A stretch of DNA of 64,000 nt. Source: Bradyrhizobium sp. Tv2a-2 (GTDB taxonomy: Bacteria; Pseudomonadota; Alphaproteobacteria; Rhizobiales; Xanthobacteraceae). The stretch covers positions 310,001 to 374,000 of the forward strand of contig NZ_AXAI01000008.1 in assembly GCF_000472425.1 (NCBI RefSeq). The letters are read 5' to 3'. The notes beneath the pieces are model-generated. The model was not told where the DNA came from and made no database searches. It saw nothing but the letters and a program-made list of their open reading frames with translations. The position numbers were made by a program, and so were the translations under genes. This document shows, piece after piece, positions 1 through 64,000 of the stretch (position 1 is the first letter of the stretch; each line of letters opens with the position of its first letter).

Positions 1-313
1 CGTATTGCCTGTCTGGCGCGAGGCCGGAAACATCGAAGCGCCAGAACCGTCCCTCATCGTCGGTCCGTTGACCGGTGACGGAGCGTCGATCGATCGACAA
101 CAGCGGCGCGCCCTTGAGCGGCGCCTTGAACGAGGTCTTTACGAGGAACCGCTCATGGTTGGCGGTCGGAACGATATGGTTGAGCGGGCCGGCATCCCAA
201 CTTGCTCCCCACGCTTCACCAACCGAGAGCAGCCCGACCGCCGATGCGGTAGCGGCGGCACTCGTGTCGGTGATGAATTTGCGCCGGGTCAATTGCCAGA
301 AGCTATTGTCCAT
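1..313 (-). CDS. Tat-exported protein, N-terminal part (cut by window edge)
   Basis: Only the first 104 codons lie in the window; the reading frame is open to base 1. The start ATG (311-313) has a GAGG ribosome site about 9 bp upstream. Residues 8-35 form a twin-arginine signal (LTRRKFI, then an Ala-rich hydrophobic stretch ending near GEAWGA), so the product is probably folded in the cytoplasm and exported by Tat. The mature part reads like a beta-sandwich N-terminal domain of the kind found before PhoD/metallophosphoesterase-type catalytic domains, but the catalytic part is outside the window and the function is not established. The gene is real with good confidence; the family is a guess. 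Confidence 0.75.
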   Translation of the reverse strand, partial: MDNSFWQLTRRKFITDTSAAATASAVGLLSVGEAWGASWDAGPLNHIVPTANHERFLVKTSFKAPLKGAPLLSIDRRSVTGQRTDDEGRFWRFDVSGLAPDRQY

Positions 314-714
314 TGTGTCCTCATCATTTGAGGAAGCAAATTATGCCTCCGGCGGCTCGTGGCTCGTTATGCGACCCAAGTCCCACGTCCTCAGGCGGTG
401 CACTTTCCGATGTTGCTAAAGCTTTTTTCGCACCGTCACCATATTACATGCCGCCGAGGCAAACCCGTCAAGGATGCCCCTCATCAATCGCAATTGACCG
501 CAGCAGTCATGCCCGCTTTTGGTCAAATTGAGAGGAACTCTGGATGAGCAAATCGCGTCCGCCGTGCCCCATGAACCGACCTCAGCGCGTCGCGCCTTCA
601 CTTCGCGTCCGGGCCAAATAGCGGACAACCCGCTCGCCGTCATCAATTTCCGTCGGTTGCCAATCCGTCGTAGCGTGAGAGGCTGAAGCGTCAGAGCATT
701 CTGTCAAAAAAGGT
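314..714. other. intergenic stretch without a recognisable gene
   Basis: About 400 bp separate the Tat-protein gene from the DUF1254 remnant. Several short open frames occur on both strands, but none has a convincing ribosome site or a recognisable product. It probably holds the promoter of the leftward Tat-protein gene. No strong hairpin or repeat was seen. Confidence 0.5.
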
Positions 715-1218
715 TTGTTCAGGAGGCCGGTCGTGATCGTTCGGCGTTCCGTTGCATCAATCGCCTTGACACTAGCGCTAACTTTCTCTTCTGGGGCTTC
801 GTGCGCAGAGCTTACAAAAGATGAGGCTTACACGATTGCGAGAGATGCATACATATATGCCTATCCCTTCATGATTGAGTACGTGACCGTCCGGCAGGCG
901 GGCAACTACGCGGAGCCGACTGGAATTGTTGCCCAAGCTCCCGTCAATCAGTTCAGTCATGCGCGTGATGGAGTCGGCTTAGGGCCAGCAGACGTCATCC
1001 AATCACCTCGTCAGCATTATGAGGGAGGACGGCGGACCGCGACGCCAAGTGCTTTGGCGGTGCCGATGTTGATGGCGAAGTCGAGGGTGTGGGGTCTCGG
1101 ACCGGTAACTCACGTCGACGAGCTGACAAAGTCATCGTCCGGTGTCGAAACGATGCAGTCCGTCGGGGACGTCGTAGCCCCAGATTTCATACATGCGCGC
1201 GATGATATCCGCCATTAA
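715..1218 (+). pseudogene. DUF1254-family envelope protein, truncated remnant
   Basis: The first ~85 codons encode a signal peptide (residues about 8-31, ending SGASCA) and then the start of a DUF1254 domain, seen as AYIYAYPFMIEYVTVRQAG and APVNQFSHAR. Intact members of this family run to 400 or more residues and carry a DUF1214 partner domain. Here the similarity stops at about base 972, and the following ~80 codons resemble nothing and run into the end of the convergent lysR gene. I read it as a gene decapitated by a deletion or rearrangement. The start is a TTG in the conceptual frame with no clear ribosome site. Confidence 0.6.
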
Positions 1219-2064
1219 GCCGAGCTCCGGCATCTTGTCGCCAAGACGATAACTCATGATGATCGGCGAGGTCGCGGGCTCGACCAGTCGCTTGTAGCGC
1301 ACGCCTTCGACGCGCGACTTTTGCACAGAGACGGGAACGATGCAGACGCCTTCTTCGGCGGCGACCAGGCCGACGGCGATCTGGAGTTCGCGTGCCTCAT
1401 GCGCGATGCGTGGCTCGAGTCCGCGGTCGTGGAAGAGTGCAATCACCTGGTCAGCGTAGCCCGGCCGTGGCGCACGTGGGTAGAGAATGAGGCGCTCGTC
1501 CGCGAGCTGTTCGAGCGACACCGGGCCGCTTTGCTTCTCCAAGGGATGATCGATCGGCAATGCCGCCATCAAAGGCTCCTCGCGTAGTATTATGCGCCGG
1601 ACCTCGTCGTCATCGAAGCGCACGCGTCCGAAGCCGATGTCGATCCGGCCTTCCTTCAGGGCGCCGATCTGCTCGAGGCTGACGAGCTCGACAAGGTGGA
1701 GCTCGACCTCCGGCGCCGCTCGTCGAAATTCTCGGATGAGTTCGGGTAGATGCCCGTAGAGCACCGAACCCACGAAGCCGATGACGAATTGCCTTTTCTC
1801 GATCTTGAGTGCGCGCTTCATCATCGTGCGCATCTCTTCGACGCGCGACAGTACCTGGACGGCCTGTTCGTAGAAGAGCCGCCCCGGTTCGGTGAGCCTC
1901 AATGGCCGCGACGAGCGATCGATCAGTTCGGCTCCGACCTCGCCTTCGAGTTGCTGGATCTGCCGGCTCAGCGGCGGTTGTGCGATGTGCAGCCGGTCAG
2001 CCGCGCGCGAGAAGTTGCGCTCGTTGGCCAGGGTCACGAAGTAGCGGAGCTGCCTTAGGTCCAT
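1132..2064 (-). CDS. LysR-family regulator of the cat/ben operon (CatR/BenM type)
   Basis: The 310-residue protein has an N-terminal winged-helix domain (residues 1-60, beginning MDLRQLRYFVTLANERNFSR, with the recognition helix around AQPPLSRQIQQLE) and a periplasmic-binding-like effector domain (about 90-300). It is divergent from catB, and a perfect ATAC-N7-GTAT site lies only 8 bp from its start codon. In the CatM/BenM/CatR family such proteins respond to cis,cis-muconate (BenM also to benzoate) and activate the divergent catabolic genes while repressing themselves. Position and motif make this the expected regulator of the seven-gene operon. Which effector it senses cannot be told from sequence. 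Confidence 0.9.
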   Translation of the reverse strand: MDLRQLRYFVTLANERNFSRAADRLHIAQPPLSRQIQQLEGEVGAELIDRSSRPLRLTEPGRLFYEQAVQVLSRVEEMRTMMKRALKIEKRQFVIGFVGSVLYGHLPELIREFRRAAPEVELHLVELVSLEQIGALKEGRIDIGFGRVRFDDDEVRRIILREEPLMAALPIDHPLEKQSGPVSLEQLADERLILYPRAPRPGYADQVIALFHDRGLEPRIAHEARELQIAVGLVAAEEGVCIVPVSVQKSRVEGVRYKRLVEPATSPIIMSYRLGDKMPELGLMADIIARMYEIWGYDVPDGLHRFDTGR

Positions 2065-2072
2065 AACAAACT

Positions 2073-2087
2073 ATACCTTTAGGGTAT
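2073..2087 (+). promoter_or_regulatory. LysR operator, ATAC-N7-GTAT, between lysR and catB
   Basis: The bases read ATACCTTTAGGGTAT, a perfect ATAC-N7-GTAT dyad, which is the consensus for CatM/BenM-type regulators. It lies 8-22 bp upstream of the lysR start and covers that gene's best ribosome site (AAAGG on the minus strand), so bound regulator would block its own expression. It is about 85 bp upstream of the catB GTG, as expected for an activation site. Only one perfect copy was seen; a weaker activation subsite may lie nearer catB. Confidence 0.75.
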
Positions 2088-2171
2088 AATTTGTAAACCC
2101 AATCGGTCTTTGCCGTCTCCGCCGCCTGCATCTAGTTTTCAGCCAAGAAATGCGAATTCGAGGATGCGCCG

Positions 2172-3335
2172 GTGACGATAAAAGCTACCCAGATCGATAC
2201 CTTTATTGTCGATATTCCGACGATCCGTCCGCACGTGCTCGCCATGGCGACCATGCGGAGCCAAGCGGTCGTCCTGGTACGGATCACTTGTGCCGACGGA
2301 ATTGCCGGCATCGGGGAGGGGACCACCATCGGTGGCCTGAGCTACGGCAACGAAAGCCCCGAAGGTATCAAGCTTGCCATCGACACCTACATCGCGCCGG
2401 TTCTCAAGACCTGCGACGTTTCGAGGGTGGCCGAAGCGATGGCAAAGGTCGGTCGCAGCGTCGTCGGCAACCACATCGCCAAGTGCGCGGTCGAGACGGC
2501 ATTGCTCGATGCTGCCGGTAAGCGACTGGGCGTGCCTGTCTCCGAGTTGATCGGCGGAGGGCGCGTACGCGATCGCCTGCCAGTCGCCTGGACGCTCGCA
2601 AGCGGCGACACTGCGCGAGATATCGAGGAAGCCGAGGCGATGATCGAGGCCAGGCGGCATTCGATCTTCAAGCTGAAGATCGGCAAGCGCAGCGTGGTCG
2701 ACGACGTCGCGCATGTCGCGGCGATCAAAAAGGCACTCGGTGACCGCGGTAGCGTCCGCGTCGACGTCAATCAGGGGTGGGACGAGGCGCAGGCCGACGT
2801 CGGGATGAAGATGTTGGCCGACGCCGGCTGCGACCTGGTCGAGCAGCCGATCGCGCGCGACGCGCTTTGCGCCATGGCGCGTCTCTCAGCCCGACACGCT
2901 ATCCCGCTGATGGCCGACGAAGCGCTGCACGGTCCGCGCGATGCCTTTCGCGTAGCGGCAGGCGCCAGCGCCCGCGTGTTTGCCGTGAAGATCGCCCAGT
3001 CGGGCGGACTCCATCCCGGTCGCGACGTTGCCGCCATCGCCGAAGCCTCGGGCATCGGTCTTTATGGTGGCACCATGCTCGAGGCCGGCGTCGGAACGGC
3101 AGCTTCCGCCCATCTCTTTGCGACGTTTCCCCAGCTTGCGTGGGGCACCGAGCTGTTCGGTCCCTTGCTGCTGACGGAGGAAATTCTCACCGAGCCACTT
3201 GATTACGCCGATTTCTCGTTGGGCGTTCCGATCGGTCCCGGCCTCGGCATCGAGCTCGACGAGGAAAAGGTCGCTCGATTCCGCCGGGATCGGACGGCGC
3301 CGACCTTGCATGTCGTCGCGGCGAGGGGAGCTTGA
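2172..3335 (+). CDS. catB: muconate cycloisomerase (cis,cis-muconate lactonizing enzyme)
   Basis: This 387-residue enolase-superfamily enzyme converts cis,cis-muconate to muconolactone in the catechol branch of the beta-ketoadipate pathway. The catalytic set is visible: KLK at 167-169 (Lys169 general base), metal ligands Asp198, Glu224 and Asp249, and Lys273. An N-terminal capping domain covers about 1-125 and the TIM barrel the remainder. The start is GTG at 2172, with CGAGGA about 8 bp upstream. It is the first gene of the operon and its stop is 3 bp before catC. Confidence 0.93.
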   Translation: MTIKATQIDTFIVDIPTIRPHVLAMATMRSQAVVLVRITCADGIAGIGEGTTIGGLSYGNESPEGIKLAIDTYIAPVLKTCDVSRVAEAMAKVGRSVVGNHIAKCAVETALLDAAGKRLGVPVSELIGGGRVRDRLPVAWTLASGDTARDIEEAEAMIEARRHSIFKLKIGKRSVVDDVAHVAAIKKALGDRGSVRVDVNQGWDEAQADVGMKMLADAGCDLVEQPIARDALCAMARLSARHAIPLMADEALHGPRDAFRVAAGASARVFAVKIAQSGGLHPGRDVAAIAEASGIGLYGGTMLEAGVGTAASAHLFATFPQLAWGTELFGPLLLTEEILTEPLDYADFSLGVPIGPGLGIELDEEKVARFRRDRTAPTLHVVAARGA

Positions 3336-3338
3336 ATC

Positions 3339-3629
3339 ATGCTGACGATGGTCGAGATGAACGTCCGCATTCCACTCGATTTCGACAGGGAAGAAGCTGA
3401 GCACCTCAAGGCGCGCGAGAAGGAGCGGTTTCGGGAACTGCAGCGCGCCGGCAAGTGGCGCCACATCTGGCGCGTGGTCGGTCACTACGCCAACGTCAGC
3501 ATCTTCGACGTCGAAAGCAGTACCGAGCTTCACGACATCCTGACTGGGCTGCCGCTCTATCCCTTCATGGAGATGAAGGTGACGCCACTCTGCAGGCACC
3601 CGTCCTCACTGCACGACGACGACCGCTGA
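3339..3629 (+). CDS. catC: muconolactone delta-isomerase
   Basis: The 96-residue product has the normal length of CatC and its typical opening (MNVRIPLDFD after a short leader) and ferredoxin-like fold pattern, including YANVSIFDV and LTGLPLYPFM. It moves the double bond of muconolactone to give 3-oxoadipate enol-lactone; family members assemble as decamers. The start ATG at 3339 is preceded by a GAGGGGAG ribosome site; an alternative ATG lies three codons later. It sits directly between catB and catA. Confidence 0.93.
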   Translation: MLTMVEMNVRIPLDFDREEAEHLKAREKERFRELQRAGKWRHIWRVVGHYANVSIFDVESSTELHDILTGLPLYPFMEMKVTPLCRHPSSLHDDDR

Positions 3630-3685
3630 GACACTTCGAACGACCAACGTCCGCACAGCGGACCTAAAGCCAAGGGAGAGACGAC

Positions 3686-4579
3686 ATGGATACGAGCTTC
3701 GTGAAAACCCCCGAAGTCCAGGCATTGCTCGACAAGGCGGCGGGCCTTAATCAAAGCGGCGGGAATTCTCGTCTGAAGGCGATCGTTCGCGACATCGTCG
3801 AGGCCGGTGCGGAAATCATCGTTCGGCACGACATCAGCGAGGACGAATTCTGGGGCGCCGTCAACTTCCTGCAGAAGGGTGCGCCGGAATTCGGCTTGCT
3901 GGTACCGGGCTCGGGACTCGAGCACTTCCTCGATCTGTTCATGGACGCGAAAGACGCGGAGGCCGGTCGCACCGGCGGCACGCCACGCACCATCGAGGGA
4001 CCTCTCTACGTGGCGGGCGCTCCGCTCGAGGAAGGCGACGTCAATCTGACCAAGGATTCGGACGAGACCGGCAGCCTCTACATGAGGGGTCGCGTCACCG
4101 GTCCGGACGGCGAGCCGGCCAAGGATGCGATTCTGCACGTTTGGCATGCCAACTCGCAGGGCTGGTACTCGCATTTCGATCCGACCCGCGAACAGACGCC
4201 CTTCAACAATCGCGCCCGTATCAAGCTCGGTCCCGACGGAAAGTATTCATTCCACTCCAAGATGCCGAACGGCTACTCCGTGCCCGAAGGCGGCGCGACC
4301 GACACGCTGATGAAGGCGATCGGCCGTCACGGTCATCGGCCGGCGCACGTGCACTTCTTCATCGAGGCGCCCGGGTACCGGAAGCTGACGACCCAAATCA
4401 ATTTCGGCGACGATCCGCATGCGGCCGACGACTTCGCCTTCGCCACCCGCGACGGTTTGCTGCCGCTCCCGCAGCGCCAGGGCGACACCGCCTACATCAA
4501 CTTCGACTTCCAGCTGCAGCGCGCCGCCAGCGGCACCGATGAACACCTTTCGAGCCGACCACGCGCCGAGGTCGCGTGA
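3686..4579 (+). CDS. catA: catechol 1,2-dioxygenase
   Basis: This 297-residue intradiol dioxygenase cleaves catechol to cis,cis-muconate with non-haem Fe(III). The four iron ligands are present: Tyr161 (in GWYSHFDP), Tyr197 (NGYSVP), His221 and His223 (RPAHVHF). The N-terminal helical dimerisation domain typical of catechol (rather than protocatechuate) dioxygenases occupies about residues 1-100. The start has a GGGAGAG ribosome site. Its product feeds catB and its substrate comes from benABCD downstream. Confidence 0.95.
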   Translation: MDTSFVKTPEVQALLDKAAGLNQSGGNSRLKAIVRDIVEAGAEIIVRHDISEDEFWGAVNFLQKGAPEFGLLVPGSGLEHFLDLFMDAKDAEAGRTGGTPRTIEGPLYVAGAPLEEGDVNLTKDSDETGSLYMRGRVTGPDGEPAKDAILHVWHANSQGWYSHFDPTREQTPFNNRARIKLGPDGKYSFHSKMPNGYSVPEGGATDTLMKAIGRHGHRPAHVHFFIEAPGYRKLTTQINFGDDPHAADDFAFATRDGLLPLPQRQGDTAYINFDFQLQRAASGTDEHLSSRPRAEVA

Positions 4580-4628
4580 GCCCCGCGCACAGCTGACGCG
4601 ATAACGAAAACGAAGAGGAGAGGAAGCG

Positions 4629-5999
4629 ATGACGACACTTCTGGAGCGTATCGACGGCGCGGTGGTCGAAGACAGGCAGCTCGGACTATTCCGCTGCCGT
4701 CGCGACATCTTCACCGATGTCGAGATGTACGAACTCGAGATGGAGCACATCTTCGAAGGCAACTGGGTGTTTCTGGCGCATGAGAGCCAGATACCTGATA
4801 ACAACGACTACTTCAGCACCTGGATCGGCCGCAAGCCGATCATGATCACCCGCGATAAGTCGGGCGAGCTCCACGCCATGATCAATGCCTGCGCGCATCG
4901 CGGTGCGATGCTCTGCCGGCGCAAGCACGGCAACAAGGGTAGTTTCACCTGTCCCTTCCACGGCTGGACCTTCAGCAATACGGGTAAGCTCCTGAAGGTC
5001 AAGGATGGCAAGACCGGCGACTATCCGGCTTCGTTCAATACTCACGGTTCGCACGACCTTGCGAGAGTCCCACGGTTCGAAAGCTACCGGGGATTCCTGT
5101 TCGGCAGCCTCAATCCGGACGTCGTGGCGCTCGAAGAGCATCTCGGCGGCGCGAAGGCCGTGATCGACCAGATCGTCGATGGAGCGCCCGACGGCATCGA
5201 GGTGCTCCGCGGAAACTCCTCCTACATCTACGACGGCAACTGGAAGCTTCAGATGGAGAACGGTGCCGACGGCTACCACGTTAGCTCCGTCCACTGGAAT
5301 TACTCGGCGACCATGGGCCATCGCAACTATGAGACCGAGGGCACCAAGACGGTCGACGCCAACGGCTGGTCCAAGAGCATAGGCGGCGTCTACAGCTTCG
5401 AGAACGGCCACATCCTGCTCTGGACCAACCTGCTCAACCCCGAGGTTCGGCCGATCTTCAACCACAGGGAAGCGCTCGAAGCGCGCCTCGGCAAGGACCG
5501 CGCCGGCTTCATCGTCGGCCAGACCCGCAATCTCGGAATCTATCCAAACGTCTATCTCATGGATCAGTTCTCGACGCAGATCCGAGTGGTGCGGCCGATC
5601 AGCGTCGACCGGACCGAGGTCACCATCTACTGCTTCGCGCCCAAGGGAGAGGACGCGAAGGAGAGGGCGATCCGTATCCGTCAGTACGAAGACTTCTTCA
5701 ACGTCTCCGGTATGGGCACCCCGGACGACCTCGAGGAATTCCGCGCGTGTCAGACCGCTTACGTCGGCGCCGGCGAACTCTGGAACGACCTCAGCCGCGG
5801 TGCCGTCCATTGGATCGATGGTCCGGACGAGAACGCCAAGGCGATCGGGCTGAAGCCGCTTTTGAGCGGCGAGCGTAGCGAGGACGAAGGCCTGTTCGTC
5901 CGCCAGCACGAATTCTGGGCCAGGTCGCTGCGCGAAGCGATCTTACGGAACGGCGGCGACACGCTCGGTGTCGTCTCGATACAGGGAGAAGCGGCATGA
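4629..5999 (+). CDS. benA: benzoate 1,2-dioxygenase, large (alpha) subunit
   Basis: The 456-residue Rieske oxygenase alpha subunit hydroxylates benzoate to the cis-diol carboxylate. The Rieske centre is formed by Cys88-x-His90 and Cys108-x2-His111. The mononuclear iron site shows Asp214, His217 and His222 (ADGYHVSSVHWN), where the Asp bridges to the neighbouring subunit's Rieske centre. An AGAGGAG ribosome site precedes the ATG. The stop overlaps the benB start (ATGA), indicating coupled translation of the two subunits. Toluate dioxygenase (XylX) is the close alternative; the neighbouring cat genes and lack of plasmid meta-cleavage genes favour benzoate. Confidence 0.93.
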   Translation: MTTLLERIDGAVVEDRQLGLFRCRRDIFTDVEMYELEMEHIFEGNWVFLAHESQIPDNNDYFSTWIGRKPIMITRDKSGELHAMINACAHRGAMLCRRKHGNKGSFTCPFHGWTFSNTGKLLKVKDGKTGDYPASFNTHGSHDLARVPRFESYRGFLFGSLNPDVVALEEHLGGAKAVIDQIVDGAPDGIEVLRGNSSYIYDGNWKLQMENGADGYHVSSVHWNYSATMGHRNYETEGTKTVDANGWSKSIGGVYSFENGHILLWTNLLNPEVRPIFNHREALEARLGKDRAGFIVGQTRNLGIYPNVYLMDQFSTQIRVVRPISVDRTEVTIYCFAPKGEDAKERAIRIRQYEDFFNVSGMGTPDDLEEFRACQTAYVGAGELWNDLSRGAVHWIDGPDENAKAIGLKPLLSGERSEDEGLFVRQHEFWARSLREAILRNGGDTLGVVSIQGEAA

Positions 6000-6520
6000 C
6001 CCTCGCAGTCGCAAATGCTGTTGCGCCCGCCGCCAAGTTCGACATCGAGCAGGTTCGCGCCTTTCTCTACCGCGAGGCGCGCCTGCTGGACGATCGTCAG
6101 TGGGACGAATGGATCAAGCTCTATTCGCCCAAAGCCAGCTTCTGGATGCCGTCTTGGGACGACGACGACCAGCTCGTCGAGGATCCCGAGCAGCACGTCT
6201 CGCTGATTTACTACCCCAACAGGGAAGGTTTGGAAGATCGCATCTTCCGGATCAAGACCGAGCGCTCCGGCGCCAGCACGCCGGAGCCGCGCACCAGCCA
6301 CAACATCTCGAATATCGAGATCGTGGAGGAGCGCGACGGCGAGCTCCACCTGCGCTTCAATTGGCACACGCTGAGCCACCGCTACAAGAAGACCGACAGC
6401 TTTTTCGGCACGGCATTCTACACGCTGGATACCGGTGGAGATGAGCCGCGGATCGTGGCGAAGAAGGTCGTGCTCAAGAGCGACTACATCCACCAGGTCA
6501 TCGACATCTATCACATCTGA
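5996..6520 (+). CDS. benB: benzoate 1,2-dioxygenase, small (beta) subunit
   Basis: This 174-residue protein has the NTF2-like cone fold of ring-hydroxylating dioxygenase beta subunits, with the family hallmarks FLYREARLLDDRQWDEWIKL near the N-terminus and HNISNIEI in the middle. It has a structural role in the alpha3-beta3 hexamer. The ATG overlaps the benA stop by 4 bp, so the subunits are made in a fixed ratio. Confidence 0.93.
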   Translation: MTLAVANAVAPAAKFDIEQVRAFLYREARLLDDRQWDEWIKLYSPKASFWMPSWDDDDQLVEDPEQHVSLIYYPNREGLEDRIFRIKTERSGASTPEPRTSHNISNIEIVEERDGELHLRFNWHTLSHRYKKTDSFFGTAFYTLDTGGDEPRIVAKKVVLKSDYIHQVIDIYHI

Positions 6521-6552
6521 CGCCGCTCGTCGGGATCACCGGAGAGTAGAAC

Positions 6553-7575
6553 ATGACTTATCGCGTAGCACTCAATTTCGAAGACGGAGCCACTCGCTTC
6601 ATCGAATGCAACGATGGCGAGAAGGTCCTCGACGCGGCCTACCGAAACAAGATCAACCTGCCGATGGACTGCTCGGACGGGGTCTGCGGCACCTGCAAGT
6701 GCCGCTGCGAGCAGGGTGAATACGATCTCGGCGACGAATACCTCGAAGATGCCTTGAGCGAAGCGGAAGCCGGAGAGGGAATGGTGCTCACCTGTCAGAT
6801 GGTGCCTTCCTCGGACTGCGTCATAGCGGTACCCGTTCCGTCCAGCGCGTGCAAGGTAAAGCCCGCAGAACATGGCGGGGAGGTAAGTTCGGTCGAACTC
6901 CTCTCCGACAGCACCATCATCCTCAAGCTCAAGCTCGACAGACCCGACGCGCTGGGATTCCTTCCAGGCCAATACGTGAACCTCACGGTACCCGGGACCA
7001 GCGAACATCGCTCCTACTCCTTCAGTTCGAAGGTAGGAGCGGCTGAAGCGAGTTTCCTCATCCGCAACGTGCCGGGCGGTTTGATGAGCGGCTGGCTCGC
7101 CAACGAGGCCAAGATGGGCACCAGGATGAAGTTTGTGGGTCCGCAAGGGAGCTTTTTCCTGCGCGCAGTGGACCGTCCGGTCGTGATGCTCGCCGGTGGC
7201 ACGGGACTCGCGCCCATCCTGTCGATGCTCGAGGTTCTCGCGGACCGGGGCACCGATCAGCCGGTGCACCTGATCTACGGGGTCACCAACGATGGCGATT
7301 TGGTAGAGATCGAAAGGATTGAAGCACTTGCCAAGCGAATATCGACCTTCACTTGGGCGACCTGCGTCGCCAATCCAGACAGCGCGCATCCTTTGAAGGG
7401 CTATGTAACGGCGCATCTTGCGGACGAACATCTCAACGCCGGGGACTGCGACGTCTACCTGTGCGGTCCGCCACCGATGGTCGAGGCGGTGCGGGTCTTT
7501 TTCACGGAGAAGGGGGTGAACCCCTCGCATTTCTACTACGAGAAGTTCTCCGCGACCGAAGCGGTGGCGGCATGA
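6553..7575 (+). CDS. benC: benzoate 1,2-dioxygenase electron-transfer component (ferredoxin-NADH reductase)
   Basis: The 340-residue protein fuses a plant-type [2Fe-2S] ferredoxin domain (residues 1-95; Cys40, Cys45, Cys48, Cys81) to an FNR-like reductase. The flavin site is RSYS at 153-156 and the nucleotide site GGTGLAP at 215-221; the C-terminal CGPPPMVEAV motif is also present. It passes electrons from NADH to the BenAB Rieske centre. Ribosome site GGAGAG. Its stop overlaps the benD start (ATGA). Confidence 0.94.
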   Translation: MTYRVALNFEDGATRFIECNDGEKVLDAAYRNKINLPMDCSDGVCGTCKCRCEQGEYDLGDEYLEDALSEAEAGEGMVLTCQMVPSSDCVIAVPVPSSACKVKPAEHGGEVSSVELLSDSTIILKLKLDRPDALGFLPGQYVNLTVPGTSEHRSYSFSSKVGAAEASFLIRNVPGGLMSGWLANEAKMGTRMKFVGPQGSFFLRAVDRPVVMLAGGTGLAPILSMLEVLADRGTDQPVHLIYGVTNDGDLVEIERIEALAKRISTFTWATCVANPDSAHPLKGYVTAHLADEHLNAGDCDVYLCGPPPMVEAVRVFFTEKGVNPSHFYYEKFSATEAVAA

Positions 7576-8348
7576 TCTTCACCGATCGCTTCGCCGGAAA
7601 GACGCTCGTCGTGACTGGTGCCGCTCAAGGCATCGGCCGGGCCGTAGCGTTGCGAGCCGCTGCCGAGGGTGGAAACGTTTTCTTCGTCGATCGAGCGGAC
7701 TTCGTTGGTGACGTCGCGTCGGAAGCGGGCGTTCGGGGGCGTGGCTTCGTATGCGACCTCGAAACCTACGAGGGTGCCGCAAAAGCGATGGGCGAAGCGG
7801 TCCGGTGCTTCGGCGGCATCGACATTCTCATCAACAACGTCGGCGGCGCGATCCGCATGCGACCCTACGACCGCTTCGAGCCACAGCAGATCGAGGCGGA
7901 GATCCGCCGCTCACTGATGCCGACGCTCTGGTGCTGTCATGCGGCGCTTCCTCACCTCATCGTGCGGGGAGGGGGCACGATCGTCAACGTCTCGTCGAAC
8001 GCGACGCGAGGCATCCATCGCGTACCCTATTCGGCAGCGAAGGGCGGGATCAATGCCGCCACACAGAGCCTGGCGATGGAATACGCCTCGCGCAATATCC
8101 GTGTCGTCGCCACCGCACCCGGCGGCACAGAGGCGCCCCCACGACGCGTCCCTCGCAACGCCGATGGCGACACGCTCGACGAGCAGGAGTGGATGGCCGA
8201 GACGGTCGAACAGGTTAAAGGATCCAGCTTTCTCAAGCGCTACGGCACGATTGACGAGCAGGTGGCGCCGATCCTGTTCCTGGCCTCGGACGAAGCGAGC
8301 TACGTCACTGGCAGCATTCTGCCGGTGGCGGGAGGTGACCTCGGATAG
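7572..8348 (+). CDS. benD: benzoate diol dehydrogenase (dihydroxycyclohexadiene carboxylate dehydrogenase)
   Basis: This 258-residue short-chain dehydrogenase oxidises and decarboxylates the benzoate cis-diol to catechol with NAD+. The cofactor motif TGAAQGIG is at residues 15-22, the catalytic Ser at about 141 and Tyr153-x3-Lys157 (YSAAK). The same frame is open 219 bp further upstream, but the ATG at 7572, which overlaps the benC stop, is the expected coupled start and gives the normal family length. It is the last gene of the operon; no benzoate transporter (benK/benE) follows. Confidence 0.93.
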   Translation: MIFTDRFAGKTLVVTGAAQGIGRAVALRAAAEGGNVFFVDRADFVGDVASEAGVRGRGFVCDLETYEGAAKAMGEAVRCFGGIDILINNVGGAIRMRPYDRFEPQQIEAEIRRSLMPTLWCCHAALPHLIVRGGGTIVNVSSNATRGIHRVPYSAAKGGINAATQSLAMEYASRNIRVVATAPGGTEAPPRRVPRNADGDTLDEQEWMAETVEQVKGSSFLKRYGTIDEQVAPILFLASDEASYVTGSILPVAGGDLG

Positions 8349-8361
8349 AAACTGACCTGGC

Positions 8362-8378
8362 CAACGCGTTTCGCGTTG
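8362..8378 (+). terminator. possible hairpin after the ben operon
   Basis: CAACGCG and CGCGTTG form a 7-bp stem around a TTT loop 13 bp after the benD stop. No T-run follows, so it may only be an mRNA-stabilising hairpin rather than a full intrinsic terminator. Confidence 0.3.
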
Positions 8379-8562
8379 AGGGCTTCTGCGACGTGGCGGG
8401 TGTCGCCAAGTGACGAGCCCTCGAATTGTAATCCGAAAATTTCAGTGAATGTGGCGCACTTCATACGAGTGGCTTACAAGTCGCACTACCATTAATACGT
8501 TCGCGTCTCGGAGACCTATGGACCAGGCTCGAACAGATCGCGGTCTTAGTGGAGGCAGCATC

Positions 8563-8859
8563 ATGGCAGCGCAATGGGGCAACAACAGCCTGGCAGCCGG
8601 CGCCTCCGCCGGATGGTTCTTCGCACGATCGCGGGAAGACGGATTCCTTCCTGTCCTGCAGGTCATGCCGATGTCGCCGTCCTTCACAGATAATCTGTGG
8701 TACGTGGCGGGCGATGGCTATCCGTACTGGAACGAGCTGGGCGTCAGCACGATCTGGAGCCAGTTGAGCAATGATTCCCAGACGCTAATCTATTTCATGG
8801 TCGTCGAGAACAAGAGCAACAACACGATCGAATACGCCTTCCTGGAGAGCGACCTGTAG
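8563..8859 (+). CDS. small stand-alone domain protein, paralogue of the N-terminus of the gene at 9198
   Basis: I chose the ATG at 8563 because GGAGG lies 7 bp upstream and because the paralogue starts at the equivalent place. The 98-residue product is rich in Trp, Ser and aromatic residues and has no signal peptide or membrane segment. It aligns end to end, without gaps, with residues 1-98 of the 9198-10304 product; shared blocks include LGVST, WSQLS and SFTDNLW. The pattern of alternating hydrophobics (YFMVVENKSN) suggests a beta-sandwich. I do not recognise the family. It forms a cassette with the next two genes. Confidence 0.7.
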   Translation: MAAQWGNNSLAAGASAGWFFARSREDGFLPVLQVMPMSPSFTDNLWYVAGDGYPYWNELGVSTIWSQLSNDSQTLIYFMVVENKSNNTIEYAFLESDL

Positions 8860-8901
8860 GCGCGCCCACATTTGGCGTCCCGACAACGATGGGAGAGGAC
8901 G

Positions 8902-9135
8902 ATGAAAGCGACGGTCCTGCACGACGCGCACGGCAACATCCTGTCGGTCGCCAAGATCGGCGACCTCAAAGCCGCAGGCAGCAAGTTCGTGCAAGTGGGT
9001 ATGGTGCCCGGCAAGGGCCAGCACGTGGCCGAGATCCATCTGGATCAGGAGCACGCGAACCGTCCGCTGCATGAGCTGCACGCCGGCTATCGGATCGATG
9101 CAGCGGCGGGAAAGCTCGTCAAGAAGCATTCCTGA
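8902..9135 (+). CDS. 77-residue protein of unknown function in the same cassette
   Basis: The ATG at 8902 has a GGGAGAGGA ribosome site 4-9 bp upstream. The product begins MKATVLHDAHGNILSVAKIG, continues with a predicted beta-rich part (FVQVGMVPGKGQHVAEIHL) and ends Lys-rich. It is soluble, with no Cys and several His. It lies 42 bp after the first domain gene and 62 bp before the larger paralogue, in the same direction, so the three probably share a transcript. Function unknown; a role as a small partner or chaperone is only a guess. Confidence 0.65.
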   Translation: MKATVLHDAHGNILSVAKIGDLKAAGSKFVQVGMVPGKGQHVAEIHLDQEHANRPLHELHAGYRIDAAAGKLVKKHS

Positions 9136-9197
9136 CCGTCGCCGCCGCGCAGTCCCGGACGAACCCGGGGCGCGGCCGTTCGGCAAGGGAGAGAGAC

Positions 9198-10304
9198 ATG
9201 GCAATGCAGTGGGGCAGTAACAGCCTGGCGCCGGGCGCCTCGGCCGGCTGGTTCTTCGTCCGCGGCAACACGCCGTGGTTCCAACCAGTGCTGCGGGTCA
9301 TGCCGGTGACGCCGTCGTTCACCGACAATCTATGGTGGGTGGAATCGGATGGCTATCCGCACTGGAACCAGCTCGGCGTCAGCACGATGTGGAGTCAGCT
9401 CAGCGACGATCTGGCGAACGTCGTCTATTTCCTGGTGGTGGAGAACCGCAGCAACAGCGTCGTCGAATACGCCTTTCTGGAAGCCGACCTGACCGGTCCC
9501 GCCGCGATGGCGGCGCCGGCGGGCGGGCTGGTGAGCAACTCCAACTACTTCCTGGAGAACGGCGGCAACCCCCTGACCGGCGTCGTCGCCACGATCAACT
9601 TTTCGGTTGATTTCGCGAGTTCTGCGAACGGCTACAGCTTCCAGCTCAATGCCTATGCCGCGCCGGGCACCGCGAACACAGCGGAGGTCCAGCAGTTCGT
9701 CGTGTATGCGAGCCCGTCGAGCTCGCAGCTCTTCGCGCGCATCGACACCTGGGACAGCGCGTTAAACGAGCTGAACCGCATCGACACCAGTCTCGCGACC
9801 TTGCCGAGTGCGACCATCCCGGCCGGATACGCGATCAGCATGGCCTTGACCTACACCAGCGATGGCACCGGCACGGTGACGGGCGCGAACTACAAGGTAA
9901 TGGACAACGACGGCAACACTGTCGGCACCGCGTCCATCGCTATCGTCGGGCAGACGCTGCGGACAACCGGCAAGCCGGCGACAGCCGCCAACCTCGCGCC
10001 GATCAACTGCTTCCAGTACAATATCGGCGGCGATTACGGCGGCTCGCGCGCCACGCTGACCAGCGCGGCGGGCACAGTCGTATATCAGGCGGATCAGGCG
10101 CTCGGCGTCGTGAATGCCGAGCCAGCCTATGCGGGTCTTGACGCCGGGACCGTGGAGAACGCCAACCTGATCTTTGGGCCGATGGCGAACGTGGCCGAGC
10201 AGGCGGTGTCGCAGTCCTTCGTTGCGACCAAGGCGGACGACATCTCGGGCAAATATGCCGGGCGACCCCGGAAGCACCGGCTCGTGCTGCCGCCGCCCGA
10301 CTAA
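9198..10304 (+). CDS. two-part beta-rich protein of unknown function
   Basis: The 368-residue product starts with the ~98-residue domain shared with the gene at 8563, then a short Ala/Gly linker (about 99-110), then a ~230-residue Ser/Thr/Asn/Gly-rich, beta-strand-like region that resembles lectin or concanavalin-like sandwiches in composition (for example FSVDFASSANGYSFQLNAYA). The end is basic (RPRKHRLVLPPPD). There is no signal peptide, so it is cytoplasmic or released by another route. Ribosome site GGGAGAGA. A partial palindromic repeat begins directly after the stop. I do not recognise a catalytic motif. Confidence 0.7.
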   Translation: MAMQWGSNSLAPGASAGWFFVRGNTPWFQPVLRVMPVTPSFTDNLWWVESDGYPHWNQLGVSTMWSQLSDDLANVVYFLVVENRSNSVVEYAFLEADLTGPAAMAAPAGGLVSNSNYFLENGGNPLTGVVATINFSVDFASSANGYSFQLNAYAAPGTANTAEVQQFVVYASPSSSQLFARIDTWDSALNELNRIDTSLATLPSATIPAGYAISMALTYTSDGTGTVTGANYKVMDNDGNTVGTASIAIVGQTLRTTGKPATAANLAPINCFQYNIGGDYGGSRATLTSAAGTVVYQADQALGVVNAEPAYAGLDAGTVENANLIFGPMANVAEQAVSQSFVATKADDISGKYAGRPRKHRLVLPPPD

Positions 10305-10321
10305 AGCATGATCCGGAAAAG
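10305..10321. repeat. partial copy of the AGCATGATCCGGAAAA palindromic repeat
   Basis: The bases following the stop match the left arm of the element seen in full at 41264 and 37285, then diverge. It is a truncated copy lacking the right arm. Confidence 0.6.
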
Positions 10322-10413
10322 AGCTTGCGGCGGCGATTGGGGCCAGAGCCTGCGAAGGCTGCCTGATCGAGATTTGCGGCAAGGCCGCGCTCGTCTGGGA
10401 GTAGGGCAGTGCC

Positions 10414-11814
10414 TCATCGGGCGGGCTTTCGACCGCGATAGGTGGGCGCGGCCTCTCCGCCAATCGGATTCAGCTCTCTGGGCAAGGGGGGACGTCCGCC
10501 GCGCGCCGTTCGCCGCCGCAGACCGCGCCGGGCGGCGCTGATCCGGCGCAGCAACAGGCGCCGCGAGCAGCCGTCACCGATGTGCTGCGGGGCAAACAGT
10601 TCGTCTTCGATCGCGCCAAGCTGACGATCGAGCGCCGGATCGCGCGCAGCCGCCTTGAGCGCGTCGACGCTGTGATACGGTGCGACCGGCTCAAAGCGCT
10701 GCAACCACTCGAGCAGCAAGAAATACGTGGTCCTTGCATCGCGATGGTGGACGGCCCGACGTAACAGGCCGAAGGCGTAGGCCTCGGATTGAAGATAGGT
10801 CTCGCGACGTTGTCGGAGCAGGATCGCGATCCTCTTCCACACACGCGGAGCGAACCACGCCATCACAGCGACGATAGCCACCGCAGGGATGACCAGACGC
10901 CAGTGATCCGCAACGAAATCGATCAGAGCCTCCCAGGTCATGTGTGTGCCGGTCTCGCCGGCCGCTGCGGCTCCGGTCGCGGTCGGATCGGCGGCAACAT
11001 GCAGCGTCACCGCATCGAGATGCGCGAGGTCGACCTTTTTCTCCTGGACATTCCACCAGCGAACATCGATGGCCGGCAGCGCGTAGTCGCCGGGCTTCTC
11101 CAGCATGTAAGTGGCAGAATCGACCCGCGTCGATGACGTCTCGTCGGTCCGGCTGTCGGCTTGGTCATCGAGCGCAGGTTGCGCCGGATAGAGCGCGAGC
11201 CCCTCGACCGCGGCAAATTGCTGCGGCGGCAACAGCATTGCCGGTGTGCCCGCGGCCTTGACCGTCACGATCCGGGTGACCGAGTCGCCAACCTTGAGCT
11301 GGTCCGATGAGTTCCGCACAGTCTGTTCGATCGTCAGTCGGTTTGCAGCCAGGAACGGACGCAGGGCGGAGGCTGCGTTCGGAATGAAGGCCTCGAGCGA
11401 GATGCGTGGCAGCGCGATGGCCACCTCGCGTGTCGCCGGCGGTTCGGCCGCATATCTGACCGTGACCGTCTGGTCGGCGACGGAATAGGAACCCGGCTCC
11501 AACGGATAGATCGCAAACTCGAACCGGACACCCGCGTAAGTGATGCCGTCGTGCTGTTCATTGATATTGACGCTCTGGAGTTGACGGGTGGTTGCATTCC
11601 GGAGTTGGAAACCCGGAAGCTCAGGTGGCGCCGTCATGTAGTTTGGCGCCAGCACGTCAATCCGCAGCCTTGTTTGCTGGCCAACCACGACGCGCGACGG
11701 ATCGATGGTGACACGTACAGCCGGCTTGGCGGCGTCATCCTGCTGAGCGCGCGCGTCGTGCAGCGGCAGCGATGGCGCCAGCAACAGGACGATGGCGATC
11801 GCCCAGTTTCTCAT
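10414..11814 (-). CDS. batD: BatD-like membrane protein of the MoxR/Bat operon
   Basis: The 466-residue product has a signal peptide (residues 1-23, MRNWAIAIVLLLAPSLPLHD and on to RAQ), a long periplasmic part with Ig-like strands (VRVTIDPSRVVVGQQTRLRI is the usual BatD opening), a transmembrane helix near 315-335 (WRLVIPAVAIVAVMAWF) and a cytoplasmic tail. The ATG at 11814 overlaps the stop of the upstream batBC gene (ATGA), which decides the start over an upstream in-frame ATG. It is the last gene of the operon. Bat proteins are linked to envelope integrity and stress tolerance, but their biochemical role is unsettled. Confidence 0.82.
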   Translation of the reverse strand: MRNWAIAIVLLLAPSLPLHDARAQQDDAAKPAVRVTIDPSRVVVGQQTRLRIDVLAPNYMTAPPELPGFQLRNATTRQLQSVNINEQHDGITYAGVRFEFAIYPLEPGSYSVADQTVTVRYAAEPPATREVAIALPRISLEAFIPNAASALRPFLAANRLTIEQTVRNSSDQLKVGDSVTRIVTVKAAGTPAMLLPPQQFAAVEGLALYPAQPALDDQADSRTDETSSTRVDSATYMLEKPGDYALPAIDVRWWNVQEKKVDLAHLDAVTLHVAADPTATGAAAAGETGTHMTWEALIDFVADHWRLVIPAVAIVAVMAWFAPRVWKRIAILLRQRRETYLQSEAYAFGLLRRAVHHRDARTTYFLLLEWLQRFEPVAPYHSVDALKAAARDPALDRQLGAIEDELFAPQHIGDGCSRRLLLRRISAARRGLRRRTARGGRPPLPRELNPIGGEAAPTYRGRKPAR

Positions 11815-13337
11815 TTCGGCGCTCCCGTTCCGGCCGGAGCTGTTGCCTGGATTGCGAATTTCAGCTTGAGAAACTGGGCGGGCGTCGTTTGCACTTCGCG
11901 CATCCACGCTTCGGCGGCTCCGGCGGTGGTGAGGTCCTCCGGCGTGACCTGAATTCGTTTGCCGCCTTTCTGATCCGGGTCGACACGGGTCTCATCGGCC
12001 TTTTCATCAGGCGGGGCCGGGTCTGCCTGCTCCTGCTTCCGACGTTTATCTTCCTGCGCCTTCAGCGCGGCCTCCACGATCGCGCGGTTGGTTTTCGCGG
12101 CGAAGTGACCCGGCTGCGCCTTGAGCACCTCGTCATAGGCCTTGATGGCCTTCTCATAGGCGTGGTTCTGCGCCTGCGCATTGCCGAGCGCAAAGCGGCC
12201 CTCCGTTGTCTCGACGCGGGAAAATTCCTGGGCCGCGGTCAGGAAGTCGTAGACACGGTACGCGGCCAGACCTCGCCACATCGGGTCGGCGAAGAGTTTT
12301 GCAGCCCCTGCATAATCCCCGCGATCGAAGGCGATCCGCCCCTGCTGGTCCGGTGTCAGCCACCAATCCGCAAAACGCGACGACTCCTGCGCATGCGCCG
12401 GCCACGCGTGGAACGCGATCACCAGCGCAACGGCCCAGGCCACCGTTGTGCCGCGACGGAACCAGAGCAGGCTGAGCAGCGCCACCGGCAGCAGCAGCCA
12501 ATAACCGTCGTCGCGCCACTGCACGCCGAAGGCGCTGCTCTGTGCGGCCTGGAATCTGGTCTCGATCCGGCGCTCGAGCGCACGGATGTCCGCGCTATCG
12601 ACACTGACCGGCACGACGTCCGAACCGAGCGACGCGGTTGCGCCAGATCGCGGGCCGAGGCTGAGCATCACCAGATTATTGTGCCCAGTGGCCCGACCGA
12701 TCGCCGTGGCGTCGGCGCCGCCCAGATCATCGGCGACCAGCAAAATGGTACCGGCAACCGGTTCGCTCGCGAGTGACCGTGCCGCGAGGTCGATTGCTCC
12801 TGCCGCATTCTTGCCTGGCACAGGCATCAGGTCAGGCGCAAGCGCCGCGAGGAACGGTTCGATAACGGTCCGATCGTCGGTCAGCGGCATCACCAGATGC
12901 GCCGTGCCCGCATAGGCGATCAGCCCGGTTCGGGCACCAGCGCGCGCCGTCAGGAGATCCCTGATCTTCTGCTTGCCGCGCTCAAGGCGCGACGGAGCGA
13001 TGTCGGTCTGGCCCATCGACGGATCGAGTTCCAGCGCAATCATCAGCGGTGCCTTGTCCTCGACGAAGGGTGGCAATTCGCGCCGCCAAGTTGGTCCCGA
13101 CAAGCCGATAATGCCAAGCACCATCGCGGTGGCCACGAGATAGAGCGGGTTGATGCGGCGCCCCCGCCCAGGCTGAACGATCAGGTGGTTCAGAAGATGC
13201 GGCGCGATCACGCCGCCCCATTGCGCCTGCGGGCTCTGTCGCCAGCGCACCAGCGCGCACACGGCGCCGACCGGAATCAGTGCCAACAGCCAGAGCGGGC
13301 GCAGCAGATGGAAGGAGGTGGCTACCGCTTCATGCAT
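11811..13337 (-). CDS. BatB-BatC fusion: membrane VWA domain plus periplasmic TPR domain
   Basis: Residues 1-90 hold two membrane helices, 95-270 a von Willebrand A domain, then further membrane helices (about 285-325), and 330-430 TPR-type repeats followed by a charged tail. In many bacteria BatB and BatC are separate genes; here they are one 508-residue protein. The metal-binding MIDAS motif is altered: where DxSxS is expected the sequence has Glu103-Leu-Asp105-Pro-Ser107, although Thr154-Asp155 are retained. It overlaps batA by 8 bp and batD by 4 bp. Confidence 0.82.
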   Translation of the reverse strand: MHEAVATSFHLLRPLWLLALIPVGAVCALVRWRQSPQAQWGGVIAPHLLNHLIVQPGRGRRINPLYLVATAMVLGIIGLSGPTWRRELPPFVEDKAPLMIALELDPSMGQTDIAPSRLERGKQKIRDLLTARAGARTGLIAYAGTAHLVMPLTDDRTVIEPFLAALAPDLMPVPGKNAAGAIDLAARSLASEPVAGTILLVADDLGGADATAIGRATGHNNLVMLSLGPRSGATASLGSDVVPVSVDSADIRALERRIETRFQAAQSSAFGVQWRDDGYWLLLPVALLSLLWFRRGTTVAWAVALVIAFHAWPAHAQESSRFADWWLTPDQQGRIAFDRGDYAGAAKLFADPMWRGLAAYRVYDFLTAAQEFSRVETTEGRFALGNAQAQNHAYEKAIKAYDEVLKAQPGHFAAKTNRAIVEAALKAQEDKRRKQEQADPAPPDEKADETRVDPDQKGGKRIQVTPEDLTTAGAAEAWMREVQTTPAQFLKLKFAIQATAPAGTGAPK

Positions 13338-14328
13338 GGCTCAAGGTCTTCCTGCGCCCCCATTCGCTGCTCGCGAGCATCGCAAGCCACAGCAACAGCG
13401 AAAGGATCACGGCGGCGCCCAGCGGCCACTGAAACAGAGGCAGCTTCGGACGCCACGACAGCGTCTCCAGTTTGGCCGGCGCAAGCCGGTCGATGTCGGC
13501 ATAGATCGCCTGCAGTTGCGCGCCATCCTCGGCCCGGAAGAATTGACCGTGCGTCGTGCTCGCAACGGCCTGCAGAACGCCGAGATCGACGCGGTTCTCG
13601 CCGGTCGCCTTGGGGTCGCCGACACCGATGGTGTAGATGGTCACGTCATTTTGGCGAGCGATGTCGGCAGCGTGCTCGGGCGGCACGCGGCTTGCCGTGT
13701 CATTCCCGTCGGTCAAGAGGATCAGCAGCTTCTGCTTCGCGGTGCTGGTCGCAAATGTCTTGATCGCAAGCCCGATCGTATCGCCGATCGCGGTCTGCTG
13801 CCCGGCCATTCCAACTTGCGTCTGTTCGAGTAGCTGCTCTGCCGTTTCCAGGTCTTGTGTGAAGGGCACCTGCACATAGGCCCTGGTGCCGAACGGGATC
13901 AGTGCGACACGATCACCGTGCCGGCGCGAAATGAAATCCTTGACGACGCGCTTGACCCCGTCGAGCCGCGTCAACATCTGCCCATCGGGCGCGCGGAAGT
14001 CGCGCTGGTCCATCGATCCCGATATGTCGACAGCAAGAACCAGGTCGCGCGCTGAGACCTCGTGCGTCACGGGGTCGCCGACCCATTGTGGTTTTGCCAG
14101 CGCCGCGACCAGGAGGATCCAGACCAACGCTGCGACGATCATCTGGACGAAGCGCCGCTGCAGCACCACGGCGCCCTGCTGCGGCGTTTGCCCGGTTGCC
14201 GACGCGAGCCTTTCGAAAAACGGGACCTGCACCGAGGCGAGCCGCGAGCGATACGGCGGCAGCAACCACCATGCCAGGATCGGCAGCGGCAACAGGACAA
14301 GCAGCCAGGGCCAGGCGAACTCAAACAT
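13330..14328 (-). CDS. batA: BatA-like VWA-domain membrane protein
   Basis: The 332-residue protein has two N-terminal membrane helices (about 5-22 and 62-80), a VWA domain with an intact MIDAS (Asp101-x-Ser103-x-Ser105, DISGSMD; later TDGND) and a C-terminal membrane helix (about 308-325). The ATG at 14328 was chosen because it begins the usual membrane-anchored BatA start and overlaps the end of the upstream DUF4381 gene. The intact MIDAS contrasts with the altered one in the next gene, so BatA is the likely metal-dependent partner-binding member. Confidence 0.85.
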   Translation of the reverse strand: MFEFAWPWLLVLLPLPILAWWLLPPYRSRLASVQVPFFERLASATGQTPQQGAVVLQRRFVQMIVAALVWILLVAALAKPQWVGDPVTHEVSARDLVLAVDISGSMDQRDFRAPDGQMLTRLDGVKRVVKDFISRRHGDRVALIPFGTRAYVQVPFTQDLETAEQLLEQTQVGMAGQQTAIGDTIGLAIKTFATSTAKQKLLILLTDGNDTASRVPPEHAADIARQNDVTIYTIGVGDPKATGENRVDLGVLQAVASTTHGQFFRAEDGAQLQAIYADIDRLAPAKLETLSWRPKLPLFQWPLGAAVILSLLLWLAMLASSEWGRRKTLSHA

Positions 14329-14854
14329 GGTGCTCCCTGATCCAACGGCGGATGAGCGCCACGAGCGACTGAAGGGCGACATCGTCGGGCGGATTGCGTT
14401 GATAGGCGCCGCTCGCCAACAGCCGGCCGACACCCTGAGAGAACTCGATCCCGCCGTAGCTGCGATCGAGAAACGCGAGCCACGCTGGCCCCACCAGCGA
14501 AGCGACCTCTTCCCGAGGGAAGGCCGCAAGCGCCGTGCGCCTCACCAGCACGGTCAGCCGCGCCAGAAATTCCGGCCGGGGCCCGGCATCGGCCGCGCGT
14601 CCGATCTGGTCCAATTCCGCCAGCGCTGCTCGACGATATCTATTGATGTGACGCTGACGCATGAGACGCCAGAGCGCCGCGATTACACCCACAAGCAGAA
14701 CCAAAATCGCAATCCGCGACGCCCAGGTCTGCGGCAGCAGACTCACAGGCTGCGGCAGTGGAATGTCGATCAAGCCGGCGACAGGATCAGCCTGCAGCGG
14801 GTGGACATCAGCCAAGTGTTGCCTCCGTCTGGCTGTGGCCGCCGCCATGTCCAT
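14321..14854 (-). CDS. DUF4381-family membrane protein of the MoxR/Bat operon
   Basis: The family signature follows the N-terminus (LADVHPLQADP, then a Trp-containing membrane helix at about 45-63, ASRIAILVLLVGVIAALW). The C-terminal cytoplasmic domain has the conserved FPREEVASLVGPAWLAFLD stretch. I chose the ATG at 14854 (an ATG two codons later is equally possible), giving 177 residues; it overlaps the end of the DUF58 gene by 47 bp. DUF4381 genes lie between DUF58 and batA in most such operons. Confidence 0.75.
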   Translation of the reverse strand: MDMAAATARRRQHLADVHPLQADPVAGLIDIPLPQPVSLLPQTWASRIAILVLLVGVIAALWRLMRQRHINRYRRAALAELDQIGRAADAGPRPEFLARLTVLVRRTALAAFPREEVASLVGPAWLAFLDRSYGGIEFSQGVGRLLASGAYQRNPPDDVALQSLVALIRRWIREHHV

Positions 14855-15794
14855 GGCGCGCCGGCAATGTGCCAAGCAGGCGGCGAAGCTGTTCGACGAC
14901 GTCTTCCGCGGCACTGAGCGGGAGCACGGGAACGCCGATCTCGCGTGTCCACGCGAAGACGCCGTGCAGGCGTTCCTTGGTGGCCTGCAATATGTTCCTC
15001 CGCACGCTGTCGCGCCCAACATCGAGCCGTATCTGCAGCTCGCCGTCCGTCACCGTCATGCTTGCCGACGGCGGCAGGTCGCTCTGCAGCGGATCATGGA
15101 CGAGCAGCGCAACGACGTCGTTATGCCGGGTGAGCGCGCCGACCATCTTACGCGTGGTCTCATCAGCGCCGTCGAAATCGCTGATGATGATCACGGCAGC
15201 GTCGTGCAATGCTCTGCGTTGGGCGTGCCCAAGCGCGGAATTGAGCATGGGCGGCGCGGAAACCAGTCCGCGGCCGACGCCTAGTTCGTGATTCTGCATG
15301 ACGATCGTGGAGAGGATCTGCAACACCGTCGCCCGGCTGCGCCGAGCGCGTATCTCGACGAGGTCGCGGTCGTCGAACACGATGGCACCGACGCGGTCGC
15401 CCACCCCGAGCACCCGCCACGCCCCGATCGCGGCCGCTTGTGCCGCCGCGACCGATTTCATCGCGAGCCGGCTGCCGAAGAACATCGACATGCGCTGGTC
15501 GACCAACAGCACGGTTTGCCGGTCCCGCTCCTCGCTGAAGACGCGCAAATACGGTTTCCGCAACCGGGCCGTCACCTTCCAGTCGATCGCGCGAACATCA
15601 TCGCCCGCACGATAACGTCTGATCTCCTCGAAGCTCAGCCCGCGGCCGCGCATGCGGGATGCGAGGCGCCCGGAGAGCAGGCTGTGCACCGGCTGGCGAG
15701 GCAGGAACGATACCCTCCGGCCCCCGTGTTCAAACGCGATCAGCTCATCGAGATCGACATAGACGCCAGGCACTTTTTGGTTGACGCCTGTCAT
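14808..15794 (-). CDS. DUF58 protein (VWA-like partner of MoxR)
   Basis: The 328-residue protein carries the DUF58 signature RRYRAGDDVRAIDWKVTARL (residues about 59-78) followed by a VWA-like fold (TVLLVDQRMSM). The MIDAS is degenerate (Asp-Gln-Arg-Met-Ser). It is soluble, unlike BatA and BatB. It begins 8 bp after the moxR stop and is the second gene of the Bat operon. DUF58 proteins are thought to bridge MoxR ATPases and the Bat membrane complex; the mechanism is not known. Confidence 0.88.
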   Translation of the reverse strand: MTGVNQKVPGVYVDLDELIAFEHGGRRVSFLPRQPVHSLLSGRLASRMRGRGLSFEEIRRYRAGDDVRAIDWKVTARLRKPYLRVFSEERDRQTVLLVDQRMSMFFGSRLAMKSVAAAQAAAIGAWRVLGVGDRVGAIVFDDRDLVEIRARRSRATVLQILSTIVMQNHELGVGRGLVSAPPMLNSALGHAQRRALHDAAVIIISDFDGADETTRKMVGALTRHNDVVALLVHDPLQSDLPPSASMTVTDGELQIRLDVGRDSVRRNILQATKERLHGVFAWTREIGVPVLPLSAAEDVVEQLRRLLGTLPARHGHGGGHSQTEATLG

Positions 15795-15802
15795 TCACCG
15801 CC

Positions 15803-16852
15803 TCACGCCGGCACGACCAGTGCCGCAATCTTGTCAATGACCTGGTCGGCAGTCACGCCTTGCGATACCGCCTCATAGCTCAGGATCAGTCGATGCCGCA
15901 GGCAGTCATGCATGACTGCACGCACGTGATCGGGGGTCACGAAGTCGTATCGATCGAGCCAGGCGCGTGTCCGCGCGCAACGATCGAGCGCGAGGCTGCC
16001 GCGCGGACTGGCGCCGATTTGGATCAAATTTTTCAAGGAGTCGCCGTAGCGGTCCGGGAACCTGGTCGCGTGAATCAGATCGACCATGTATTTCTGCGCG
16101 AGATCCGAGACAAAGATGCCGTCGATCTCGCCGCGCGCATCGAAGATGGCCTGCTGGGGCACAGGCGGCTGCTCGGCGTTGCCTTCTTTTGGCTTTTGAG
16201 CATTTTCTGCGCGGTTGAGCCTGATGATCTCGCCTTCCGTTGCCTCGTCCGGATAAGTGATGACGATCTGCATCAGGAAGCGGTCGAGCTGTGCCTCGGG
16301 CAGCGGATAGGTACCTTCCTGTTCGATCGGGTTCTGGGTAGCGAGCACCATGAACAGATCGGGCATCTTGTAGGTCTTTCCAGCGACCGTGACCTGGCGT
16401 TCCTCCATCGCTTCGAGCAGAGCCGATTGCACCTTGGCCGGCGCGCGGTTGATCTCGTCCGCAAGCACCAGGTTGGCGAAAATCGGTCCCTTCTGAAACT
16501 GGAACTCGCCGCCCTTGTCGGTCTGCAGGTAGATTTCGGCGCCGGTGACGTCGGACGGCAGCAGATCCGGCGTGAATTGCACGCGCGACAGGTCGGCGGC
16601 CAGATGCTTCGCGAGCGTCTTGACCGCGCGGGTCTTGGCCAATCCCGGCAGGCTTTCGATCAAGAGATTCCCGTTCGCCAGCAAGCCGATCAGTATGCTC
16701 TCGACCAGACGGTCCTGGCCGAGGACCGACTTTCCGATACGGGTCTTGAGCTCGATCAAGGCATCGCGCGCTGGCGAACTCTTTACATTCTGGGAGGCCG
16801 GGACAGCCAACAACTCGCTTGACGCATGCTCGGTCATCGAATTTCCACTCAT
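15803..16852 (-). CDS. moxR: MoxR-family AAA+ ATPase
   Basis: The 349-residue protein shows Walker A at 66-74 (ESLPGLAKT), Walker B at 128-136 (LVLADEINR), a sensor 1 (VLATQNPIEQEGTYPLPEAQLDRF region) and the C-terminal lid with GASPRGSLAL. MoxR ATPases act as chaperones that insert cofactors or assemble complexes together with VWA proteins. Here it opens the DUF58-DUF4381-batA-batBC-batD series. The start could also be the ATG five codons in. Confidence 0.9.
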   Translation of the reverse strand: MSGNSMTEHASSELLAVPASQNVKSSPARDALIELKTRIGKSVLGQDRLVESILIGLLANGNLLIESLPGLAKTRAVKTLAKHLAADLSRVQFTPDLLPSDVTGAEIYLQTDKGGEFQFQKGPIFANLVLADEINRAPAKVQSALLEAMEERQVTVAGKTYKMPDLFMVLATQNPIEQEGTYPLPEAQLDRFLMQIVITYPDEATEGEIIRLNRAENAQKPKEGNAEQPPVPQQAIFDARGEIDGIFVSDLAQKYMVDLIHATRFPDRYGDSLKNLIQIGASPRGSLALDRCARTRAWLDRYDFVTPDHVRAVMHDCLRHRLILSYEAVSQGVTADQVIDKIAALVVPA

Positions 16853-16940
16853 TTAACGAGACGCCGGCAACCCAGCAGCGTCTCCCTCGCCAGCGGCGCG
16901 TGCCGCTTGGGCCGTGGTTCGCGGCCCGCAGGGCATCCGG

Positions 16941-18596
16941 CTACTTGCTTCCCGCCTTCTCGTTGGCCTTGATCTTTGCTTCGATGTTGCGCTCGATCTG
17001 GTCGATCGAGAAGCTCGCCTGCTCCTGGCTGGGCGGATACTCAACGAATGTCTGCAGGAAGACCGCCGCGTGACTCGTGAGCTGGGCTATCTTGTAGTCA
17101 TTCCTGGCCAGCCAGTCGAAGTATTGATCCGAAACGATATCCGCCTGCTCATAGGGATCCATCCGCAGGTGGTAAAGCTTGGGGACCCTCAGGGGAGTGA
17201 AAGGCTCCTGCCAGACGGCGAAGCCACCGGGATACTTCATTTCAGCGAAGACCACTTTCCAATCGCCAAGGCGGTACGAGACCAGGACGCCGTCATCATT
17301 GAAATAGGCGAATTCCTCGCGGGCGCTCTTTGGCTGCTGGCCCGTCAGATAAGGCAGTTGGTTGTAGCCATCGAGATGCACTTTGAAAGTCTTGCTGCCA
17401 ACAGGCGTACCTTTGAGCAATCGGTCCTTGATATCGGCGTCGCCTGCCGCGGCCAATAGCGTAGGGAACCAGTCGAGACCTGAGAACATCTCGTTCGATA
17501 TCTCGCCCGGCTTGATGCGACCGGGCCAACGGATCATCGCGGGGACCCGGAATGCGCCCTCGAAATTCGAGTCCTTCTCGTTGCGGAATGGCGATGTCGC
17601 CGCATCCGGCCAGGTCCAGCGATTGGGCCCGTTATCGGTCGTGTAGATCACGATGGTATTGTCGGTAATACCGAGATCGTCCAGCGCCTTCAAAATTCTT
17701 CCGACATCGCCGTCATGCTCGATCATGCCGTCGGCATAGAAGTTACCAGGCATGCCACTCTGGCCGATCATGGACGGCCGCACATGCGTAAACAGATGCA
17801 TGCGCGTGAAGTTCATCCAGCAAAAGAACGGCCGATTTGCCCGGGTCTGGCGCTCGATGAAGTCGATACAGGCAGCCGTCGTCTCATCGTCAATCGTTTC
17901 CATCCGCTTTTTGGTCAAAGGACCGGTGTCTTCGACCTTGCCGTCGGCAGAGGATTTCAGCACGCCCCGCGGATTTTGCTTGAACAACGGGTCGCCCTTC
18001 GGAAAGGTCGGGTTTTCCGGTTCCTCCTCGGCGTTGAGGTGATAGAGATTACCGAAGAACTCGTCGAAGCCGTGATTGGTCGGCAGATATTCGTCGCGAT
18101 CGCCGAGGTGGTTCTTGCCGAATTGGCCGGTCGCGTAGCCGAGCGGTTTGAGCGCCTGGGCGATGGTAATGTCGCGGTCCTGCAAGCCGACAGTTGCACC
18201 GGGCAAGCCAACCTTCGACAGGCCGGTACGCTTGCATGATTGGCCGGTGATGAAGGTCGAGCGTCCGGCCGTGCAACTGTTCTCCGCGTAGTAATCGGTG
18301 AACATCACGCCTTCTTTTGCGATGCGATCGATGTTCGGCGTCTTGTAGCCGACCAAGCCGAACGAATAGCAGCTAAGATTGGTCTGGCCGATGTCGTCAC
18401 CGAAAATGACGAGGATATTCGGCTTGCGGCCCGCCGCTGCGGCGGTCGGCGATGGTGCTGCCTTCTGCGCCTGTGCAAGAGCTTCAGCCGTCAACGTCGC
18501 CGTCGCAACCAGCGTAGATGTGCCAAGAAGGAGTTTTCGGCGGTCGATCGGTTGTCCCGCGCCAGTCTGGCTATTGCCTCTGACATCATCAGTCAT
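16941..18596 (-). CDS. arylsulfatase-family hydrolase, Tat-exported
   Basis: The 551-residue protein has a twin-arginine signal (DRRKLLLGTS, residues 18-27, then a hydrophobic stretch to ALAQA). It then has a sulfatase fold: metal ligands Asp67-Asp68 (FGDDIGQ), the formylglycine site Cys108-Thr-Ala-Gly-Arg112, and TTDNG further on. The core CxAxR differs from the commonest CxPxR, but Ala at that position is known in active sulfatases. Substrate unknown; it could hydrolyse sulfate or phosphonate esters. It lies 88 bp upstream of moxR in the same direction and may share its transcript. Confidence 0.88.
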   Translation of the reverse strand: MTDDVRGNSQTGAGQPIDRRKLLLGTSTLVATATLTAEALAQAQKAAPSPTAAAAGRKPNILVIFGDDIGQTNLSCYSFGLVGYKTPNIDRIAKEGVMFTDYYAENSCTAGRSTFITGQSCKRTGLSKVGLPGATVGLQDRDITIAQALKPLGYATGQFGKNHLGDRDEYLPTNHGFDEFFGNLYHLNAEEEPENPTFPKGDPLFKQNPRGVLKSSADGKVEDTGPLTKKRMETIDDETTAACIDFIERQTRANRPFFCWMNFTRMHLFTHVRPSMIGQSGMPGNFYADGMIEHDGDVGRILKALDDLGITDNTIVIYTTDNGPNRWTWPDAATSPFRNEKDSNFEGAFRVPAMIRWPGRIKPGEISNEMFSGLDWFPTLLAAAGDADIKDRLLKGTPVGSKTFKVHLDGYNQLPYLTGQQPKSAREEFAYFNDDGVLVSYRLGDWKVVFAEMKYPGGFAVWQEPFTPLRVPKLYHLRMDPYEQADIVSDQYFDWLARNDYKIAQLTSHAAVFLQTFVEYPPSQEQASFSIDQIERNIEAKIKANEKAGSK

Positions 18597-18793
18597 TCGA
18601 GACTACTCCCATTTGTACAGAAAGACGTCTTCTTTGATCGAACGACTTGATCGGGAATAAAGCCGCACGATGCAGCAATCTCAAGTCTAGATGCAGTTGG
18701 CGTCTGCGAATAGGCGTTTTGTGCCAGCGCTCGATGGAGACAGACGTCGCTTCAGACAGCTAAACGATATCGAATACCGCAGCGCGTCACGAG

Positions 18794-19840
18794 CTATCGG
18801 TGCAGGGTTTCGTGCGGATATTCACCGAAGAGCAGGCGGTACTGGCGTGCAAATCGACTAAGTTCAATGAAGCCGAATTCTGTAGCGATTTGGGTCACCC
18901 TGGTTGTTTGCGGATCGAGCCGTCGCAGTTCGGAGTGAACGGAACACAGCCGCTTGTGTCGCAGGAACGCGCTGGGTCCGATTCCAACCACGTCCTCGAA
19001 GCAGCGATGAAGGGTGCGCCGGGAAACGTTGACAAAGCTGCACAGCTCCGAGATGTGGATGGGTCGATCTCGCCTTGCATCCACGTAAGCTTCGATTTCT
19101 TTTACAATTTTGATAGGTGATGAAGCAGTCGAGGCCTCGTTGTGACCGGTAATCGTAGCGAGCGGCGCAGCAAAACCCTCGACGATAGCGCGCCTCAAGT
19201 AATTGGTGGCGCGGTCCGAAAGTGGCTGTTGCTTCGCCAATAGTGCAAAGACGGCTCGCAAGCGCGGCTCTATCGCTAAGGCAGCACGGGGATTCAGAGA
19301 TCGGCAGCGCTGTCGACGCGACCAATAACCGGGGTCCGAAAGGACGGACTCGCCTGCAAAAAGCATCGTCAACTCAATCGAGTCGATGGTCATCGCCGCG
19401 AACGATGCCGGTCCGCCATATACGTTGTGATGGTCGAATTTGGGTGGAACGAGAAAAATGTCGCCAGGAAGGGCTGCGCTGCCCGAAATATCCCTGACGG
19501 AGGTGCATTGGAGAAGTATGCCCAGGGTCAACCTGGTCTGGCTGAAAATTCCGGACGCCCGGATCGGGAGAGAGAAAGCCCCCTTGCTAAAGGCCAAGTC
19601 ACCGATGGTCGCTCGGGTCAATCGACCTTTCATGCGACCTCTTCCGATTTGTACGATCTCGGCGTCAGCCCCATCCACCGGTCGCTTCAGTACGTCGATG
19701 CTGTCCACGACTTTTGATTCATAAGTCGATGGCCGCTCGCTTACCCAAGCTTTTCCCACTCGGATTGCCTTCCGGGCGCAATGATGCAATCCCGTTCCGA
19801 CGCCTTTGCTCAACAATCGTAAGCTCACGTCGTCTTTCAT
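18794..19840 (-). CDS. AraC-family transcriptional regulator
   Basis: The 348-residue protein has an N-terminal sensing part like the AraC_binding_2 group (residues about 60-210) and a C-terminal pair of helix-turn-helices (about 245-345: IHISELCSFVNVSRRTLHRCFE and TQIATEFGFIELSRFARQYR). The position of the true start is uncertain, since the first ~50 residues are poorly conserved-looking. No obvious target operon adjoins it: the sulfatase faces away from it downstream and the histidine kinase lies 600 bp upstream on the other strand. Tandem TTGACAG boxes just upstream suggest autoregulation. Confidence 0.85.
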   Translation of the reverse strand: MKDDVSLRLLSKGVGTGLHHCARKAIRVGKAWVSERPSTYESKVVDSIDVLKRPVDGADAEIVQIGRGRMKGRLTRATIGDLAFSKGAFSLPIRASGIFSQTRLTLGILLQCTSVRDISGSAALPGDIFLVPPKFDHHNVYGGPASFAAMTIDSIELTMLFAGESVLSDPGYWSRRQRCRSLNPRAALAIEPRLRAVFALLAKQQPLSDRATNYLRRAIVEGFAAPLATITGHNEASTASSPIKIVKEIEAYVDARRDRPIHISELCSFVNVSRRTLHRCFEDVVGIGPSAFLRHKRLCSVHSELRRLDPQTTRVTQIATEFGFIELSRFARQYRLLFGEYPHETLHR

Positions 19841-19844
19841 CTAT

Positions 19845-19862
19845 TTGACAGCTAGTTGACAG
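19845..19862. promoter_or_regulatory. tandem TTGACAG boxes upstream of the AraC-type gene
   Basis: TTGACAG occurs twice with an 11-bp period (19845-19851 and 19856-19862), starting 5 bp before the araC-type start. Direct repeats about one helical turn apart are typical AraC-family sites. No second gene copy is available to compare, so this is inference. Confidence 0.35.
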
Positions 19863-20533
19863 TCCTGCCCCTCGCGCCGAAAGATTACGCGGGCTCTCTT
19901 GCCCTATTTTTTTTCCGCGCGATCCATCCCGCCGAGCTTCCCGCATGGCGGTTCTAATCGAATTTTTAGCGGTAACTATAACGTAGCCCGGCCACGGTGA
20001 TATGCATTTTGCGCCAATGTAAGGACGCCATCTCGAAGTGATCAAGATGGCCAACGGCCTGGCACGCTCTCGCAGGGGCAGGCGGTCGCTTGCACAGATT
20101 TTCGGCAGGCACCGGCCCAAGCGGGCCCGGACATGCGCGGACAACTCAGCGCTCCGATCTCCTGTTACCGCTGTAAGCTACCGCTGTAGCCAACTTCTAC
20201 CGCGCGAAAACAAATGTGAAATGTCAAGCTTTCATCGTCGTCCGCGTACCAGGGATGCGAACAAGACGCTTGTCTCGCCACCTTGGTCTTTCTTGGTCAA
20301 TCTGGAGCTGCAGCATGTCAGTCGCCGCGGACACCGGCTACGCGTTTCGGGAGTCTTACGCACGTCCTTTGCTATCGTCGAGCTTTCTTCCTCGGAAACA
20401 GAGCTGATTATGGAAGGCGGGATTCATACGCTGATTGACTTCGTGGAATTTCCTGAAATCAGGGCGGATCACCGGCTTATCGCCTGTGCACGCCGATTCC
20501 AAGGGGCGTGTCACGATTTTCGATCTCGCCAGG
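19863..20533. other. intergenic region between the AraC gene and the histidine kinase
   Basis: About 670 bp without a convincing gene. It contains a GGGC/GCCC hairpin followed by eight T (19891-19914) and a 10-bp direct repeat TACCGCTGTA (20166-20175 and 20179-20188). Open frames on both strands look random. The start of the downstream kinase is uncertain, so its 5' end may extend into this region from 20435. Confidence 0.4.
19891..19914 (+). terminator. terminator-like hairpin with a T8 tail
   Basis: GGGC-TCTCTT-GCCC is followed by TA and eight T. The stem is short (4 bp), but the T-run is the longest in the window. No + strand gene ends here, so it would terminate either nothing or an unseen small RNA. 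Confidence 0.3.
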
Positions 20534-22294
20534 ATGTGGGCTTTTGAGGGGATGCCGCCGCTACTCGATATTGTGCTTATCGCCGTCAGCACGTCGCTGG
20601 TGCTGTTCCTCGCATGGCGCGGCGTTCCCCGGTTCCCGGTCGACCGGGCGAAGGAGTTGCGTCTTGGCGACCATGTACGCCCCGTGAAAATGCCAGAATT
20701 GCAATCGGAAATTGCCGGGGGCGACGACGCATTCAATTCGATGGCCGAGGCGCTCCGGCAACGCGAGCGCGAGCTTTACCAGGCAAAGGAGAGAGCCGAG
20801 GACGCGGCGGCCCGTATCACGGCGATCTTCGAGGGCATGATCGACTGCGTGGTTACCATCGACCGCAATTGGCGCATAACGTATATCAACGGGAGGACGA
20901 GGCGGCAGCTCGCCGAACGACTTGACGTCGTGGGCACCGAATTCTGGGACACGTTCAAAGATGTGGTCGTCCCAGACGCTGCCAATTTGGTTCGCAAGGC
21001 GATGTCGACTCAGCGCCAGTACTGCCTCGACACATATTGTCCCGGCTGGGGCAAATGGTACGAAATCAACGCGTTCCCGTCTGGTGAGGGTCTGGCCGTC
21101 CTGTTTCGTGACGTCAGCGAACATAGGCAAGCCGTGGAGGCACGCCGCCGGATGGAAGAGCAGCTTGATCAGGTCCGGAAGATGGAGGCCGCCGGCCAGC
21201 TCACGGGAGGTGTCGCCCACGATTTCAACAATCTGCTGATGATCATCGCCGGGAACCTTGAAGTGATCGAGGAGCAAGCGGCCGACCATGAGAGCGTACG
21301 GCGGCTTGCGGCGACTTCCCGGAAGGCTGCCGACCGGGGGGTGGCCGTGATCGGCCAGCTCCTAGCCTTTTCGCGTCGCCAGGAGCTCAATCCTCGGCCC
21401 GTGCAGGTAGGCCATCTCATTGGAGACTTCGAGAAGTTGATCCGGCGAGCGCTTGGAGAGAAGTGCGAGCTGAGGATATCAGCCGATGAGCAACTATGGT
21501 CCTGTGATGTGAGCCCCGCCCAGCTTCAGACGGCGCTCCTCAATCTGACCTTGAATGGTCGCGACGCCATGCCGGGTGGCGGTGTCCTCGAGATTGCGGC
21601 GCGAAATGACAGCTTGGTGGAACACGCTGTCGGTGTCGAGCCCGGAGCGTATGTGAAGATTTCCGTGACGGATACAGGGTGCGGCATGACGCCCGAGGTT
21701 ATCGATCGGGCCTTTGATCCGTTCTTCACGACCAAGGATGTAGGCAAGGGCACCGGGCTCGGCCTTAGCGTGGTCTATGGATTTGTCCGGCGGTCGCGCG
21801 GTCATGTCACGATCCAAAGCACGCCCGGCAGCGGCACCACGATCAGCCTCTATCTGCCCAGATCATCCCAACGGCTCGATGCGAATGAGCCCGTCGTTCG
21901 GGTGCAAAAGGCTTCCGAACATTCCAGTCGGGTTCGGGTTCTCCTGGTCGATGATGACGATGACGTCACGGAGGTCACGTCGGCGATGTTGAGCAAGCTT
22001 GGCTATCGAGTGGTTTGCGCCCGCAGCGGCGTAGAGGCCATCCGCATCCTCAAATCGGACAAGGAATTCGATCTCCTGCTAACGGATGTGTTCATGCCAC
22101 AGGGCGTGAACGGTATCGAGCTTGCCCGCGAAGCCAGGAAGATTTGCGGAGGCATCAAGGTGCTGCTCGCTTCCGGCAACGCGACGGATGTGCTCGCAAG
22201 GTACAGGATAGGCGACGAGTTTCCAATTATCGGCAAGCCTTTCGCTCGATCGGAGCTGGCGCAGCACCTGCAATCGGTCATGCGCGCCGCATGA
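20534..22294 (+). CDS. hybrid sensor histidine kinase with receiver domain
   Basis: From the ATG at 20534 the product has 586 residues: a membrane helix (about 7-28), a linker coiled coil, a PAS domain (about 92-200), the HisKA dimerisation helix with GGVAHDFNNLL (phosphorylated His at about 229), an HATPase domain (DTGCGMTPEV, GTGLGLSVVYG) and a C-terminal receiver with DDDDD near its start and LLLTDVFMP around the phosphoaccepting Asp. The frame is open to a TTG at 20435, so the start is not certain. A single membrane helix suggests cytoplasmic sensing by PAS. No response regulator gene adjoins it; output may pass through an orphan partner. Confidence 0.88.
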   Translation: MWAFEGMPPLLDIVLIAVSTSLVLFLAWRGVPRFPVDRAKELRLGDHVRPVKMPELQSEIAGGDDAFNSMAEALRQRERELYQAKERAEDAAARITAIFEGMIDCVVTIDRNWRITYINGRTRRQLAERLDVVGTEFWDTFKDVVVPDAANLVRKAMSTQRQYCLDTYCPGWGKWYEINAFPSGEGLAVLFRDVSEHRQAVEARRRMEEQLDQVRKMEAAGQLTGGVAHDFNNLLMIIAGNLEVIEEQAADHESVRRLAATSRKAADRGVAVIGQLLAFSRRQELNPRPVQVGHLIGDFEKLIRRALGEKCELRISADEQLWSCDVSPAQLQTALLNLTLNGRDAMPGGGVLEIAARNDSLVEHAVGVEPGAYVKISVTDTGCGMTPEVIDRAFDPFFTTKDVGKGTGLGLSVVYGFVRRSRGHVTIQSTPGSGTTISLYLPRSSQRLDANEPVVRVQKASEHSSRVRVLLVDDDDDVTEVTSAMLSKLGYRVVCARSGVEAIRILKSDKEFDLLLTDVFMPQGVNGIELAREARKICGGIKVLLASGNATDVLARYRIGDEFPIIGKPFARSELAQHLQSVMRAA

Positions 22295-22574
22295 TGCCGG
22301 GCGCGGCCAGAATGCGGATCGTCTGCGTCTGGAGCATCTCGACGATTGTATCGCGTAGCTGCGGGCAAGCGATCGCGATGATCGAAGAGATCGGTGATGT
22401 GTTGCCGGTCTAAGTTATTGATATTTGTGAGAATTCAGCTCGAGATCGCGGGCCCGATGGAAAGCTCTCGTCCCCGCTGAGCCGCGCACGCGCGAACGCT
22501 GGATATCCGCGCTTGCCAAATTGATTGCAGCGGAGAGCCAGTGTATCAAACGCTCGCATAATTGATTTCGGGAC

Positions 22575-22907
22575 ATGAGAGAAATGGCCGAAGCAGACTT
22601 GGACGTTGTCATTCGGTCCATGGCGAAGAAGCAGGTCAAGGCGCTGGCCGAGGCCGCCAGGAGGCGGCAGGGCCGGCTGATGGGGATGGCCGGCAAGGCC
22701 AAGGACAAGGCGAGCAGGGACCGTTACCGGCAGCTCGCCAAGACGACGCGAGAGCTTGCGGCCGCGGCCGCGAGACGGCTCGAGATCACCGCGGAAAACA
22801 CCGCCGAAAGCTACGCCCGCTCGATCAAGAAGGCGGCCGAGGAATTGGCGGCAGCAAAGCCGAAGGAAGCACCGGCCGCCAAGGCGAAGCCGGCCAAGAA
22901 GAAATAA
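22575..22907 (+). CDS. small Ala/Lys-rich protein, function unknown
   Basis: The 110-residue product is helical, highly charged and ends in a Lys/Ala/Pro tail (AAKAKPAKKK) like histone-H1-type or nucleoid proteins. The start could also be the ATG three codons later, which has GAGA before it. A DNA- or RNA-binding role is suggested only by composition. It lies alone between the kinase and the M81 gene. Confidence 0.5.
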   Translation: MREMAEADLDVVIRSMAKKQVKALAEAARRRQGRLMGMAGKAKDKASRDRYRQLAKTTRELAAAAARRLEITAENTAESYARSIKKAAEELAAAKPKEAPAAKAKPAKKK

Positions 22908-23145
22908 GAAATAAGAGGAAATAAGGACCGAGCGAAGCGGCTTGGGATGCCCGCCATGCGGCCAGATCGACCTGCGGCTCGCCGTCGATCCCTTCGAGTT
23001 GTGCGCCGGTCCGGCATCGGCCGGGTGGCATGGCAGGCTTGACGCGTGAGACCTTGTTTCGCAGCATTCCCAATGCGCAGTTACGGCCGCGATGGCTCGC
23101 TTGCCGCGACGCGTCGCTGACGGGCTAGCGTGGGGAAAGTCAGGA

Positions 23146-24591
23146 ATGCGTGTATTTACGGCCTCACTTGCCACCGAAACCAACACGTTCGGTCCAATTC
23201 CGACCGGGGCCGATGCGTTCAAGGCCCGTGGCTACTTTCCGGCCGGGACACATCCCGAAGCGCTGTCGTTCTTCGCCGCGCCGCTATGGGTGGCGCGCCA
23301 GGTTTGCGCAGCCGAAGGATGGACCCTGATCGAGGGCCTCGTCGCGGGCGCCCAGCCCGGCGGAGTGACGACTCGTGCCGTCTATGAGAGCCTGCGCGAC
23401 GAGTTGCTCGCCGATCTCAGGCGCGCGCTTCCGGTCAAGATGGTGCTGCTTGGCCTGCACGGCGCGATGGTCGCGGACGGCTATGACGATTGTGAAGGCG
23501 ATCTGTTGCGCCGGGTTCGCGAGATCGTCGGCCCCGGCGTCGTGATTGGCGCCGAGCTCGACCCGCACAATCATCTGACCGCCGAGATGACAGGCAATGC
23601 CGACCTGCTGGTCGCGTTCAAGGAATATCCGCACACCGACATCGTCGAGCGCGCGCGTGAGCTCGTGGCGCTGTCGAGCGCCGCCGCGCGGGGCGAGGTG
23701 CGTCCGGTGCACGCGGTGGTCGATTGCGAGATGATCGTCACCATTCACACCACGAACGAGCCGGGACGCAGCCTGGTCGACCGCATTCGCGCGCTGGAGG
23801 GACGTGACGGCGTGTTGTCGATTTCGCTGACGCACGGTTTTGCACTCGGCGACGTTCCGGGCATGGGCACCAAGGTGCTGGTCTATACCGACGGCAATCA
23901 GGCCAAGGCCGACGCGCTGGCGCAGAGCCTTGCCGATGAGCTGATCTCCTTGCGCGAACAACTGGCCGTGCCCTTTCTCGGCATCGAAGCAGCGCTCGAC
24001 CAGGCGGTGGCAGCGCCGGCAAAACCGGTCGTGCTTGCCGACAGGGCCGACAATCCGGGCAGCGGCTCTCCGGGCGACTCGACCTTCATTCTGCGGCGCA
24101 TGCGCGAGCGCGGCATCCGCAACGCCGCCATCGGCCCGATGTGGGATCTTCTTGCGGTCCGCATCGCCTTCGAGGCCGGCGTCGGCGCGCACCTTCCGCT
24201 GCGCATCGGTGGCAAGGTCGGCCCCGCATCCGGTGACCCGCTTGATCTGATGTGCGAGGTCAAGGCCCTGGTCCCGAACATGATGATGACGGGGCTTTCC
24301 GGCGCGCCCACGCCGGTCGGGGACGCGGCGCTGGTTGTGGCCGACGGCATCGAGATCGTGCTGATCACGCGGCGTAATCAGGCCATGGGTACCGATGTCT
24401 TCACAAATCTCGGCTGTGACCTCGCGTCGAAGGACATCATTGTCGTCAAGTCCGCGCAGCATTTCCAGGCGGCTTTCGCGCCCTTTGCCAAATCCGTCCT
24501 GCATGTCGAGGCACCCGGAGCGGCGACGCCCGATCTTGCCAGCCTGCCGTATCGCAAGATCAAGCGTCCCAAATGGCCGCTCGATCGGTGA
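23146..24591 (+). CDS. M81-family metallopeptidase (MlrC-like)
   Basis: The ATG at 23146, preceded by AGGA, gives the usual family opening MRVFTASLATETNTF and 481 residues; the frame is open 54 bp further. Metal ligands of the DUF1485/MlrC fold are visible in GAELDPHNHLTAEM (Asp and His) and EYPHTD (His), as is LLGLHGAMVADGYDDCEGD. Family members include microcystinase C, which cleaves linear peptides, but the natural substrates of most are unknown. It is followed, 57 bp on, by hydantoinase B and A genes, a conserved trio in rhizobia that points to degradation of small cyclic or modified amides. Confidence 0.88.
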   Translation: MRVFTASLATETNTFGPIPTGADAFKARGYFPAGTHPEALSFFAAPLWVARQVCAAEGWTLIEGLVAGAQPGGVTTRAVYESLRDELLADLRRALPVKMVLLGLHGAMVADGYDDCEGDLLRRVREIVGPGVVIGAELDPHNHLTAEMTGNADLLVAFKEYPHTDIVERARELVALSSAAARGEVRPVHAVVDCEMIVTIHTTNEPGRSLVDRIRALEGRDGVLSISLTHGFALGDVPGMGTKVLVYTDGNQAKADALAQSLADELISLREQLAVPFLGIEAALDQAVAAPAKPVVLADRADNPGSGSPGDSTFILRRMRERGIRNAAIGPMWDLLAVRIAFEAGVGAHLPLRIGGKVGPASGDPLDLMCEVKALVPNMMMTGLSGAPTPVGDAALVVADGIEIVLITRRNQAMGTDVFTNLGCDLASKDIIVVKSAQHFQAAFAPFAKSVLHVEAPGAATPDLASLPYRKIKRPKWPLDR

Positions 24592-24648
24592 TCTGCGATG
24601 CGTGCCCGATTGGACAGGATATGGAAAGGCAAAGGAATCCAAGTCTAG

Positions 24649-26319
24649 ATGACAGGCACCGTTGATCCCGTCACCCGCTCGGTGGTTCAGCACCGGCTGA
24701 GCGGCATCGTCGCCGAGATGGGCGAGGCCATGCTTCGCACCTCCTATTCCCAGATCCTCAATTCCAGCCGTGATTTTTCGCTCGCGATCTGCGACGCGCA
24801 GAGCCGGCTGATCGCGCAGGCCGACCACATCCCAGTCCATGTCGGCGCGCTGCCCTGGGCGGCACGTGCGGTCGAGGCGCGGTTCTTGGACGTTGCGCCC
24901 GGCGATGTCATCCTGATGAACGATCCCTATCACGGCGGCAGCCATTTGCCTGATGTCACCGTGTTCGTGCCGGTGTTCGCCGATGGCCGGCGCCTGTTCT
25001 GGACCGTCGTGCGGGCGCATCAGAGCGATATCGGCGGCGCCACCCATGGCGCCTACAATCCTGAAGCCACCGAGATCTGGCAGGAGGGATTGCGCATTCC
25101 GCCGATCAAGCTCTACGAGGCGGGCCGGCTGCGCGACGACATTCTCGACATGCTCGCGCTCAATACGCGCAACGCCCATGATTTCCGCGGCGATCTCTTT
25201 GCCATGATCGGAGCGGCGCATCTCGGCGAGCGGCGGCTGCAGAAGCTGTTCGCCGAGCTCACCGCGCCGGTGGTGGAGGCCGCGATCGAGGGCGTGCTGG
25301 ATGCGGCGGAGGCCCAGGCCCGTTCTGTCATTGCGACCTGGAAGGACGGCGTTTTCCAAGGCGAGGCGTTTCTCGATGACGATGGGCGTGGCCACAATGA
25401 CATCCGCATCGCGGCCAAGGTGACCAAGCGCGGCAGCGATATCGAGGTCGATCTCACCGCCTCCGATCCGCAGGTCCAGAGCTTCGTCAATTCCTCGCAT
25501 GCCAACATGCATGCGGCGGTGGCGATGGCGTTGTTCTACCTGATCGATCCTGACACGCCGAAAAATTCCGGCGCGCTGCGGCCGCTGAAGGTCAAGGCGA
25601 AGGAAGGCACCATCGTCTGGGCCGAGCCGGGCCATCCGGTGACGCTCTGCACCAGTCACCCCTCGAACGAGATTGTGGAAGCGATCATCAAGGCGCTCGC
25701 GGGCTCCTGCCCTGACAGGGTGATGGCGGGTTGGGGCCGCCGCTTCCGCATTGCCATCAAGGGGGAAAATCCCCGCACCGGGCGCGGCTTCATCTGGCAT
25801 CTGTTTCATGCCCGTCCTGGCGGCGGCGCCTCTGCCGGTGGTGACGGCTGGTCCTCGATCGGCGAATGGCACTCGGTCGGCGGGTTGAAGTTCGGCAGCA
25901 TCGAGGTCGCGGAAGCGCGCTTTCCGCTGCTTTTCCGCCATCACGAATTCTTGCCCGACTCGGGCGGTGACGGCCAGTTCCGAGGCGGGCTTGGCGTCGC
26001 GCTCGATCTCATCGTGGAAACCGAGAAAGTCGCGCTCGGCAACACCGCGGGCGAGGGAACGCGGCACGGCTCGGCCGGATTGCTCGGCGGCGAGGATTCC
26101 AGACCGCATCACTATCGGCTGCTCTCGAAGGACCGACCGCCGCGCGAGCTGCGCACCAAGGAGGTCGGTATCGCAATTCATCCCGGCGATTGCCTGGAGA
26201 TCCGTTCTGCCGGCGGTGGCGGCTGGGGACCTCCGGGGAAGCGCACGGCTGAAGCACGCGAGCGCGACCGCGCGGCCGGTCTTGTTACTGATGACGCGGC
26301 GAAGGCACTGAAAGCTTGA
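24649..26319 (+). CDS. hyuB: hydantoinase B / 5-oxoprolinase family subunit
   Basis: The 556-residue protein has the HyuB family signatures LRTSYSQILNSSRDFSLAIC, ADHIPVHVGALPW, and DPYHGGSHLPDV (putative metal or substrate site), plus the Gly-rich C-terminal GGGGWGPP. With HyuA it forms ATP-dependent amidohydrolases such as N-methylhydantoinase or 5-oxoprolinase. Substrate not predictable. Its stop overlaps the start region of hyuA. Confidence 0.87.
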   Translation: MTGTVDPVTRSVVQHRLSGIVAEMGEAMLRTSYSQILNSSRDFSLAICDAQSRLIAQADHIPVHVGALPWAARAVEARFLDVAPGDVILMNDPYHGGSHLPDVTVFVPVFADGRRLFWTVVRAHQSDIGGATHGAYNPEATEIWQEGLRIPPIKLYEAGRLRDDILDMLALNTRNAHDFRGDLFAMIGAAHLGERRLQKLFAELTAPVVEAAIEGVLDAAEAQARSVIATWKDGVFQGEAFLDDDGRGHNDIRIAAKVTKRGSDIEVDLTASDPQVQSFVNSSHANMHAAVAMALFYLIDPDTPKNSGALRPLKVKAKEGTIVWAEPGHPVTLCTSHPSNEIVEAIIKALAGSCPDRVMAGWGRRFRIAIKGENPRTGRGFIWHLFHARPGGGASAGGDGWSSIGEWHSVGGLKFGSIEVAEARFPLLFRHHEFLPDSGGDGQFRGGLGVALDLIVETEKVALGNTAGEGTRHGSAGLLGGEDSRPHHYRLLSKDRPPRELRTKEVGIAIHPGDCLEIRSAGGGGWGPPGKRTAEARERDRAAGLVTDDAAKALKA

Positions 26320-26321
26320 GC

Positions 26322-28382
26322 ATGTTCACCATTGGAGTAGACGTCGGCGGCACCTTCACCGATCTCGTGGCCATCGATGCTGCGGGGCGTACGGTGTTCG
26401 CGAAATCGCCATCCAAGCCGGCCGACCAATCGATCGGCGTCATGGCGGGATTGGAGGAGCTGGCGCGTCGGCTGAGCCTGCCGGTTGCGGAGATGCTGGC
26501 GCAGACGCAGCGCTTCGTCCATGGCACGACGGTCGCGACCAATGCATTGCTCGAGCGCAAGGGCGCGCGCGTCGCGCTGCTCACCACCGAGGGCCACCGC
26601 GACATCATCGAGATGCGCGAGGGGCTGAAGCCCAATCGCTACGATCTCCGTTCCTCGCCGCCTGAACCGCTGGTGCCGCGCGAATTGCGTTTCGGCGTGC
26701 GCGAGCGGCTGCGGCCTTCTGGCGAGGTAATGACACCGCTTGATGAGGCCTCGCTCGGCGAAGCCATCGCCGCAATCAAGCGGTCCGGGGTCACATCGGT
26801 CGCGATCTGCTTCCTGCATGCCTACCGCAATCCCGCACATGAAATCGAAGCGGCCGAGCGCGTGAGGCGCGAGCTACCTGATGTCAGCGTGTCCTGTTCC
26901 AGCGACGTGCTGCCGCAGATCAAGGAATATGAGCGCGTCTCAACCACGGTCGTGAACGCCTATGTCGGCCCCGTGGTTCGCCGTTATCTCGAGCGGCTGG
27001 AGCGGCGCCTGGTCGAGGCGGGCCTCAAGGGCAGTCTCTTTATCATTCTCTCCCATGGCGGCATGGCGCCCGTCGGGGAAGCCGCGCGGCTGGCAGCGGC
27101 AACTGTCTTGTCGGGGCCCGCGGGCGGCATTTCCGGCTGCAGGCGTTGCGCCGACATGCTGGAGCTCAAGGATCTCGTCGCCTTCGACATGGGAGGCACC
27201 TCGACCGATATTTCGCTCGTGGCCGACGGCCGCGTGACGCTGTCGGCCGATGGCGGCCTGGCCGGCGAGCGCATCGCCCTGCGCAGCCTCGACATCGCCT
27301 CGATCGCCGCCGGTGGCGGCTCGATCGCCTCGGTCGATCGCGGCGGCATTTTCCGGGTCGGCCCCGAAAGCGCTGGGGCCATGCCGGGGCCGGCGGCCTA
27401 CGGCCAAGGCGGTCTCGCGGCGACAGTGACCGATGCCAACGTCGTCCTCGGTTATCTCGATGCGAAGGCATTCATGGGCGGTGCGCGGCCGCTCGATGTG
27501 GCGGCTGCTGAAGCTGCGATCGACCATCTCGCGGCCGCTTTGAACATCACCAGCGTCGAGGCGGCCGCCGGCATCTTCCGTCTGGTCAATCTGAAGATGG
27601 CCGACGGTATACGCCTGATGACGGTTCGCCGTGGCGTCGATCCGCGCCGCTTTGCACTTCTCAGCTTCGGCGGCGCCGCGGGCCTGCATGCCGTGGAACT
27701 CGCGCGGCAGCTGGACATCTCTCGCATCATCGTGCCGACCACCGCATCGGTGCTGTCGGCCTGGGGCATGCTGACCAGTGATCTCCGTTATGAGCTGAGC
27801 CGCACCCATTTCGAGAGCGGTGCGCGCTCGACGGCGGACGAGGTGCGCTCGATCTTTGCCGATCTCGAAACGCGCGCGACAAAGCGCCTGCGCGGCTGGT
27901 TCGACGGGTCCGTTACGGTCGAGCGCTCCGCTGAAATGCGCTATGGCGAGCAGATCTTCGAGATCGACGTGCCGCTCGACGGCATCGATCTCAATTCACC
28001 CCGTTTGATCGAACAGATCGAGGCGCGCTTCCACCGCCGCCATGAAGAGCTCTACACCTATGCTTCCCCCGAGCAGGAGGTCGTGTTCGTCAACGCGCGC
28101 GTCGCCGCCATTGGCGCGGTTTCCGTGCCTGAACAGCACGCCCGCGCGGCGACGCCGGCCTCGCGTGCCGCTCCGCGCGGGCGCCGGCAAGCCTGGTTCG
28201 GCGCCTGGCGCGACGTCGATGTCTATGCCCTCGACGATCTCAAGCCGGGGCAGACGCTCGCAGGCCCTGCTATCATCGAGGCGGAGACCACGACGGTGAT
28301 GATCAACGAGGGAGATCGGCTGTCGGTCAACCCGCTGGGCTGGCTGGATATCCGGGTTGCGGGCTCCCGGACCGACGTATAA
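26322..28382 (+). CDS. hyuA: hydantoinase A / 5-oxoprolinase family ATPase subunit
   Basis: The 686-residue product begins with the ASKHA ATPase loop GVDVGGTFTDL, with the second phosphate motif FDMGGTSTDISLV mid-protein and GGGSIASVD after it; the C-terminal part is the usual HyuA domain (RYGEQIFEIDV-like MRYGEQIFEIDV). It starts just after the hyuB stop; a TTG two codons upstream overlaps that stop and is an alternative start. The pair implies ATP-coupled opening of a cyclic amide. Confidence 0.88.
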   Translation: MFTIGVDVGGTFTDLVAIDAAGRTVFAKSPSKPADQSIGVMAGLEELARRLSLPVAEMLAQTQRFVHGTTVATNALLERKGARVALLTTEGHRDIIEMREGLKPNRYDLRSSPPEPLVPRELRFGVRERLRPSGEVMTPLDEASLGEAIAAIKRSGVTSVAICFLHAYRNPAHEIEAAERVRRELPDVSVSCSSDVLPQIKEYERVSTTVVNAYVGPVVRRYLERLERRLVEAGLKGSLFIILSHGGMAPVGEAARLAAATVLSGPAGGISGCRRCADMLELKDLVAFDMGGTSTDISLVADGRVTLSADGGLAGERIALRSLDIASIAAGGGSIASVDRGGIFRVGPESAGAMPGPAAYGQGGLAATVTDANVVLGYLDAKAFMGGARPLDVAAAEAAIDHLAAALNITSVEAAAGIFRLVNLKMADGIRLMTVRRGVDPRRFALLSFGGAAGLHAVELARQLDISRIIVPTTASVLSAWGMLTSDLRYELSRTHFESGARSTADEVRSIFADLETRATKRLRGWFDGSVTVERSAEMRYGEQIFEIDVPLDGIDLNSPRLIEQIEARFHRRHEELYTYASPEQEVVFVNARVAAIGAVSVPEQHARAATPASRAAPRGRRQAWFGAWRDVDVYALDDLKPGQTLAGPAIIEAETTTVMINEGDRLSVNPLGWLDIRVAGSRTDV

Positions 28383-28448
28383 CCAGGCGGAATAGCCAAT
28401 TCTTGCGGCTCAGTTAGCACGACGGTCTTTCTCACCGCGATCGCTGGT

Positions 28449-28934
28449 CTATTCCCGCGGAGCTTTATGCTCTTCCAGCACGCGCCCCACCATGGCAGCT
28501 CGAGACGTGACGCCAAGTTTCGCGAACGTTCGGCGCAGGTGAGTGCGGACTGTCCACGAACTGATCCGGAGGGCCGAGGCGATCGTCTTGTTGTGGTAGC
28601 CTTTCGCTACCATACGAACGATCTCTCGCTCGCGTGGACTTAGAGAACTAAGCGCCGGGGGTGAGGAAGAGGTTCGAAGGAGAAGGTAGCGCGCTCCATC
28701 GACATTGATGTCCAAAATAATCTCTTCACATTCCTGCTCGGGTCGAATCGCGGACTTACAGGTAGCAGTGAGACGAATGAGCCGGCGAACAACTTCTTCA
28801 AGATCACGTTCCTGCTCATGCGGCAGTTCCTCGTTAACGCGATCCAGGGATTGTCGGAACGACACAGCCGTTGCCCTACGCTTACAAGCAGCATGAAGCG
28901 CTGAAACCGTCGTTGGTTCTGCTGAAACAGACAC
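28449..28934 (-). CDS. LuxR-type HTH regulator, divergent from the putative RiPP genes
   Basis: The 161-residue protein has a helical N-terminal region of unknown type and a C-terminal GerE-like HTH (about 92-155: LSPREREIVRMVAKGYHNKT, then SSWTVRTHLRRTFAKLGV). There is no receiver or autoinducer domain. It is divergently placed from the tandem small genes at 29329 and 29716, 394 bp away, and a 20-bp-period direct repeat lies between. This arrangement makes it the likely local regulator. Confidence 0.85.
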   Translation of the reverse strand: MSVSAEPTTVSALHAACKRRATAVSFRQSLDRVNEELPHEQERDLEEVVRRLIRLTATCKSAIRPEQECEEIILDINVDGARYLLLRTSSSPPALSSLSPREREIVRMVAKGYHNKTIASALRISSWTVRTHLRRTFAKLGVTSRAAMVGRVLEEHKAPRE

Positions 28935-28997
28935 ACGACAAGGTTGCTATATTACCACTGAAACAGCCATAAGGTGCAAGTCACTCGTTTGGGCGAC

Positions 28998-29036
28998 GCG
29001 CGACAAAATCTCGCACTGCGCGACAAATGTTCGCAC
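28998..29036. promoter_or_regulatory. two 19-bp direct repeats, 20-bp period, in the luxR/RiPP divergent region
   Basis: GCGCGACAAAATCTCGCAC (28998-29016) is repeated as GCGCGACAAATGTTCGCAC (29018-29036), matching at 16 of 19 positions. The 20-bp period equals two helical turns, placing both on one DNA face, as for tandem regulator sites. The remainder of the 394-bp gap holds no recognisable gene. Confidence 0.5.
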
Positions 29037-29328
29037 GGAACTGATCAGTGCATCAGCTCAATTGACACGCTCAAGCAGTCAGATGGCCTGAATTTTCGTG
29101 GCTTGATCGAGTTTTGCTTGGACCCAGCTGCGGGTACATGCCGAACAAGCCTGCGTGCTGGTCGCTCAAAAGGGTGACTAGCAAATCTGCTTCGTGGCTC
29201 CACTATTGCTGCAGGCAGAGCGGCGTCGTCAGCGATTTAAGAGCGTGATGATTTTACGCTGGATCAATCCGGATCGATACATCTGGATCAGGCCGTCGAC
29301 ACTTGCATCTTGGATGAGGAGGCGTCAC

Positions 29329-29637
29329 ATGGCAGAAAATTTGTTCAGCATCGACACACTGCGCGGATCAGGCACTCCGCTGATGGCTAAGATGGCTTTG
29401 GGCATGATCAGCCAGGATCTGAGCAGCGACGCAAAGGCCCGAGCTGCGTTCATTCGCGATCCGTCGGGGTTCATCAAATCCCGTTACGGAGCGTTAACTG
29501 GACCGAACGAAGATGCGTTCTTCCAGGGCCTTGCGAAGATGTATGAAGACGGAAACTGCTGCGGCGGCGGGTGCGGTTGCGGCGGCGGTGGGCAAGGGTC
29601 CGGATGCAGTGCCGCCGCTCGAGTGCGGGAAGAATAG
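29329..29637 (+). CDS. putative RiPP precursor peptide 1 (conserved leader, Cys/Gly-rich core)
   Basis: The start at 29329 is fixed by GAGGAGG 6 bp upstream and by alignment with the next gene. Of the 102 residues, 6-75 form a helical, leader-like region (SIDTLRGSG, KMALGMISQDLSSD, RAAFIRDPSGFIK). The C-terminus is Gly/Cys-rich: Cys77, Cys78, Cys82, Cys84 and Cys93 in NCCGGGCGCGGGGQGSGC, then SAAARVREE. It is followed by a near-copy and a radical-SAM enzyme. A metal-binding (metallothionein-like) protein is the alternative. Confidence 0.75.
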   Translation: MAENLFSIDTLRGSGTPLMAKMALGMISQDLSSDAKARAAFIRDPSGFIKSRYGALTGPNEDAFFQGLAKMYEDGNCCGGGCGCGGGGQGSGCSAAARVREE

Positions 29638-29715
29638 TGCGCCCCTGATGCGGCTCGAAGGGCCGCGCGAGGATAAGCCATCACGGCATCCGAAATCTCA
29701 AGCAAAGAGGTCGCC

Positions 29716-29985
29716 ATGACTGACATTTATAGCCTGGATACCCTGCGCGGCTCGGGCAGTCCGCTGCTAGCCAAAATGGCACTTGGAATGATTAGCCAGG
29801 AGCTGAGCAGCGACCCGAAGGCACGCGCCGCATTTATTCGAGATCCATCGGGCTTCATCAAGCAATACTACGGCGGAGCGGCGAGTCCGAGCGAGGAACA
29901 ATTTTTTCGGAGCTTGGCCAAGATCTATGAAAACGGCAATTGCTGTGGTGGTGGCTGCGGCTGCGGACATATCAATGACGTGTAG
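29716..29985 (+). CDS. putative RiPP precursor peptide 2 (paralogue of the preceding gene)
   Basis: The 89-residue product repeats the leader of precursor 1 with few changes (SLDTLRGSGSPLLAKMALGM, then RAAFIRDPSGFIK at about 38-50). It ends in a shorter core, NCCGGGCGCGHINDV, with Cys76, Cys77, Cys81 and Cys83. The fifth Cys and long Gly tail of precursor 1 are missing. Ribosome site AGAGG. It is 78 bp after precursor 1 and 76 bp before the radical-SAM gene, so probably co-transcribed. Confidence 0.75.
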   Translation: MTDIYSLDTLRGSGSPLLAKMALGMISQELSSDPKARAAFIRDPSGFIKQYYGGAASPSEEQFFRSLAKIYENGNCCGGGCGCGHINDV

Positions 29986-30061
29986 CCAGTGACCCGCTGC
30001 TGTATTCGAGATACCGCTGAAGAGGACGAGGCTGATTGTCTAACGCGGAAAGGCCCTGACA

Positions 30062-31465
30062 ATGATCGTCTCCTATCAAGACCGCCGCGCGTCGTTTGAT
30101 CCTGGAACACTTGCTTTCGAGCCCCTCGCTGCTTTTGAGATGGTCAACGGTGTCGGCGAGCCGTCTGGCACGGCCGCCCTGCTGCGTGACGCGCCTACGG
30201 CTGTCGGAAATGCACGGGCCTTCGAATTGCCGGGTGGCCGGGCACAACGGCAGTGGAAACGCGGGCGTTGGCTCGATCGACTGGTGCTGAACGTCGCCAA
30301 TTATTGCAATCTCGATTGCGTGTACTGCTATGCGCAGGGCGGAGACTATGGCGGCCCGCATGAACGAATGACCTTCGAAGTCGGGCGCAGCGCGTTCAGG
30401 AAGTTCTATGACACTTACGACGAAATATCACGCGTGATGTTTTTTGGCGGCGAGCCGTTATTGAACGCTGACGTGATCGAGCGACTGTGCGAATTCGGAT
30501 GGCAAACCGCAGATGAGCTCGGGCGCGCCCGGCCAACTTATACGATGATTACCAACGGCACGATCCTTTCGCCACGGATCATCGATCTGATCAAGCGGTA
30601 TCAGCTGAAAATGACGGTGAGTCTCGACGGCCCTCCGGAGATAAACGACAAGCTTCGGATCGCGCGCACGGGACAGCCGATCACACGGCGCGTCGAGGAA
30701 AACATCCGTATCCTCCAGCACGAAACCGGCCAGCCGGGTCAAATCGAAGGCACCTACACGCGGTTACACGTTGAGCAGGGCGTCAAGGTTACCGACGTGA
30801 TGGATTATATTCGCGATGAGCTCGGGATTCATCTTCTGCACATGCCCATCAACGTGTTGGGAAAGTCAAATCGGCACGATCCACTCGCGATAAGGCCCGA
30901 AGACTTCGATCTCGTAAACTCGTACTACTCCGCGGCCGTGTCCCGTTCCATTCGCGATGTCGTCACCAAGCCGGTTGACGAGCTCTGCCTCCTGAGTGCC
31001 GTAGTCGAAATGGTGGACACACTCGTTCATCCCTCGGATCACCCATCCATTTTCATTTGCCCGGCCGGCAACGGCACCATCGCTGTCGACTCAGACGGCA
31101 CCGTCTATCCTTGCTTCATGTTCTACCGGAATTCGAAGTTTCGTCTTGGCTCCGTCGTTCGACGCGATGCCAAGGTTCTCGAGGACGTCGCTCAGAAGGC
31201 GTTTGTCGAAGGTCTCAGGCCCGAAGCAATTCCGAGCCTGGCGAAATCGTGGGCATGGCGTTTTCTCCAGGGCTGTGCAGGAGGCAATTACTTCAAAAAC
31301 GAGGATCACGGCGTCGTTGCCGAGGACGAAGTTCGCTTCGTTGAAGCCATGGTCAGCGCGGCGGTCGTCGAGCTTGCTCATTTGAAGTCTGATGACCTTC
31401 AGTGGAAGTATCTTCCCATGGCCTTGAACCTGTTCAAGCTGTTTGTCGATGCGCCCAGGGAATGA
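30062..31465 (+). CDS. radical SAM / SPASM-type peptide-modifying enzyme
   Basis: The 467-residue protein has the radical-SAM [4Fe-4S] motif Cys82-x3-Cys86-x2-Cys89 (NYCNLDCVYCYAQ), the GGEP SAM motif at 129-132, MTVSLDGP at 184-191, and a C-terminal region with Cys333, Cys351 (GTVYPCFMF) and Cys405 (LQGCAGGNY), the pattern of a SPASM/twitch domain with auxiliary clusters. An N-terminal extension (1-70) may bind a leader peptide. Such enzymes make thioether or C-C links in ribosomal peptides or mature quinone cofactors. Its place behind two Cys-rich small genes points to these as substrates. Confidence 0.88.
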   Translation: MIVSYQDRRASFDPGTLAFEPLAAFEMVNGVGEPSGTAALLRDAPTAVGNARAFELPGGRAQRQWKRGRWLDRLVLNVANYCNLDCVYCYAQGGDYGGPHERMTFEVGRSAFRKFYDTYDEISRVMFFGGEPLLNADVIERLCEFGWQTADELGRARPTYTMITNGTILSPRIIDLIKRYQLKMTVSLDGPPEINDKLRIARTGQPITRRVEENIRILQHETGQPGQIEGTYTRLHVEQGVKVTDVMDYIRDELGIHLLHMPINVLGKSNRHDPLAIRPEDFDLVNSYYSAAVSRSIRDVVTKPVDELCLLSAVVEMVDTLVHPSDHPSIFICPAGNGTIAVDSDGTVYPCFMFYRNSKFRLGSVVRRDAKVLEDVAQKAFVEGLRPEAIPSLAKSWAWRFLQGCAGGNYFKNEDHGVVAEDEVRFVEAMVSAAVVELAHLKSDDLQWKYLPMALNLFKLFVDAPRE

Positions 31466-31866
31466 TAATCCACTGGCGTTCGGGTCGAATCTTGGTAACT
31501 CGCCAGTGTTCGAGGGAAAGCAGCTTGGAGAAGCGTGGACCATCCGATGCGGACCTGCTCGTGCGAGCTGCCGGCGATCTCTGGAGATGGAGCAAGACGG
31601 GATTTGACACCGTCGATGATCCAACGTTTCAGAGACGCTTGGCCGCTTGCACCGAGTGTCCCAATGTCATGCGGGCCCCCAAGCGGCTGATATACCAGGC
31701 CGTGGCCGGCGGCGATCCGAACGCTCGAATGTGCGTGCTTTGCGGGTGTATCGTCGCTCACAAGGCTCGTTTGGCTTCGGAAACTTGCCCGGATCGGGAT
31801 CCGAACAATACGGAGACGAACCGATGGGGCGAGCGGCCGAACGGAGACACCCAAGTGCAGCGCTAA
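31462..31866 (+). CDS. small Cys-cluster protein translationally coupled to the radical SAM gene
   Basis: The ATG at 31462 overlaps the radical-SAM stop (ATGA), which favours it over an in-frame start 60 bp earlier. The 134-residue product carries CTECPN at about 84-89 and CVLCGC at about 112-117, with KARLASETCP after it; this two-part CxxC/CxxCxC pattern resembles small zinc- or iron-sulfur-binding domains. It may deliver or bind the peptide, or be an electron carrier. It ends 4 bp inside the convergent P450 gene. Family not recognised. Confidence 0.7.
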   Translation: MIIHWRSGRILVTRQCSRESSLEKRGPSDADLLVRAAGDLWRWSKTGFDTVDDPTFQRRLAACTECPNVMRAPKRLIYQAVAGGDPNARMCVLCGCIVAHKARLASETCPDRDPNNTETNRWGERPNGDTQVQR

Positions 31867-33059
31867 TGCGTGGTGCGGGCTGACGCCGCCACCCTGTCCC
31901 ATTCGAGCGGCAGATTGAGCAGGCCGCGGAACGCCCAGCCGACGATCCGCACCGGCGGCTCTGCAATCAGCCGGAGATTCTTCAGCCGTGCAAACACGGT
32001 CGGCAGTGCCACATCAGCGACCATCGCGCGCGAGGCCCAGGCGCCGGCGCAGAAATGCGGCCCCGCGCCGAACGCGACGCTCTTCGAGGTGTCACGGGCA
32101 AGATCGAACCTGTCAGGCGCGGCAAAGTGCTTCTCGTCCCGATTGGCGGAGCCGAACATCAGGAACACGCGCTCCTCCGGCTCGAAGGCGATGTCGCGAA
32201 TGGTCCAGGGTTTTGTGATCCGCCGCGGCGACATGCCGATCGGCGAAATCCAGCGGGCATATTCCTCGAACGCCTGCAGCCACGGCCTTTCGCCGCTTTG
32301 GATCAGCGCGAGCTGCTCGGGGTGCGCCAATAGCGCCCATGTCGCGCCTGCAATCGCATCGCGCGGCTCGTTCTGGCCGCCCGAGATCGCAAGCTTGATG
32401 TTGGCCCGCACGCTCTCCATGGGCATGCCCGAAGCCGCCATGACGCCGAGCAGGCTCTTGTCGGGCGTCCTTCGCAGCACCGGCAGCATGTCGTCGATCG
32501 CGGCATCGATGCCGGCGGTCGCGACATGGCAGCGCGCCTCGACCGCGGCATCGCCGGTGTAGTTGGCGATGCCGTCGATCATGCCTTGCGACCAGGCATT
32601 CATGTCCTCGAAGCGCATGTTGGTGAGCCCGGTGATCGACTTCAGGCATTCGGCCGAGAAGGGTAACGCAAAGGCCTGGACGAAATCGACCGCGCCCGAT
32701 GATGGCAGGTTATCGATGATGCGATCGGCATGAGCCTGGAATTGCGCGATCCAGTTCGACTTCACCGCCCGTGGCGAGACTGCCGGGAAGAATACGTTGC
32801 GCTCGGCCAGATGCGCTTCGCCATCCTTGCGCATCATGTTGTGCCCCATGAGCTTGTTCATGAGACCTTCGGGCTGGTGCGAGCTGAAGATATCGATCTG
32901 CTTCTCGGAAACAAAGATGTCGTCGCGGCTGCACAACAGTGTCGAGTTGAGCTGCGGCACGAATGCGATCGGCGCCTCCTTCCGCAACTGGGCCAGCGTC
33001 GGGTAGGGGTCCTGCCAGAAGGCCTTGACGTCGATATCGATGCGGGGAGCGCTGCTCAC
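31863..33059 (-). CDS. cytochrome P450
   Basis: The 398-residue soluble P450 has the haem loop FGAGPHFCAGAW with Cys337, the ExxR pair at 266-269 and an I-helix segment ISGGQNEPRD in which the usual Thr is replaced (GGxNEPRD is a bacterial subgroup feature). The substrate is unknown. It converges on, and overlaps by 4 bp, the Cys-cluster gene, so it is probably expressed separately; a tailoring role in the peptide system is possible but not shown. A LuxR-type regulator lies upstream in the same direction. Confidence 0.9.
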   Translation of the reverse strand: MSSAPRIDIDVKAFWQDPYPTLAQLRKEAPIAFVPQLNSTLLCSRDDIFVSEKQIDIFSSHQPEGLMNKLMGHNMMRKDGEAHLAERNVFFPAVSPRAVKSNWIAQFQAHADRIIDNLPSSGAVDFVQAFALPFSAECLKSITGLTNMRFEDMNAWSQGMIDGIANYTGDAAVEARCHVATAGIDAAIDDMLPVLRRTPDKSLLGVMAASGMPMESVRANIKLAISGGQNEPRDAIAGATWALLAHPEQLALIQSGERPWLQAFEEYARWISPIGMSPRRITKPWTIRDIAFEPEERVFLMFGSANRDEKHFAAPDRFDLARDTSKSVAFGAGPHFCAGAWASRAMVADVALPTVFARLKNLRLIAEPPVRIVGWAFRGLLNLPLEWDRVAASARTTH

Positions 33060-33158
33060 GGGGTGGCCTCGAGATGTTCGATCGCGCCAGCATAGACCGC
33101 GCAGCGCGCCGCGTCTGTCCCAATGGATGGGGACAGCCGGCCAGCAAGCATCGCCTGC

Positions 33159-33965
33159 TCAGTTCAGGCGCTGCGGTGCGGCGAACAGGCGCAGCGCGAT
33201 GGCGAACAGCTCGTTCTGGGAGGAGATGCCGAGCTTGTCATAGGCGCGCTTGCGATAGGTCAGGGTCGAGTGCAGGCCGATGCCGAGGTCGGCCGAAATC
33301 GCCTCCGAGCTGAAACCGGCGAGAATGCGCAGGCAGACCTCCTTTTCTCGCTCGGTCAGGCGCGTCAGCGGTGCACAGCTGGCAAACAGGCTCGCAAGTT
33401 TGCCGAACGGATCGGGCTCCGGCGCAGCCGGATCGCCAATATCATCCCGGAAATGCCGTGCTACCGCCGCGCCAATCGCGGGGGAAACCTGCATCAGGCG
33501 CTGGATCTGGCCCGGAGCAAAGCGGCCCTGCGCGGTGGTCCGGTAGAAATTCACGTAAAAGCAGGCGCTTTCGATCCAGATCGCGGTCGCGAATTTGTCA
33601 ACGATCGCGGAATCCTCGAAGAAGATCTTGCGGTATCGCTCGCCATACTTCCGTCGCGCGAAAGTCGGCAGCACGATCGGCGAGGAGCGTTCGCGTTCCC
33701 GAAAGATCGTCTCGCGATTGGGATCGGCGAGATGAAAGTGCCCGGCATAGGCGACACCGAGATCGGCGCCGGTCGGGATGTTACCGACGTCGAGCAGGCA
33801 GCGCGTGGCGCGCTCGCCGTCGAAGGTGAAGACCATGCAGTGGCCGACATCGGCGACACGGCGCAGCGTGTCGATCAGAGCTTGTGGGAATGAGGGGCGT
33901 CCGATCGCCAGCACCGCCGGCACAATGTCGCCCGCGCCCGTCTCCCTGAAGGCCGGAGCTTTCAT
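33159..33965 (-). CDS. LuxR-type HTH regulator with an N-terminal sensing domain
   Basis: The 268-residue protein ends in a GerE-type HTH (about 200-262: LTEREKEVCLRILAGFSSEA, then DLGIGLHSTLTYRKRAYDKL). The first ~190 residues look like a GAF-like or autoinducer-like sensor without a recognised ligand motif. It is 99 bp upstream of, and in the same direction as, the P450 gene and is its most likely regulator. Confidence 0.83.
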   Translation of the reverse strand: MKAPAFRETGAGDIVPAVLAIGRPSFPQALIDTLRRVADVGHCMVFTFDGERATRCLLDVGNIPTGADLGVAYAGHFHLADPNRETIFRERERSSPIVLPTFARRKYGERYRKIFFEDSAIVDKFATAIWIESACFYVNFYRTTAQGRFAPGQIQRLMQVSPAIGAAVARHFRDDIGDPAAPEPDPFGKLASLFASCAPLTRLTEREKEVCLRILAGFSSEAISADLGIGLHSTLTYRKRAYDKLGISSQNELFAIALRLFAAPQRLN

Positions 33966-34235
33966 GGTTTCCTCCTGGAATTTTTTGCGATCCTAGCAGC
34001 GGCCCTGCGGCCGTGGAAGCAGTCCGGGCGAGGGGCGCAGGCTCGCGAGCGATGCCGCTGTTGACCGAATGAGCGAAGCCGCCGGCCGGTTCCGGTCCGA
34101 CAGCAGGCCTCGGCTCGCAATACTTAACAGCCGCTAACAACCAATAACGCGCAATTTCACGGCTCCCGTAGCAAGGTCGTCCCGTAGCCGGGTAGGGTCC
34201 GGTCTACGCCGAACCAATCCTCGAGGGAGCCCAAC

Positions 34236-34547
34236 ATGGACAGCATTCTGCGCAATCAGGCCTCAATCGCGACCGCAAGCGCGCAGAAGGTCGCTATGAA
34301 GCTCGAAGTCGTGGTCATCCCCGTGTCCGACGTCGATCGTGCCAAGCGCTTCTACAATGGCCTCGGCTGGCGGCTGGACGCCGACTTTGCCGTCGGTGAC
34401 GACTACCGGGTGGTTCAGTTCACGCCGCCGGGGTCGGCATGCTCGGTCATCTTCGGCAAGAATGTCACCGCGGCATCGCGAGCAGGACGGTCGCGAGCTG
34501 CCGACCTGAGTTACCTCTCCCCGCCGGCAAGAGGTGCCCGAAGGTAA
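34236..34547 (+). pseudogene. glyoxalase/VOC-family protein, truncated
   Basis: A good GAGGGAG ribosome site and the first ~80 codons are intact and encode the N-terminal beta-alpha-beta-beta module of a VOC protein (KLEVVVIPVSDVDRAKRFYN, then VQFTPPGSACSVIFG). The second module, needed for the metal site, is absent: after about base 34475 the frame turns into unrelated Arg/Ser-rich sequence and stops just before the sulfotransferase gene end. Intact relatives are about 150 residues or more. Confidence 0.65.
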
Positions 34548-34573
34548 CCAGTGGGCCTGGGCCGGCCGCCGCG

Positions 34574-35551
34574 TCACTTGCGCTGCAGCTCGTGCTTCAG
34601 CCAGCGAAGCGGCGCGGTCACGCGCCAGCTGGTGGAATTCTCGAAAGCCTTGCGCTCGGCCCGCTCGTTGTGCACCAGGTCACGAAACAGGGCGGCCATG
34701 CCGTCGGCCGATCTCAGGAGCTCGTCGAAGGCGCGGGAAAGCGAGGCCGCATTGCCCTGGGCCTCCGCTTCGCTCAGGAGATCATAGAGATCGGCGACGA
34801 TGCTTGGAATCTCGCCGCGTCGCTTCAGCTCCGCACGATCGTAATGATGATGCCTGAGGTCGGGGACGAGATACTGCGAAATTTCCAGCGATCGCTTTTC
34901 ATTCAGCGTTGGCAGCCGCGAGCCCAGGATCGAGCGAAGCCGGCTTTCTAGGACCCGCCAGTCGCTGACCATGTGCGCATAATTCAAAAAGCACCGCGGG
35001 CAATCGCGGCTCGCCATCTCGGCTTTCAGATAGCTCGAGACATACAGCAGCAGCGAGGAGGCGAGCGGCATGTGATCGCGCTTTTCCAGCGAGGCAGCGA
35101 CCTCCAGCGGATTGCGGAATGTCGTGACGACCACGATGTCGACATCGATCTCGTCAAGAAGCTCGATCCACAGCGGCAGGAGCTTGGAGATTCTGGGATC
35201 CTTGATCACGAACAGGTGTGAGTCCAGAAATTCGGTGTGGATCAGCTCGGCCAGCCGCTCGCGTGCCAGTCGCGCAAAGGACGTGCTGATCCAGTCGTCG
35301 GGAAGCGGCAGCGGGTCCGCCGAAGACGAACCGAGGTCCTCCAGCAATTGTTCATGAATCTGAACAACGCTCTTGGACTCCCAGTAGCCGCGGATGTTGT
35401 CCGTAGCAGGCTCGATCAAGTCACTGGAAATATCTGCGCCGAGAAGACTCACCGTCCTGGCGACGGCCGACGTGCCGGTTCGATGCATTCCGCAAACGAC
35501 GACGCAAGTTCTTCTCCCATCGGCACGCGGAAGATCGCGCATGTATTCCAT
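34574..35551 (-). CDS. sulfotransferase-family protein
   Basis: The 325-residue product has a PAPS-binding loop (GMHRTGTSAVARTV at about 21-34) and a plausible 3'-phosphate-binding segment around VVVTTFRNPLEVAASL. The C-terminal ~60 residues (NSTSWRVTAPLRWLKHELQR) match a tail common in polysaccharide-related glycosyltransferases and sulfotransferases, suggesting a cell-surface glycan or glycolipid target. No neighbouring glycan genes are in the window except a methyltransferase 4 kb away. Confidence 0.78.
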   Translation of the reverse strand: MEYMRDLPRADGRRTCVVVCGMHRTGTSAVARTVSLLGADISSDLIEPATDNIRGYWESKSVVQIHEQLLEDLGSSSADPLPLPDDWISTSFARLARERLAELIHTEFLDSHLFVIKDPRISKLLPLWIELLDEIDVDIVVVTTFRNPLEVAASLEKRDHMPLASSLLLYVSSYLKAEMASRDCPRCFLNYAHMVSDWRVLESRLRSILGSRLPTLNEKRSLEISQYLVPDLRHHHYDRAELKRRGEIPSIVADLYDLLSEAEAQGNAASLSRAFDELLRSADGMAALFRDLVHNERAERKAFENSTSWRVTAPLRWLKHELQRK

Positions 35552-35771
35552 CGAAAGGCCGCCCCTTTAAGACTCTAGGGCAGGTACGTTAATGCATCGG
35601 CGCCTCACGCCTCGATGAAAAGTTCTTAACCTTGGGTGACGCTTCGGTAACACGTACGCGAGCAGCACGGCGACAAACGTTTCGCAATGTTTCTGGAGTT
35701 GCTTACGCTACACAAGCCAAGCTCTGGCAGTGACGATCGAGGGGATCACCAGCGTCTCACGCACGGGTGAC

Positions 35772-36341
35772 TCAATCATTCGCGTTCATCGCGATGACGG
35801 CATCGCGGACCGCGCGCAGGATGGCATCCGAGCGTTTGGGATCGGTGATGACGCGCGAGATCGCGAGCGCGCCGACCATTGCACTCACGGCCAGGATCGC
35901 CTCATTTTCGCTTCCGCTGCCGAGCACGCGTGCGGCCCTGGCGATGAAGGTCTCGATGTGCGGCTGCATCACCGCGCGACAGCGCGCGTCGGCGCGGCCG
36001 ACATCGGAGATCAGCGCCGCGATCGCGCAGCCGGTGTCAGGCGCGTCGCGGTGGGTCCGGCTCAGATAGCTTCTCACCATCACCGTCGCGCTGGGTAGCT
36101 TGTCGGGATCGTCCGAGGCGCGAGATTTTGCTTCGCCTTCGCAAAGCGCCCGTTCCAGCGCCTGCGCGATCAGCTCCGAGCGGGACGCGAAATGGCCGTA
36201 GAAGCCGCCATGGGTGAGGTTCACGCTCTCCATCAGAGGGCCGACGCTCAGGTTCTCCAGCCCGCCTTGGCGGATCTGCCTCGCCGCCTCGTTGAGGATT
36301 CGTTCGCGATTTTGCGCCTTGTCGGCCTGGGAATGGCCCAT
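35772..36341 (-). CDS. TetR-family repressor
   Basis: I chose the ATG at 36341 (MGHSQADKAQNRERILNEAA) since the upstream in-frame codons fall in the operator. The 189-residue protein has the TetR HTH (residues about 12-58, ending HGGFYGHFASRSELIAQAL) and an AcrR/NemR-like ligand domain with APDTGCAIAALISD, where the Cys could be redox- or electrophile-sensing. It is divergent from the enoyl-CoA hydratase gene and a three-half-site operator lies between. Confidence 0.88.
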   Translation of the reverse strand: MGHSQADKAQNRERILNEAARQIRQGGLENLSVGPLMESVNLTHGGFYGHFASRSELIAQALERALCEGEAKSRASDDPDKLPSATVMVRSYLSRTHRDAPDTGCAIAALISDVGRADARCRAVMQPHIETFIARAARVLGSGSENEAILAVSAMVGALAISRVITDPKRSDAILRAVRDAVIAMNAND

Positions 36342-36375
36342 CGTCGGATCCCTCGTTGACTTTGGTTGGGATTTC

Positions 36376-36405
36376 TGGATGATACCCATCATCCATCTGG
36401 ATGAT
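36376..36405. promoter_or_regulatory. TetR operator with three half-sites
   Basis: TGGATGAT (36376-36383), ATCATCCA (36388-36395) and TGGATGAT (36398-36405) form two overlapping perfect palindromes sharing the middle half-site. They lie 35-64 bp upstream of the TetR start and about 94 bp upstream of the hydratase start, where a dimer pair would control both genes. Confidence 0.65.
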
Positions 36406-36498
36406 AATTATAATGCAGAAACGTGGGCGGCTTCCATACCCAAAAGCAGGCGAGAGGGCCGATCCATTTCCGGTTACGGCACGCAGGGAGGCTTGAAC

Positions 36499-37284
36499 AT
36501 GGCCAGCAGCACCGAAGGGCGGGTCACCCACGAGCGGTTCGACCACATTCTAAAGATCACCATCGACAATGTAGCCAAGAAGAACGCCTTCAGCCCGGAG
36601 ATGATGGCGGAACTGTCGGACGCCTTCACTCTGCTCGACCAGGACGAGGGGCTCTGGGTAGGTGTGCTCTGCGCCGCCGGAGGGAATTTCACCGCCGGAC
36701 TCGATATGCCGAAATTTTTCGGCCCTAACGCGACCAGAAAGCCGCGCCCGGAGGGCAACATCGATCCGTTTGGGCTAGCCAACCAGTGCCGCAAGCCGAT
36801 CGTCACGGCGGTGCAGGGCATTGTCTTCACGGTCGGTATCGAAATGATGCTGGCCGGCGACATCGTGGTCGCCGCCGAGGACAGCCGCTTCTGCCAGATG
36901 GAAGCCAAGCGCGGCATCGCTCCGCTCGGCGGGGCGCATTTCCGCTACACGACACGGGCGGGATGGGGCAATGCGATGTACCATCTCTTCCTCTGCGATG
37001 AATTTTCAGCCAGCGAGGCCTACCGGATCGGGCTCGTGCAGGAGGTGGTGCCGGTCGGCCAGCAGATCGATCGGGCCATGGAGCTTGCGCACATCATTGC
37101 GCGCAACGCACCGCTCGGGATCCAGGTCACCAAGGAAGCCGGGCGGAAATTCATCGAGCAGGGCGAGCAGGCCGCAATCGCCATCGTGCCGCAAATCCGC
37201 GACCGGGTGCTGGACACGCAGGATGCGGCGGAGGGCATCAAATCCTTCGTCGAGCGCCGCGCCGCCGTATTCCAGGGGCGGTAG
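36499..37284 (+). CDS. enoyl-CoA hydratase/isomerase family protein
   Basis: The ATG at 36499 has GGGAGG 8-13 bp upstream and gives 261 residues. The crotonase fold shows the oxyanion-hole segments AAGGNFTAGLDM and QGIVFTVGIEMMLAGDIVVA. The two usual catalytic Glu positions are not clearly both present, so the reaction (hydration, isomerisation or hydrolysis) is uncertain. Divergent from the TetR gene and followed by an SDR. Confidence 0.85.
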   Translation: MASSTEGRVTHERFDHILKITIDNVAKKNAFSPEMMAELSDAFTLLDQDEGLWVGVLCAAGGNFTAGLDMPKFFGPNATRKPRPEGNIDPFGLANQCRKPIVTAVQGIVFTVGIEMMLAGDIVVAAEDSRFCQMEAKRGIAPLGGAHFRYTTRAGWGNAMYHLFLCDEFSASEAYRIGLVQEVVPVGQQIDRAMELAHIIARNAPLGIQVTKEAGRKFIEQGEQAAIAIVPQIRDRVLDTQDAAEGIKSFVERRAAVFQGR

Positions 37285-37383
37285 AGCATGATAAGGAAAA
37301 GTGTGCAGCGGTTTTCCGGGAAGATCATGATCAATCGAAGAGTTAAAGCGCGATGACGATCGAGCCTGATCTCATCGCGCGCA
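37285..37383. repeat. double-hairpin palindromic repeat, copy A (overlaps the next gene)
   Basis: It begins AGCATGATAAGGAAAAGTG, and the first hairpin closes with ATCATGAT. The second part (AAAGCGCGATGACG to ATCTCATCGCGC) aligns with the second hairpin of the copy at 41264-41365. The start codon and first ~10 codons of the SDR at 37353 lie inside it. Confidence 0.75.
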
Positions 37384-38075
37384 AGCCGCTGGCGATCATT
37401 ACGGGGGTGGGCCCGGGCAGCGGTGCCGCGATGGCGCGGCGCTTCAGTGCGGGCGGCTACCAGGTCGCCATGATCGCGCGCAATGCCGGGCGGCTTGACG
37501 CAATCGCGCACGAATTGCCCGACAGTTTTGCCGTCGTCTGCGACGTGTCGGATAGCCCAGCCTTTCTCGGGGCGCTCGACGGAATCGCCGCCCGTGCCGG
37601 TGCGCCCGAGGTCGTGATCCACAACGCCGTTGGCGGCGCCTTCGGCTCCTTCCTGGATATCTCACCCGACATCGTGCAACGCAACTTCCAGGTCAACGTC
37701 ATGGCGCTGCTGCATCTGGCCCGCTGGGCCGCGCCAAAGATGATGGGGAAGGGGGGCGCGCTGATCTGCACCGGCAACACCTCCGCGCTGCGCGGCAAAG
37801 CCAATTTCGCCGGCTTCGCTCCGACCAAGGCGGCGCAGCGCATCCTCGCGGAATCCATCGCCCGCGAGCTCGGCCCGAAGGGCATTCACGTCGCCTACCT
37901 CATGATCGATGCGGTGATCGACGTGCCCTGGACCCGAGAGCGCTTCAAGGACAAGCCCGATGATTTCTTCATCCAGCCGGCCGCGATTGCGGATGAAGCA
38001 TGGCACCTCGTGCATCAGCCGCGCTCCGCGTGGTCGTTCCTGACCGAGCTGCGGCCGTATGGGGAGAACTGGTGA
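37353..38075 (+). CDS. short-chain dehydrogenase/reductase with Tyr-to-Phe change
   Basis: The 240-residue SDR has the cofactor motif TGVGPGSG (17-24) and the Asn91 of HNAVGG. At the catalytic position the sequence is Phe155-Ala-Pro-Thr-Lys159, so the usual Tyr is Phe. It may use another acid or have lost oxidoreductase activity. The ATG lies in the palindromic repeat and no ribosome site is evident; no better start was found before the Rossmann strand. Probably co-expressed with the hydratase 68 bp upstream. Confidence 0.8.
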   Translation: MTIEPDLIARKPLAIITGVGPGSGAAMARRFSAGGYQVAMIARNAGRLDAIAHELPDSFAVVCDVSDSPAFLGALDGIAARAGAPEVVIHNAVGGAFGSFLDISPDIVQRNFQVNVMALLHLARWAAPKMMGKGGALICTGNTSALRGKANFAGFAPTKAAQRILAESIARELGPKGIHVAYLMIDAVIDVPWTRERFKDKPDDFFIQPAAIADEAWHLVHQPRSAWSFLTELRPYGENW

Positions 38076-38206
38076 GACGTAGCGGTTGCCGGAAGAATCG
38101 ATATGGCACCGTTGCTGACCTGGAATCCGCAAGTGGCCCCACACTCTCCATCCCGCGGCCTTGCTTTGGTCAAAACTGAATTGAGTGTTGGTGGCGGAGA
38201 GGCGCG

Positions 38207-39013
38207 ATGACCATTCTGGACCCCATAGCAGTTGAACCCAACAATGCCGTTGCCGCGGCCGCGGATGAGCGGCTCAAGCACGCTTACCAGCAGATCGCGA
38301 GCGCGGATGAGCAGCTCGTTCGCGTAACCGAGCAGCTTTCGAAGCTGGAACGTGATGCCGCGCAACGAGCGTTGGCGCCTCCGGGCCGACCGCCGTCGGC
38401 TGGAAGGTCCACGCTTCGCGGCGTCACCGGATTGCTGCTTGCGGCCTGCATCGTTGGTGCGGCGTTCGTTTCGCAGTCGTCCTGGGGCGAGGCAACCAGG
38501 CTGGTGATCGCCCGGTGGGTGCCTCAGGCCGCCCTCGCTTCCTCGGCGTCGATTGAAAGGCCGGAGCTGCAGGCTTCGCCGGGCGCGGTCCAGCTCGCCG
38601 CGGCGGGGCCGACAGCGGTGCCGGCGAGCTCGCCGGCTCAGGCAGCACCGCAGGACGTCGCGTTGACCGTTGCTCCGTTGTCTCCCGAGCTGGCCCAACA
38701 GCTACAGACGATAACGCAGGACATCGCAAACCTGGACCAGAAGCTCGAGCAGCTCAAGGCAGCCCAGGTGCAAATCGCCAGCGACAATGCAAAGGCCATC
38801 GAGGAGCTCAAAGCGGGCCAGGAGCAAATGACGCGCCTCGTAACCAAGAGCTCCGAACCGAGCGCGCAGCCCAGGGGATTGCCCGTATCTTCGTCATCGG
38901 CACCAATACCTTCGCGACGACCAATTCCCATTGCGCCCCGTCAGCCCACGTCGGCGCATGCGTCGCCTCAAGCGAGATCGTCGCCCGGCGCATTGCCGCC
39001 GCAAGACCAATAG
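38207..39013 (+). CDS. hypothetical single-pass membrane protein with coiled coil
   Basis: The 268-residue product has a short coiled-coil N-terminus (about 18-52), one membrane helix (about 71-90, LRGVTGLLLAACIVGAAFV), an Ala/Pro-rich linker, a second coiled coil (about 160-210, LEQLKAAQVQIASDN) and a disordered Pro/Ser tail. I do not recognise a catalytic domain. Such proteins are common in Bradyrhizobium and may act as envelope tethers. It has no evident operon partner. Confidence 0.7.
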   Translation: MTILDPIAVEPNNAVAAAADERLKHAYQQIASADEQLVRVTEQLSKLERDAAQRALAPPGRPPSAGRSTLRGVTGLLLAACIVGAAFVSQSSWGEATRLVIARWVPQAALASSASIERPELQASPGAVQLAAAGPTAVPASSPAQAAPQDVALTVAPLSPELAQQLQTITQDIANLDQKLEQLKAAQVQIASDNAKAIEELKAGQEQMTRLVTKSSEPSAQPRGLPVSSSSAPIPSRRPIPIAPRQPTSAHASPQARSSPGALPPQDQ

Positions 39014-39241
39014 TTCAAGACCAATAGTTACTGTGAATGCTGTGCTGGCCGCGGAACCGCGCGAGAATTTGCGATCTCGAGCGCTGCGCTGCACTCGGGC
39101 GGGCGGTGCATGGTCGCGCATCTCGATGGCGAACCGGCTATACCCTCACCATAATTTTGCCCTAGCGCGCTCCCAACAATAGCCAATCCAGCGCAGTCGT
39201 CGTAGCTTGTGCCCTTGCACTCGGTAGGAAGGTGCGGCCCA

Positions 39242-39883
39242 ATGCGCACTGCAGCTGAGTTTAATTCGTTTTACGCGTCTCCCGATCCCTGGCGCATCAC
39301 GCAGGCACGATTCAGGGACAAGGTCCTGCGCCACTGTCTAAGGCCGTTCACCCGCAACCGGTCGGTTCTCGAGCTTGGATGTGGCGAGGGCCACTTGACC
39401 GAAGCCGTGTTTGGCAAGGCGCGATCCGTGGTCGGTATCGACATCAGCGATGTGGCGATTGCTCGCGCGAAATCGCTGAGCCTGCCAAATGCCAGATTCG
39501 AGAGCGCCGATTTTCTGGAAGTCTCATTCGAAGGCTATGATGTTATCGCGGCCATTGAATGCATCCACTATCTGTCTCTTCAGGAGCGGGGAGCTTTTCT
39601 GCAGAAAGTCGCTACGGAACACTCCGGCAAGATGCTTTTGCTTTCGGGTCCAATTGTCGATTACGTCAGGCAATTTGGTCATAAGCGGTTGATGCACGAA
39701 TTCCGGTCCCTGGGATTCACGCCCGTCAAATTCTATAACTTGTCGGTCTATGAGGATCCGCCGTCATCTAGAATTGTTGCGAGCCTGCTCAAGCTGCCGC
39801 TGGGTTACACCCTGCTTGACGGGCTGCCTGAGTGGATGGTTCACCAGAGGTTGTACGCCGTCCAAGCCCCGAAACGTCACTGA
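39242..39883 (+). CDS. SAM-dependent methyltransferase (NodS-like fold)
   Basis: The ATG at 39242 was chosen because the family opening AEFNSFYASPDPW follows it. The 213-residue class I methyltransferase has motif I VLELGCGEGHLTEAV (about 45-59), acidic motif II VGIDIS and a motif near ADFLEV. NodS (chitooligosaccharide N-methyltransferase) shares this pattern, but no nod genes are nearby, so the acceptor is unknown. Confidence 0.8.
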   Translation: MRTAAEFNSFYASPDPWRITQARFRDKVLRHCLRPFTRNRSVLELGCGEGHLTEAVFGKARSVVGIDISDVAIARAKSLSLPNARFESADFLEVSFEGYDVIAAIECIHYLSLQERGAFLQKVATEHSGKMLLLSGPIVDYVRQFGHKRLMHEFRSLGFTPVKFYNLSVYEDPPSSRIVASLLKLPLGYTLLDGLPEWMVHQRLYAVQAPKRH

Positions 39884-40033
39884 ATCCTGGTTGTAACGGA
39901 TGAGATGCCGCCGCGGGCGGATGGCGTCATGCCTTGGGCGCAGGGCTCAAGGGGCAAAAATGGTGTATCGGATCGGGCGGCGTAACCGAGGCTCGTCCCC
40001 GCGCCGCAAAACCCAATATCGGAGGAAGCTTTC

Positions 40034-41263
40034 ATGTCGGCCCTGCCGCTTTCTGGCATCAAGATTCTTGACCTCACGCGCGTGCTGGCGGGGCCTTTGT
40101 CCGCGCAGATGCTGGGCGATCTCGGCGCCGACGTGATCAAGATCGAGCGGCCCGGCACTGGCGACGACGCCCGCGCCTTCGGGCCGCCTTATCTCGAGGA
40201 CCCCGAGGGCAAGGCGAACAACAACAACTCCTTCTATCTCTGCGCCAACCGCAACAAGCGCTCCGTCACGGTCAATATCGCCAAGCCCGAGGGGCAGGCG
40301 ATCATTCGCGAGCTGGCGAAGGACTGCGACGTCTTCATGGAGAACTACAAGGTCGGCGACCTCAAGCGCTACGGTCTCGACTACGAAGCGATCCGCAAGA
40401 TCAATCCGGGCGTGATCTATTGCTCGGTGACCGGCTTCGGCCAGACCGGGCCCTATGCGCCGCGCGCCGGCTACGACGCGATCTTCCAGGCCATGGGCGG
40501 CCTGATGAGCGTGACGGGCCACATGGACGGCGAACCTGGCGCGGGGCCGATGAAGGTCGGCCCGTCGATCGTCGACTACATGACCGGTATGAACACCTCG
40601 ATCGGTATCCTTTCGGCGCTCTATCACCGCAAGGTCAATGGCGGGGAGGGCCAGCATGTCGACGTCTGCCTGTATGACACCGTGATCGCCTCGCTCTCGC
40701 ACTATGCGCAGATCTATCTGGTCAGCGGCAGGACGCCGCCGCGTCGCGGCACCTGGGGCAATGGCGGCATGCCGGCCGGCGTGTTCCGCTGTGCCGACGG
40801 CGAATTGATGCTGGTGGTCGGCAACGACGCGCAGTTCGCGCGCACCTGCGCGGTACTGGGCGAGCCGGAACTCGCGACCAATCCCAAATTCCTCAGGAAC
40901 AATGACCGCGTCGTGCACGGCAAGGAGATCATGGCGATCTTCGCCGGGCTGTTCCTGAAGAATAAGGTCGCCCACTGGCTGGACGAACTGGAAAAGGCCG
41001 GCGTGCCGTCCGGCCCCGTCAACGACTTCGCGCAGGTGTTTGCCGACGAGCAGGTCCGCTCGCGCGGCATGGAGGTGAAGGTCGATCATCCCTTCGAGCA
41101 CTCGCTGTCGCTGATCCGCAACGCGCTGACCTTCTCGGGCACGCCCGTGACCGAGTATCGTTATCCGCCGCGACTCGGCGAGCACACGCAGGATGTGTTG
41201 TCGTCGAAGCTCGGTTATGATGATGCGAAAATCGGCGAGTTGAAGAAGGCGGGCGTTATCTAG
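40034..41263 (+). CDS. CaiB/BaiF-family CoA-transferase
   Basis: The 409-residue class III CoA-transferase has the usual start GIKILDLTRVLAGPLSAQML, the conserved YLCANRNKRSVTVN segment and the nucleophilic Asp181 in PSIVDYMTGM, equivalent to Asp169 of formyl-CoA transferase. Ribosome site GGAGGAAG. The acyl substrate is not deducible; acyl-CoA genes downstream suggest activation of a carboxylic acid for beta-oxidation-like breakdown. Confidence 0.9.
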   Translation: MSALPLSGIKILDLTRVLAGPLSAQMLGDLGADVIKIERPGTGDDARAFGPPYLEDPEGKANNNNSFYLCANRNKRSVTVNIAKPEGQAIIRELAKDCDVFMENYKVGDLKRYGLDYEAIRKINPGVIYCSVTGFGQTGPYAPRAGYDAIFQAMGGLMSVTGHMDGEPGAGPMKVGPSIVDYMTGMNTSIGILSALYHRKVNGGEGQHVDVCLYDTVIASLSHYAQIYLVSGRTPPRRGTWGNGGMPAGVFRCADGELMLVVGNDAQFARTCAVLGEPELATNPKFLRNNDRVVHGKEIMAIFAGLFLKNKVAHWLDELEKAGVPSGPVNDFAQVFADEQVRSRGMEVKVDHPFEHSLSLIRNALTFSGTPVTEYRYPPRLGEHTQDVLSSKLGYDDAKIGELKKAGVI

Positions 41264-41365
41264 AGCATGATCCGGAAAAGTGTGTAGCGGTTTTCCGAAA
41301 AGATCATGCTCAATCAAAGGACCTAAAGCGCGATGACGGTTCAACCAAATCTTATCGCGCTTTAG
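41264..41365. repeat. double-hairpin palindromic repeat, copy B (complete)
   Basis: Hairpin 1 runs from AGCATGAT (41264) to ATCATGCT (41310), with an inner CGGAAAA/TTTTCCG pair. Hairpin 2 has perfect 12-bp arms CTAAAGCGCGAT (41323-41334) and ATCGCGCTTTAG (41354-41365). It begins straight after a stop codon. The hairpins may also end or stabilise the CoA-transferase mRNA. Confidence 0.85.
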
Positions 41366-41400
41366 GGCGGCGATCGAGCCGGCGGCGGAGGGCATCACTC

Positions 41401-42294
41401 ATGGCGAACGATCCAGTCCAAAAGACTCTCATCACCTGCGCGATCACGGGCAACCTGACCAAGCCGGAGCAGTCGCCTTATCTGCCGATCACGCCGCAGC
41501 AGATCGCCGACAGCGCGCTGGAGGCGGCGGAGGCGGGAGCGGCGATCGCCCATATTCATGTGCGCGATCCCGCCACCGGACGGCCCTCGATGGAGATCGA
41601 GCTCTATCGCGAGGTGATGGACCGCATCCGCGCCCGCAACCGCAACCGCGATCTCATCATCAACCTCACCACCGGCCCCGGCGGTCGCTTCGTGCCCTCG
41701 GACGAGGATCCGAAGGTCGCGGGTCCGGGCACCACGCTGATGCTGCCGGAGAGGCGGGTGGAGCATATCGAGATCCTGCGTCCCGACATTTGCACTCTCG
41801 ATCTCAACACCATGAACTCGGGCGGCGAGGTCGTGATCAACACGCCGCGCAATGTCCGCAAGATGGCCGCGCGGATGAAGGCGGCACGCGTGCTGCCGGA
41901 GATCGAGCTGTTCGACTCGGGCGATTGCCATCTCGCCCGCGACATGTTCGCCGACGGCTCGCTCGAAGGACCCGGGCTGTTCTCGCTGGTGCTTGGCGTC
42001 AAATACGGCTTTTCCGCCACGCCCGAGACCATGTTCTATGCACGCAGTCTGTTGCCACCGGGCGCGATCTGGTCCGGCTTCGGCATCGGTCGCGCGGAGT
42101 TTCCGATGGTGGCGCAAGCCTATTTGCTCGGCGGCCATGTGCGGGTGGGCATGGAGGACAATCTCTATATGTCCAGGGGCGTGCTGGCCAAGACCAACGC
42201 CGAACTGGTCGCGCATGCCGCAGGCATCCTGCGCAGCCTGGGGGCGCCCATCGCGACATCGCGCGAGGCCCGGGCGATGCTCAAGCTGTCGTAA
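41401..42294 (+). CDS. DUF849 / beta-keto acid cleavage enzyme (BKACE) family
   Basis: The 297-residue TIM-barrel protein has the zinc ligands His51 and His53 (AHIHVRDPATG) and the late Glu in VGMEDNLY. Relatives such as Kce condense a beta-keto acid with acetyl-CoA, cleaving it into a new beta-keto acid and a CoA thioester. Substrate unknown. It follows the CoA-transferase with the repeat between them and runs toward a convergent TetR gene. Confidence 0.88.
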   Translation: MANDPVQKTLITCAITGNLTKPEQSPYLPITPQQIADSALEAAEAGAAIAHIHVRDPATGRPSMEIELYREVMDRIRARNRNRDLIINLTTGPGGRFVPSDEDPKVAGPGTTLMLPERRVEHIEILRPDICTLDLNTMNSGGEVVINTPRNVRKMAARMKAARVLPEIELFDSGDCHLARDMFADGSLEGPGLFSLVLGVKYGFSATPETMFYARSLLPPGAIWSGFGIGRAEFPMVAQAYLLGGHVRVGMEDNLYMSRGVLAKTNAELVAHAAGILRSLGAPIATSREARAMLKLS

Positions 42295-42311
42295 GACTCC
42301 CCGTTAAAGGT

Positions 42312-42983
42312 CTACCGCGCTTCACGCGCCATCGCTCGCGTCAGCGCCTTGCTCGTGGCATCGCCCGCGCTCAGCGCCATCACCGCGACCCTTACCACGC
42401 GGTCGATCACGCCGTCGACGTCGTCGACGTCGCATTTGCCTTCCGACAATTTGGTCAGCCGCTCGGTGTCGCGCACGGTCTGTTGCGCCATGGCGAGCGC
42501 GAAGTGCAGGCCCCAATAGAGCTCGACGTCGCTGCGCTCGGGCAGCGTCCGCTTCATCGCGGCAATGAACTTGCGCAAATGGTCGATCTCGCGGTTGCGG
42601 ATGCGGCGGATTGCGGGCACGGATTCAATATTCACGCGGATCATGAAGCGCGCCGCGGTCGAGTGCTGGGTGTCAGGACCGAGGCAGCCGCGCAGGGTGG
42701 GACCGACGAGCGCGCGCAGGATGTCCGCGATATCGCCGATGCCGTTTCCTGCCTCTTCCGCCTCGCGCAATTCGCGCAAGCGTTCGCGATTGAGCTGCAG
42801 GCTGCGGGTGACGAAGAGCTCGGCGATCAATTCGTCCTTGGAGCCGAAATGATAATTCACCGCGGCCAAATTGACATTGGCCTCCGCGACGATGTCGCGC
42901 AGCGTCACGTCGCCGAAGCCGCGATCGGCATAGAGCCGCTCAGCCGCCGCAAGGATCGCAGACCTCGTCTGATCGCTCGCCAT
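42312..42983 (-). CDS. TetR-family repressor, divergent from acyl-CoA dehydrogenase
   Basis: The 223-residue protein has a TetR HTH (about 8-55, ending NVNLAAVNYHFGSKDELIAE) and a CerR-type C-terminal domain. It is divergent from the acyl-CoA dehydrogenase gene; a palindromic site lies in the gap. The likely ligand is a CoA ester or acid of the pathway. Confidence 0.88.
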   Translation of the reverse strand: MASDQTRSAILAAAERLYADRGFGDVTLRDIVAEANVNLAAVNYHFGSKDELIAELFVTRSLQLNRERLRELREAEEAGNGIGDIADILRALVGPTLRGCLGPDTQHSTAARFMIRVNIESVPAIRRIRNREIDHLRKFIAAMKRTLPERSDVELYWGLHFALAMAQQTVRDTERLTKLSEGKCDVDDVDGVIDRVVRVAVMALSAGDATSKALTRAMAREAR

Positions 42984-43009
42984 AGGTCACCCCTTGGTGG
43001 GGAGTTGCA

Positions 43010-43040
43010 TTTCAAACATTTGTATGAAACTATCGTTTGA
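43010..43040. promoter_or_regulatory. inverted-repeat operator for the 42312 TetR regulator
   Basis: TCAAAC (43012-43017) and GTTTGA (43035-43040) form an inverted repeat, and TTTCA/TGAAA (43010-43014, 43025-43029) a second one inside it. It lies 27 bp before the TetR start and about 170 bp before the dehydrogenase start. Confidence 0.45.
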
Positions 43041-43211
43041 GAGCTGGTTTTGTCAATGTGCGGCTTTCCGCGCGACGGCAAAAAGCGGTCCGCCGGTCTT
43101 GGCAAGTCGTGCGAAACGCACTTGCGATGCGAAGGCTGCGGGAAGAAATTATGGCCCAATCGGCTGCTCAGCCTGCCTGAAAGCGGCCCAAGTCTAGGAG
43201 AGGAGCGTCCC

Positions 43212-44438
43212 ATGGATTTCACGATGTCGGCGAAGCAGAAGGACTGGCTCGAGCGGGTGCAGTCGTTCATGCAAAAGCATGTCCGCCCGGCCGTGCCCGT
43301 CTACAAGCAGCAGGACGCCGAAGGTCCGCGCTGGAAGGTGATTCCGGTGCTTGAGGAATTGAAGAAGAAGGCGAAGGCCGAGGGCCTGTGGAACATGTTC
43401 ATGCCGCCGTCCTCGCATGAGGACGATGAATTCCGCGGCGCGGGACTGACCAACCTGGAATATGCATCGCTTGCCGAAGAAATGGGCCACATCGGCTGGG
43501 CCTCGGAGGTCTTCAACTGCTCCGCCCCCGATACCGGCAACATGGAAGTCCTGATGCGCTACGGCTCCAAGGAGCACAAGCGGCAGTGGCTGAAGCCGCT
43601 GATGAACGGCGAGATCCGCTCCGCCTTCCTGATGACCGAGCCGGCGGTTGCGTCCTCCGACGCCACCAATATCGAGACCCGGATCGAGCGTGACGGCGAT
43701 CATTACGTGATCAACGGCCGCAAATGGTGGTCGTCGGGCGTCGGCGATCCCCGTTGCAAGATCGCGATCCTGATGGGCAAGACCGATCCGAAGGCCGCGC
43801 GCCACCAGCAGCAGTCGCAGATCCTGGTGCCGCTGGACTCGAAGGGCATCACGGTCGAGAAGATGCTCCCCGTTTTCGGCTATGACGATGCGCCGCACGG
43901 CCACGCCCAGGTGCTGCTCGAGAACGTCCGCGTGCCCGCAAGCAACATCCTGCTCGGCGAGGGTCGGGGCTTTGAGATCGCGCAGGGCCGTCTCGGGCCC
44001 GGCCGCATCCATCACTGCATGCGCACCATCGGCAAGGCCGAGGAGGCGCTGGAGAAGATGGTGAGGCGGCTCAATTCGCGCGTGGCCTTCGGCAAGAAGA
44101 TCATCGAGCATTCGGTGTGGGAGCAGCGCATAGCGGAAGCCCGTATCGACATCGAGCTGAACCGGCTGCTCTGCCTCAAGGCCGCCGACATGATGGACAA
44201 GGTCGGCAACAAGACCGCCCAGCTCGAAATCGCCATGATCAAGGTCGCGGCCCCCCGGATGGCGCTCAAGATCCTCGACGAGGCGATCCAGGCCTTCGGC
44301 GGCGCCGGCGTTTCGGACGAGGCGGGGCTCGCGCGCGACTATGCCTCCATGCGCACCATGCGCCTGGCGGATGGCCCCGATGAAGTTCACTGCCGCGCCA
44401 TTGCCAGACTTGAACTTCGGAAGTATGCAAACTCCTAG
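43212..44438 (+). CDS. acyl-CoA dehydrogenase, ACAD11/LvaC-like
   Basis: The ATG at 43212 follows AGGAG and gives 408 residues. Acyl-CoA dehydrogenase features are present ([14 protein letters not shown] at the flavin site; [22 protein letters not shown]). Where most family members have the catalytic Glu, this has LADGPDEVH, as in the ACAD10/11 subgroup. In that subgroup, with an APH-type kinase as partner, the enzyme acts on 4-hydroxyacyl-CoA esters phosphorylated by the kinase. The kinase gene follows at 44718, so a levulinate-like or hydroxy-fatty-acid role is plausible. Confidence 0.88.
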
Positions 44439-44497
44439 CACTCACGAGCGTGAGTTGAGTTTGGATTGAACCGAAGCGGCACCGGCGGTTGGGGTTC

Positions 44498-44618
44498 ACC
44501 TCTCCCATTGGGAGAGGTCGGCGCGTAGCGCCGGGTGAGGGGTTATGCTCTCTCATTGGAGCTGCGGCCCCTCACCCGATTTGCTTCGCAAATCGACCTC
44601 TCCCCGCTGGGGAGAGGT
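44498..44618. repeat. composite palindromic repeat with three hairpins (REP-like)
   Basis: The outer hairpins ACCTCTCCC-ATT-GGGAGAGGT (44498-44518) and ACCTCTCCCC-GCT-GGGGAGAGGT (44596-44618) flank an arm pair CGGGTGAGGGG / CCCCTCACCCG (44532-44542 and 44568-44578). It fills most of the gap between the dehydrogenase and kinase genes. Confidence 0.8.
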
Positions 44619-44717
44619 AGGCCATGTCCCCCGACGGACCATTCAGCCAAACTCGATCCGCCTCGAATTGCGGGAGGGTTTGATGGCTCTCCCAACAAAC
44701 AAAGAGGGAGCGTCAGC

Positions 44718-45776
44718 GTGGCGGACGGCGTCAGGAAAGACGAAGAGTTTTCGGGCACGAGGCCGGTCGAGGAGCGTCATCGCATCGACGAGGCCAGCCT
44801 CGCGCGCTGGATGGCCGGAAATGTCGAGGGCTATGCCGGCCCTTTGACCGTGCTGCAGTTCAAGGGCGGCCAGTCCAACCCGACCTACCGGCTCGATACA
44901 CCCGGCCGTTCCTATGTGATGCGGCGCAAACCGTTCGGCAAATTGCTGCCGTCGGCGCATGCGGTCGATCGCGAGTTCCGCGTCATCTCCGCACTCGGCA
45001 AGCAGGGCTTTCCGGTCGCACATGCCTACGCGCTCTGCACCGACGATGCCGTGATCGGCTCGGCCTTCTACATCATGTCGATGGAAGAGGGCCGGGTGTT
45101 CTGGGATCCCACGCTGCCGAGCCAGCCGGCTGAAATGCGGCCGAAGATTTTCCGGAGCAAGATCGAGACGCTGGCCAAGCTGCACATGTACGAGCCCGAC
45201 AAGATCGGACTCGCCGACTTCGGCAAGCCCGGCAATTATTTCGCACGCCAGGTCGATCGCTGGACCAAGCAGTATCGGGCCTCCGAGACACAGCACATTC
45301 CCGAAGTGGAGAAGCTGATCGAGTGGCTGCCCAAGACGTTGCCTGAGCAGAAGCGCGTCTCCATTGTCCATGGCGACTACCGCCTGGACAACATGATCTT
45401 CCACCCCTCAGAGCCGCGGGTGCTCGCGGTGCTCGACTGGGAGCTCTCGACGCTCGGCGATCCCATGGCGGATTTCACCTATCTGTTGATGCAGTGGATC
45501 ATGCCGGGCCTGCAGGGCGCGGATTTGAAGGCGCTCAATATCCCGAGCTGGCAAGAGGCCGCACAGATCTACTGCGATTACACCGGCTCGCCGCTGCCTG
45601 ATCTCAACTGGTACTTTTCCTACAATCTGTTCCGCCTCGCGGGCATCACGCAGGGTATCGCCGGGCGCATCCGCGATGGCACCGCGGCCAATGCCAAGGC
45701 GATCGAATCCGCCAAGCGCACCGTCCCGCTCGCCAAGGCCTCGTGGGAATACGCGCAGAAGGCGGGGGCGGTCTGA
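44718..45776 (+). CDS. APH-family phosphotransferase (LvaA / ACAD11 kinase-domain-like)
   Basis: I chose the GTG at 44718 because GAGGGAG lies 7 bp upstream; the frame is open to 44535, but that part runs through the palindromic repeat. The 352-residue kinase has the loop HGDYRLDN and the metal motif LDWELSTLGDPMADF. The ACAD11-like gene just upstream suggests it phosphorylates the hydroxyl of a 4-hydroxyacyl-CoA, rather than an antibiotic. Confidence 0.87.
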   Translation: MADGVRKDEEFSGTRPVEERHRIDEASLARWMAGNVEGYAGPLTVLQFKGGQSNPTYRLDTPGRSYVMRRKPFGKLLPSAHAVDREFRVISALGKQGFPVAHAYALCTDDAVIGSAFYIMSMEEGRVFWDPTLPSQPAEMRPKIFRSKIETLAKLHMYEPDKIGLADFGKPGNYFARQVDRWTKQYRASETQHIPEVEKLIEWLPKTLPEQKRVSIVHGDYRLDNMIFHPSEPRVLAVLDWELSTLGDPMADFTYLLMQWIMPGLQGADLKALNIPSWQEAAQIYCDYTGSPLPDLNWYFSYNLFRLAGITQGIAGRIRDGTAANAKAIESAKRTVPLAKASWEYAQKAGAV

Positions 45777-45781
45777 ATCAG

Positions 45782-45813
45782 AAGGGCGCGTCCTTGGAGG
45801 GCGCGCCCTTTTT
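45782..45813 (+). terminator. intrinsic terminator after the kinase gene
   Basis: AAGGGCGCG (45782-45790) and CGCGCCCTT (45802-45810) form a 9-bp GC-rich stem followed by five T in all. It begins 5 bp after the kinase stop and is the clearest intrinsic terminator in the window. Confidence 0.8.
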
Positions 45814-46070
45814 GCATGCGGCGTGAAGCTTCGCAGGATGTGCGCCTCGAGGGCTTCGTACGCTGAACGCGTGCGATTGGTTCAACGCTCCGACCAAAAT
45901 CTCGGTTCTCCTCAGTTGCGCAAATGAGCGGATAGCGATGTTGTCGTCCTCCGCACACGTCTATCTTGGCCGCGGCGCGAGGTCCGAGTTGGGCCAGCCG
46001 CGGCCCTTAACCGCTGTGGCGCCAAATGTGCCTGATGCATTTGGCCGTCGGTAAGGCTACGATGTGGTCG

Positions 46071-46937
46071 ATGACCGACGACAAGGTGAAACGGCGGCTG
46101 ACCACCGTGCTGTGTGCCGATGTGCACGGCTATTCTCGCCTCATGGGAGCAGACGAAGCGGGAACGTTGGGGACACTGCGCCGCTACCGCAGCGCCATTG
46201 CGGGATTGGTCGAGCGCCATGACGGGCGGATCGTGAATACTTGGGGCGACGCGGTGATCGCCGAGTTCGCCAGCGTGGTCGAGGCCGTGCAGTGTGCGGT
46301 CGAAATTCAGCAGGAAATTTCCAAGCAGGAGCAGGACCCGCCTCAGGCGCTCCAGATGCGGTTTCGCATCGGCATCAATTTGGGAGATGTGATGGTGGAC
46401 GGTTCCGACATCTTTGGCGACGGGGTCAACATCGCGGCGCGGCTGCAAGAACTCGCCGAGCCCGGTGGCATCGTGGTCTCCGCCTCCGTCTACGATCAGG
46501 TGCACAACAAACTATCCCTTGGCTTTGACAGTCTCGGCCGGCAACAGATGAAAAACGTTGCTCCCGTAATCAGCTATCGAGTTACCATGGGGGGCCGCGC
46601 CGTCGGGCGACAAGGACTCCCGGTTGACGGAAGCCCTGCTCACCGAACTGAAGCAGCTGCAACCTCGGAAGCTGGCGCTCAACGGATTTACGGCGGATAT
46701 GCGCCATCCACATGGATAAGCTCCATCCCGGATCGGTTGGCTAGTCTGCCTCGCCCGCTTGCAGTAACCCTCACGGTTTCGGGCTTTCTGATTCTAATCA
46801 ATGTTTTCACCGGTCTGCACCGAATCTGGTTTCATTGGCCAGTCGCAGTATTGCTCTTCATTGGCATCCTGCGGACAGTGCTCCAGCGCGGACCTGCTTC
46901 GGACAGGAATGATGATCGGCGAAGGCATCGGGAGTGA
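46071..46937 (+). CDS. class III adenylate/guanylate cyclase with C-terminal membrane segment
   Basis: From ATG 46071 (upstream in-frame ATGs at 46062 and 46026 are alternatives) the product has 288 residues. Class III catalytic residues are visible: Asp17 (LCADVHGYSRLM) and Asp60 (WGDAVIAEF) for metals, GINLGDV, Asn120 and Arg124 (GVNIAARLQ). The C-terminal part has two hydrophobic helices (about 222-270) that could anchor it to the membrane. There is no N-terminal sensor. It converges on the TPR regulator gene. Confidence 0.85.
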   Translation: MTDDKVKRRLTTVLCADVHGYSRLMGADEAGTLGTLRRYRSAIAGLVERHDGRIVNTWGDAVIAEFASVVEAVQCAVEIQQEISKQEQDPPQALQMRFRIGINLGDVMVDGSDIFGDGVNIAARLQELAEPGGIVVSASVYDQVHNKLSLGFDSLGRQQMKNVAPVISYRVTMGGRAVGRQGLPVDGSPAHRTEAAATSEAGAQRIYGGYAPSTWISSIPDRLASLPRPLAVTLTVSGFLILINVFTGLHRIWFHWPVAVLLFIGILRTVLQRGPASDRNDDRRRHRE

Positions 46938-47104
46938 GCGCATGTCCGGTTATGCACTGACAGCGGCGGAATAGCCGACATCCGCCAACCGCCGCTTGGG
47001 GCCCACCAGAGGAAGTAGTTACCTTCAGCAACGGACATCAGCGGCCGCAGGCGAGCAAATGCGACCGAGAAATCGGACCTCCTGTCGCCGATGCGCCGGA
47101 CTCA

Positions 47105-48679
47105 CTAAGCCGGCAGGCCGGCCTGGCGCAGTCCCTCGGTTAGGTTGACGACGACTTGTGGGGACTTGCCCCGCCCCAAGGCCCGTTTTACGGCGGCGAC
47201 CGTCGGCTCTGAGTGAACTTCCCGCAACAGTCGCAGGCACGCCTTCGCTTCATCATCGCGCCCGAGATGGCCACAAAGGCTCAGCTTCAGCCGAAGCGCC
47301 GGTGCCCCGGTATTTTCCTGCAGCGCATGGTTCGTCCACAGCAACGCCTCTTCGTAGCGGCCGGCGGTCAAATGCGCCCAAGCCAGCGCTAGCCAGCAGA
47401 CGAATCTGTCGGGATCGTGCGGGCTCAGGTGGATTGCCTGTTGCGCGGCAGCGATGGCGTCCTCGGGCCGATTGAGCCAAGCCAGAATCATGGCCTGCTG
47501 GCCGAAGGCGTGGGCATAATTCGGATTAAGGTCGATAGCGCGCTCAAACGCGCCGAGTGCGGCTTCGACGTCACCCAGGAAAAAGGCCAGCGTGTGACCG
47601 GCAGCTGTAAGCACTTCGGGGTCATCCCCGGCTTCCACGATCGCCCGCCGTGCGATGCTAGTCGCCTCGTCAACCTCAGACCCGGCGGGGGAGATCCAAT
47701 GCCGCGCGGTTTGCATAAGGCGCGCGTAGCCAAGCTGGGCCATCGCTGGAGCATAGCCGGGATCGAGCCTCAGCGCCCGATGCAGGAGCCGGACAACCTC
47801 GGCGAAATCCCGTTCGGTTCTTTTTGACATCTGTGCCGATGCGCGGAGGTTGAGATCGTACGCATCGAGGGTTTCAGCGGACTTCCGGCTCACGCGCTTG
47901 ATCTCGGCAAGCCGCAGCCGCGGTTCGATCGCGCGGACGATGGCGGCCGTCACCCGATCGTGCAAAGCGAAGCTGTTGCCTCGAGTGCCGTCGAACCGGT
48001 CGCCCCAAATATGTCGCGCCGTCGTCGCGTCGATCAGCTCCGCGCCAATGCGCACCCGGTTGCCGTCGGCTCTGACCGACCCTTGGAGAATGTAGCGCAC
48101 GCCCAGTTCACGCGCCGGCCGCCGCGCGTCAAGGCCTCTGCTGTGCTTATCGGCAAAGTAGGAGCTGCGGCCGACGACGAAGAGCCTGGGAAAACGTGCG
48201 ATTGCGATCGTGATGTCTTCGGTCATGCTGTCGGCAAAACAATCCTGCGCAGGATTATCGCTCAAGTTTCGGAATGGCAGCACCGCTATCGAGGGCCCTT
48301 CACGGACGGCGTGCAACGGCACAACCGTCGTTGCTTGGTCGGTCCGCCTTACTGCCGCAACAAAACGGTATCCGCGGCCAGGCACGGTCTGGATGCAGCT
48401 GCCAATTCCGGGATTCCGATCCAGCGCGCGACGCAACACCGAGATCTGCTTCGTTAGATTGCTTTCCTCGACCGCAATTCCGGGCCAGACCCCTGCCATG
48501 AGGTCGCCTTTCGAGACGACCGCGCCCCCCTGGCTGGCCAACAGCAACAGGAGATCGAGTGCGCGCGAGCCAAGCGCGACAGGCACGGCCCTTCCTGTTG
48601 GAGCCAGGCGGAAGAGCCCCCGCCGGTTAAGCTCCAGGCCGTCGAAGAGAAGGTTCACGGACGCTTCGTCGCCGCTCAT
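47105..48679 (-). CDS. winged-helix and TPR-repeat regulator (CadC/HilA-like)
   Basis: From the ATG at 48679 the 524-residue protein begins with an OmpR-type winged helix (about 8-105, SKGDLMAGVWPGIAVEESNL and PGRGYRFVA). A TolB-like region follows (SIAVLPFRNLSDNPAQDCFA at about 130-150), then several TPRs (about 300-510). No membrane helix is evident, unlike CadC. It is divergent from the ABC binding-protein gene at 48850 and may control it. Confidence 0.85.
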   Translation of the reverse strand: MSGDEASVNLLFDGLELNRRGLFRLAPTGRAVPVALGSRALDLLLLLASQGGAVVSKGDLMAGVWPGIAVEESNLTKQISVLRRALDRNPGIGSCIQTVPGRGYRFVAAVRRTDQATTVVPLHAVREGPSIAVLPFRNLSDNPAQDCFADSMTEDITIAIARFPRLFVVGRSSYFADKHSRGLDARRPARELGVRYILQGSVRADGNRVRIGAELIDATTARHIWGDRFDGTRGNSFALHDRVTAAIVRAIEPRLRLAEIKRVSRKSAETLDAYDLNLRASAQMSKRTERDFAEVVRLLHRALRLDPGYAPAMAQLGYARLMQTARHWISPAGSEVDEATSIARRAIVEAGDDPEVLTAAGHTLAFFLGDVEAALGAFERAIDLNPNYAHAFGQQAMILAWLNRPEDAIAAAQQAIHLSPHDPDRFVCWLALAWAHLTAGRYEEALLWTNHALQENTGAPALRLKLSLCGHLGRDDEAKACLRLLREVHSEPTVAAVKRALGRGKSPQVVVNLTEGLRQAGLPA

Positions 48680-48849
48680 ACGCCTCTCCACAGAGCGCTT
48701 TCTGGCAGTTGGCAGCGAAACACCGTAGCACCGGCAGCGTTCTCCGGGGAGACGGCGGTGTTTCTTATTTTCGCAAATCTTCGGAAGTTTTCATAACCGG
48801 CCGTGTGCTCTGAAGAGTACCCTCGCGGAGGTGCCGGAGGAGTACGAAG

Positions 48850-49878
48850 ATGAAGCGTCATCCGCTACGCCGAGCTGTTCAGGTCGTATTCGCCATCGTG
48901 GTAGCGATGGTCTGCGGACAATTCGTCGAAGGCCCGGTGCGCGCCCAAGCCCCCGACGGAAACCAGGTTGTCATCCGATATCTGAACGATCCCGGGGCCG
49001 TTCGTGCTTTCGAAATTGCCGAGGCTTTGGGCTTCTTGAAGGACAAGGGTATTCGTATCGAATCGAAGGGGGACTCGCACGGCGGGCCCGAAACATTGGC
49101 TGCGCTGCTGTCAGGCTCCATCGATGCAGGCGGGATCGCCACCCCCGCGGTGATCAATGCCGTCGCTGGCGGTGCGAAAATACTCTGTGTTATGCCGGCC
49201 CTGGGCATCAACAAAGACATAAACAGCAAGCTCTTCGTGCTGGATGGCAGTTCAATCAGGGCTCCGTCGGACCTCAAGAACAAGTCTATTGGCGTAAACG
49301 CGATAGGTGCCCACCTCGATTATTCGATCCGTGAATATCTGCGGATGCACGGCCTCAACAAGGACGAAGTGAAGCTGGTCAAGGTCGCCGGACCGAAGCT
49401 CGACCAAACATTGCGCGAGCGGCAAGCAGACGTGGTGGCCGTCGGCGCATGGCAGGGCCCTATCGCCAAGGCGATTGTGGCGGAAGGCGGTGTAAGGGTG
49501 CTGTTCACCGATTACGATGTTCTCGGCGATCTCGTGCTCGGCAACATTGTGATGAGCAAGACCTTCATCGATCAACACCCCCGGATCGTAAGTGAGTTCG
49601 TGACCGCTTCCGCCAAGGCGGCCGACTGGGCGAGTGCGCACCCCGACGAAGCGAGGGAAATGCTTGCTGAGATACTGAAGAAGCGGGGCGACGATCCGGT
49701 GGCGGCGGCGGCCTGGTCTGGCTACGGCCTGCCGCAGCACGCGCTCTATAAGGACCACGATGTCAAATTCTGGCTCGACGTGCTGGAGCGGGACGGCAAG
49801 GTTAAGCCCGGCCAACTCGACCCTGAAGATATCGCCACCAACAAATACAACGCCTATGCAAAGATTTTGCAGCACTAA
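48850..49878 (+). CDS. ABC-type substrate-binding protein (SsuA/TauA/NrtA type), orphan
   Basis: The 342-residue protein has a signal peptide (residues about 1-33, ending VRAQA) and an NMT1/SsuA-like solute-binding fold (IRYLNDPGAVRAFEIAEALG, then LLSGSIDAGGIATPAVINAV). Such proteins bind sulfonates, nitrate or related small molecules. No permease or ATPase gene adjoins it, so it must share a transporter encoded elsewhere or act as a sensor. Confidence 0.87.
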   Translation: MKRHPLRRAVQVVFAIVVAMVCGQFVEGPVRAQAPDGNQVVIRYLNDPGAVRAFEIAEALGFLKDKGIRIESKGDSHGGPETLAALLSGSIDAGGIATPAVINAVAGGAKILCVMPALGINKDINSKLFVLDGSSIRAPSDLKNKSIGVNAIGAHLDYSIREYLRMHGLNKDEVKLVKVAGPKLDQTLRERQADVVAVGAWQGPIAKAIVAEGGVRVLFTDYDVLGDLVLGNIVMSKTFIDQHPRIVSEFVTASAKAADWASAHPDEAREMLAEILKKRGDDPVAAAAWSGYGLPQHALYKDHDVKFWLDVLERDGKVKPGQLDPEDIATNKYNAYAKILQH

Positions 49879-49963
49879 ATTCACAAGACGGGTGACGATC
49901 GCTTTATCGCTGCGATGTCGAGATGTTCGGCAGCGATGCTAGTTGGGCCATCCATCGCATCGT

Positions 49964-50033
49964 CATATCGAGTCCGCGTCACCCGAAAGAGCAGACATCT
50001 AGCGGACATGCCGGGTCCGCCGCTTGGGGCCAC
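49964..50033. repeat. 70-bp dispersed repeat, copy 1
   Basis: From CATATCGAGTCCGCGTCACC to CCGCTTGGGGCCAC it matches 52043-52112 almost base for base. Related fragments with CGCTTGGGGCC occur near 47000 and 51115. It separates the binding-protein gene from the SDR. Confidence 0.75.
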
Positions 50034-50058
50034 AATAGGCTGTGAGCAGATGCGAGAG

Positions 50059-50913
50059 CTAGCGTCGCGGCGTTCGTCCGCGTATACGGTCGAAGCCCCG
50101 CTTGATCGCTGCGAAGCGCTTGTCGATGAACGGTTCGTGCTCAGTATCGGTGAAAATGTAGGGCCAGTCGTTTTCGATGGCCTCGCGAACCAGTTCGCCC
50201 ACATAGAGCGGATCAATGCCGTTGTTGATCCGTTCCTGCAATGCCTTGATGAACTCGGCGCGGGGTCCTTCTGTCGGCGGAGGGTTGCCGACAGCCCCAG
50301 CAAATCGCTGTGGCACGTTGCGCCGAGAGTTCATGATCTGCGTGCGGACGACGCCCGGACACAGAACCGATACCCCAATCTTCCTCGGCGCGAGCACGTT
50401 ACGCATCCCCTCGGACAGCGCCACCACTCCATATTTGCTCACATCGTACGCCAGACTTGGTCCCGCAATCAGTCCGGCGACGGACGCCGTGGAAACAACC
50501 TGCCCTCCTTCGCCGTGCGCTTCGATCAGCGGACCGAAAATCTCGAAGCCCCAGATCACCGACATCAGGTTGACGCCGAGGACCCAGTTCCAGCCTGCAT
50601 CAGTCCACTCACCATAGGTGCCGCCGCCGCCCACGCCCGCATTGTTGACCAATATGTGGATTCTGCCATACCGCGCGACGGTCGCGTCCGCTGCCGCCTG
50701 AAGTTCGCCTTTGAGCGAGACGTCAGCTTTCACGCCATCGACATCGACGTTGGTCCGTGTCTTCAGGTCCGCGACCGCTTTTTTCAGCGCCTCCTCCTCG
50801 ATATCGCAGAGCATGACCTTCACCCCCGCCCGTGACAGCGCGGTCGCGATCCCCAGTCCGATCCCCGAGGCAGCGCCTGTCACGAATGCGGTCTGTCCAG
50901 CCAAGTCTCTCAT
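50059..50913 (-). CDS. short-chain dehydrogenase/reductase, paralogue of the one at 61453
   Basis: The 284-residue classical SDR has TGAASGIG (12-19), NNAGVGGGG, catalytic Ser in STASVAG and the YDVSK Tyr/Lys pair. Its substrate is unknown. It is collinear with the product at 61453-62304 over the whole length, with well over two thirds of residues identical by eye. The opposite orientation of the two copies suggests duplication or separate gain. Confidence 0.88.
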   Translation of the reverse strand: MRDLAGQTAFVTGAASGIGLGIATALSRAGVKVMLCDIEEEALKKAVADLKTRTNVDVDGVKADVSLKGELQAAADATVARYGRIHILVNNAGVGGGGTYGEWTDAGWNWVLGVNLMSVIWGFEIFGPLIEAHGEGGQVVSTASVAGLIAGPSLAYDVSKYGVVALSEGMRNVLAPRKIGVSVLCPGVVRTQIMNSRRNVPQRFAGAVGNPPPTEGPRAEFIKALQERINNGIDPLYVGELVREAIENDWPYIFTDTEHEPFIDKRFAAIKRGFDRIRGRTPRR

Positions 50914-51375
50914 GCGCTTCCCACCTTGCTTTCACTCAACAAACTCGCCCGCCAGACTGCGCCGCAGAGTGCCGCAATGAACTCGCGTCGTCTCATGTCC
51001 CGCGCCCCTGCGCCAAGCCTAGAAATAACCGATCGCTAGTTTCAAGCTAGCACATTGGAAACCGGCTTGATAACGAGGGGGGGCGGTTTTCGGAAGCGCT
51101 GGCTCCCGCCAACCGCTGCTTGGGGGCCAGAAGCAGACTCGTTCGTCGCCGCAAGGTTAGCTCATGTCCAGCGAAGCCGCGCCAGGATTGCGCGCCCCAT
51201 GACCCAGTCCTTGTCGCTCTTGGTGAGGAACGGAAGCTCCTCTGTGAATTGCGTCACGCGCTGCCGGTAGGTGGCCCGCGCGAATCAATTGGTTAGGTCC
51301 GTTCCCCAGTGGCAGCGCTCCGGGCCGTAGGCGTCTAGTGGCCGACTACAGCCAGTCGCGACCACCAAAGCATGC
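50914..51375. other. intergenic mosaic, about 460 bp
   Basis: It holds the upstream region of the leftward SDR, a fragment of the CGCTTGGGGCC-type repeat near 51115 and a possible gene remnant at 51162-51284. No complete gene was found. Confidence 0.5.
51162..51284 (-). pseudogene. possible C-terminal remnant of an unidentified gene
   Basis: On the minus strand about 40 codons read as protein-like sequence (RVTQFTEELPFLTKSDKDWV, then MGRAILARLRWT) and end in TGA at 51162. An in-frame TGA lies just upstream of 51281 and there is no proper start, so it would be only a tail. I do not recognise the parent family. Confidence 0.25.
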
Positions 51376-51885
51376 TTAAATCTTTATTGCTCTTGCCGCC
51401 TGTTCTAAACTGGCCCGCACAATCACGCGATGAAACGGCGCTATCGTCGTAAGATAGATACGCCCCAGTCGGTTATGGCAATGCACCACGGTACCCGCGA
51501 CCAGCTCGCGCCCATTTGCTGCATCGGCGCGAAGTTGGATGGTGACGCGGAAGTCGAGATGCCAGTCATCCGCGCCCACTACCAACTCCGTCGCGCTCTT
51601 TGACAGCACCGGGAAGAAGCCGATAACCGGCCCACGCGCCGCAGCGGCAAGACCGACGGCGCGCGACGATTTGACGGCGACTGTCGCCATCACCACATCG
51701 CGGACACGAGTGAGCGCACGAATCCACCACGACTGTCGCTCGAGCGCGGCGCGTGCCAGCACCTCTAGATCATTGCTGGCCCCCGCCGGCAGTTGAATTG
51801 CAAAGGAGTCCAAAAGGTCCGCGCCCGCGTAAAGCGGCGCAAGCACGCTGTTGCTGGGCATGGGCACGGCGCGCGCTTTGGTCAT
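51376..51885 (-). CDS. DUF2867-family protein
   Basis: The 169-residue protein matches the DUF2867 pattern: an N-terminal ADLLDSFAIQLP, the mid region GPVIGFFPVLSKSATELVVG, DDWHLDFRVTIQL and the closing LGRIYLTTIAPFHRVIV. These small proteins have an SRPBCC/START-like fold, and their ligand is unknown. In some proteins the domain is fused to an NAD-binding reductase. It stands alone here. Confidence 0.75.
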   Translation of the reverse strand: MTKARAVPMPSNSVLAPLYAGADLLDSFAIQLPAGASNDLEVLARAALERQSWWIRALTRVRDVVMATVAVKSSRAVGLAAAARGPVIGFFPVLSKSATELVVGADDWHLDFRVTIQLRADAANGRELVAGTVVHCHNRLGRIYLTTIAPFHRVIVRASLEQAARAIKI

Positions 51886-52042
51886 GCGATTAGGTACCGG
51901 ATGCTGGGGAAGGCGTAGCGCCGTTGGCGTTGCGGACTACCTTGCCGCCGTAGTCCTTTTTTATATCCACGCGCTCTGCATCGCAACAATCCTGCGGCGC
52001 ACATGTCTCAGTTGGGTCAATCTCGACAAAACTCCAAATGAG
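51886..52042. other. intergenic stretch leading into repeat and IS remnant
   Basis: No gene was recognised. With the repeat and IS110 fragment that follow, the gap between the DUF2867 and dapD genes is about 500 bp of decayed mobile DNA. Confidence 0.4.
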
Positions 52043-52112
52043 CATATCGAGTCCGCTTCACCCCAAAGAGCAGACATCTGGCGGACACGCCGGGTCCGCC
52101 GCTTCGGGCCAC
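52043..52112. repeat. 70-bp dispersed repeat, copy 2, abutting an IS110 remnant
   Basis: From CATATCGAGTCCGCTTCACC to CGCTTCGGGCCACCA it matches 49964-50033. It meets the 3' end of the transposase fragment within a few bases, so the repeat may mark an IS insertion or deletion joint. Confidence 0.7.
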
Positions 52113-52259
52113 CAGACATGGCGGCAGTTTCTGGAAAAATGTCAGGACGTGTCGGCGCCGCAACTGACGGCGCAAAACGACCTGGCCGGCTGCATCAACG
52201 CCGTGCACCTGAAAGACCGACTTTGCGATATCCAGACCGATGGTCGACATTGACTGCAT
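52110..52259 (-). mobile_element. IS110-family transposase, N-terminal remnant
   Basis: About 50 codons from the ATG at 52259 encode the start of an IS110 DEDD transposase (MSTIGLDIAKSVFQVHGVDA, with the first catalytic Asp in GLDIAK). The frame then runs into the 70-bp repeat. The remaining ~290 codons, including the C-terminal Transposase_20 domain, are missing. Confidence 0.75.
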
Positions 52260-52402
52260 AGGCTGCTCCTCCGAATCGTGGAGCCTCAATCGGCACCCAC
52301 TCCTTGGCGCTCTCGCGCCGCTGGAGGAGCCGTCCACAGCATCAGAAGGCGACATCGCTCACGCGCCACAATTGTCGCGGCCGACGCCTTCGATTGAACC
52401 GC

Positions 52403-53389
52403 CTAGCTGTGAAGTTGCGCGTTGAGGCCGTCCCAATTTGGTGTACGTCTGGTTGCCTCAAGTGCGCCGCTCTGGGAATTACGACGAAAAAGAAGGCCTT
52501 TCTGGCCCGAGAGTTCTTTGGCTTTCAGGACACGGCCATCTTCCAAAAGGATGCGCGCGCCTGCCGTGACATAACAGCCCGCTTCGACGATACAATCGTC
52601 ACCCAATGAAATGCCGATACCGGCATTGGCGCCGATCAGGCAGCGCTCACCAACTGCAATCCTCTCTTTCCCTCCTCCGGACAGCGTGCCCATGATCGAC
52701 GCTCCGCCACCAATGTCACTGCCGCTTCCCACAACGACACCGGCGCTTATCCGTCCTTCGACCATGCAGGGACCGAGCGTGCCCGCGTTAAAATTGCAAA
52801 AGCCTTCATGCATGACGGTCGTACCGGGAGCCAGGTGGGCTCCCAGGCGTACGCGATCTGCATCCGCAATTCTCACGTCCGCGGGCGTCACGTAATCAGT
52901 CATGCGCGGAAACTTGTCGACGCCTGTCACCTCAAATGCAATGGCGCGCTTCCGCGCCACGATGCGGGCTTCCGAAACACGAGAGGGTTCACAGGAACCG
53001 AGCGTCGTCCAGGCAACGTTAGGTAACAGACCGAAAATTCCATCGAGGTTCACGCAATTCGGCTGGACAAGCCGGTGGCTCAGAAGATGGAGTCGAAGAT
53101 ATGCGTCGTGTACATCAGTCGGCGCAGATGCAAGGGAGCCGATTTCCGTACGAATGGGAACGATGTCGACATTGCGGATGTCGTCGTGTCGCGCATATCC
53201 GTCTGCCGACTCGCCCAACGATCTGATGGTCTCGTCGCTCGCGAGCCGTATTGTTGCCGCCTTGTCGGCCTCCGCAACCAGGCTTGGCCGAAGAAACCAG
53301 GAATCCAGCACGCGACCATCAGCGGCAATCGTCGCAAATCCCTCGCCTCGCGCGCCGCTCAGCTCCATCGCCATTTGAGTGTCCCACAC
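52403..53389 (-). CDS. dapD: tetrahydrodipicolinate N-succinyltransferase, actinobacterial type
   Basis: The 328-residue protein has the long DapD form: an N-terminal domain with DAYLRLHLLSHRLV and NLDGIFGLLPNV, then a left-handed beta-helix with hexapeptide repeats (GTTVMHEGFCNFNAGTLG, VVVGSGSDIGGGASIMG). It transfers succinyl from succinyl-CoA in the lysine/diaminopimelate pathway. The typical proteobacterial DapD is shorter and different in its N-terminus. Start uncertain between ATGs at 53389, 53374 and 53368. It lies next to IS debris and beside an ArgE gene. Confidence 0.88.
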   Translation of the reverse strand: MWDTQMAMELSGARGEGFATIAADGRVLDSWFLRPSLVAEADKAATIRLASDETIRSLGESADGYARHDDIRNVDIVPIRTEIGSLASAPTDVHDAYLRLHLLSHRLVQPNCVNLDGIFGLLPNVAWTTLGSCEPSRVSEARIVARKRAIAFEVTGVDKFPRMTDYVTPADVRIADADRVRLGAHLAPGTTVMHEGFCNFNAGTLGPCMVEGRISAGVVVGSGSDIGGGASIMGTLSGGGKERIAVGERCLIGANAGIGISLGDDCIVEAGCYVTAGARILLEDGRVLKAKELSGQKGLLFRRNSQSGALEATRRTPNWDGLNAQLHS

Positions 53390-53652
53390 TTCGATCCTGC
53401 ACGTAGTGCATACGCGAGTTCTCGTAGAAATGGCAACGTCTGGGCTCTCAAAAACGTCCGCTACGGGTCAAAATGCGAAAAACTCTGCCCGAGCAAACTG
53501 GTCTGCTATGCCGCGGGAAGCAGACCTCGATGAACGCATCGGCGAGTGGGCGCAGTCGCCCTTTTGTCGAGTTGCCGTACCGCGGTCGCGCCGGGGCATA
53601 GCCCGAGGACATGCCTTTCGGAGAACCGGTTTCCACTCATCTGGATCTTGCT

Positions 53653-54858
53653 CTAAGTGGCGCCTTCGCTCGCGCAATGCGCGATCACCCGTTCGATGAA
53701 GCCGGCGCATTTCGCAAGCTCCGACAGCTCGACATATTCATCAGGCTTGTGTGCTTGCTCGATCGAGCCGGGGCCGATCACGACCGCCGGGATGCCGGCC
53801 ATGCTGACGAACAGGCCCGCCTCGGTGCCGAACGCAACCTTGCGATGGTCGTTACGGCCGGAGAGCTTCTTCGCAAGCGTCACCCATGAATGATCCGCTG
53901 GCATATCGAGCGCGGGATATTCGAGGATCTCCTCGAAATCGATGCCGCAGGACGGATCAACCTTTTGCATCACGGGCTCGATCGTCTCCTTTGCAAAAGC
54001 GACAACCGCGCCAGTCACGTCGCTGGATTCCTGGATGCCCAATCCGCGTGCTTCGAAATCGATCACACAGCGGTCGGGCACGATGTTGAGCGCAGTGCCG
54101 CCCTGCACGATGCTGGTGAGAAACGTGGTGTAGGGGACGTCGTAGAGCGCATCGCGTGGGCCATCGGTTGCGATCTGTGCTGCGCGCCGGCTGATCTCCG
54201 CGATCAGGGTGGCTGCATGCTCGATCGCATTGACGCCGCGCGGCGCAATCGATGAGTGGGAGGCGAGGCCGCGGAAGGTGGCGCGCACGCCGTGCTTGCC
54301 CTTGTGGCCGATCGCTAGCTCCATCTGCGTCGGCTCCCCGACGAAGCAGCCTATCGGCTTGACCGGCGCGCGGCTCAACATCTCGAGCAGCGGACGAACG
54401 CCGACGCAGCCGATCTCCTCGTCATAGGAGATGGCGAGATGAATTGGCGTAGCCAACGGCGCGCGCTGCATCTCTGGCACCATGGCAAGGCAGGTCGCGA
54501 CAAAGCCCTTCATGTCGGTGGTGCCGCGGCCATAGAGCCGTCCATCACGCTCGATCATCTCGAACGGATTGTGTGTCCAGGCTTGACCCTCGACAGGCAC
54601 GACGTCCGTATGCCCCGATAGCACGATACCGGGCTTGTCCTTGGGCCCGATCGTCACCCAGAGCGAGGCCTTCTGTCCGGTCGCGTCCACGATGCGTTGG
54701 CCAGTGATGCCGAACGACGCGAGATAGTCCTCGATATGGGTAATCAGTGGCAGGTTCGAACGATCGCTGACGGTATCGAAGCCGATGAGGCCTGCGAGCT
54801 GGGCGCGGATGCGGTCGGTGACGGGGCCGGGTGCTGAGCTTTGCATGATCTCGTTCAT
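53653..54858 (-). CDS. argE: acetylornithine deacetylase (M20 family)
   Basis: The 401-residue M20 metallohydrolase has metal ligands His83 and Asp115, the Asp85 of SGHTDVVP, the general base Glu147 (SYDEEIGC) and a lid domain (about 185-300) with HKGKHGVRATFRGLASHSS. The pattern YGRGTTDMKGF fits ArgE. DapE (succinyl-diaminopimelate desuccinylase) is the alternative, and a tempting one given dapD next door, but the ArgE signatures fit better. Confidence 0.82.
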   Translation of the reverse strand: MNEIMQSSAPGPVTDRIRAQLAGLIGFDTVSDRSNLPLITHIEDYLASFGITGQRIVDATGQKASLWVTIGPKDKPGIVLSGHTDVVPVEGQAWTHNPFEMIERDGRLYGRGTTDMKGFVATCLAMVPEMQRAPLATPIHLAISYDEEIGCVGVRPLLEMLSRAPVKPIGCFVGEPTQMELAIGHKGKHGVRATFRGLASHSSIAPRGVNAIEHAATLIAEISRRAAQIATDGPRDALYDVPYTTFLTSIVQGGTALNIVPDRCVIDFEARGLGIQESSDVTGAVVAFAKETIEPVMQKVDPSCGIDFEEILEYPALDMPADHSWVTLAKKLSGRNDHRKVAFGTEAGLFVSMAGIPAVVIGPGSIEQAHKPDEYVELSELAKCAGFIERVIAHCASEGAT

Positions 54859-54974
54859 TCAACGGGCGTGGGGTAAGCAAGCGTAGCCCGAGTGAGCGAA
54901 ACGATACCCGGGAGCCGTGGACCCGCATGTCGCTCTCGTTCATGCGGGCTACGGCTTGGTTCTCATATGCGCGA

Positions 54975-55943
54975 TCAACCCAGCCCCTTCAAAAACTCCA
55001 ATAGCGCCGTATTCACCTCAGTCGGCCGCTCCTGCTGCACCCAGTGGCCGGCGCCCTCGATCGTGCGGACCAGCCGCAGGTCGGCGACGTTCTCTCGCAT
55101 CATTGCGACGAGGTCGACGCCCGGAAAGAAGGCAAGAACCGGATCGAGGCTGCCGACGATGAAGGCGACCGGCTGCTCGATGCGGCGGCCCGCGATATCG
55201 GCCAGCTGGGCGAAGTCGAGATGCGAGTTGCGGTAACGGTTGAGGGGGCCGCGAAAGCCGCTTTGCTGGAATTCGCCGGTGTAATGGTCGAGGTCATCCG
55301 GCGTAAGCCAAGCGGGCAGCGTAACGGGCTCGCTCAATCCGTCGAGCAATTTGGCATCAGGACCCTTGTTCAGTTTCGGCGCGGTCTTCACGCCTTCGCC
55401 TGATATCCAGTAGTAGATCTTCTTGAGCGAGGTCCGCACATCGGCCTCGAGCTCCTTCTCCGCGACGCCGGGCTCCTGGAAGTAGATCTGGTAGAAGAAG
55501 CGATCCTTGTAGATGTTGCGGAAAAGCTCGATGCGTGGGGCAGGGCCACGTCCGGTGAACGGCACGCTCAATCCCGCGACCGCCCGCACCTTTTGCGGGA
55601 ATAGCAGCGAGGTATTCCAGACGATGGGCGCGCCCCAGTCATGGCCGATGAGGATCGCCTGCTTCTCGCCGAGTGCCTCGATTAGGCCCGCGATGTCGGC
55701 CGTGATTTCCTTGATCGAATAGGCCTCGATCGGCTGCGGCTTGTCGCTGCCGCCATAACCGCGCACGTCGGGCGCGGCGACGCGATAGCCCGCGTCCGCA
55801 AGTGCTCCGATCTGATGGCGCCAGGAGTACCAGCTCTCCGGCCAGCCATGTACCAGCACGATCAACGGGCCCTTGCCGGCCAGGGCCACGCGCAGCCGAA
55901 TGCCGTTGGTTTCGACCATGGCGAATTCCGGTTGGGTCATCAT
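54975..55943 (-). CDS. alpha/beta hydrolase, epoxide hydrolase type
   Basis: The ATG at 55943, with a strong GGAGGGGGAAGG upstream, gives 322 residues. HGWPESWYSWRHQ (32-44) supplies the oxyanion hole, Asp102 in GHDWGAP is the nucleophile, the cap domain lies at about 130-225, and the terminal His is in GAGHWVQQERP. The Asp nucleophile and HGWP favour soluble epoxide hydrolase over a haloalkane dehalogenase. Substrate unknown. Confidence 0.86.
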   Translation of the reverse strand: MMTQPEFAMVETNGIRLRVALAGKGPLIVLVHGWPESWYSWRHQIGALADAGYRVAAPDVRGYGGSDKPQPIEAYSIKEITADIAGLIEALGEKQAILIGHDWGAPIVWNTSLLFPQKVRAVAGLSVPFTGRGPAPRIELFRNIYKDRFFYQIYFQEPGVAEKELEADVRTSLKKIYYWISGEGVKTAPKLNKGPDAKLLDGLSEPVTLPAWLTPDDLDHYTGEFQQSGFRGPLNRYRNSHLDFAQLADIAGRRIEQPVAFIVGSLDPVLAFFPGVDLVAMMRENVADLRLVRTIEGAGHWVQQERPTEVNTALLEFLKGLG

Positions 55944-56449
55944 GCCTTCCCCCTCCGCTGTGCTCGGTGGATCGTTTCGCTGTTGTACGATGGAATGGCG
56001 AGGGGGCAAAGCGGTACCGAATGACAATCGTCAGCCACGGAAGCAGACTATCAAGTTTTGCGGAGATGCCTGTGATCGATCAGGGCGCCACGCCAGATTG
56101 ATCTCCTTGCTTTTGCAGCGGGGGCGACGACGTAGGGGATGGTCACGCGCCCTTCGCGCAACTTTTCTGGCGCGAGCGCCCCGGCTGCAGCGGTCACCCG
56201 GCCTTCCCTGCGCCCTCTGCTTTTCGAGAGGGTAATGAATGAAGCAAAGCTCGGCGAAACGCGCGGCGAGGATGAGAGATCGTGTCGACCTTCTCGTCGC
56301 GCCCACCCTTCGAGACGCCTGCTCGCGCGGGCTCTTTAGGATGAGGTCGTCACGTGTTGCCAGACCTCAGACCCGTCATGGTGAGGAGCGCAGCAGAGCC
56401 GCGCGTCTCGAATCGTCAGGCGCCGCTGACAAGGCGCGCACACGTCAGC
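55944..56449. other. intergenic mosaic, about 500 bp, with repeat fragments
   Basis: It lies between the hydrolase promoter and the convergent end of the SDR gene. Around 56360-56425 the sequence (TCATGGTGAGGAGCGCAG, then CGCGTCTCGAA) matches what I know as a common Bradyrhizobium intergenic repeat. No credible gene was seen. Confidence 0.45.
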
Positions 56450-57235
56450 CTAGATCGGTTTGCCCGTATAGGGCATCGAAGCCGTCAAACCGCCATCGAC
56501 CGGAATCGCCTGACCATTGACGTAGGATGCCTCGTCGCTCGCCAGAAACAGCCCCATCGCCGCGAGCTCGTGCGGCTGGCCCGGGCGCTTCAACGGATTG
56601 AGCTGGCCGATCTTGTCGGAGGTGCCGCGCTCCTTGGCACGGTCGAAGACCGGCTTGGTCATCCCGGTCTCGATCAGCCCCGGGCAGACTGCGTTGATGC
56701 GCACGCCGGTACCGGAGAGCGAATAGGCCGTCGTCTGCACCAGGCTGATGACGCCCGCCTTGCTGGCGCCGTAAGGATGGCCGCTGGCACCTGCTTTCAG
56801 GCCGGCAACGGAGGCGGTGCAGATGATCGAGCCGGAGCCTTGCCTGGTCATATGCGGGATGGAATGCTTGATGGCGAGGAAGGGCCCGATCAGGTTGACG
56901 CGCAGCACCTCCTGCCAATGCTCCACTGTCTGGTCGGCGAGGGGAACCAGCCCGCCGCTGACGCCGGCATTGGCCCAGATCGCATCCAGCCTGCCGTAAT
57001 CTTTCAGAGCCCGATCGATGAACGCGATCACATCCTTCTCCGAGCCTGCATCCGCCGTCAGCGCCTCCGCGGTGCCGCCGGCCTTTTTGACCTCGGCGGC
57101 CACCTCTTTCACCGCTTCGGTGCGATCGACCGCGATCAGCCGCGCCCCTTCTTTGGCGAACAGAAGCGTTGCCGCGCGGCCGATGCCGCTTCCGGCGCCG
57201 GTGATGATGACGGATTTGCCTGCGAGGCGGGTCAT
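56450..57235 (-). CDS. short-chain dehydrogenase/reductase
   Basis: The ATG at 57235, behind AGGAGG, starts a 261-residue SDR with TGAGSGIG (12-19), NAGVSGG, a catalytic Ser in CTASVAG, the YGASK pair and the C-terminal SYVNGQAIPVDGG. Substrate unknown. It is divergent from the histidine-phosphatase gene, with about 120 bp between them. Confidence 0.88.
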   Translation of the reverse strand: MTRLAGKSVIITGAGSGIGRAATLLFAKEGARLIAVDRTEAVKEVAAEVKKAGGTAEALTADAGSEKDVIAFIDRALKDYGRLDAIWANAGVSGGLVPLADQTVEHWQEVLRVNLIGPFLAIKHSIPHMTRQGSGSIICTASVAGLKAGASGHPYGASKAGVISLVQTTAYSLSGTGVRINAVCPGLIETGMTKPVFDRAKERGTSDKIGQLNPLKRPGQPHELAAMGLFLASDEASYVNGQAIPVDGGLTASMPYTGKPI

Positions 57236-57355
57236 GCGTTTCCTCCTGGTGGAATTTTCGGCTCGTTTCAAACAAGTTTTCAAACGTCGAAGTCACTTGA
57301 GGCGACGCGCGCGCTCACGTACGACGGCGGCGAACAGTATTGAAGGGTTTTTGGG

Positions 57356-58060
57356 ATGTCCAATAAAGACAAGCCAGAAGTCGTGACCACGCGGTGGTGG
57401 TGGGTGCGCCACGCGCCCGTGCGCAATGACGGCGGCAACATCTACGGCCAGACGGATATCGCCTGCGACACCAGCGATCGCGAGGTTTTCGAGGCGGTCG
57501 CCAAAATACTGCCGCGCAACGCCGTGTGGGTTGCCAGCAACCTGATGCGCACCCATCAGACCGCCGAGGCCATCTGGGCCGCGGGCTACCCGCAGCCAGC
57601 GAGCATGGCGAAGGAGGCCGCCTTGGCCGAGCAGAATCTCGGCCAATGGCAGGGGATGAATCGCGCCGCATTCCTGGCGAGCCGGCCGGCGGGCAGCAAC
57701 TGGTTTGCCGAGATCAGCGAGCCCACGCCGGGCGGCGAGAGCTTCATGGATCTTTACAACCGCACCAAGGGCGCGATTGAACGGATCACGGCCGAGCAAG
57801 CGGGCAGGGATGTGATCGCGGTCGGCCATGGCGGCTCGATCAAGGCGGCTATCGGCGTTGCGCTTGGCGACCTCGTGGACAAATGCCTTGCCTTCGACAT
57901 CGACAATTGCTCGGTGACACGGCTCGATCACTATGCAACCCCGGGCCGGGCCAACTGGCGGTTACCAATGCTGAACCAGCAGCCGTGGATCGCGGATGCC
58001 GCGCACGCTGCCATGCATCAGCCGGCGGGGCCCGAAGTCACGACAAGCAAACTCGCCTGA
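57356..58060 (+). CDS. histidine phosphatase superfamily protein
   Basis: The 234-residue protein has the RHAP catalytic motif (Arg18-His19) at the end of the first strand, the second His in AVGHGGS, and EQNLGQWQGM supplying the acid. It resembles the phosphoglycerate-mutase-like family with broad phosphatase activity. Similar genes often sit with ACAD11/APH-type pairs in rhizobia; here that pair is 11 kb upstream. An SDR follows in the same direction. Confidence 0.85.
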   Translation: MSNKDKPEVVTTRWWWVRHAPVRNDGGNIYGQTDIACDTSDREVFEAVAKILPRNAVWVASNLMRTHQTAEAIWAAGYPQPASMAKEAALAEQNLGQWQGMNRAAFLASRPAGSNWFAEISEPTPGGESFMDLYNRTKGAIERITAEQAGRDVIAVGHGGSIKAAIGVALGDLVDKCLAFDIDNCSVTRLDHYATPGRANWRLPMLNQQPWIADAAHAAMHQPAGPEVTTSKLA

Positions 58061-58141
58061 GGCGGCATCTGCCGGCGCTGTGCGAGCCATACGTTTGATC
58101 TGAAAGCAACCGGCGACGCCGGAAACATTTGGGAGGACTAC

Positions 58142-58915
58142 ATGACCCTGTTCGATATGACCGGAAAAGTGGCCGTCATCACCGGATCTTCGCGCGGCAT
58201 TGGGCGCGCCATCGCCGAGCGCATGGCCGAGCATGGCGCGAAGGTCGTGATCTCCTCGCGCAAGAAGGAAGCCTGCGACGAGGTGGCCAAGGCGATCAAC
58301 GACACATACGGCAAGGGCAAGCAGGTCGCGCTGGCTATTCCGGCCAACATCTCCACCAAGGACGATCTCAAGAACCTGGTGGAAGAGACCAATCGCGCCT
58401 TCGGCCAGATCGACACGCTGGTCTGCAACGCCGCGTCCAATCCCTATTATGGCCCGCAAGCCGGTATCGCGGACGACCAGTTCCGCAAGATCCTCGACAA
58501 CAACATTGTCGCCAACACCTGGCTGATCAACCTCGTGGTGCCGCAGATGATCGAGCGCAAGGACGGCACCGTCACTATCGTCTCGTCCATCGGGGGCCTC
58601 AAGGGCTCGACCGTGCTCGGCGCCTACGCGATCTCGAAAGCCGCCGACATGCAGCTCGCGCGCAACCTCGCCTGCGAATATGGCAAGCACAACATCCGTG
58701 TGAACTGCATCGCGCCGGGCCTGATCAAGACCGATTTCGCCCGTGCGCTCTGGGAAAATCCGGAAACGCTGAAGGCCTCCACCGCCCGCGCACCGCTTTT
58801 GCGCATCGGCGAGCCCGACGAGATCGCGGGCGCCGCGGTGTTCCTGGCCTCGAAGGCGGGTAGCTTCACGACGGGACAGACCATCGTGGTCGATGGTGGC
58901 GCGACGATCAGTTGA
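58142..58915 (+). CDS. short-chain dehydrogenase/reductase
   Basis: The 257-residue SDR has TGSSRGIG (15-22), NAASNPYYGP, a catalytic Ser in SSIGG, the YAISK pair and TTGQTIVVDGG at the end. This SDR type resembles 3-hydroxyacyl-CoA dehydrogenase-like partners (LvaD-like genes also belong to SDR). It follows the histidine phosphatase by about 80 bp with ribosome site GGGAGGA and is likely in its operon. Confidence 0.88.
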   Translation: MTLFDMTGKVAVITGSSRGIGRAIAERMAEHGAKVVISSRKKEACDEVAKAINDTYGKGKQVALAIPANISTKDDLKNLVEETNRAFGQIDTLVCNAASNPYYGPQAGIADDQFRKILDNNIVANTWLINLVVPQMIERKDGTVTIVSSIGGLKGSTVLGAYAISKAADMQLARNLACEYGKHNIRVNCIAPGLIKTDFARALWENPETLKASTARAPLLRIGEPDEIAGAAVFLASKAGSFTTGQTIVVDGGATIS

Positions 58916-58961
58916 CGTGGCTGCCGGGAAGGGGGCGTGCTTGGCCCACACCCTCCCTGTC

Positions 58962-59056
58962 ATCGCCCGCGAACGCGGGCGATCCAGTATTCCAGAGACA
59001 GCCGTGCTTGAGCCGAGAAGCCGCGGGTTACTGGATGCCCCGCCTTCGCGGGGCAT
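58962..59056. repeat. composite palindromic repeat (REP-like)
   Basis: ATCGCCCGCG-AA-CGCGGGCGAT (58962-58983) and ATGCCCCGC-CTTC-GCGGGGCAT (59035-59056) are perfect hairpins. GATCCAGTA (from 58981) pairs with TACTGGAT (59029-59036), giving a nested structure. It lies between convergent genes, where it may also help terminate both transcripts. Confidence 0.8.
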
Positions 59057-59086
59057 GACAGCCTGAAGGGGGGCGAGGCCTATGCC

Positions 59087-60322
59087 TCACTGTACAGCCG
59101 CGTAGACCAAGTTCCGCACCAGCGTGCGCGTGTAATCCCGCTGCCCGGGCGCCTGCGACATGAAGACTGCAAACAGCTCCTCCTTCGGGTCGATCCAGAA
59201 GAAGGTGCCGCCCATGCCGCTCCAGAAGAACTGGCCGACCGAGCCCGGGAAGGAGGCGATGCCGGCGGTGTTGCGCATGGCAAAGCCGAGCCCGAAACCG
59301 TGGCCGGGCGTGAGCAGCGTGCCCTTGATCGCGACCTGAGGATTGAGGTGATCGGCGGCCATCAGCTCCAGCGTTTTGCGGCCGACAATCCTGTTACCGT
59401 CGAGGCTGCCGCCATTGAGCAGCATCAGGCAGAAGCGGGCGTAGTCCATGGTGGTCGAGACCAGACCGCCGCCTCCGGATTCCATCGCCGGCCGTTCCAG
59501 CATGTTGAAGAGTTGCACCTTCTCACCGTTCCAGGGATCGGTCGGGAAGGGCTCGGCGAGGCGGGAGGCGTTCTCTTCACCGGTGAAGAAAGCGGTCTCG
59601 GCCATCTGCAACGGTGCGAGAATCCGCTCGGTGAGGAACGTGCCGAGCGGCTTGCCGCTGACGACCTCGATAATGCGGCCGAGAATATCGGTGGAGCGGC
59701 TGTAGTTCCATTCGGCGCCAGGCTGGCAGACCAGGGGCAGGCTCGCCACGATCGCCGCATGCTCGGCATTGGTGATCTTGCGGCTCCGCAGCCGCGTCTC
59801 CTTGTAGAGCTGCTGCACCAGGCTGTTGCCGGTGTGATCGTAAGTGATGCCGGAGGTGTGCCGGAGCAGGTCTTGGATGGTCATGGGACGCTCGACCGGC
59901 ACGAGCTCGAGCTTGCCGTGCTTCTCGATGCCGACCTGCTGTCTGGCAAATTCCGGAATGAACTTGGCGACCGGCTCGTTCAGCAGGAGATGGCCGTCCT
60001 CCATCAGCATCATGATGCCGATCGAGACGATCGGCTTGGTCATCGAGAAGATGCGGAAGATCGAGTCGCGGGTCATGGGCGCGGCGGAGCCGGGGGCTTG
60101 CCGGCCGATGGCGTCGAACCAGCCGATCTGGCCGCGCCTCGCCACCATCACGGTTGCGCCGGGCAGGGTTCCCTTGTCCACCTCGCGCTTGAAGGCATCG
60201 GAGAGGATTTGCAGGCGGGACGCGGAAAGTCCGAGGGATTCGGGTTTTGCGTGGGGTAAAGGTGGGGTCTGGGGGGCGGCCGTGGCCTTGGCGGTTGTGC
60301 TGGCGGCGGTCTGCGGGGTCAT
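59087..60322 (-). CDS. beta-lactamase-fold serine hydrolase
   Basis: The 411-residue protein has the Ser93-Met-Thr-Lys96 motif (IFSMTKPIVS), a YSRS motif in place of YxN, and HGFGLGF near the KTG position, as in class C beta-lactamase-like esterases (EstB type). No signal peptide is evident, which argues for a cytoplasmic esterase rather than a beta-lactamase. A Ala/Thr-rich N-terminal ~25 residues may mean that the true start is later. Confidence 0.85.
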   Translation of the reverse strand: MTPQTAASTTAKATAAPQTPPLPHAKPESLGLSASRLQILSDAFKREVDKGTLPGATVMVARRGQIGWFDAIGRQAPGSAAPMTRDSIFRIFSMTKPIVSIGIMMLMEDGHLLLNEPVAKFIPEFARQQVGIEKHGKLELVPVERPMTIQDLLRHTSGITYDHTGNSLVQQLYKETRLRSRKITNAEHAAIVASLPLVCQPGAEWNYSRSTDILGRIIEVVSGKPLGTFLTERILAPLQMAETAFFTGEENASRLAEPFPTDPWNGEKVQLFNMLERPAMESGGGGLVSTTMDYARFCLMLLNGGSLDGNRIVGRKTLELMAADHLNPQVAIKGTLLTPGHGFGLGFAMRNTAGIASFPGSVGQFFWSGMGGTFFWIDPKEELFAVFMSQAPGQRDYTRTLVRNLVYAAVQ

Positions 60323-60467
60323 GATCTCTCCCTTGGGCTCTTGTTATGTCTCAACTGTTACGCAGAAGGGGCCACTTGAACAGCGCTTTTGCCGCGCTTC
60401 GCCCTTGCAAATCGGCCATGCGGTGTGCTTGAAACGGCGCGGACCGATCTGGCTGCTTCGGTCCCTT

Positions 60468-60543
60468 AGGAGTGTAGCTCAATTGGTAGAGCACCGGTCT
60501 CCAAAACCGGGGGTCGTAGGTTCGAGCCCTACCACTCCTGCCA
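60468..60543 (+). tRNA. tRNA-Trp (anticodon CCA)
   Basis: The 76-nt cloverleaf is complete: acceptor arm AGGAGTG / CACTCCT, D arm GCTC...GAGC, anticodon arm CCGGT-CTCCAAA-ACCGG with CCA at 60501-60503, T arm GTAGG-TTCGAGC-CCTAC, and encoded 3' CCA. An integrase remnant lies 58 bp downstream, as at island attachment sites. Confidence 0.97.
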
Positions 60544-60601
60544 GCCAAATCAATGGCTTAGCTGGCAATCCCGTCTCGGCGCATAACCTCCTGCAACCAT
60601 T

Positions 60602-60988
60602 TCAGCCCTGATCGCGTGATGGGCCCGCGATGGCCTTCTGATAGGCGGCGTCGATCTGGGCGGCGGCGTCATCCTGCATGCCCGGCATCACGTGCTGGTA
60701 CAGGTCCATAGTGATGCCGGTGGTAGAATGTCCGAGCCGCTCGCTAGCTACCTTAATGTGGACGCCGTTGGCCAGCATTTGGGTCGCGTGCGCGTGCCGC
60801 AAGTGATGGACCCCCCCCCGCCGAGGTAGCCCGCTCTCCTTGATGATGGCCTTGGCCCACTTCTTGGAAATCCAGCGCGGATGCGTCAGCGAGCCGTCGG
60901 GGTGGGCGCAGACTAGGGTGTCGCCGGTTTGCCGCACTCCGAGCTTTAGCAGCTCCTCAGCCTGCGCAGCCTTGTGGGCGCGCAGCAC
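60602..60988 (-). pseudogene. tyrosine recombinase (phage/island integrase), C-terminal remnant
   Basis: The 128 codons encode the catalytic half of a tyrosine integrase: HHLRHAHATQML with the catalytic His-x-x-Arg, LGHSTTGITMDLYQHV with the late His and the nucleophilic Tyr. The N-terminal DNA-binding half and first catalytic Arg are missing; upstream the sequence joins a fragment of another gene on the opposite strand at about 60995. It probably once integrated at the adjacent tRNA-Trp. Confidence 0.75.
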
Positions 60989-60995
60989 AGCGAAG

Positions 60996-61178
60996 CGGCA
61001 GAGCGCGAAGCTTTTGGAATTGCGGGCATCGATCAGCTTGGCGCGCCTCTGGTACCAACAGGACAGGCGCGGCGCAGCCCGTGATCTTCTCGCGCCGATC
61101 TACGGCTGGTTCACCCAAGGCTTCGACACGCGTTACTTGAAGGAGTCCAAGGCGCTGCTCGATGAGTTGCACGACTGA
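60996..61178 (+). pseudogene. C-terminal fragment of a TPR-containing cyclase/regulator gene
   Basis: On the plus strand the final ~60 codons read AKLLELRASISLARLWYQQD, then ARDLLAPIYGWFTQGFDTRY and LKESKALLDELHD, the well-known tail of the adenylate/guanylate-cyclase proteins with TPR repeats found in Bradyrhizobium. The remaining gene (over 900 codons in intact relatives) is absent, replaced by the integrase remnant. It is a rearrangement scar. Confidence 0.65.
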
Positions 61179-61452
61179 CAACGAGTTTTAAGGCCCCGAA
61201 TTTTTCGCAGCATGAGTCCGTTACTGGCCCACACCGACGAACTCGGGCGATTACCCAAATGTCAGCTTTCAGGAGGCAGAGCGGAAATGCCGGCAAGGCG
61301 ATGGAACCGACGCGGATGACCTTAAGCGAATAGGGTTGTCGCCGGGGAAACGCCCCCACAGTAATTCAAGTAAGGGGGAGATTCCATTGCCATGCAACCG
61401 AGCGAGTGAAACAATAGCGGCTCTGGCCAAATAGAAGCGCAGGGAAACGTGC

Positions 61453-62304
61453 ATGAAAGACCTGTCTGGAAAGACGGCGTTCGTCACGGGCGCCGCATCT
61501 GGTATCGGACTGGGGATCGCTACCGCGCTGTCGCAAGCAGGAGTGAAAGTCATGCTCTGCGATATCGAGGAGGAGGCGCTGGCAAAGGCGATATCAGGCT
61601 TGAAGCTCACGAACGCTGATGTTGATGGGGTGAGAGCCGATGTCTCACTTAAGGCAGAGTTGCAGGCGGCCGCGGACGCCACCGTCGTGCGGTATGGCAA
61701 GGTCCACATTTTGGTCAACAATGCTGGGGTTGGCGCTGGCGGCAACTACGGCCGCTGGTCCGACGCGCGTTGGAATTGGGTTCTGGGCGTCAATCTGATG
61801 TCGGTGATCTGGGGGATCGAGATTTTTGGCCCGCTGATCGAAGCGCACGGCGAGGGAGGACAGATCGTCTCCACCGCATCTATCGCTGGACTGATTTCAG
61901 GAGAAGTAAATCCTCTGTACAATGTGAGCAAATATGGCGTCGTTGCGCTCTCCGAGTCACTGCGCATCACCCTTGCGCCGCGGGCGATCGGAGTGTCCAT
62001 TCTGTGTCCGGGTTTTGTCCGCACGCAAATCATGAACTCAGGCCGCAATGTCCCTCAGCGGTTCGCTAGCGCTCTTGAAGCCCCGCCGACAGAAGGTCCC
62101 GTCGCTGACGTCATCAAACAATTTCAGGAGCGGATATCCAAGGGCATCGATCCGCTCTATGTCGGCGAATTGGTTCGAGAAGGCATCGAAAATGACTGGC
62201 CATACATCTTCACTGACACTGAGTTCGAGCCCTTAATCGACGACCGCTTCGCCGCCATAAAGCAGGGCTTCGACCGTCTCCGCGGACGACAGCCGAGACA
62301 TTGA
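61453..62304 (+). CDS. short-chain dehydrogenase/reductase, paralogue of the one at 50059
   Basis: The 283-residue SDR has TGAASGIG (12-19), NNAGVGAGG, a catalytic Ser in STASIAG and the YNVSK pair. Its length and nearly all blocks match the 50059-50913 product, including WNWVLGVNLMSVIWG and IENDWPYIFTDTE; changes cluster around residues 145-160 and 205-225. Substrate unknown. It follows the rearranged tRNA/integrase area. Confidence 0.88.
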   Translation: MKDLSGKTAFVTGAASGIGLGIATALSQAGVKVMLCDIEEEALAKAISGLKLTNADVDGVRADVSLKAELQAAADATVVRYGKVHILVNNAGVGAGGNYGRWSDARWNWVLGVNLMSVIWGIEIFGPLIEAHGEGGQIVSTASIAGLISGEVNPLYNVSKYGVVALSESLRITLAPRAIGVSILCPGFVRTQIMNSGRNVPQRFASALEAPPTEGPVADVIKQFQERISKGIDPLYVGELVREGIENDWPYIFTDTEFEPLIDDRFAAIKQGFDRLRGRQPRH

Positions 62305-62439
62305 GCGCAGTTAATGTGTGATTGATGGTGGAACGAACGACACTGCACCTGTGCTGCCGTCTAGAATGTGCTTCATGTCGCTGGAACGACCGCTCATGGT
62401 CCGAAGCTCGGACACCGCGCGTCTGCACATCGCTCTAGA

Positions 62440-63420
62440 CTAGTCGTAGAGATGGCAGGCGACCCAATGACCTTCGGCCTGCTGCTTCAGGGCAGGCTCG
62501 ACGATGCGGCATCGGCTCATCACCTTGGCGCAGCGCGGATGCAGGCGGCAGCCTTTGGGAGGATTGAGCGGGGATGGCACTTCGCCCTGCAGCACTATTC
62601 GCTTGCGCTTCTTTTCGATCGCCCGGTCCGGCACCGGCACCGCCGCCAGCAGCGCCTCCGTGTAAGGATGCAGCGGCGACGAATAGAGACTTTGCTTCGG
62701 GGCGATCTCGATAATCTTGCCGAGATACATCACGGCGATCCGGTCGCTCAGGTGTCGCACCACCGCCAGATCGTGCGCGATGAAGATGTAAGTCAGGCCA
62801 AGCCGGTCGCGCAACGCCTCGAACAGGTTGACGATCTGGGCCTGGATCGAAACATCAAGCGCCGAAACGGGCTCGTCGCAAACGATAAAGTCCGGCTGCG
62901 CCGCGAGCGAGCGAGCGATCCCGATGCGCTGGCGCTGGCCGCCCGAGAATTCGTGCGGGAAGCGATCGAGCATTCCCCGATCGAGGCCGACGATCCTGAA
63001 AAGCTCAGTCGCCTTTTCGCGGGCTTCAGCCCCATTTGCCGCCAGGCCGTGCACCAGCATCGGCTCGGCAACGGTATCGCCCACGGTCATCCTGGGGTTG
63101 AGCGACGAAAAGGGGTCTTGAAACACCATTTGCATGCGACGGCGCAGAGGCCGAATCTCCTCGTCGCTGAGTTTGGTGAGATCGGTGCCGCCGAACCAGA
63201 CCTCGCCAGAGGTCGGCCGTACCAGCTGCAGGATGGCACGACCCAAAGTCGATTTTCCACAACCGCTTTCGCCAACCAGTCCGAGCGTTTCGCCGCGCCG
63301 GATTTCGAGATCGACGCCGTCGACGGCGTGCACGGTGCCGACCGGCTGGCGCCGCAGCAAACCGCTGAGGACAGGGAAATGCACGACAAGCGCACGCAGC
63401 CACACCAGGTTATCGGTCAT
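62440..63420 (-). CDS. ABC transporter ATP-binding protein, oligopeptide/dipeptide type (DppF/OppF)
   Basis: I chose the ATG at 63420, just after the upstream stop; an in-frame ATG at 63465 would overlap it by 41 bp. The 326-residue ATPase has Walker [10 protein letters not shown] (50-58), FSGGQRQR, Walker [13 protein letters not shown], and the family's C-terminal extension with Cys-containing [14 protein letters not shown]. It works with the partner ATPase in importing peptides or similar solutes. Confidence 0.9.
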
Positions 63421-63424
63421 CGGC

Positions 63425-64000
63425 TCAGTCACGAACGTCGACCCAGCAGGCAACGGCGTGTCCATTGGCGTGGCGCGTCAGTGCCGGTACCTCGGCGCGA
63501 CATTTGTCAATTGCCAATGGGCATCGCGGATGGAATGCGCAGCCGGACGGCAAATCAAGCGGATTTGGCGGCTGGCCCTCGATCGGCAACAGTTTCTCGG
63601 AGATCGGCTGGTCGAGCCGCGGCACCGAGCGCAGCAACCCGATCGTGTATGGATGACGTGGCGTCCGGTAGATCTCGTCAGCGCTTGCGCTCTCGACGAT
63701 GCGTCCGGCGTACATGACGTTGACGCGATCGGCGTAGCGCGCCACCACGCCGAGATTATGTGTGATCAGAAGCAGCGCGGCGCGATGGTTTGCGACCTGC
63801 GCCTGCAGCAATTCAAGCAGCTGCGCCTGGATCGTCACGTCGAGAGCGGTGGTCGGCTCATCCGCAATGACGATGTCGGGATCACAGCTCATGCTCATCG
63901 CGATCATCATGCGCTGCCGCATCCCGCCGGAGAACTGATGCGGATAGCTCTGCAGCCGCCGGCGCGGTTCGGGAATATTCACGGACTCCAGCAGCGCCAG
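63425..64000 (-). CDS. ABC transporter ATP-binding protein, oligopeptide/dipeptide type (DppD/OppD), partial
   Basis: The C-terminal ~190 codons are in the window and the frame is open to base 64000. They hold the signature [12 protein letters not shown], Walker [13 protein letters not shown], the H-loop [11 protein letters not shown] and the [14 protein letters not shown] tail of oligopeptide ATPases. The N-terminus with Walker A lies beyond the edge, as must the permease and binding-protein genes. It precedes dppF-like 62440-63420 by a few bases. Confidence 0.88.

Follow-up and report, generated by a model that had tools for sequence, protein, structure and literature searches.

A candidate radical-SAM RiPP cassette, possibly of thioether type, in Bradyrhizobium sp. 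Tv2a-2

A 3.4 kb cassette at positions 28449-31866 of the window (the whole 64,000-nucleotide stretch of Bradyrhizobium DNA that was analysed) places a divergent LuxR-type regulator gene beside two tandem precursor-like genes and the genes for a radical-SAM enzyme and for a protein with six Cys. Is this a system for making a modified peptide, and if so, by what chemistry? The features are as follows, with G031 denoting a second genome of the same genus.

28449-28934, minus strand: LuxR-type (GerE HTH) regulator, 161 aa (Pfam GerE 66.2 bits, cut-off 23.5)
29329-29637, plus strand: precursor A1, 102 aa, 80% identical to its G031 orthologue, which starts at the equivalent ATG
29551-29607, plus strand: putative A1 core GNCCGGGCGCG, then GGGQGSGC, from comparison of five precursors
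29716-29985, plus strand: precursor A2, 89 aa, 85% identical to its G031 orthologue
29935-29967, plus strand: putative A2 core GNCCGGGCGCG, which differs from that of A1 at 8 of 33 nucleotides and at no amino acid
30062-31465, plus strand: radical-SAM maturase, 467 aa, with a Twitch-like C-terminal domain (Pfam Radical_SAM 56.7 bits, cut-off 29.5)
31525-31866, plus strand: six-Cys accessory protein, 113 aa from a TTG start (134 aa if from ATG 31462), 63% identical to its G031 orthologue

The original prediction had drawn this gene set at these coordinates from the letters of the DNA, and both were confirmed, together with the 76 bp gap between the A2 stop and the radical-SAM gene, the C82-x3-C86-x2-C89 (CX3CX2C) motif of the maturase, and the CxxC and CxxCxC motifs of the last protein. 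We favour, with some reserve, the view that the cassette is an undescribed, self-contained RiPP system of thioether type, probably acquired horizontally.

Recurrence of the cassette and the anatomy of its precursors

All five genes are found again, in identical order, at locus L021 of G031, in a different setting and accompanied by a third precursor. For every gene, dN is well under dS between the window and G031: 0.126 versus 1.84 for A1, 0.082 with saturated dS for A2, 0.104 versus 1.91 for the maturase (82% identity), 0.269 versus 1.49 for the six-Cys partner, and 0.373 versus 4.9, near saturation, for the regulator. Because the whole set recurs with dN far below dS, the cassette is not a chance assembly. 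The regulator gene, oriented divergently from the precursor genes, has a 52% identical counterpart in the same place in G031. Promoter- and terminator-like sites show no excess over shuffles, and the inverted repeats upstream of A1 are not alike in the two loci.

The start of A1 is the ATG at 29329, with GGAGG upstream; a longer listed open reading frame from 29194 was rejected, since G031 uses the ATG equivalent to 29329. The leaders of A1 and A2 share 52 of 74 residues (70% identity), so the earlier description of near-identical N-termini was right about a shared leader and too strong about its degree. The cysteines of these 89-102 residue proteins are confined to the C-terminal end. The amino acids of an 11-residue core there do not vary among the A1 and A2 of the window and of G031, though any two of these four differ at 4 to 8 of its 33 nucleotides, and all five precursors (the window pair and the three of G031) keep NCCG-x2-C-x-C. 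The conserved core is made of Gly, Asn and Cys, without aromatic residues, Lys or Asp/Glu, while the residues of A1 past the last Cys have diverged between the two genomes. A structure model built from two sequences has a helical leader and a disordered core (mean pLDDT 63.5); comparison of the leader model with PDB folds gave no match (best E 2.5), nor did the precursors find anything among PDB sequence profiles (best E 0.069).

The precursors fit no family in Pfam, NCBIfam or PHROGs, and the maturase reached no NCBIfam cut-off among the best 25 of the 74 families matched (E up to 1; PapB, SCIFF, NlpM, QhpD and GggB included). Within the libraries searched, the label "uncharacterised" was therefore apt. 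A long leader ahead of a Cys/Gly-rich end is also the build of Nif11 peptides. For the Nif11-like/NlpM system (TIGR04064) the maturase scores 118.5 bits against a cut-off of 518.7. Searches of Pfam and NCBIfam with either precursor listed no Nif11 or NHLP leader model at E up to 1, although HMMER filters can lose weak matches.

Among the genus genomes searched, the precursor turned up in two (2 of 195) and the maturase in those two and no others (2 of 265, with a further count of 2 of 195), so their co-occurrence rests on two loci. A search for the gene order returned the window's own genome alone (1 of 269, a sample that does not hold G031). Plasmids yielded no precursor, and viral contigs no relative of the precursors or of the two maturases. 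Five Aeromonas loci that surfaced among 84,980 species genomes, a set that may omit the window's genome or near ones, are attributed to chance on the basis of the one locus inspected (L014), where the match lies by eye inside a DnaJ-like reading frame ("DPKARAAF"). Eight of 398 genomes of the phylum, where the window's own genome also matched, gave one precursor-profile match each at E 0.0033-0.0099; we take these to be noise.

This distribution bears on whether the precursors are substrate at all. They could be small Cys-rich proteins in their own right, the enzyme acting elsewhere, for example on the six-Cys protein or on a small molecule. We consider this improbable, given the confinement of precursor and maturase to the same two of the genus genomes searched and a leader/core anatomy in which the tails diverge past the core. 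It can draw on two absences: a RiPP recognition element was sought in the N-terminal region of the maturase and none is shown, residues 1-66 being modelled at pLDDT about 30, and the five genes conserved between the window and G031 include no dedicated peptidase or transporter. The reading as a radical-SAM RiPP cassette is nevertheless well supported, by this shared distribution and by the identity of the closest solved enzyme, CteB.

The maturase and its probable chemistry

That enzyme is the nearest both by sequence profile (CteB 5wgg, E 1.2e-27) and by fold (5why/5wgg), and the fold list also includes the epimerase EpeE and SuiB. The structure model behind the fold comparison is good in the core and poor in the auxiliary domain and N-terminus (mean pLDDT 58.5). 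The top NCBIfam scores likewise belong to thioether maturases, namely PapB (132.8 bits, cut-off 340) and SCIFF (132.6 bits, cut-off 425).

The maturase had been called SPASM-type, and this holds in part. Pfam SPASM is exceeded at residues 333-369 (23.9 bits, cut-off 21.5), and when the seven-Cys motif for two auxiliary clusters, CX9-15GX4C-CX2CX5CX3C-C, is used as the test, C333-x12-G-x4-C351 preserves its first half. The full motif is absent: the CX2CX5C element has become L393, S396 and L402, with C405 kept, and no Cys lies beyond 405. Since only the first half is kept, the domain is called Twitch-like. By the definition in an excerpt of PMC10452713, a Twitch domain supplies its one auxiliary cluster with three or four Cys, and after residue 143 the maturase has just four (C309, C333, C351 and C405), in both orthologues. 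From sequence, then, one auxiliary cluster is expected.

Two alignments place C405 differently. When viral contigs were queried with five maturases, 59 radical-SAM loci came up, all distant (28% at best), and 15 of them served as alignment rows; 12 of these 15 have CX2CX5CX2C followed by a further Cys, and three are truncated or without the motif. In the resulting 16-row alignment the four Cys of those 12 rows fall on residues 396, 399, 405 and 408 of the window maturase, making C405 the third Cys, whereas a five-row alignment makes it the fourth. We prefer the latter register, because the row from genome G331 aligns there gap-free, with P, WA and GC in common, and the row from locus L024 has WA in common. 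In either register, at most one of the four second-half Cys would be retained. The G331 maturase itself (31% identity, from the family search) has CX2CX5C intact and no precursor match within 11.7 kb; it was set aside as a relative of the system, as were a Methylocystis match (33%), which follows transposon-type genes and has no precursor match, and an Acetoanaerobium match that by eye resembles a SCIFF maturase adjoining a SCIFF-like peptide.

SCIFF peptides have their Cys distributed along a short peptide. The CteB/SCIFF maturase (TIGR03974) and its peptide CteA resemble the present pair in the radical-SAM core and in a Cys-rich peptide as substrate, here a putative one, and differ from it in the spread of Cys, which in the window precursors lie at the C-terminal end only. 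A 49-residue reading frame in L024 has, by look, a SCIFF-like Cys distribution. CteB also has two auxiliary clusters (excerpt of PMC6231123), whereas the window maturase has lost CX2CX5C. SkfB, the maturase of the sporulation killing factor SkfA, is described in the same excerpt as having one auxiliary cluster, a truncated SPASM (Twitch) domain and a thioether product; it is less similar (Foldseek rank 17), carries in its auxiliary site a CXC absent from the window maturase, and acts with a different precursor. PapB, the ranthipeptide maturase (NF047865), gave the best NCBIfam score, yet one well under the cut-off, and it links Cys to Asp/Glu (excerpt of PMC9413430), neither of which occurs in the conserved core here.

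In the following scheme we infer that the enzyme acts on the precursors and forms thioethers, and we infer what the regulator controls and what the partner does. The LuxR-type protein would control the precursor genes. Each precursor would have a short Gly-rich core, N-C-C-G-x-x-C-x-C, preceded by a probably helical leader some 73 residues long. The maturase, CteB-like but left with a single auxiliary cluster, would recognise the leader, abstract hydrogen in the core and join a Cys sulphur to a neighbouring residue. The acceptor would most likely be a Gly alpha-carbon, giving a sactionine-type thioether, although Gly as acceptor is a guess. A core Cys may be held on the auxiliary cluster meanwhile, and the six-Cys accessory, probably a metal- or Fe-S-binding protein, would assist the maturase or the product. 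As precedents, in the excerpt of PMC6231123, SkfB, whose Twitch domain has one cluster, initiates a thioether, and the Aux I site of CteB is open and occupied by a Cys from a substrate fragment.

Radical-SAM enzymes of similar architecture also form C-C or ether links or epimers, and the CC-x3-C-x-C spacing resembles that of metal ligands. The maturase might accordingly modify the precursors in one of these ways, or another, and leave the four Cys as metal-binding thiols; EpeE and SuiB in the fold list and the adjoining six-Cys partner fit such a picture. We regard it as rather unlikely, because thioether maturases lead both the family scores and the structure matches and the conserved core offers no aromatic residue, Lys or Asp/Glu. 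Metal binding by the peptide, which the original prediction raised as a possibility, is among its less well supported points. If the thioether reading is true, the cassette adds a radical-SAM peptide family whose precursors lack a model in the libraries searched, and its maturase is a natural one-cluster relative of CteB with which the part of the second auxiliary cluster in thioether formation can be tested.

Origin of the cassette and the six-Cys partner

The GC content of the cassette is 0.569, against comparison values of 0.623 and 0.622, and GC3 is 0.53-0.68 for its five genes against 0.75-0.83 for five neighbouring genes. DNA matches between the window and G031 loci end at the cassette ends, and no target enzyme is common to the two. 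The cassette was probably acquired horizontally. In a search for an empty site, both flanks were present in 12 of 40 other genomes, but none could be read: in four they lie on one contig at least 0.36 Mb apart, weaker second copies counted, and in eight on different contigs, where adjacency is possible. A further alternative is a peptide-derived cofactor or protein-maturation system like PQQ, mycofactocin or a QhpD-processed dehydrogenase subunit, with its enzyme encoded elsewhere. Export genes are absent, as it would have it, and the maturase matches the QhpD family model, at 113.4 bits with a cut-off of 453; with no shared target enzyme and DNA matches that stop at the cassette ends, such a system is very improbable here.

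The partner had been described as ATGA-coupled to the maturase. ATG 31462 is a possible start, but the overlap is not conserved: in G031 the partner gene begins 64 nt past the maturase stop, at an ATG whose position corresponds to TTG 31525 in the window; this TTG is preceded by GAGGGA and is probably the start there. The six Cys are invariant in all seven aligned partner sequences, the window and G031 included, as is R-W, with 35-39% identity for the five non-orthologous rows. Relatives occur in three phyla (Pseudomonadota, Actinomycetota and Bacillota), without this maturase, beside phosphoesterase (PF04185), Tc-like or injection-type loci, and they have an extra N-terminal part that the window partner lacks. 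The original prediction had offered a wide occurrence of the small proteins without the radical-SAM gene as evidence against itself; this is not seen for the precursors and is seen for the partner relatives, 8 of 9 loci being without any recognisable radical-SAM gene. The link between partner and maturase thus rests on position. The partner reached no family cut-off (DUF6171 17.7 of 27 bits) and found nothing among PDB sequence profiles (best E 0.37); it does match phrog_13558, of unknown function, at E 2.7e-7, together with one weak phage record.

A bolder version of the thioether account would count the cassette as a new class of RiPP: its maturase, of CteB lineage, would have shed its second auxiliary cluster, and a dedicated six-Cys metalloprotein would replace that cluster in the electron path or in thiol handling. 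The Cys-Gly crosslinked CC-x3-C-x-C peptides would capture metal, and the helper would have been recruited from a family whose other members sit next to phosphoesterase and injection-type loci. This is speculative and, in our estimate, quite unlikely. The partner offers a way into a protein family, seen in three phyla, whose function is unknown. At the ninth locus (L046, genome G1157), a cluster with a sugar epimerase gene and one of dehydroquinate-synthase type also includes two radical-SAM/SPASM genes, at 4504-5604 and 922-2592 on the minus strand; both share the strand of the partner relative and lie about 3 and 6 kb downstream of it. Neither is a near relative of the window maturase: one matches the profile of its radical-SAM core at E 9e-5, and the other is absent at E up to 10.

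The cassette and its second locus

The core claim of the original prediction, an uncharacterised radical-SAM RiPP cassette, is still the best reading of this DNA after follow-up, and the cassette is real and conserved. The analysis adds a second locus, evidence of selection and rarity, along with a Twitch-like loss of the second-cluster motif in the maturase, a doubtful start for the partner gene and a separate life for the partner's family. The two loci contain the following features.

28449-31866 (window): cassette of two precursor-like genes, a radical-SAM gene (the maturase) and a six-Cys gene (the partner), with a LuxR/GerE regulator in divergent orientation
L021:10426-10689, minus strand (locus of genome G031): third precursor, standing alone on the opposite strand; its end, GNCCGNQCCCSRNA, is richer in Cys

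The genome containing the window measures 8.5 Mb. It and G031 were the only ones of 195 genus genomes in which a precursor was found, and the same two were recovered for the maturase, both in a search of 195 genomes and in a second of 265. The order and orientation of the five genes are identical in the two loci. In a comparison of the window with a 20 kb stretch surrounding the cassette of G031, DNA matches were limited to the cassette, the third precursor and one repeat-like stretch. Identity between window and G031 is 82% for the maturase, 80% and 85% for the precursors, 63% for the partner and 52% for the regulator. The dN/dS ratio is 0.05-0.18 for cassette genes with computable dS; for the second precursor gene, A2, dS is saturated and dN is 0.082. 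No account of the cassette was found among the papers listed by searches of an open-access library, which is weak evidence that none is in print.

The GC content of the cassette is 0.569, compared with 0.623 to its left and 0.622 to its right; the G031 values are 0.554 and 0.63. Both flanks are present in 12 of 40 other genomes. They are at least 0.36 Mb apart in the four that carry both on one contig, so that the cassette seems to mark a join between stretches that normally lie apart; in the other eight the flanks are on different contigs, where adjacency is possible. No integrase or transposase was detected by Pfam among the five cassette genes. Elsewhere in the window, a tRNA-Trp followed by a short ORF, by eye an integrase remnant, occupies 60468-60988 and is a possible old island edge. 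The repeat-like stretch (about 58,959-59,062, roughly 100 bases, 81% identical at L021:5713-5816, outside the G031 cassette) is perhaps an intergenic repeat. Two genes about 11 kb apart in opposite orientation, 50059-50913 (minus) and 61453-62304 (plus), have very similar beginnings and resemble short-chain dehydrogenases by eye.

The precursor pair

The conserved start of the first precursor gene, A1, is the ATG at 29329, and the ORF listed from 29194 exceeds the gene. In the window the A1 and A2 leaders have 52 of 74 residues in common. The core GNCCGGGCGCG is common to A1 and A2 of both genomes despite 4 to 8 differences per 33 nucleotides; in A1 of both it is followed by GGGQGSGC, beyond which the residues diverge. 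All five precursors of the two genomes contain CC-x3-C-x-C. A1 and A2 are 70% alike, and each is closer to its counterpart in the other genome, so that the duplication appears to predate the divergence of the two cassettes, with both copies retained. A two-sequence model of modest confidence leaves the core disordered and predicts helices at 16-32, 34-42, 44-52 and 58-73. No fitting family was found in Pfam, NCBIfam or PHROG; the best sub-cut-off matches, both to A2, were IniB_NTERM (14.9 against 40 bits) and FeoB_associated (14.6 against 27).

The maturase

Pfam clearly identifies a radical-SAM domain, and CteB is the closest solved structure in two kinds of search, with 5wgg as the profile match (E 1.2e-27) and 5why as the Foldseek match (6.5e-17). 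Among the best 25 of 74 NCBIfam families matched, none reached its cut-off; the top scores (bits/cut-off) were PapB 132.8/340, SCIFF 132.6/425 and NlpM 118.5/518.7.

Four cysteines lie beyond residue 143, at 309, 333, 351 and 405. The predicted SPASM type held in part: the first SPASM element is present (C333-x12-G-x4-C351), but CX2CX5C is absent from both orthologues, a Twitch-like state. In an alignment with three non-orthologous relatives, the CX2CX5C columns are L393, S396 and L402, and the C405 column is Cys in two relatives and Gly in the third, SCIFF-maturase-like one. A second alignment places C405 on the third of the four cysteines of this element instead. By either, at most one of those four cysteines is retained, and no Cys follows 405. 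The ligand assignments in AhbD are C223, C256, C274 and C324 for Aux I and C312, C315, C321 and C342 for Aux II (PMC10452713). The maturase resembles AhbD in the 17-residue gap between the second and third Aux I cysteines, and by this scheme its Aux I would be bound by C309, C333, C351 and C405, and Aux II is lost. In CteB an auxiliary site is described as open for a substrate Cys (PMC6231123); C309 may be a cluster ligand, or else the maturase may have a similarly open site.

Two other radical-SAM loci were observed. On a Methylocystis parvus plasmid (L023:2486-7149), a 33% identical gene lies right behind a transposase, TniB and TniQ, like transposon cargo. An Acetoanaerobium noterae 2.6 Mb replicon (L024:5494-7104) has an unannotated small Cys-rich ORF and a radical-SAM gene, SCIFF-like by eye.

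The six-Cys partner

The partner's role in the cassette is the least certain part of the reading. Its predicted ATGA coupling to the maturase gives way to a likely start at TTG 31525. Relatives were found in eight plasmid records (tblastn) and in one other of 289 genomes of the class (G1157, by profile).

L025-L032, around 8000-8330: partner relatives on plasmid records, with an extra N-terminal part
L046, 8586-8948: partner relative in G1157, with an extra N-terminal part

The six cysteines are invariant in all seven aligned sequences (window, G031 and five of these nine loci). Neither the precursor nor a window-type maturase was found in the nine, where the best E-values were 0.007 for the maturase (L046) and 0.023 for the precursor, the latter inside the L032 partner relative. 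Of six annotated plasmid records, two (Azospirillum, Sinorhizobium) have a PF04185 phosphoesterase directly before the relative, two (Burkholderia pyrrocinia, Mycetohabitans) a Tc-like cluster around it and one (Streptomyces canus) an injection-type cluster; another S. canus record has none of these settings. Because relatives occur without the precursor or window-type maturase, and in other settings, the partner was probably recruited from a separate family.

By core profile and motif count, one of the nine loci, that of G1157, has radical-SAM genes: two of another kind, on the relative's strand and about 3 and 6 kb downstream of it; a CX3CX2C motif in L029 lies within an ORF not matched by the core profile. 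Besides these two radical-SAM/SPASM genes, an epimerase and a dehydroquinate-synthase-type gene also lie downstream of the G1157 relative.
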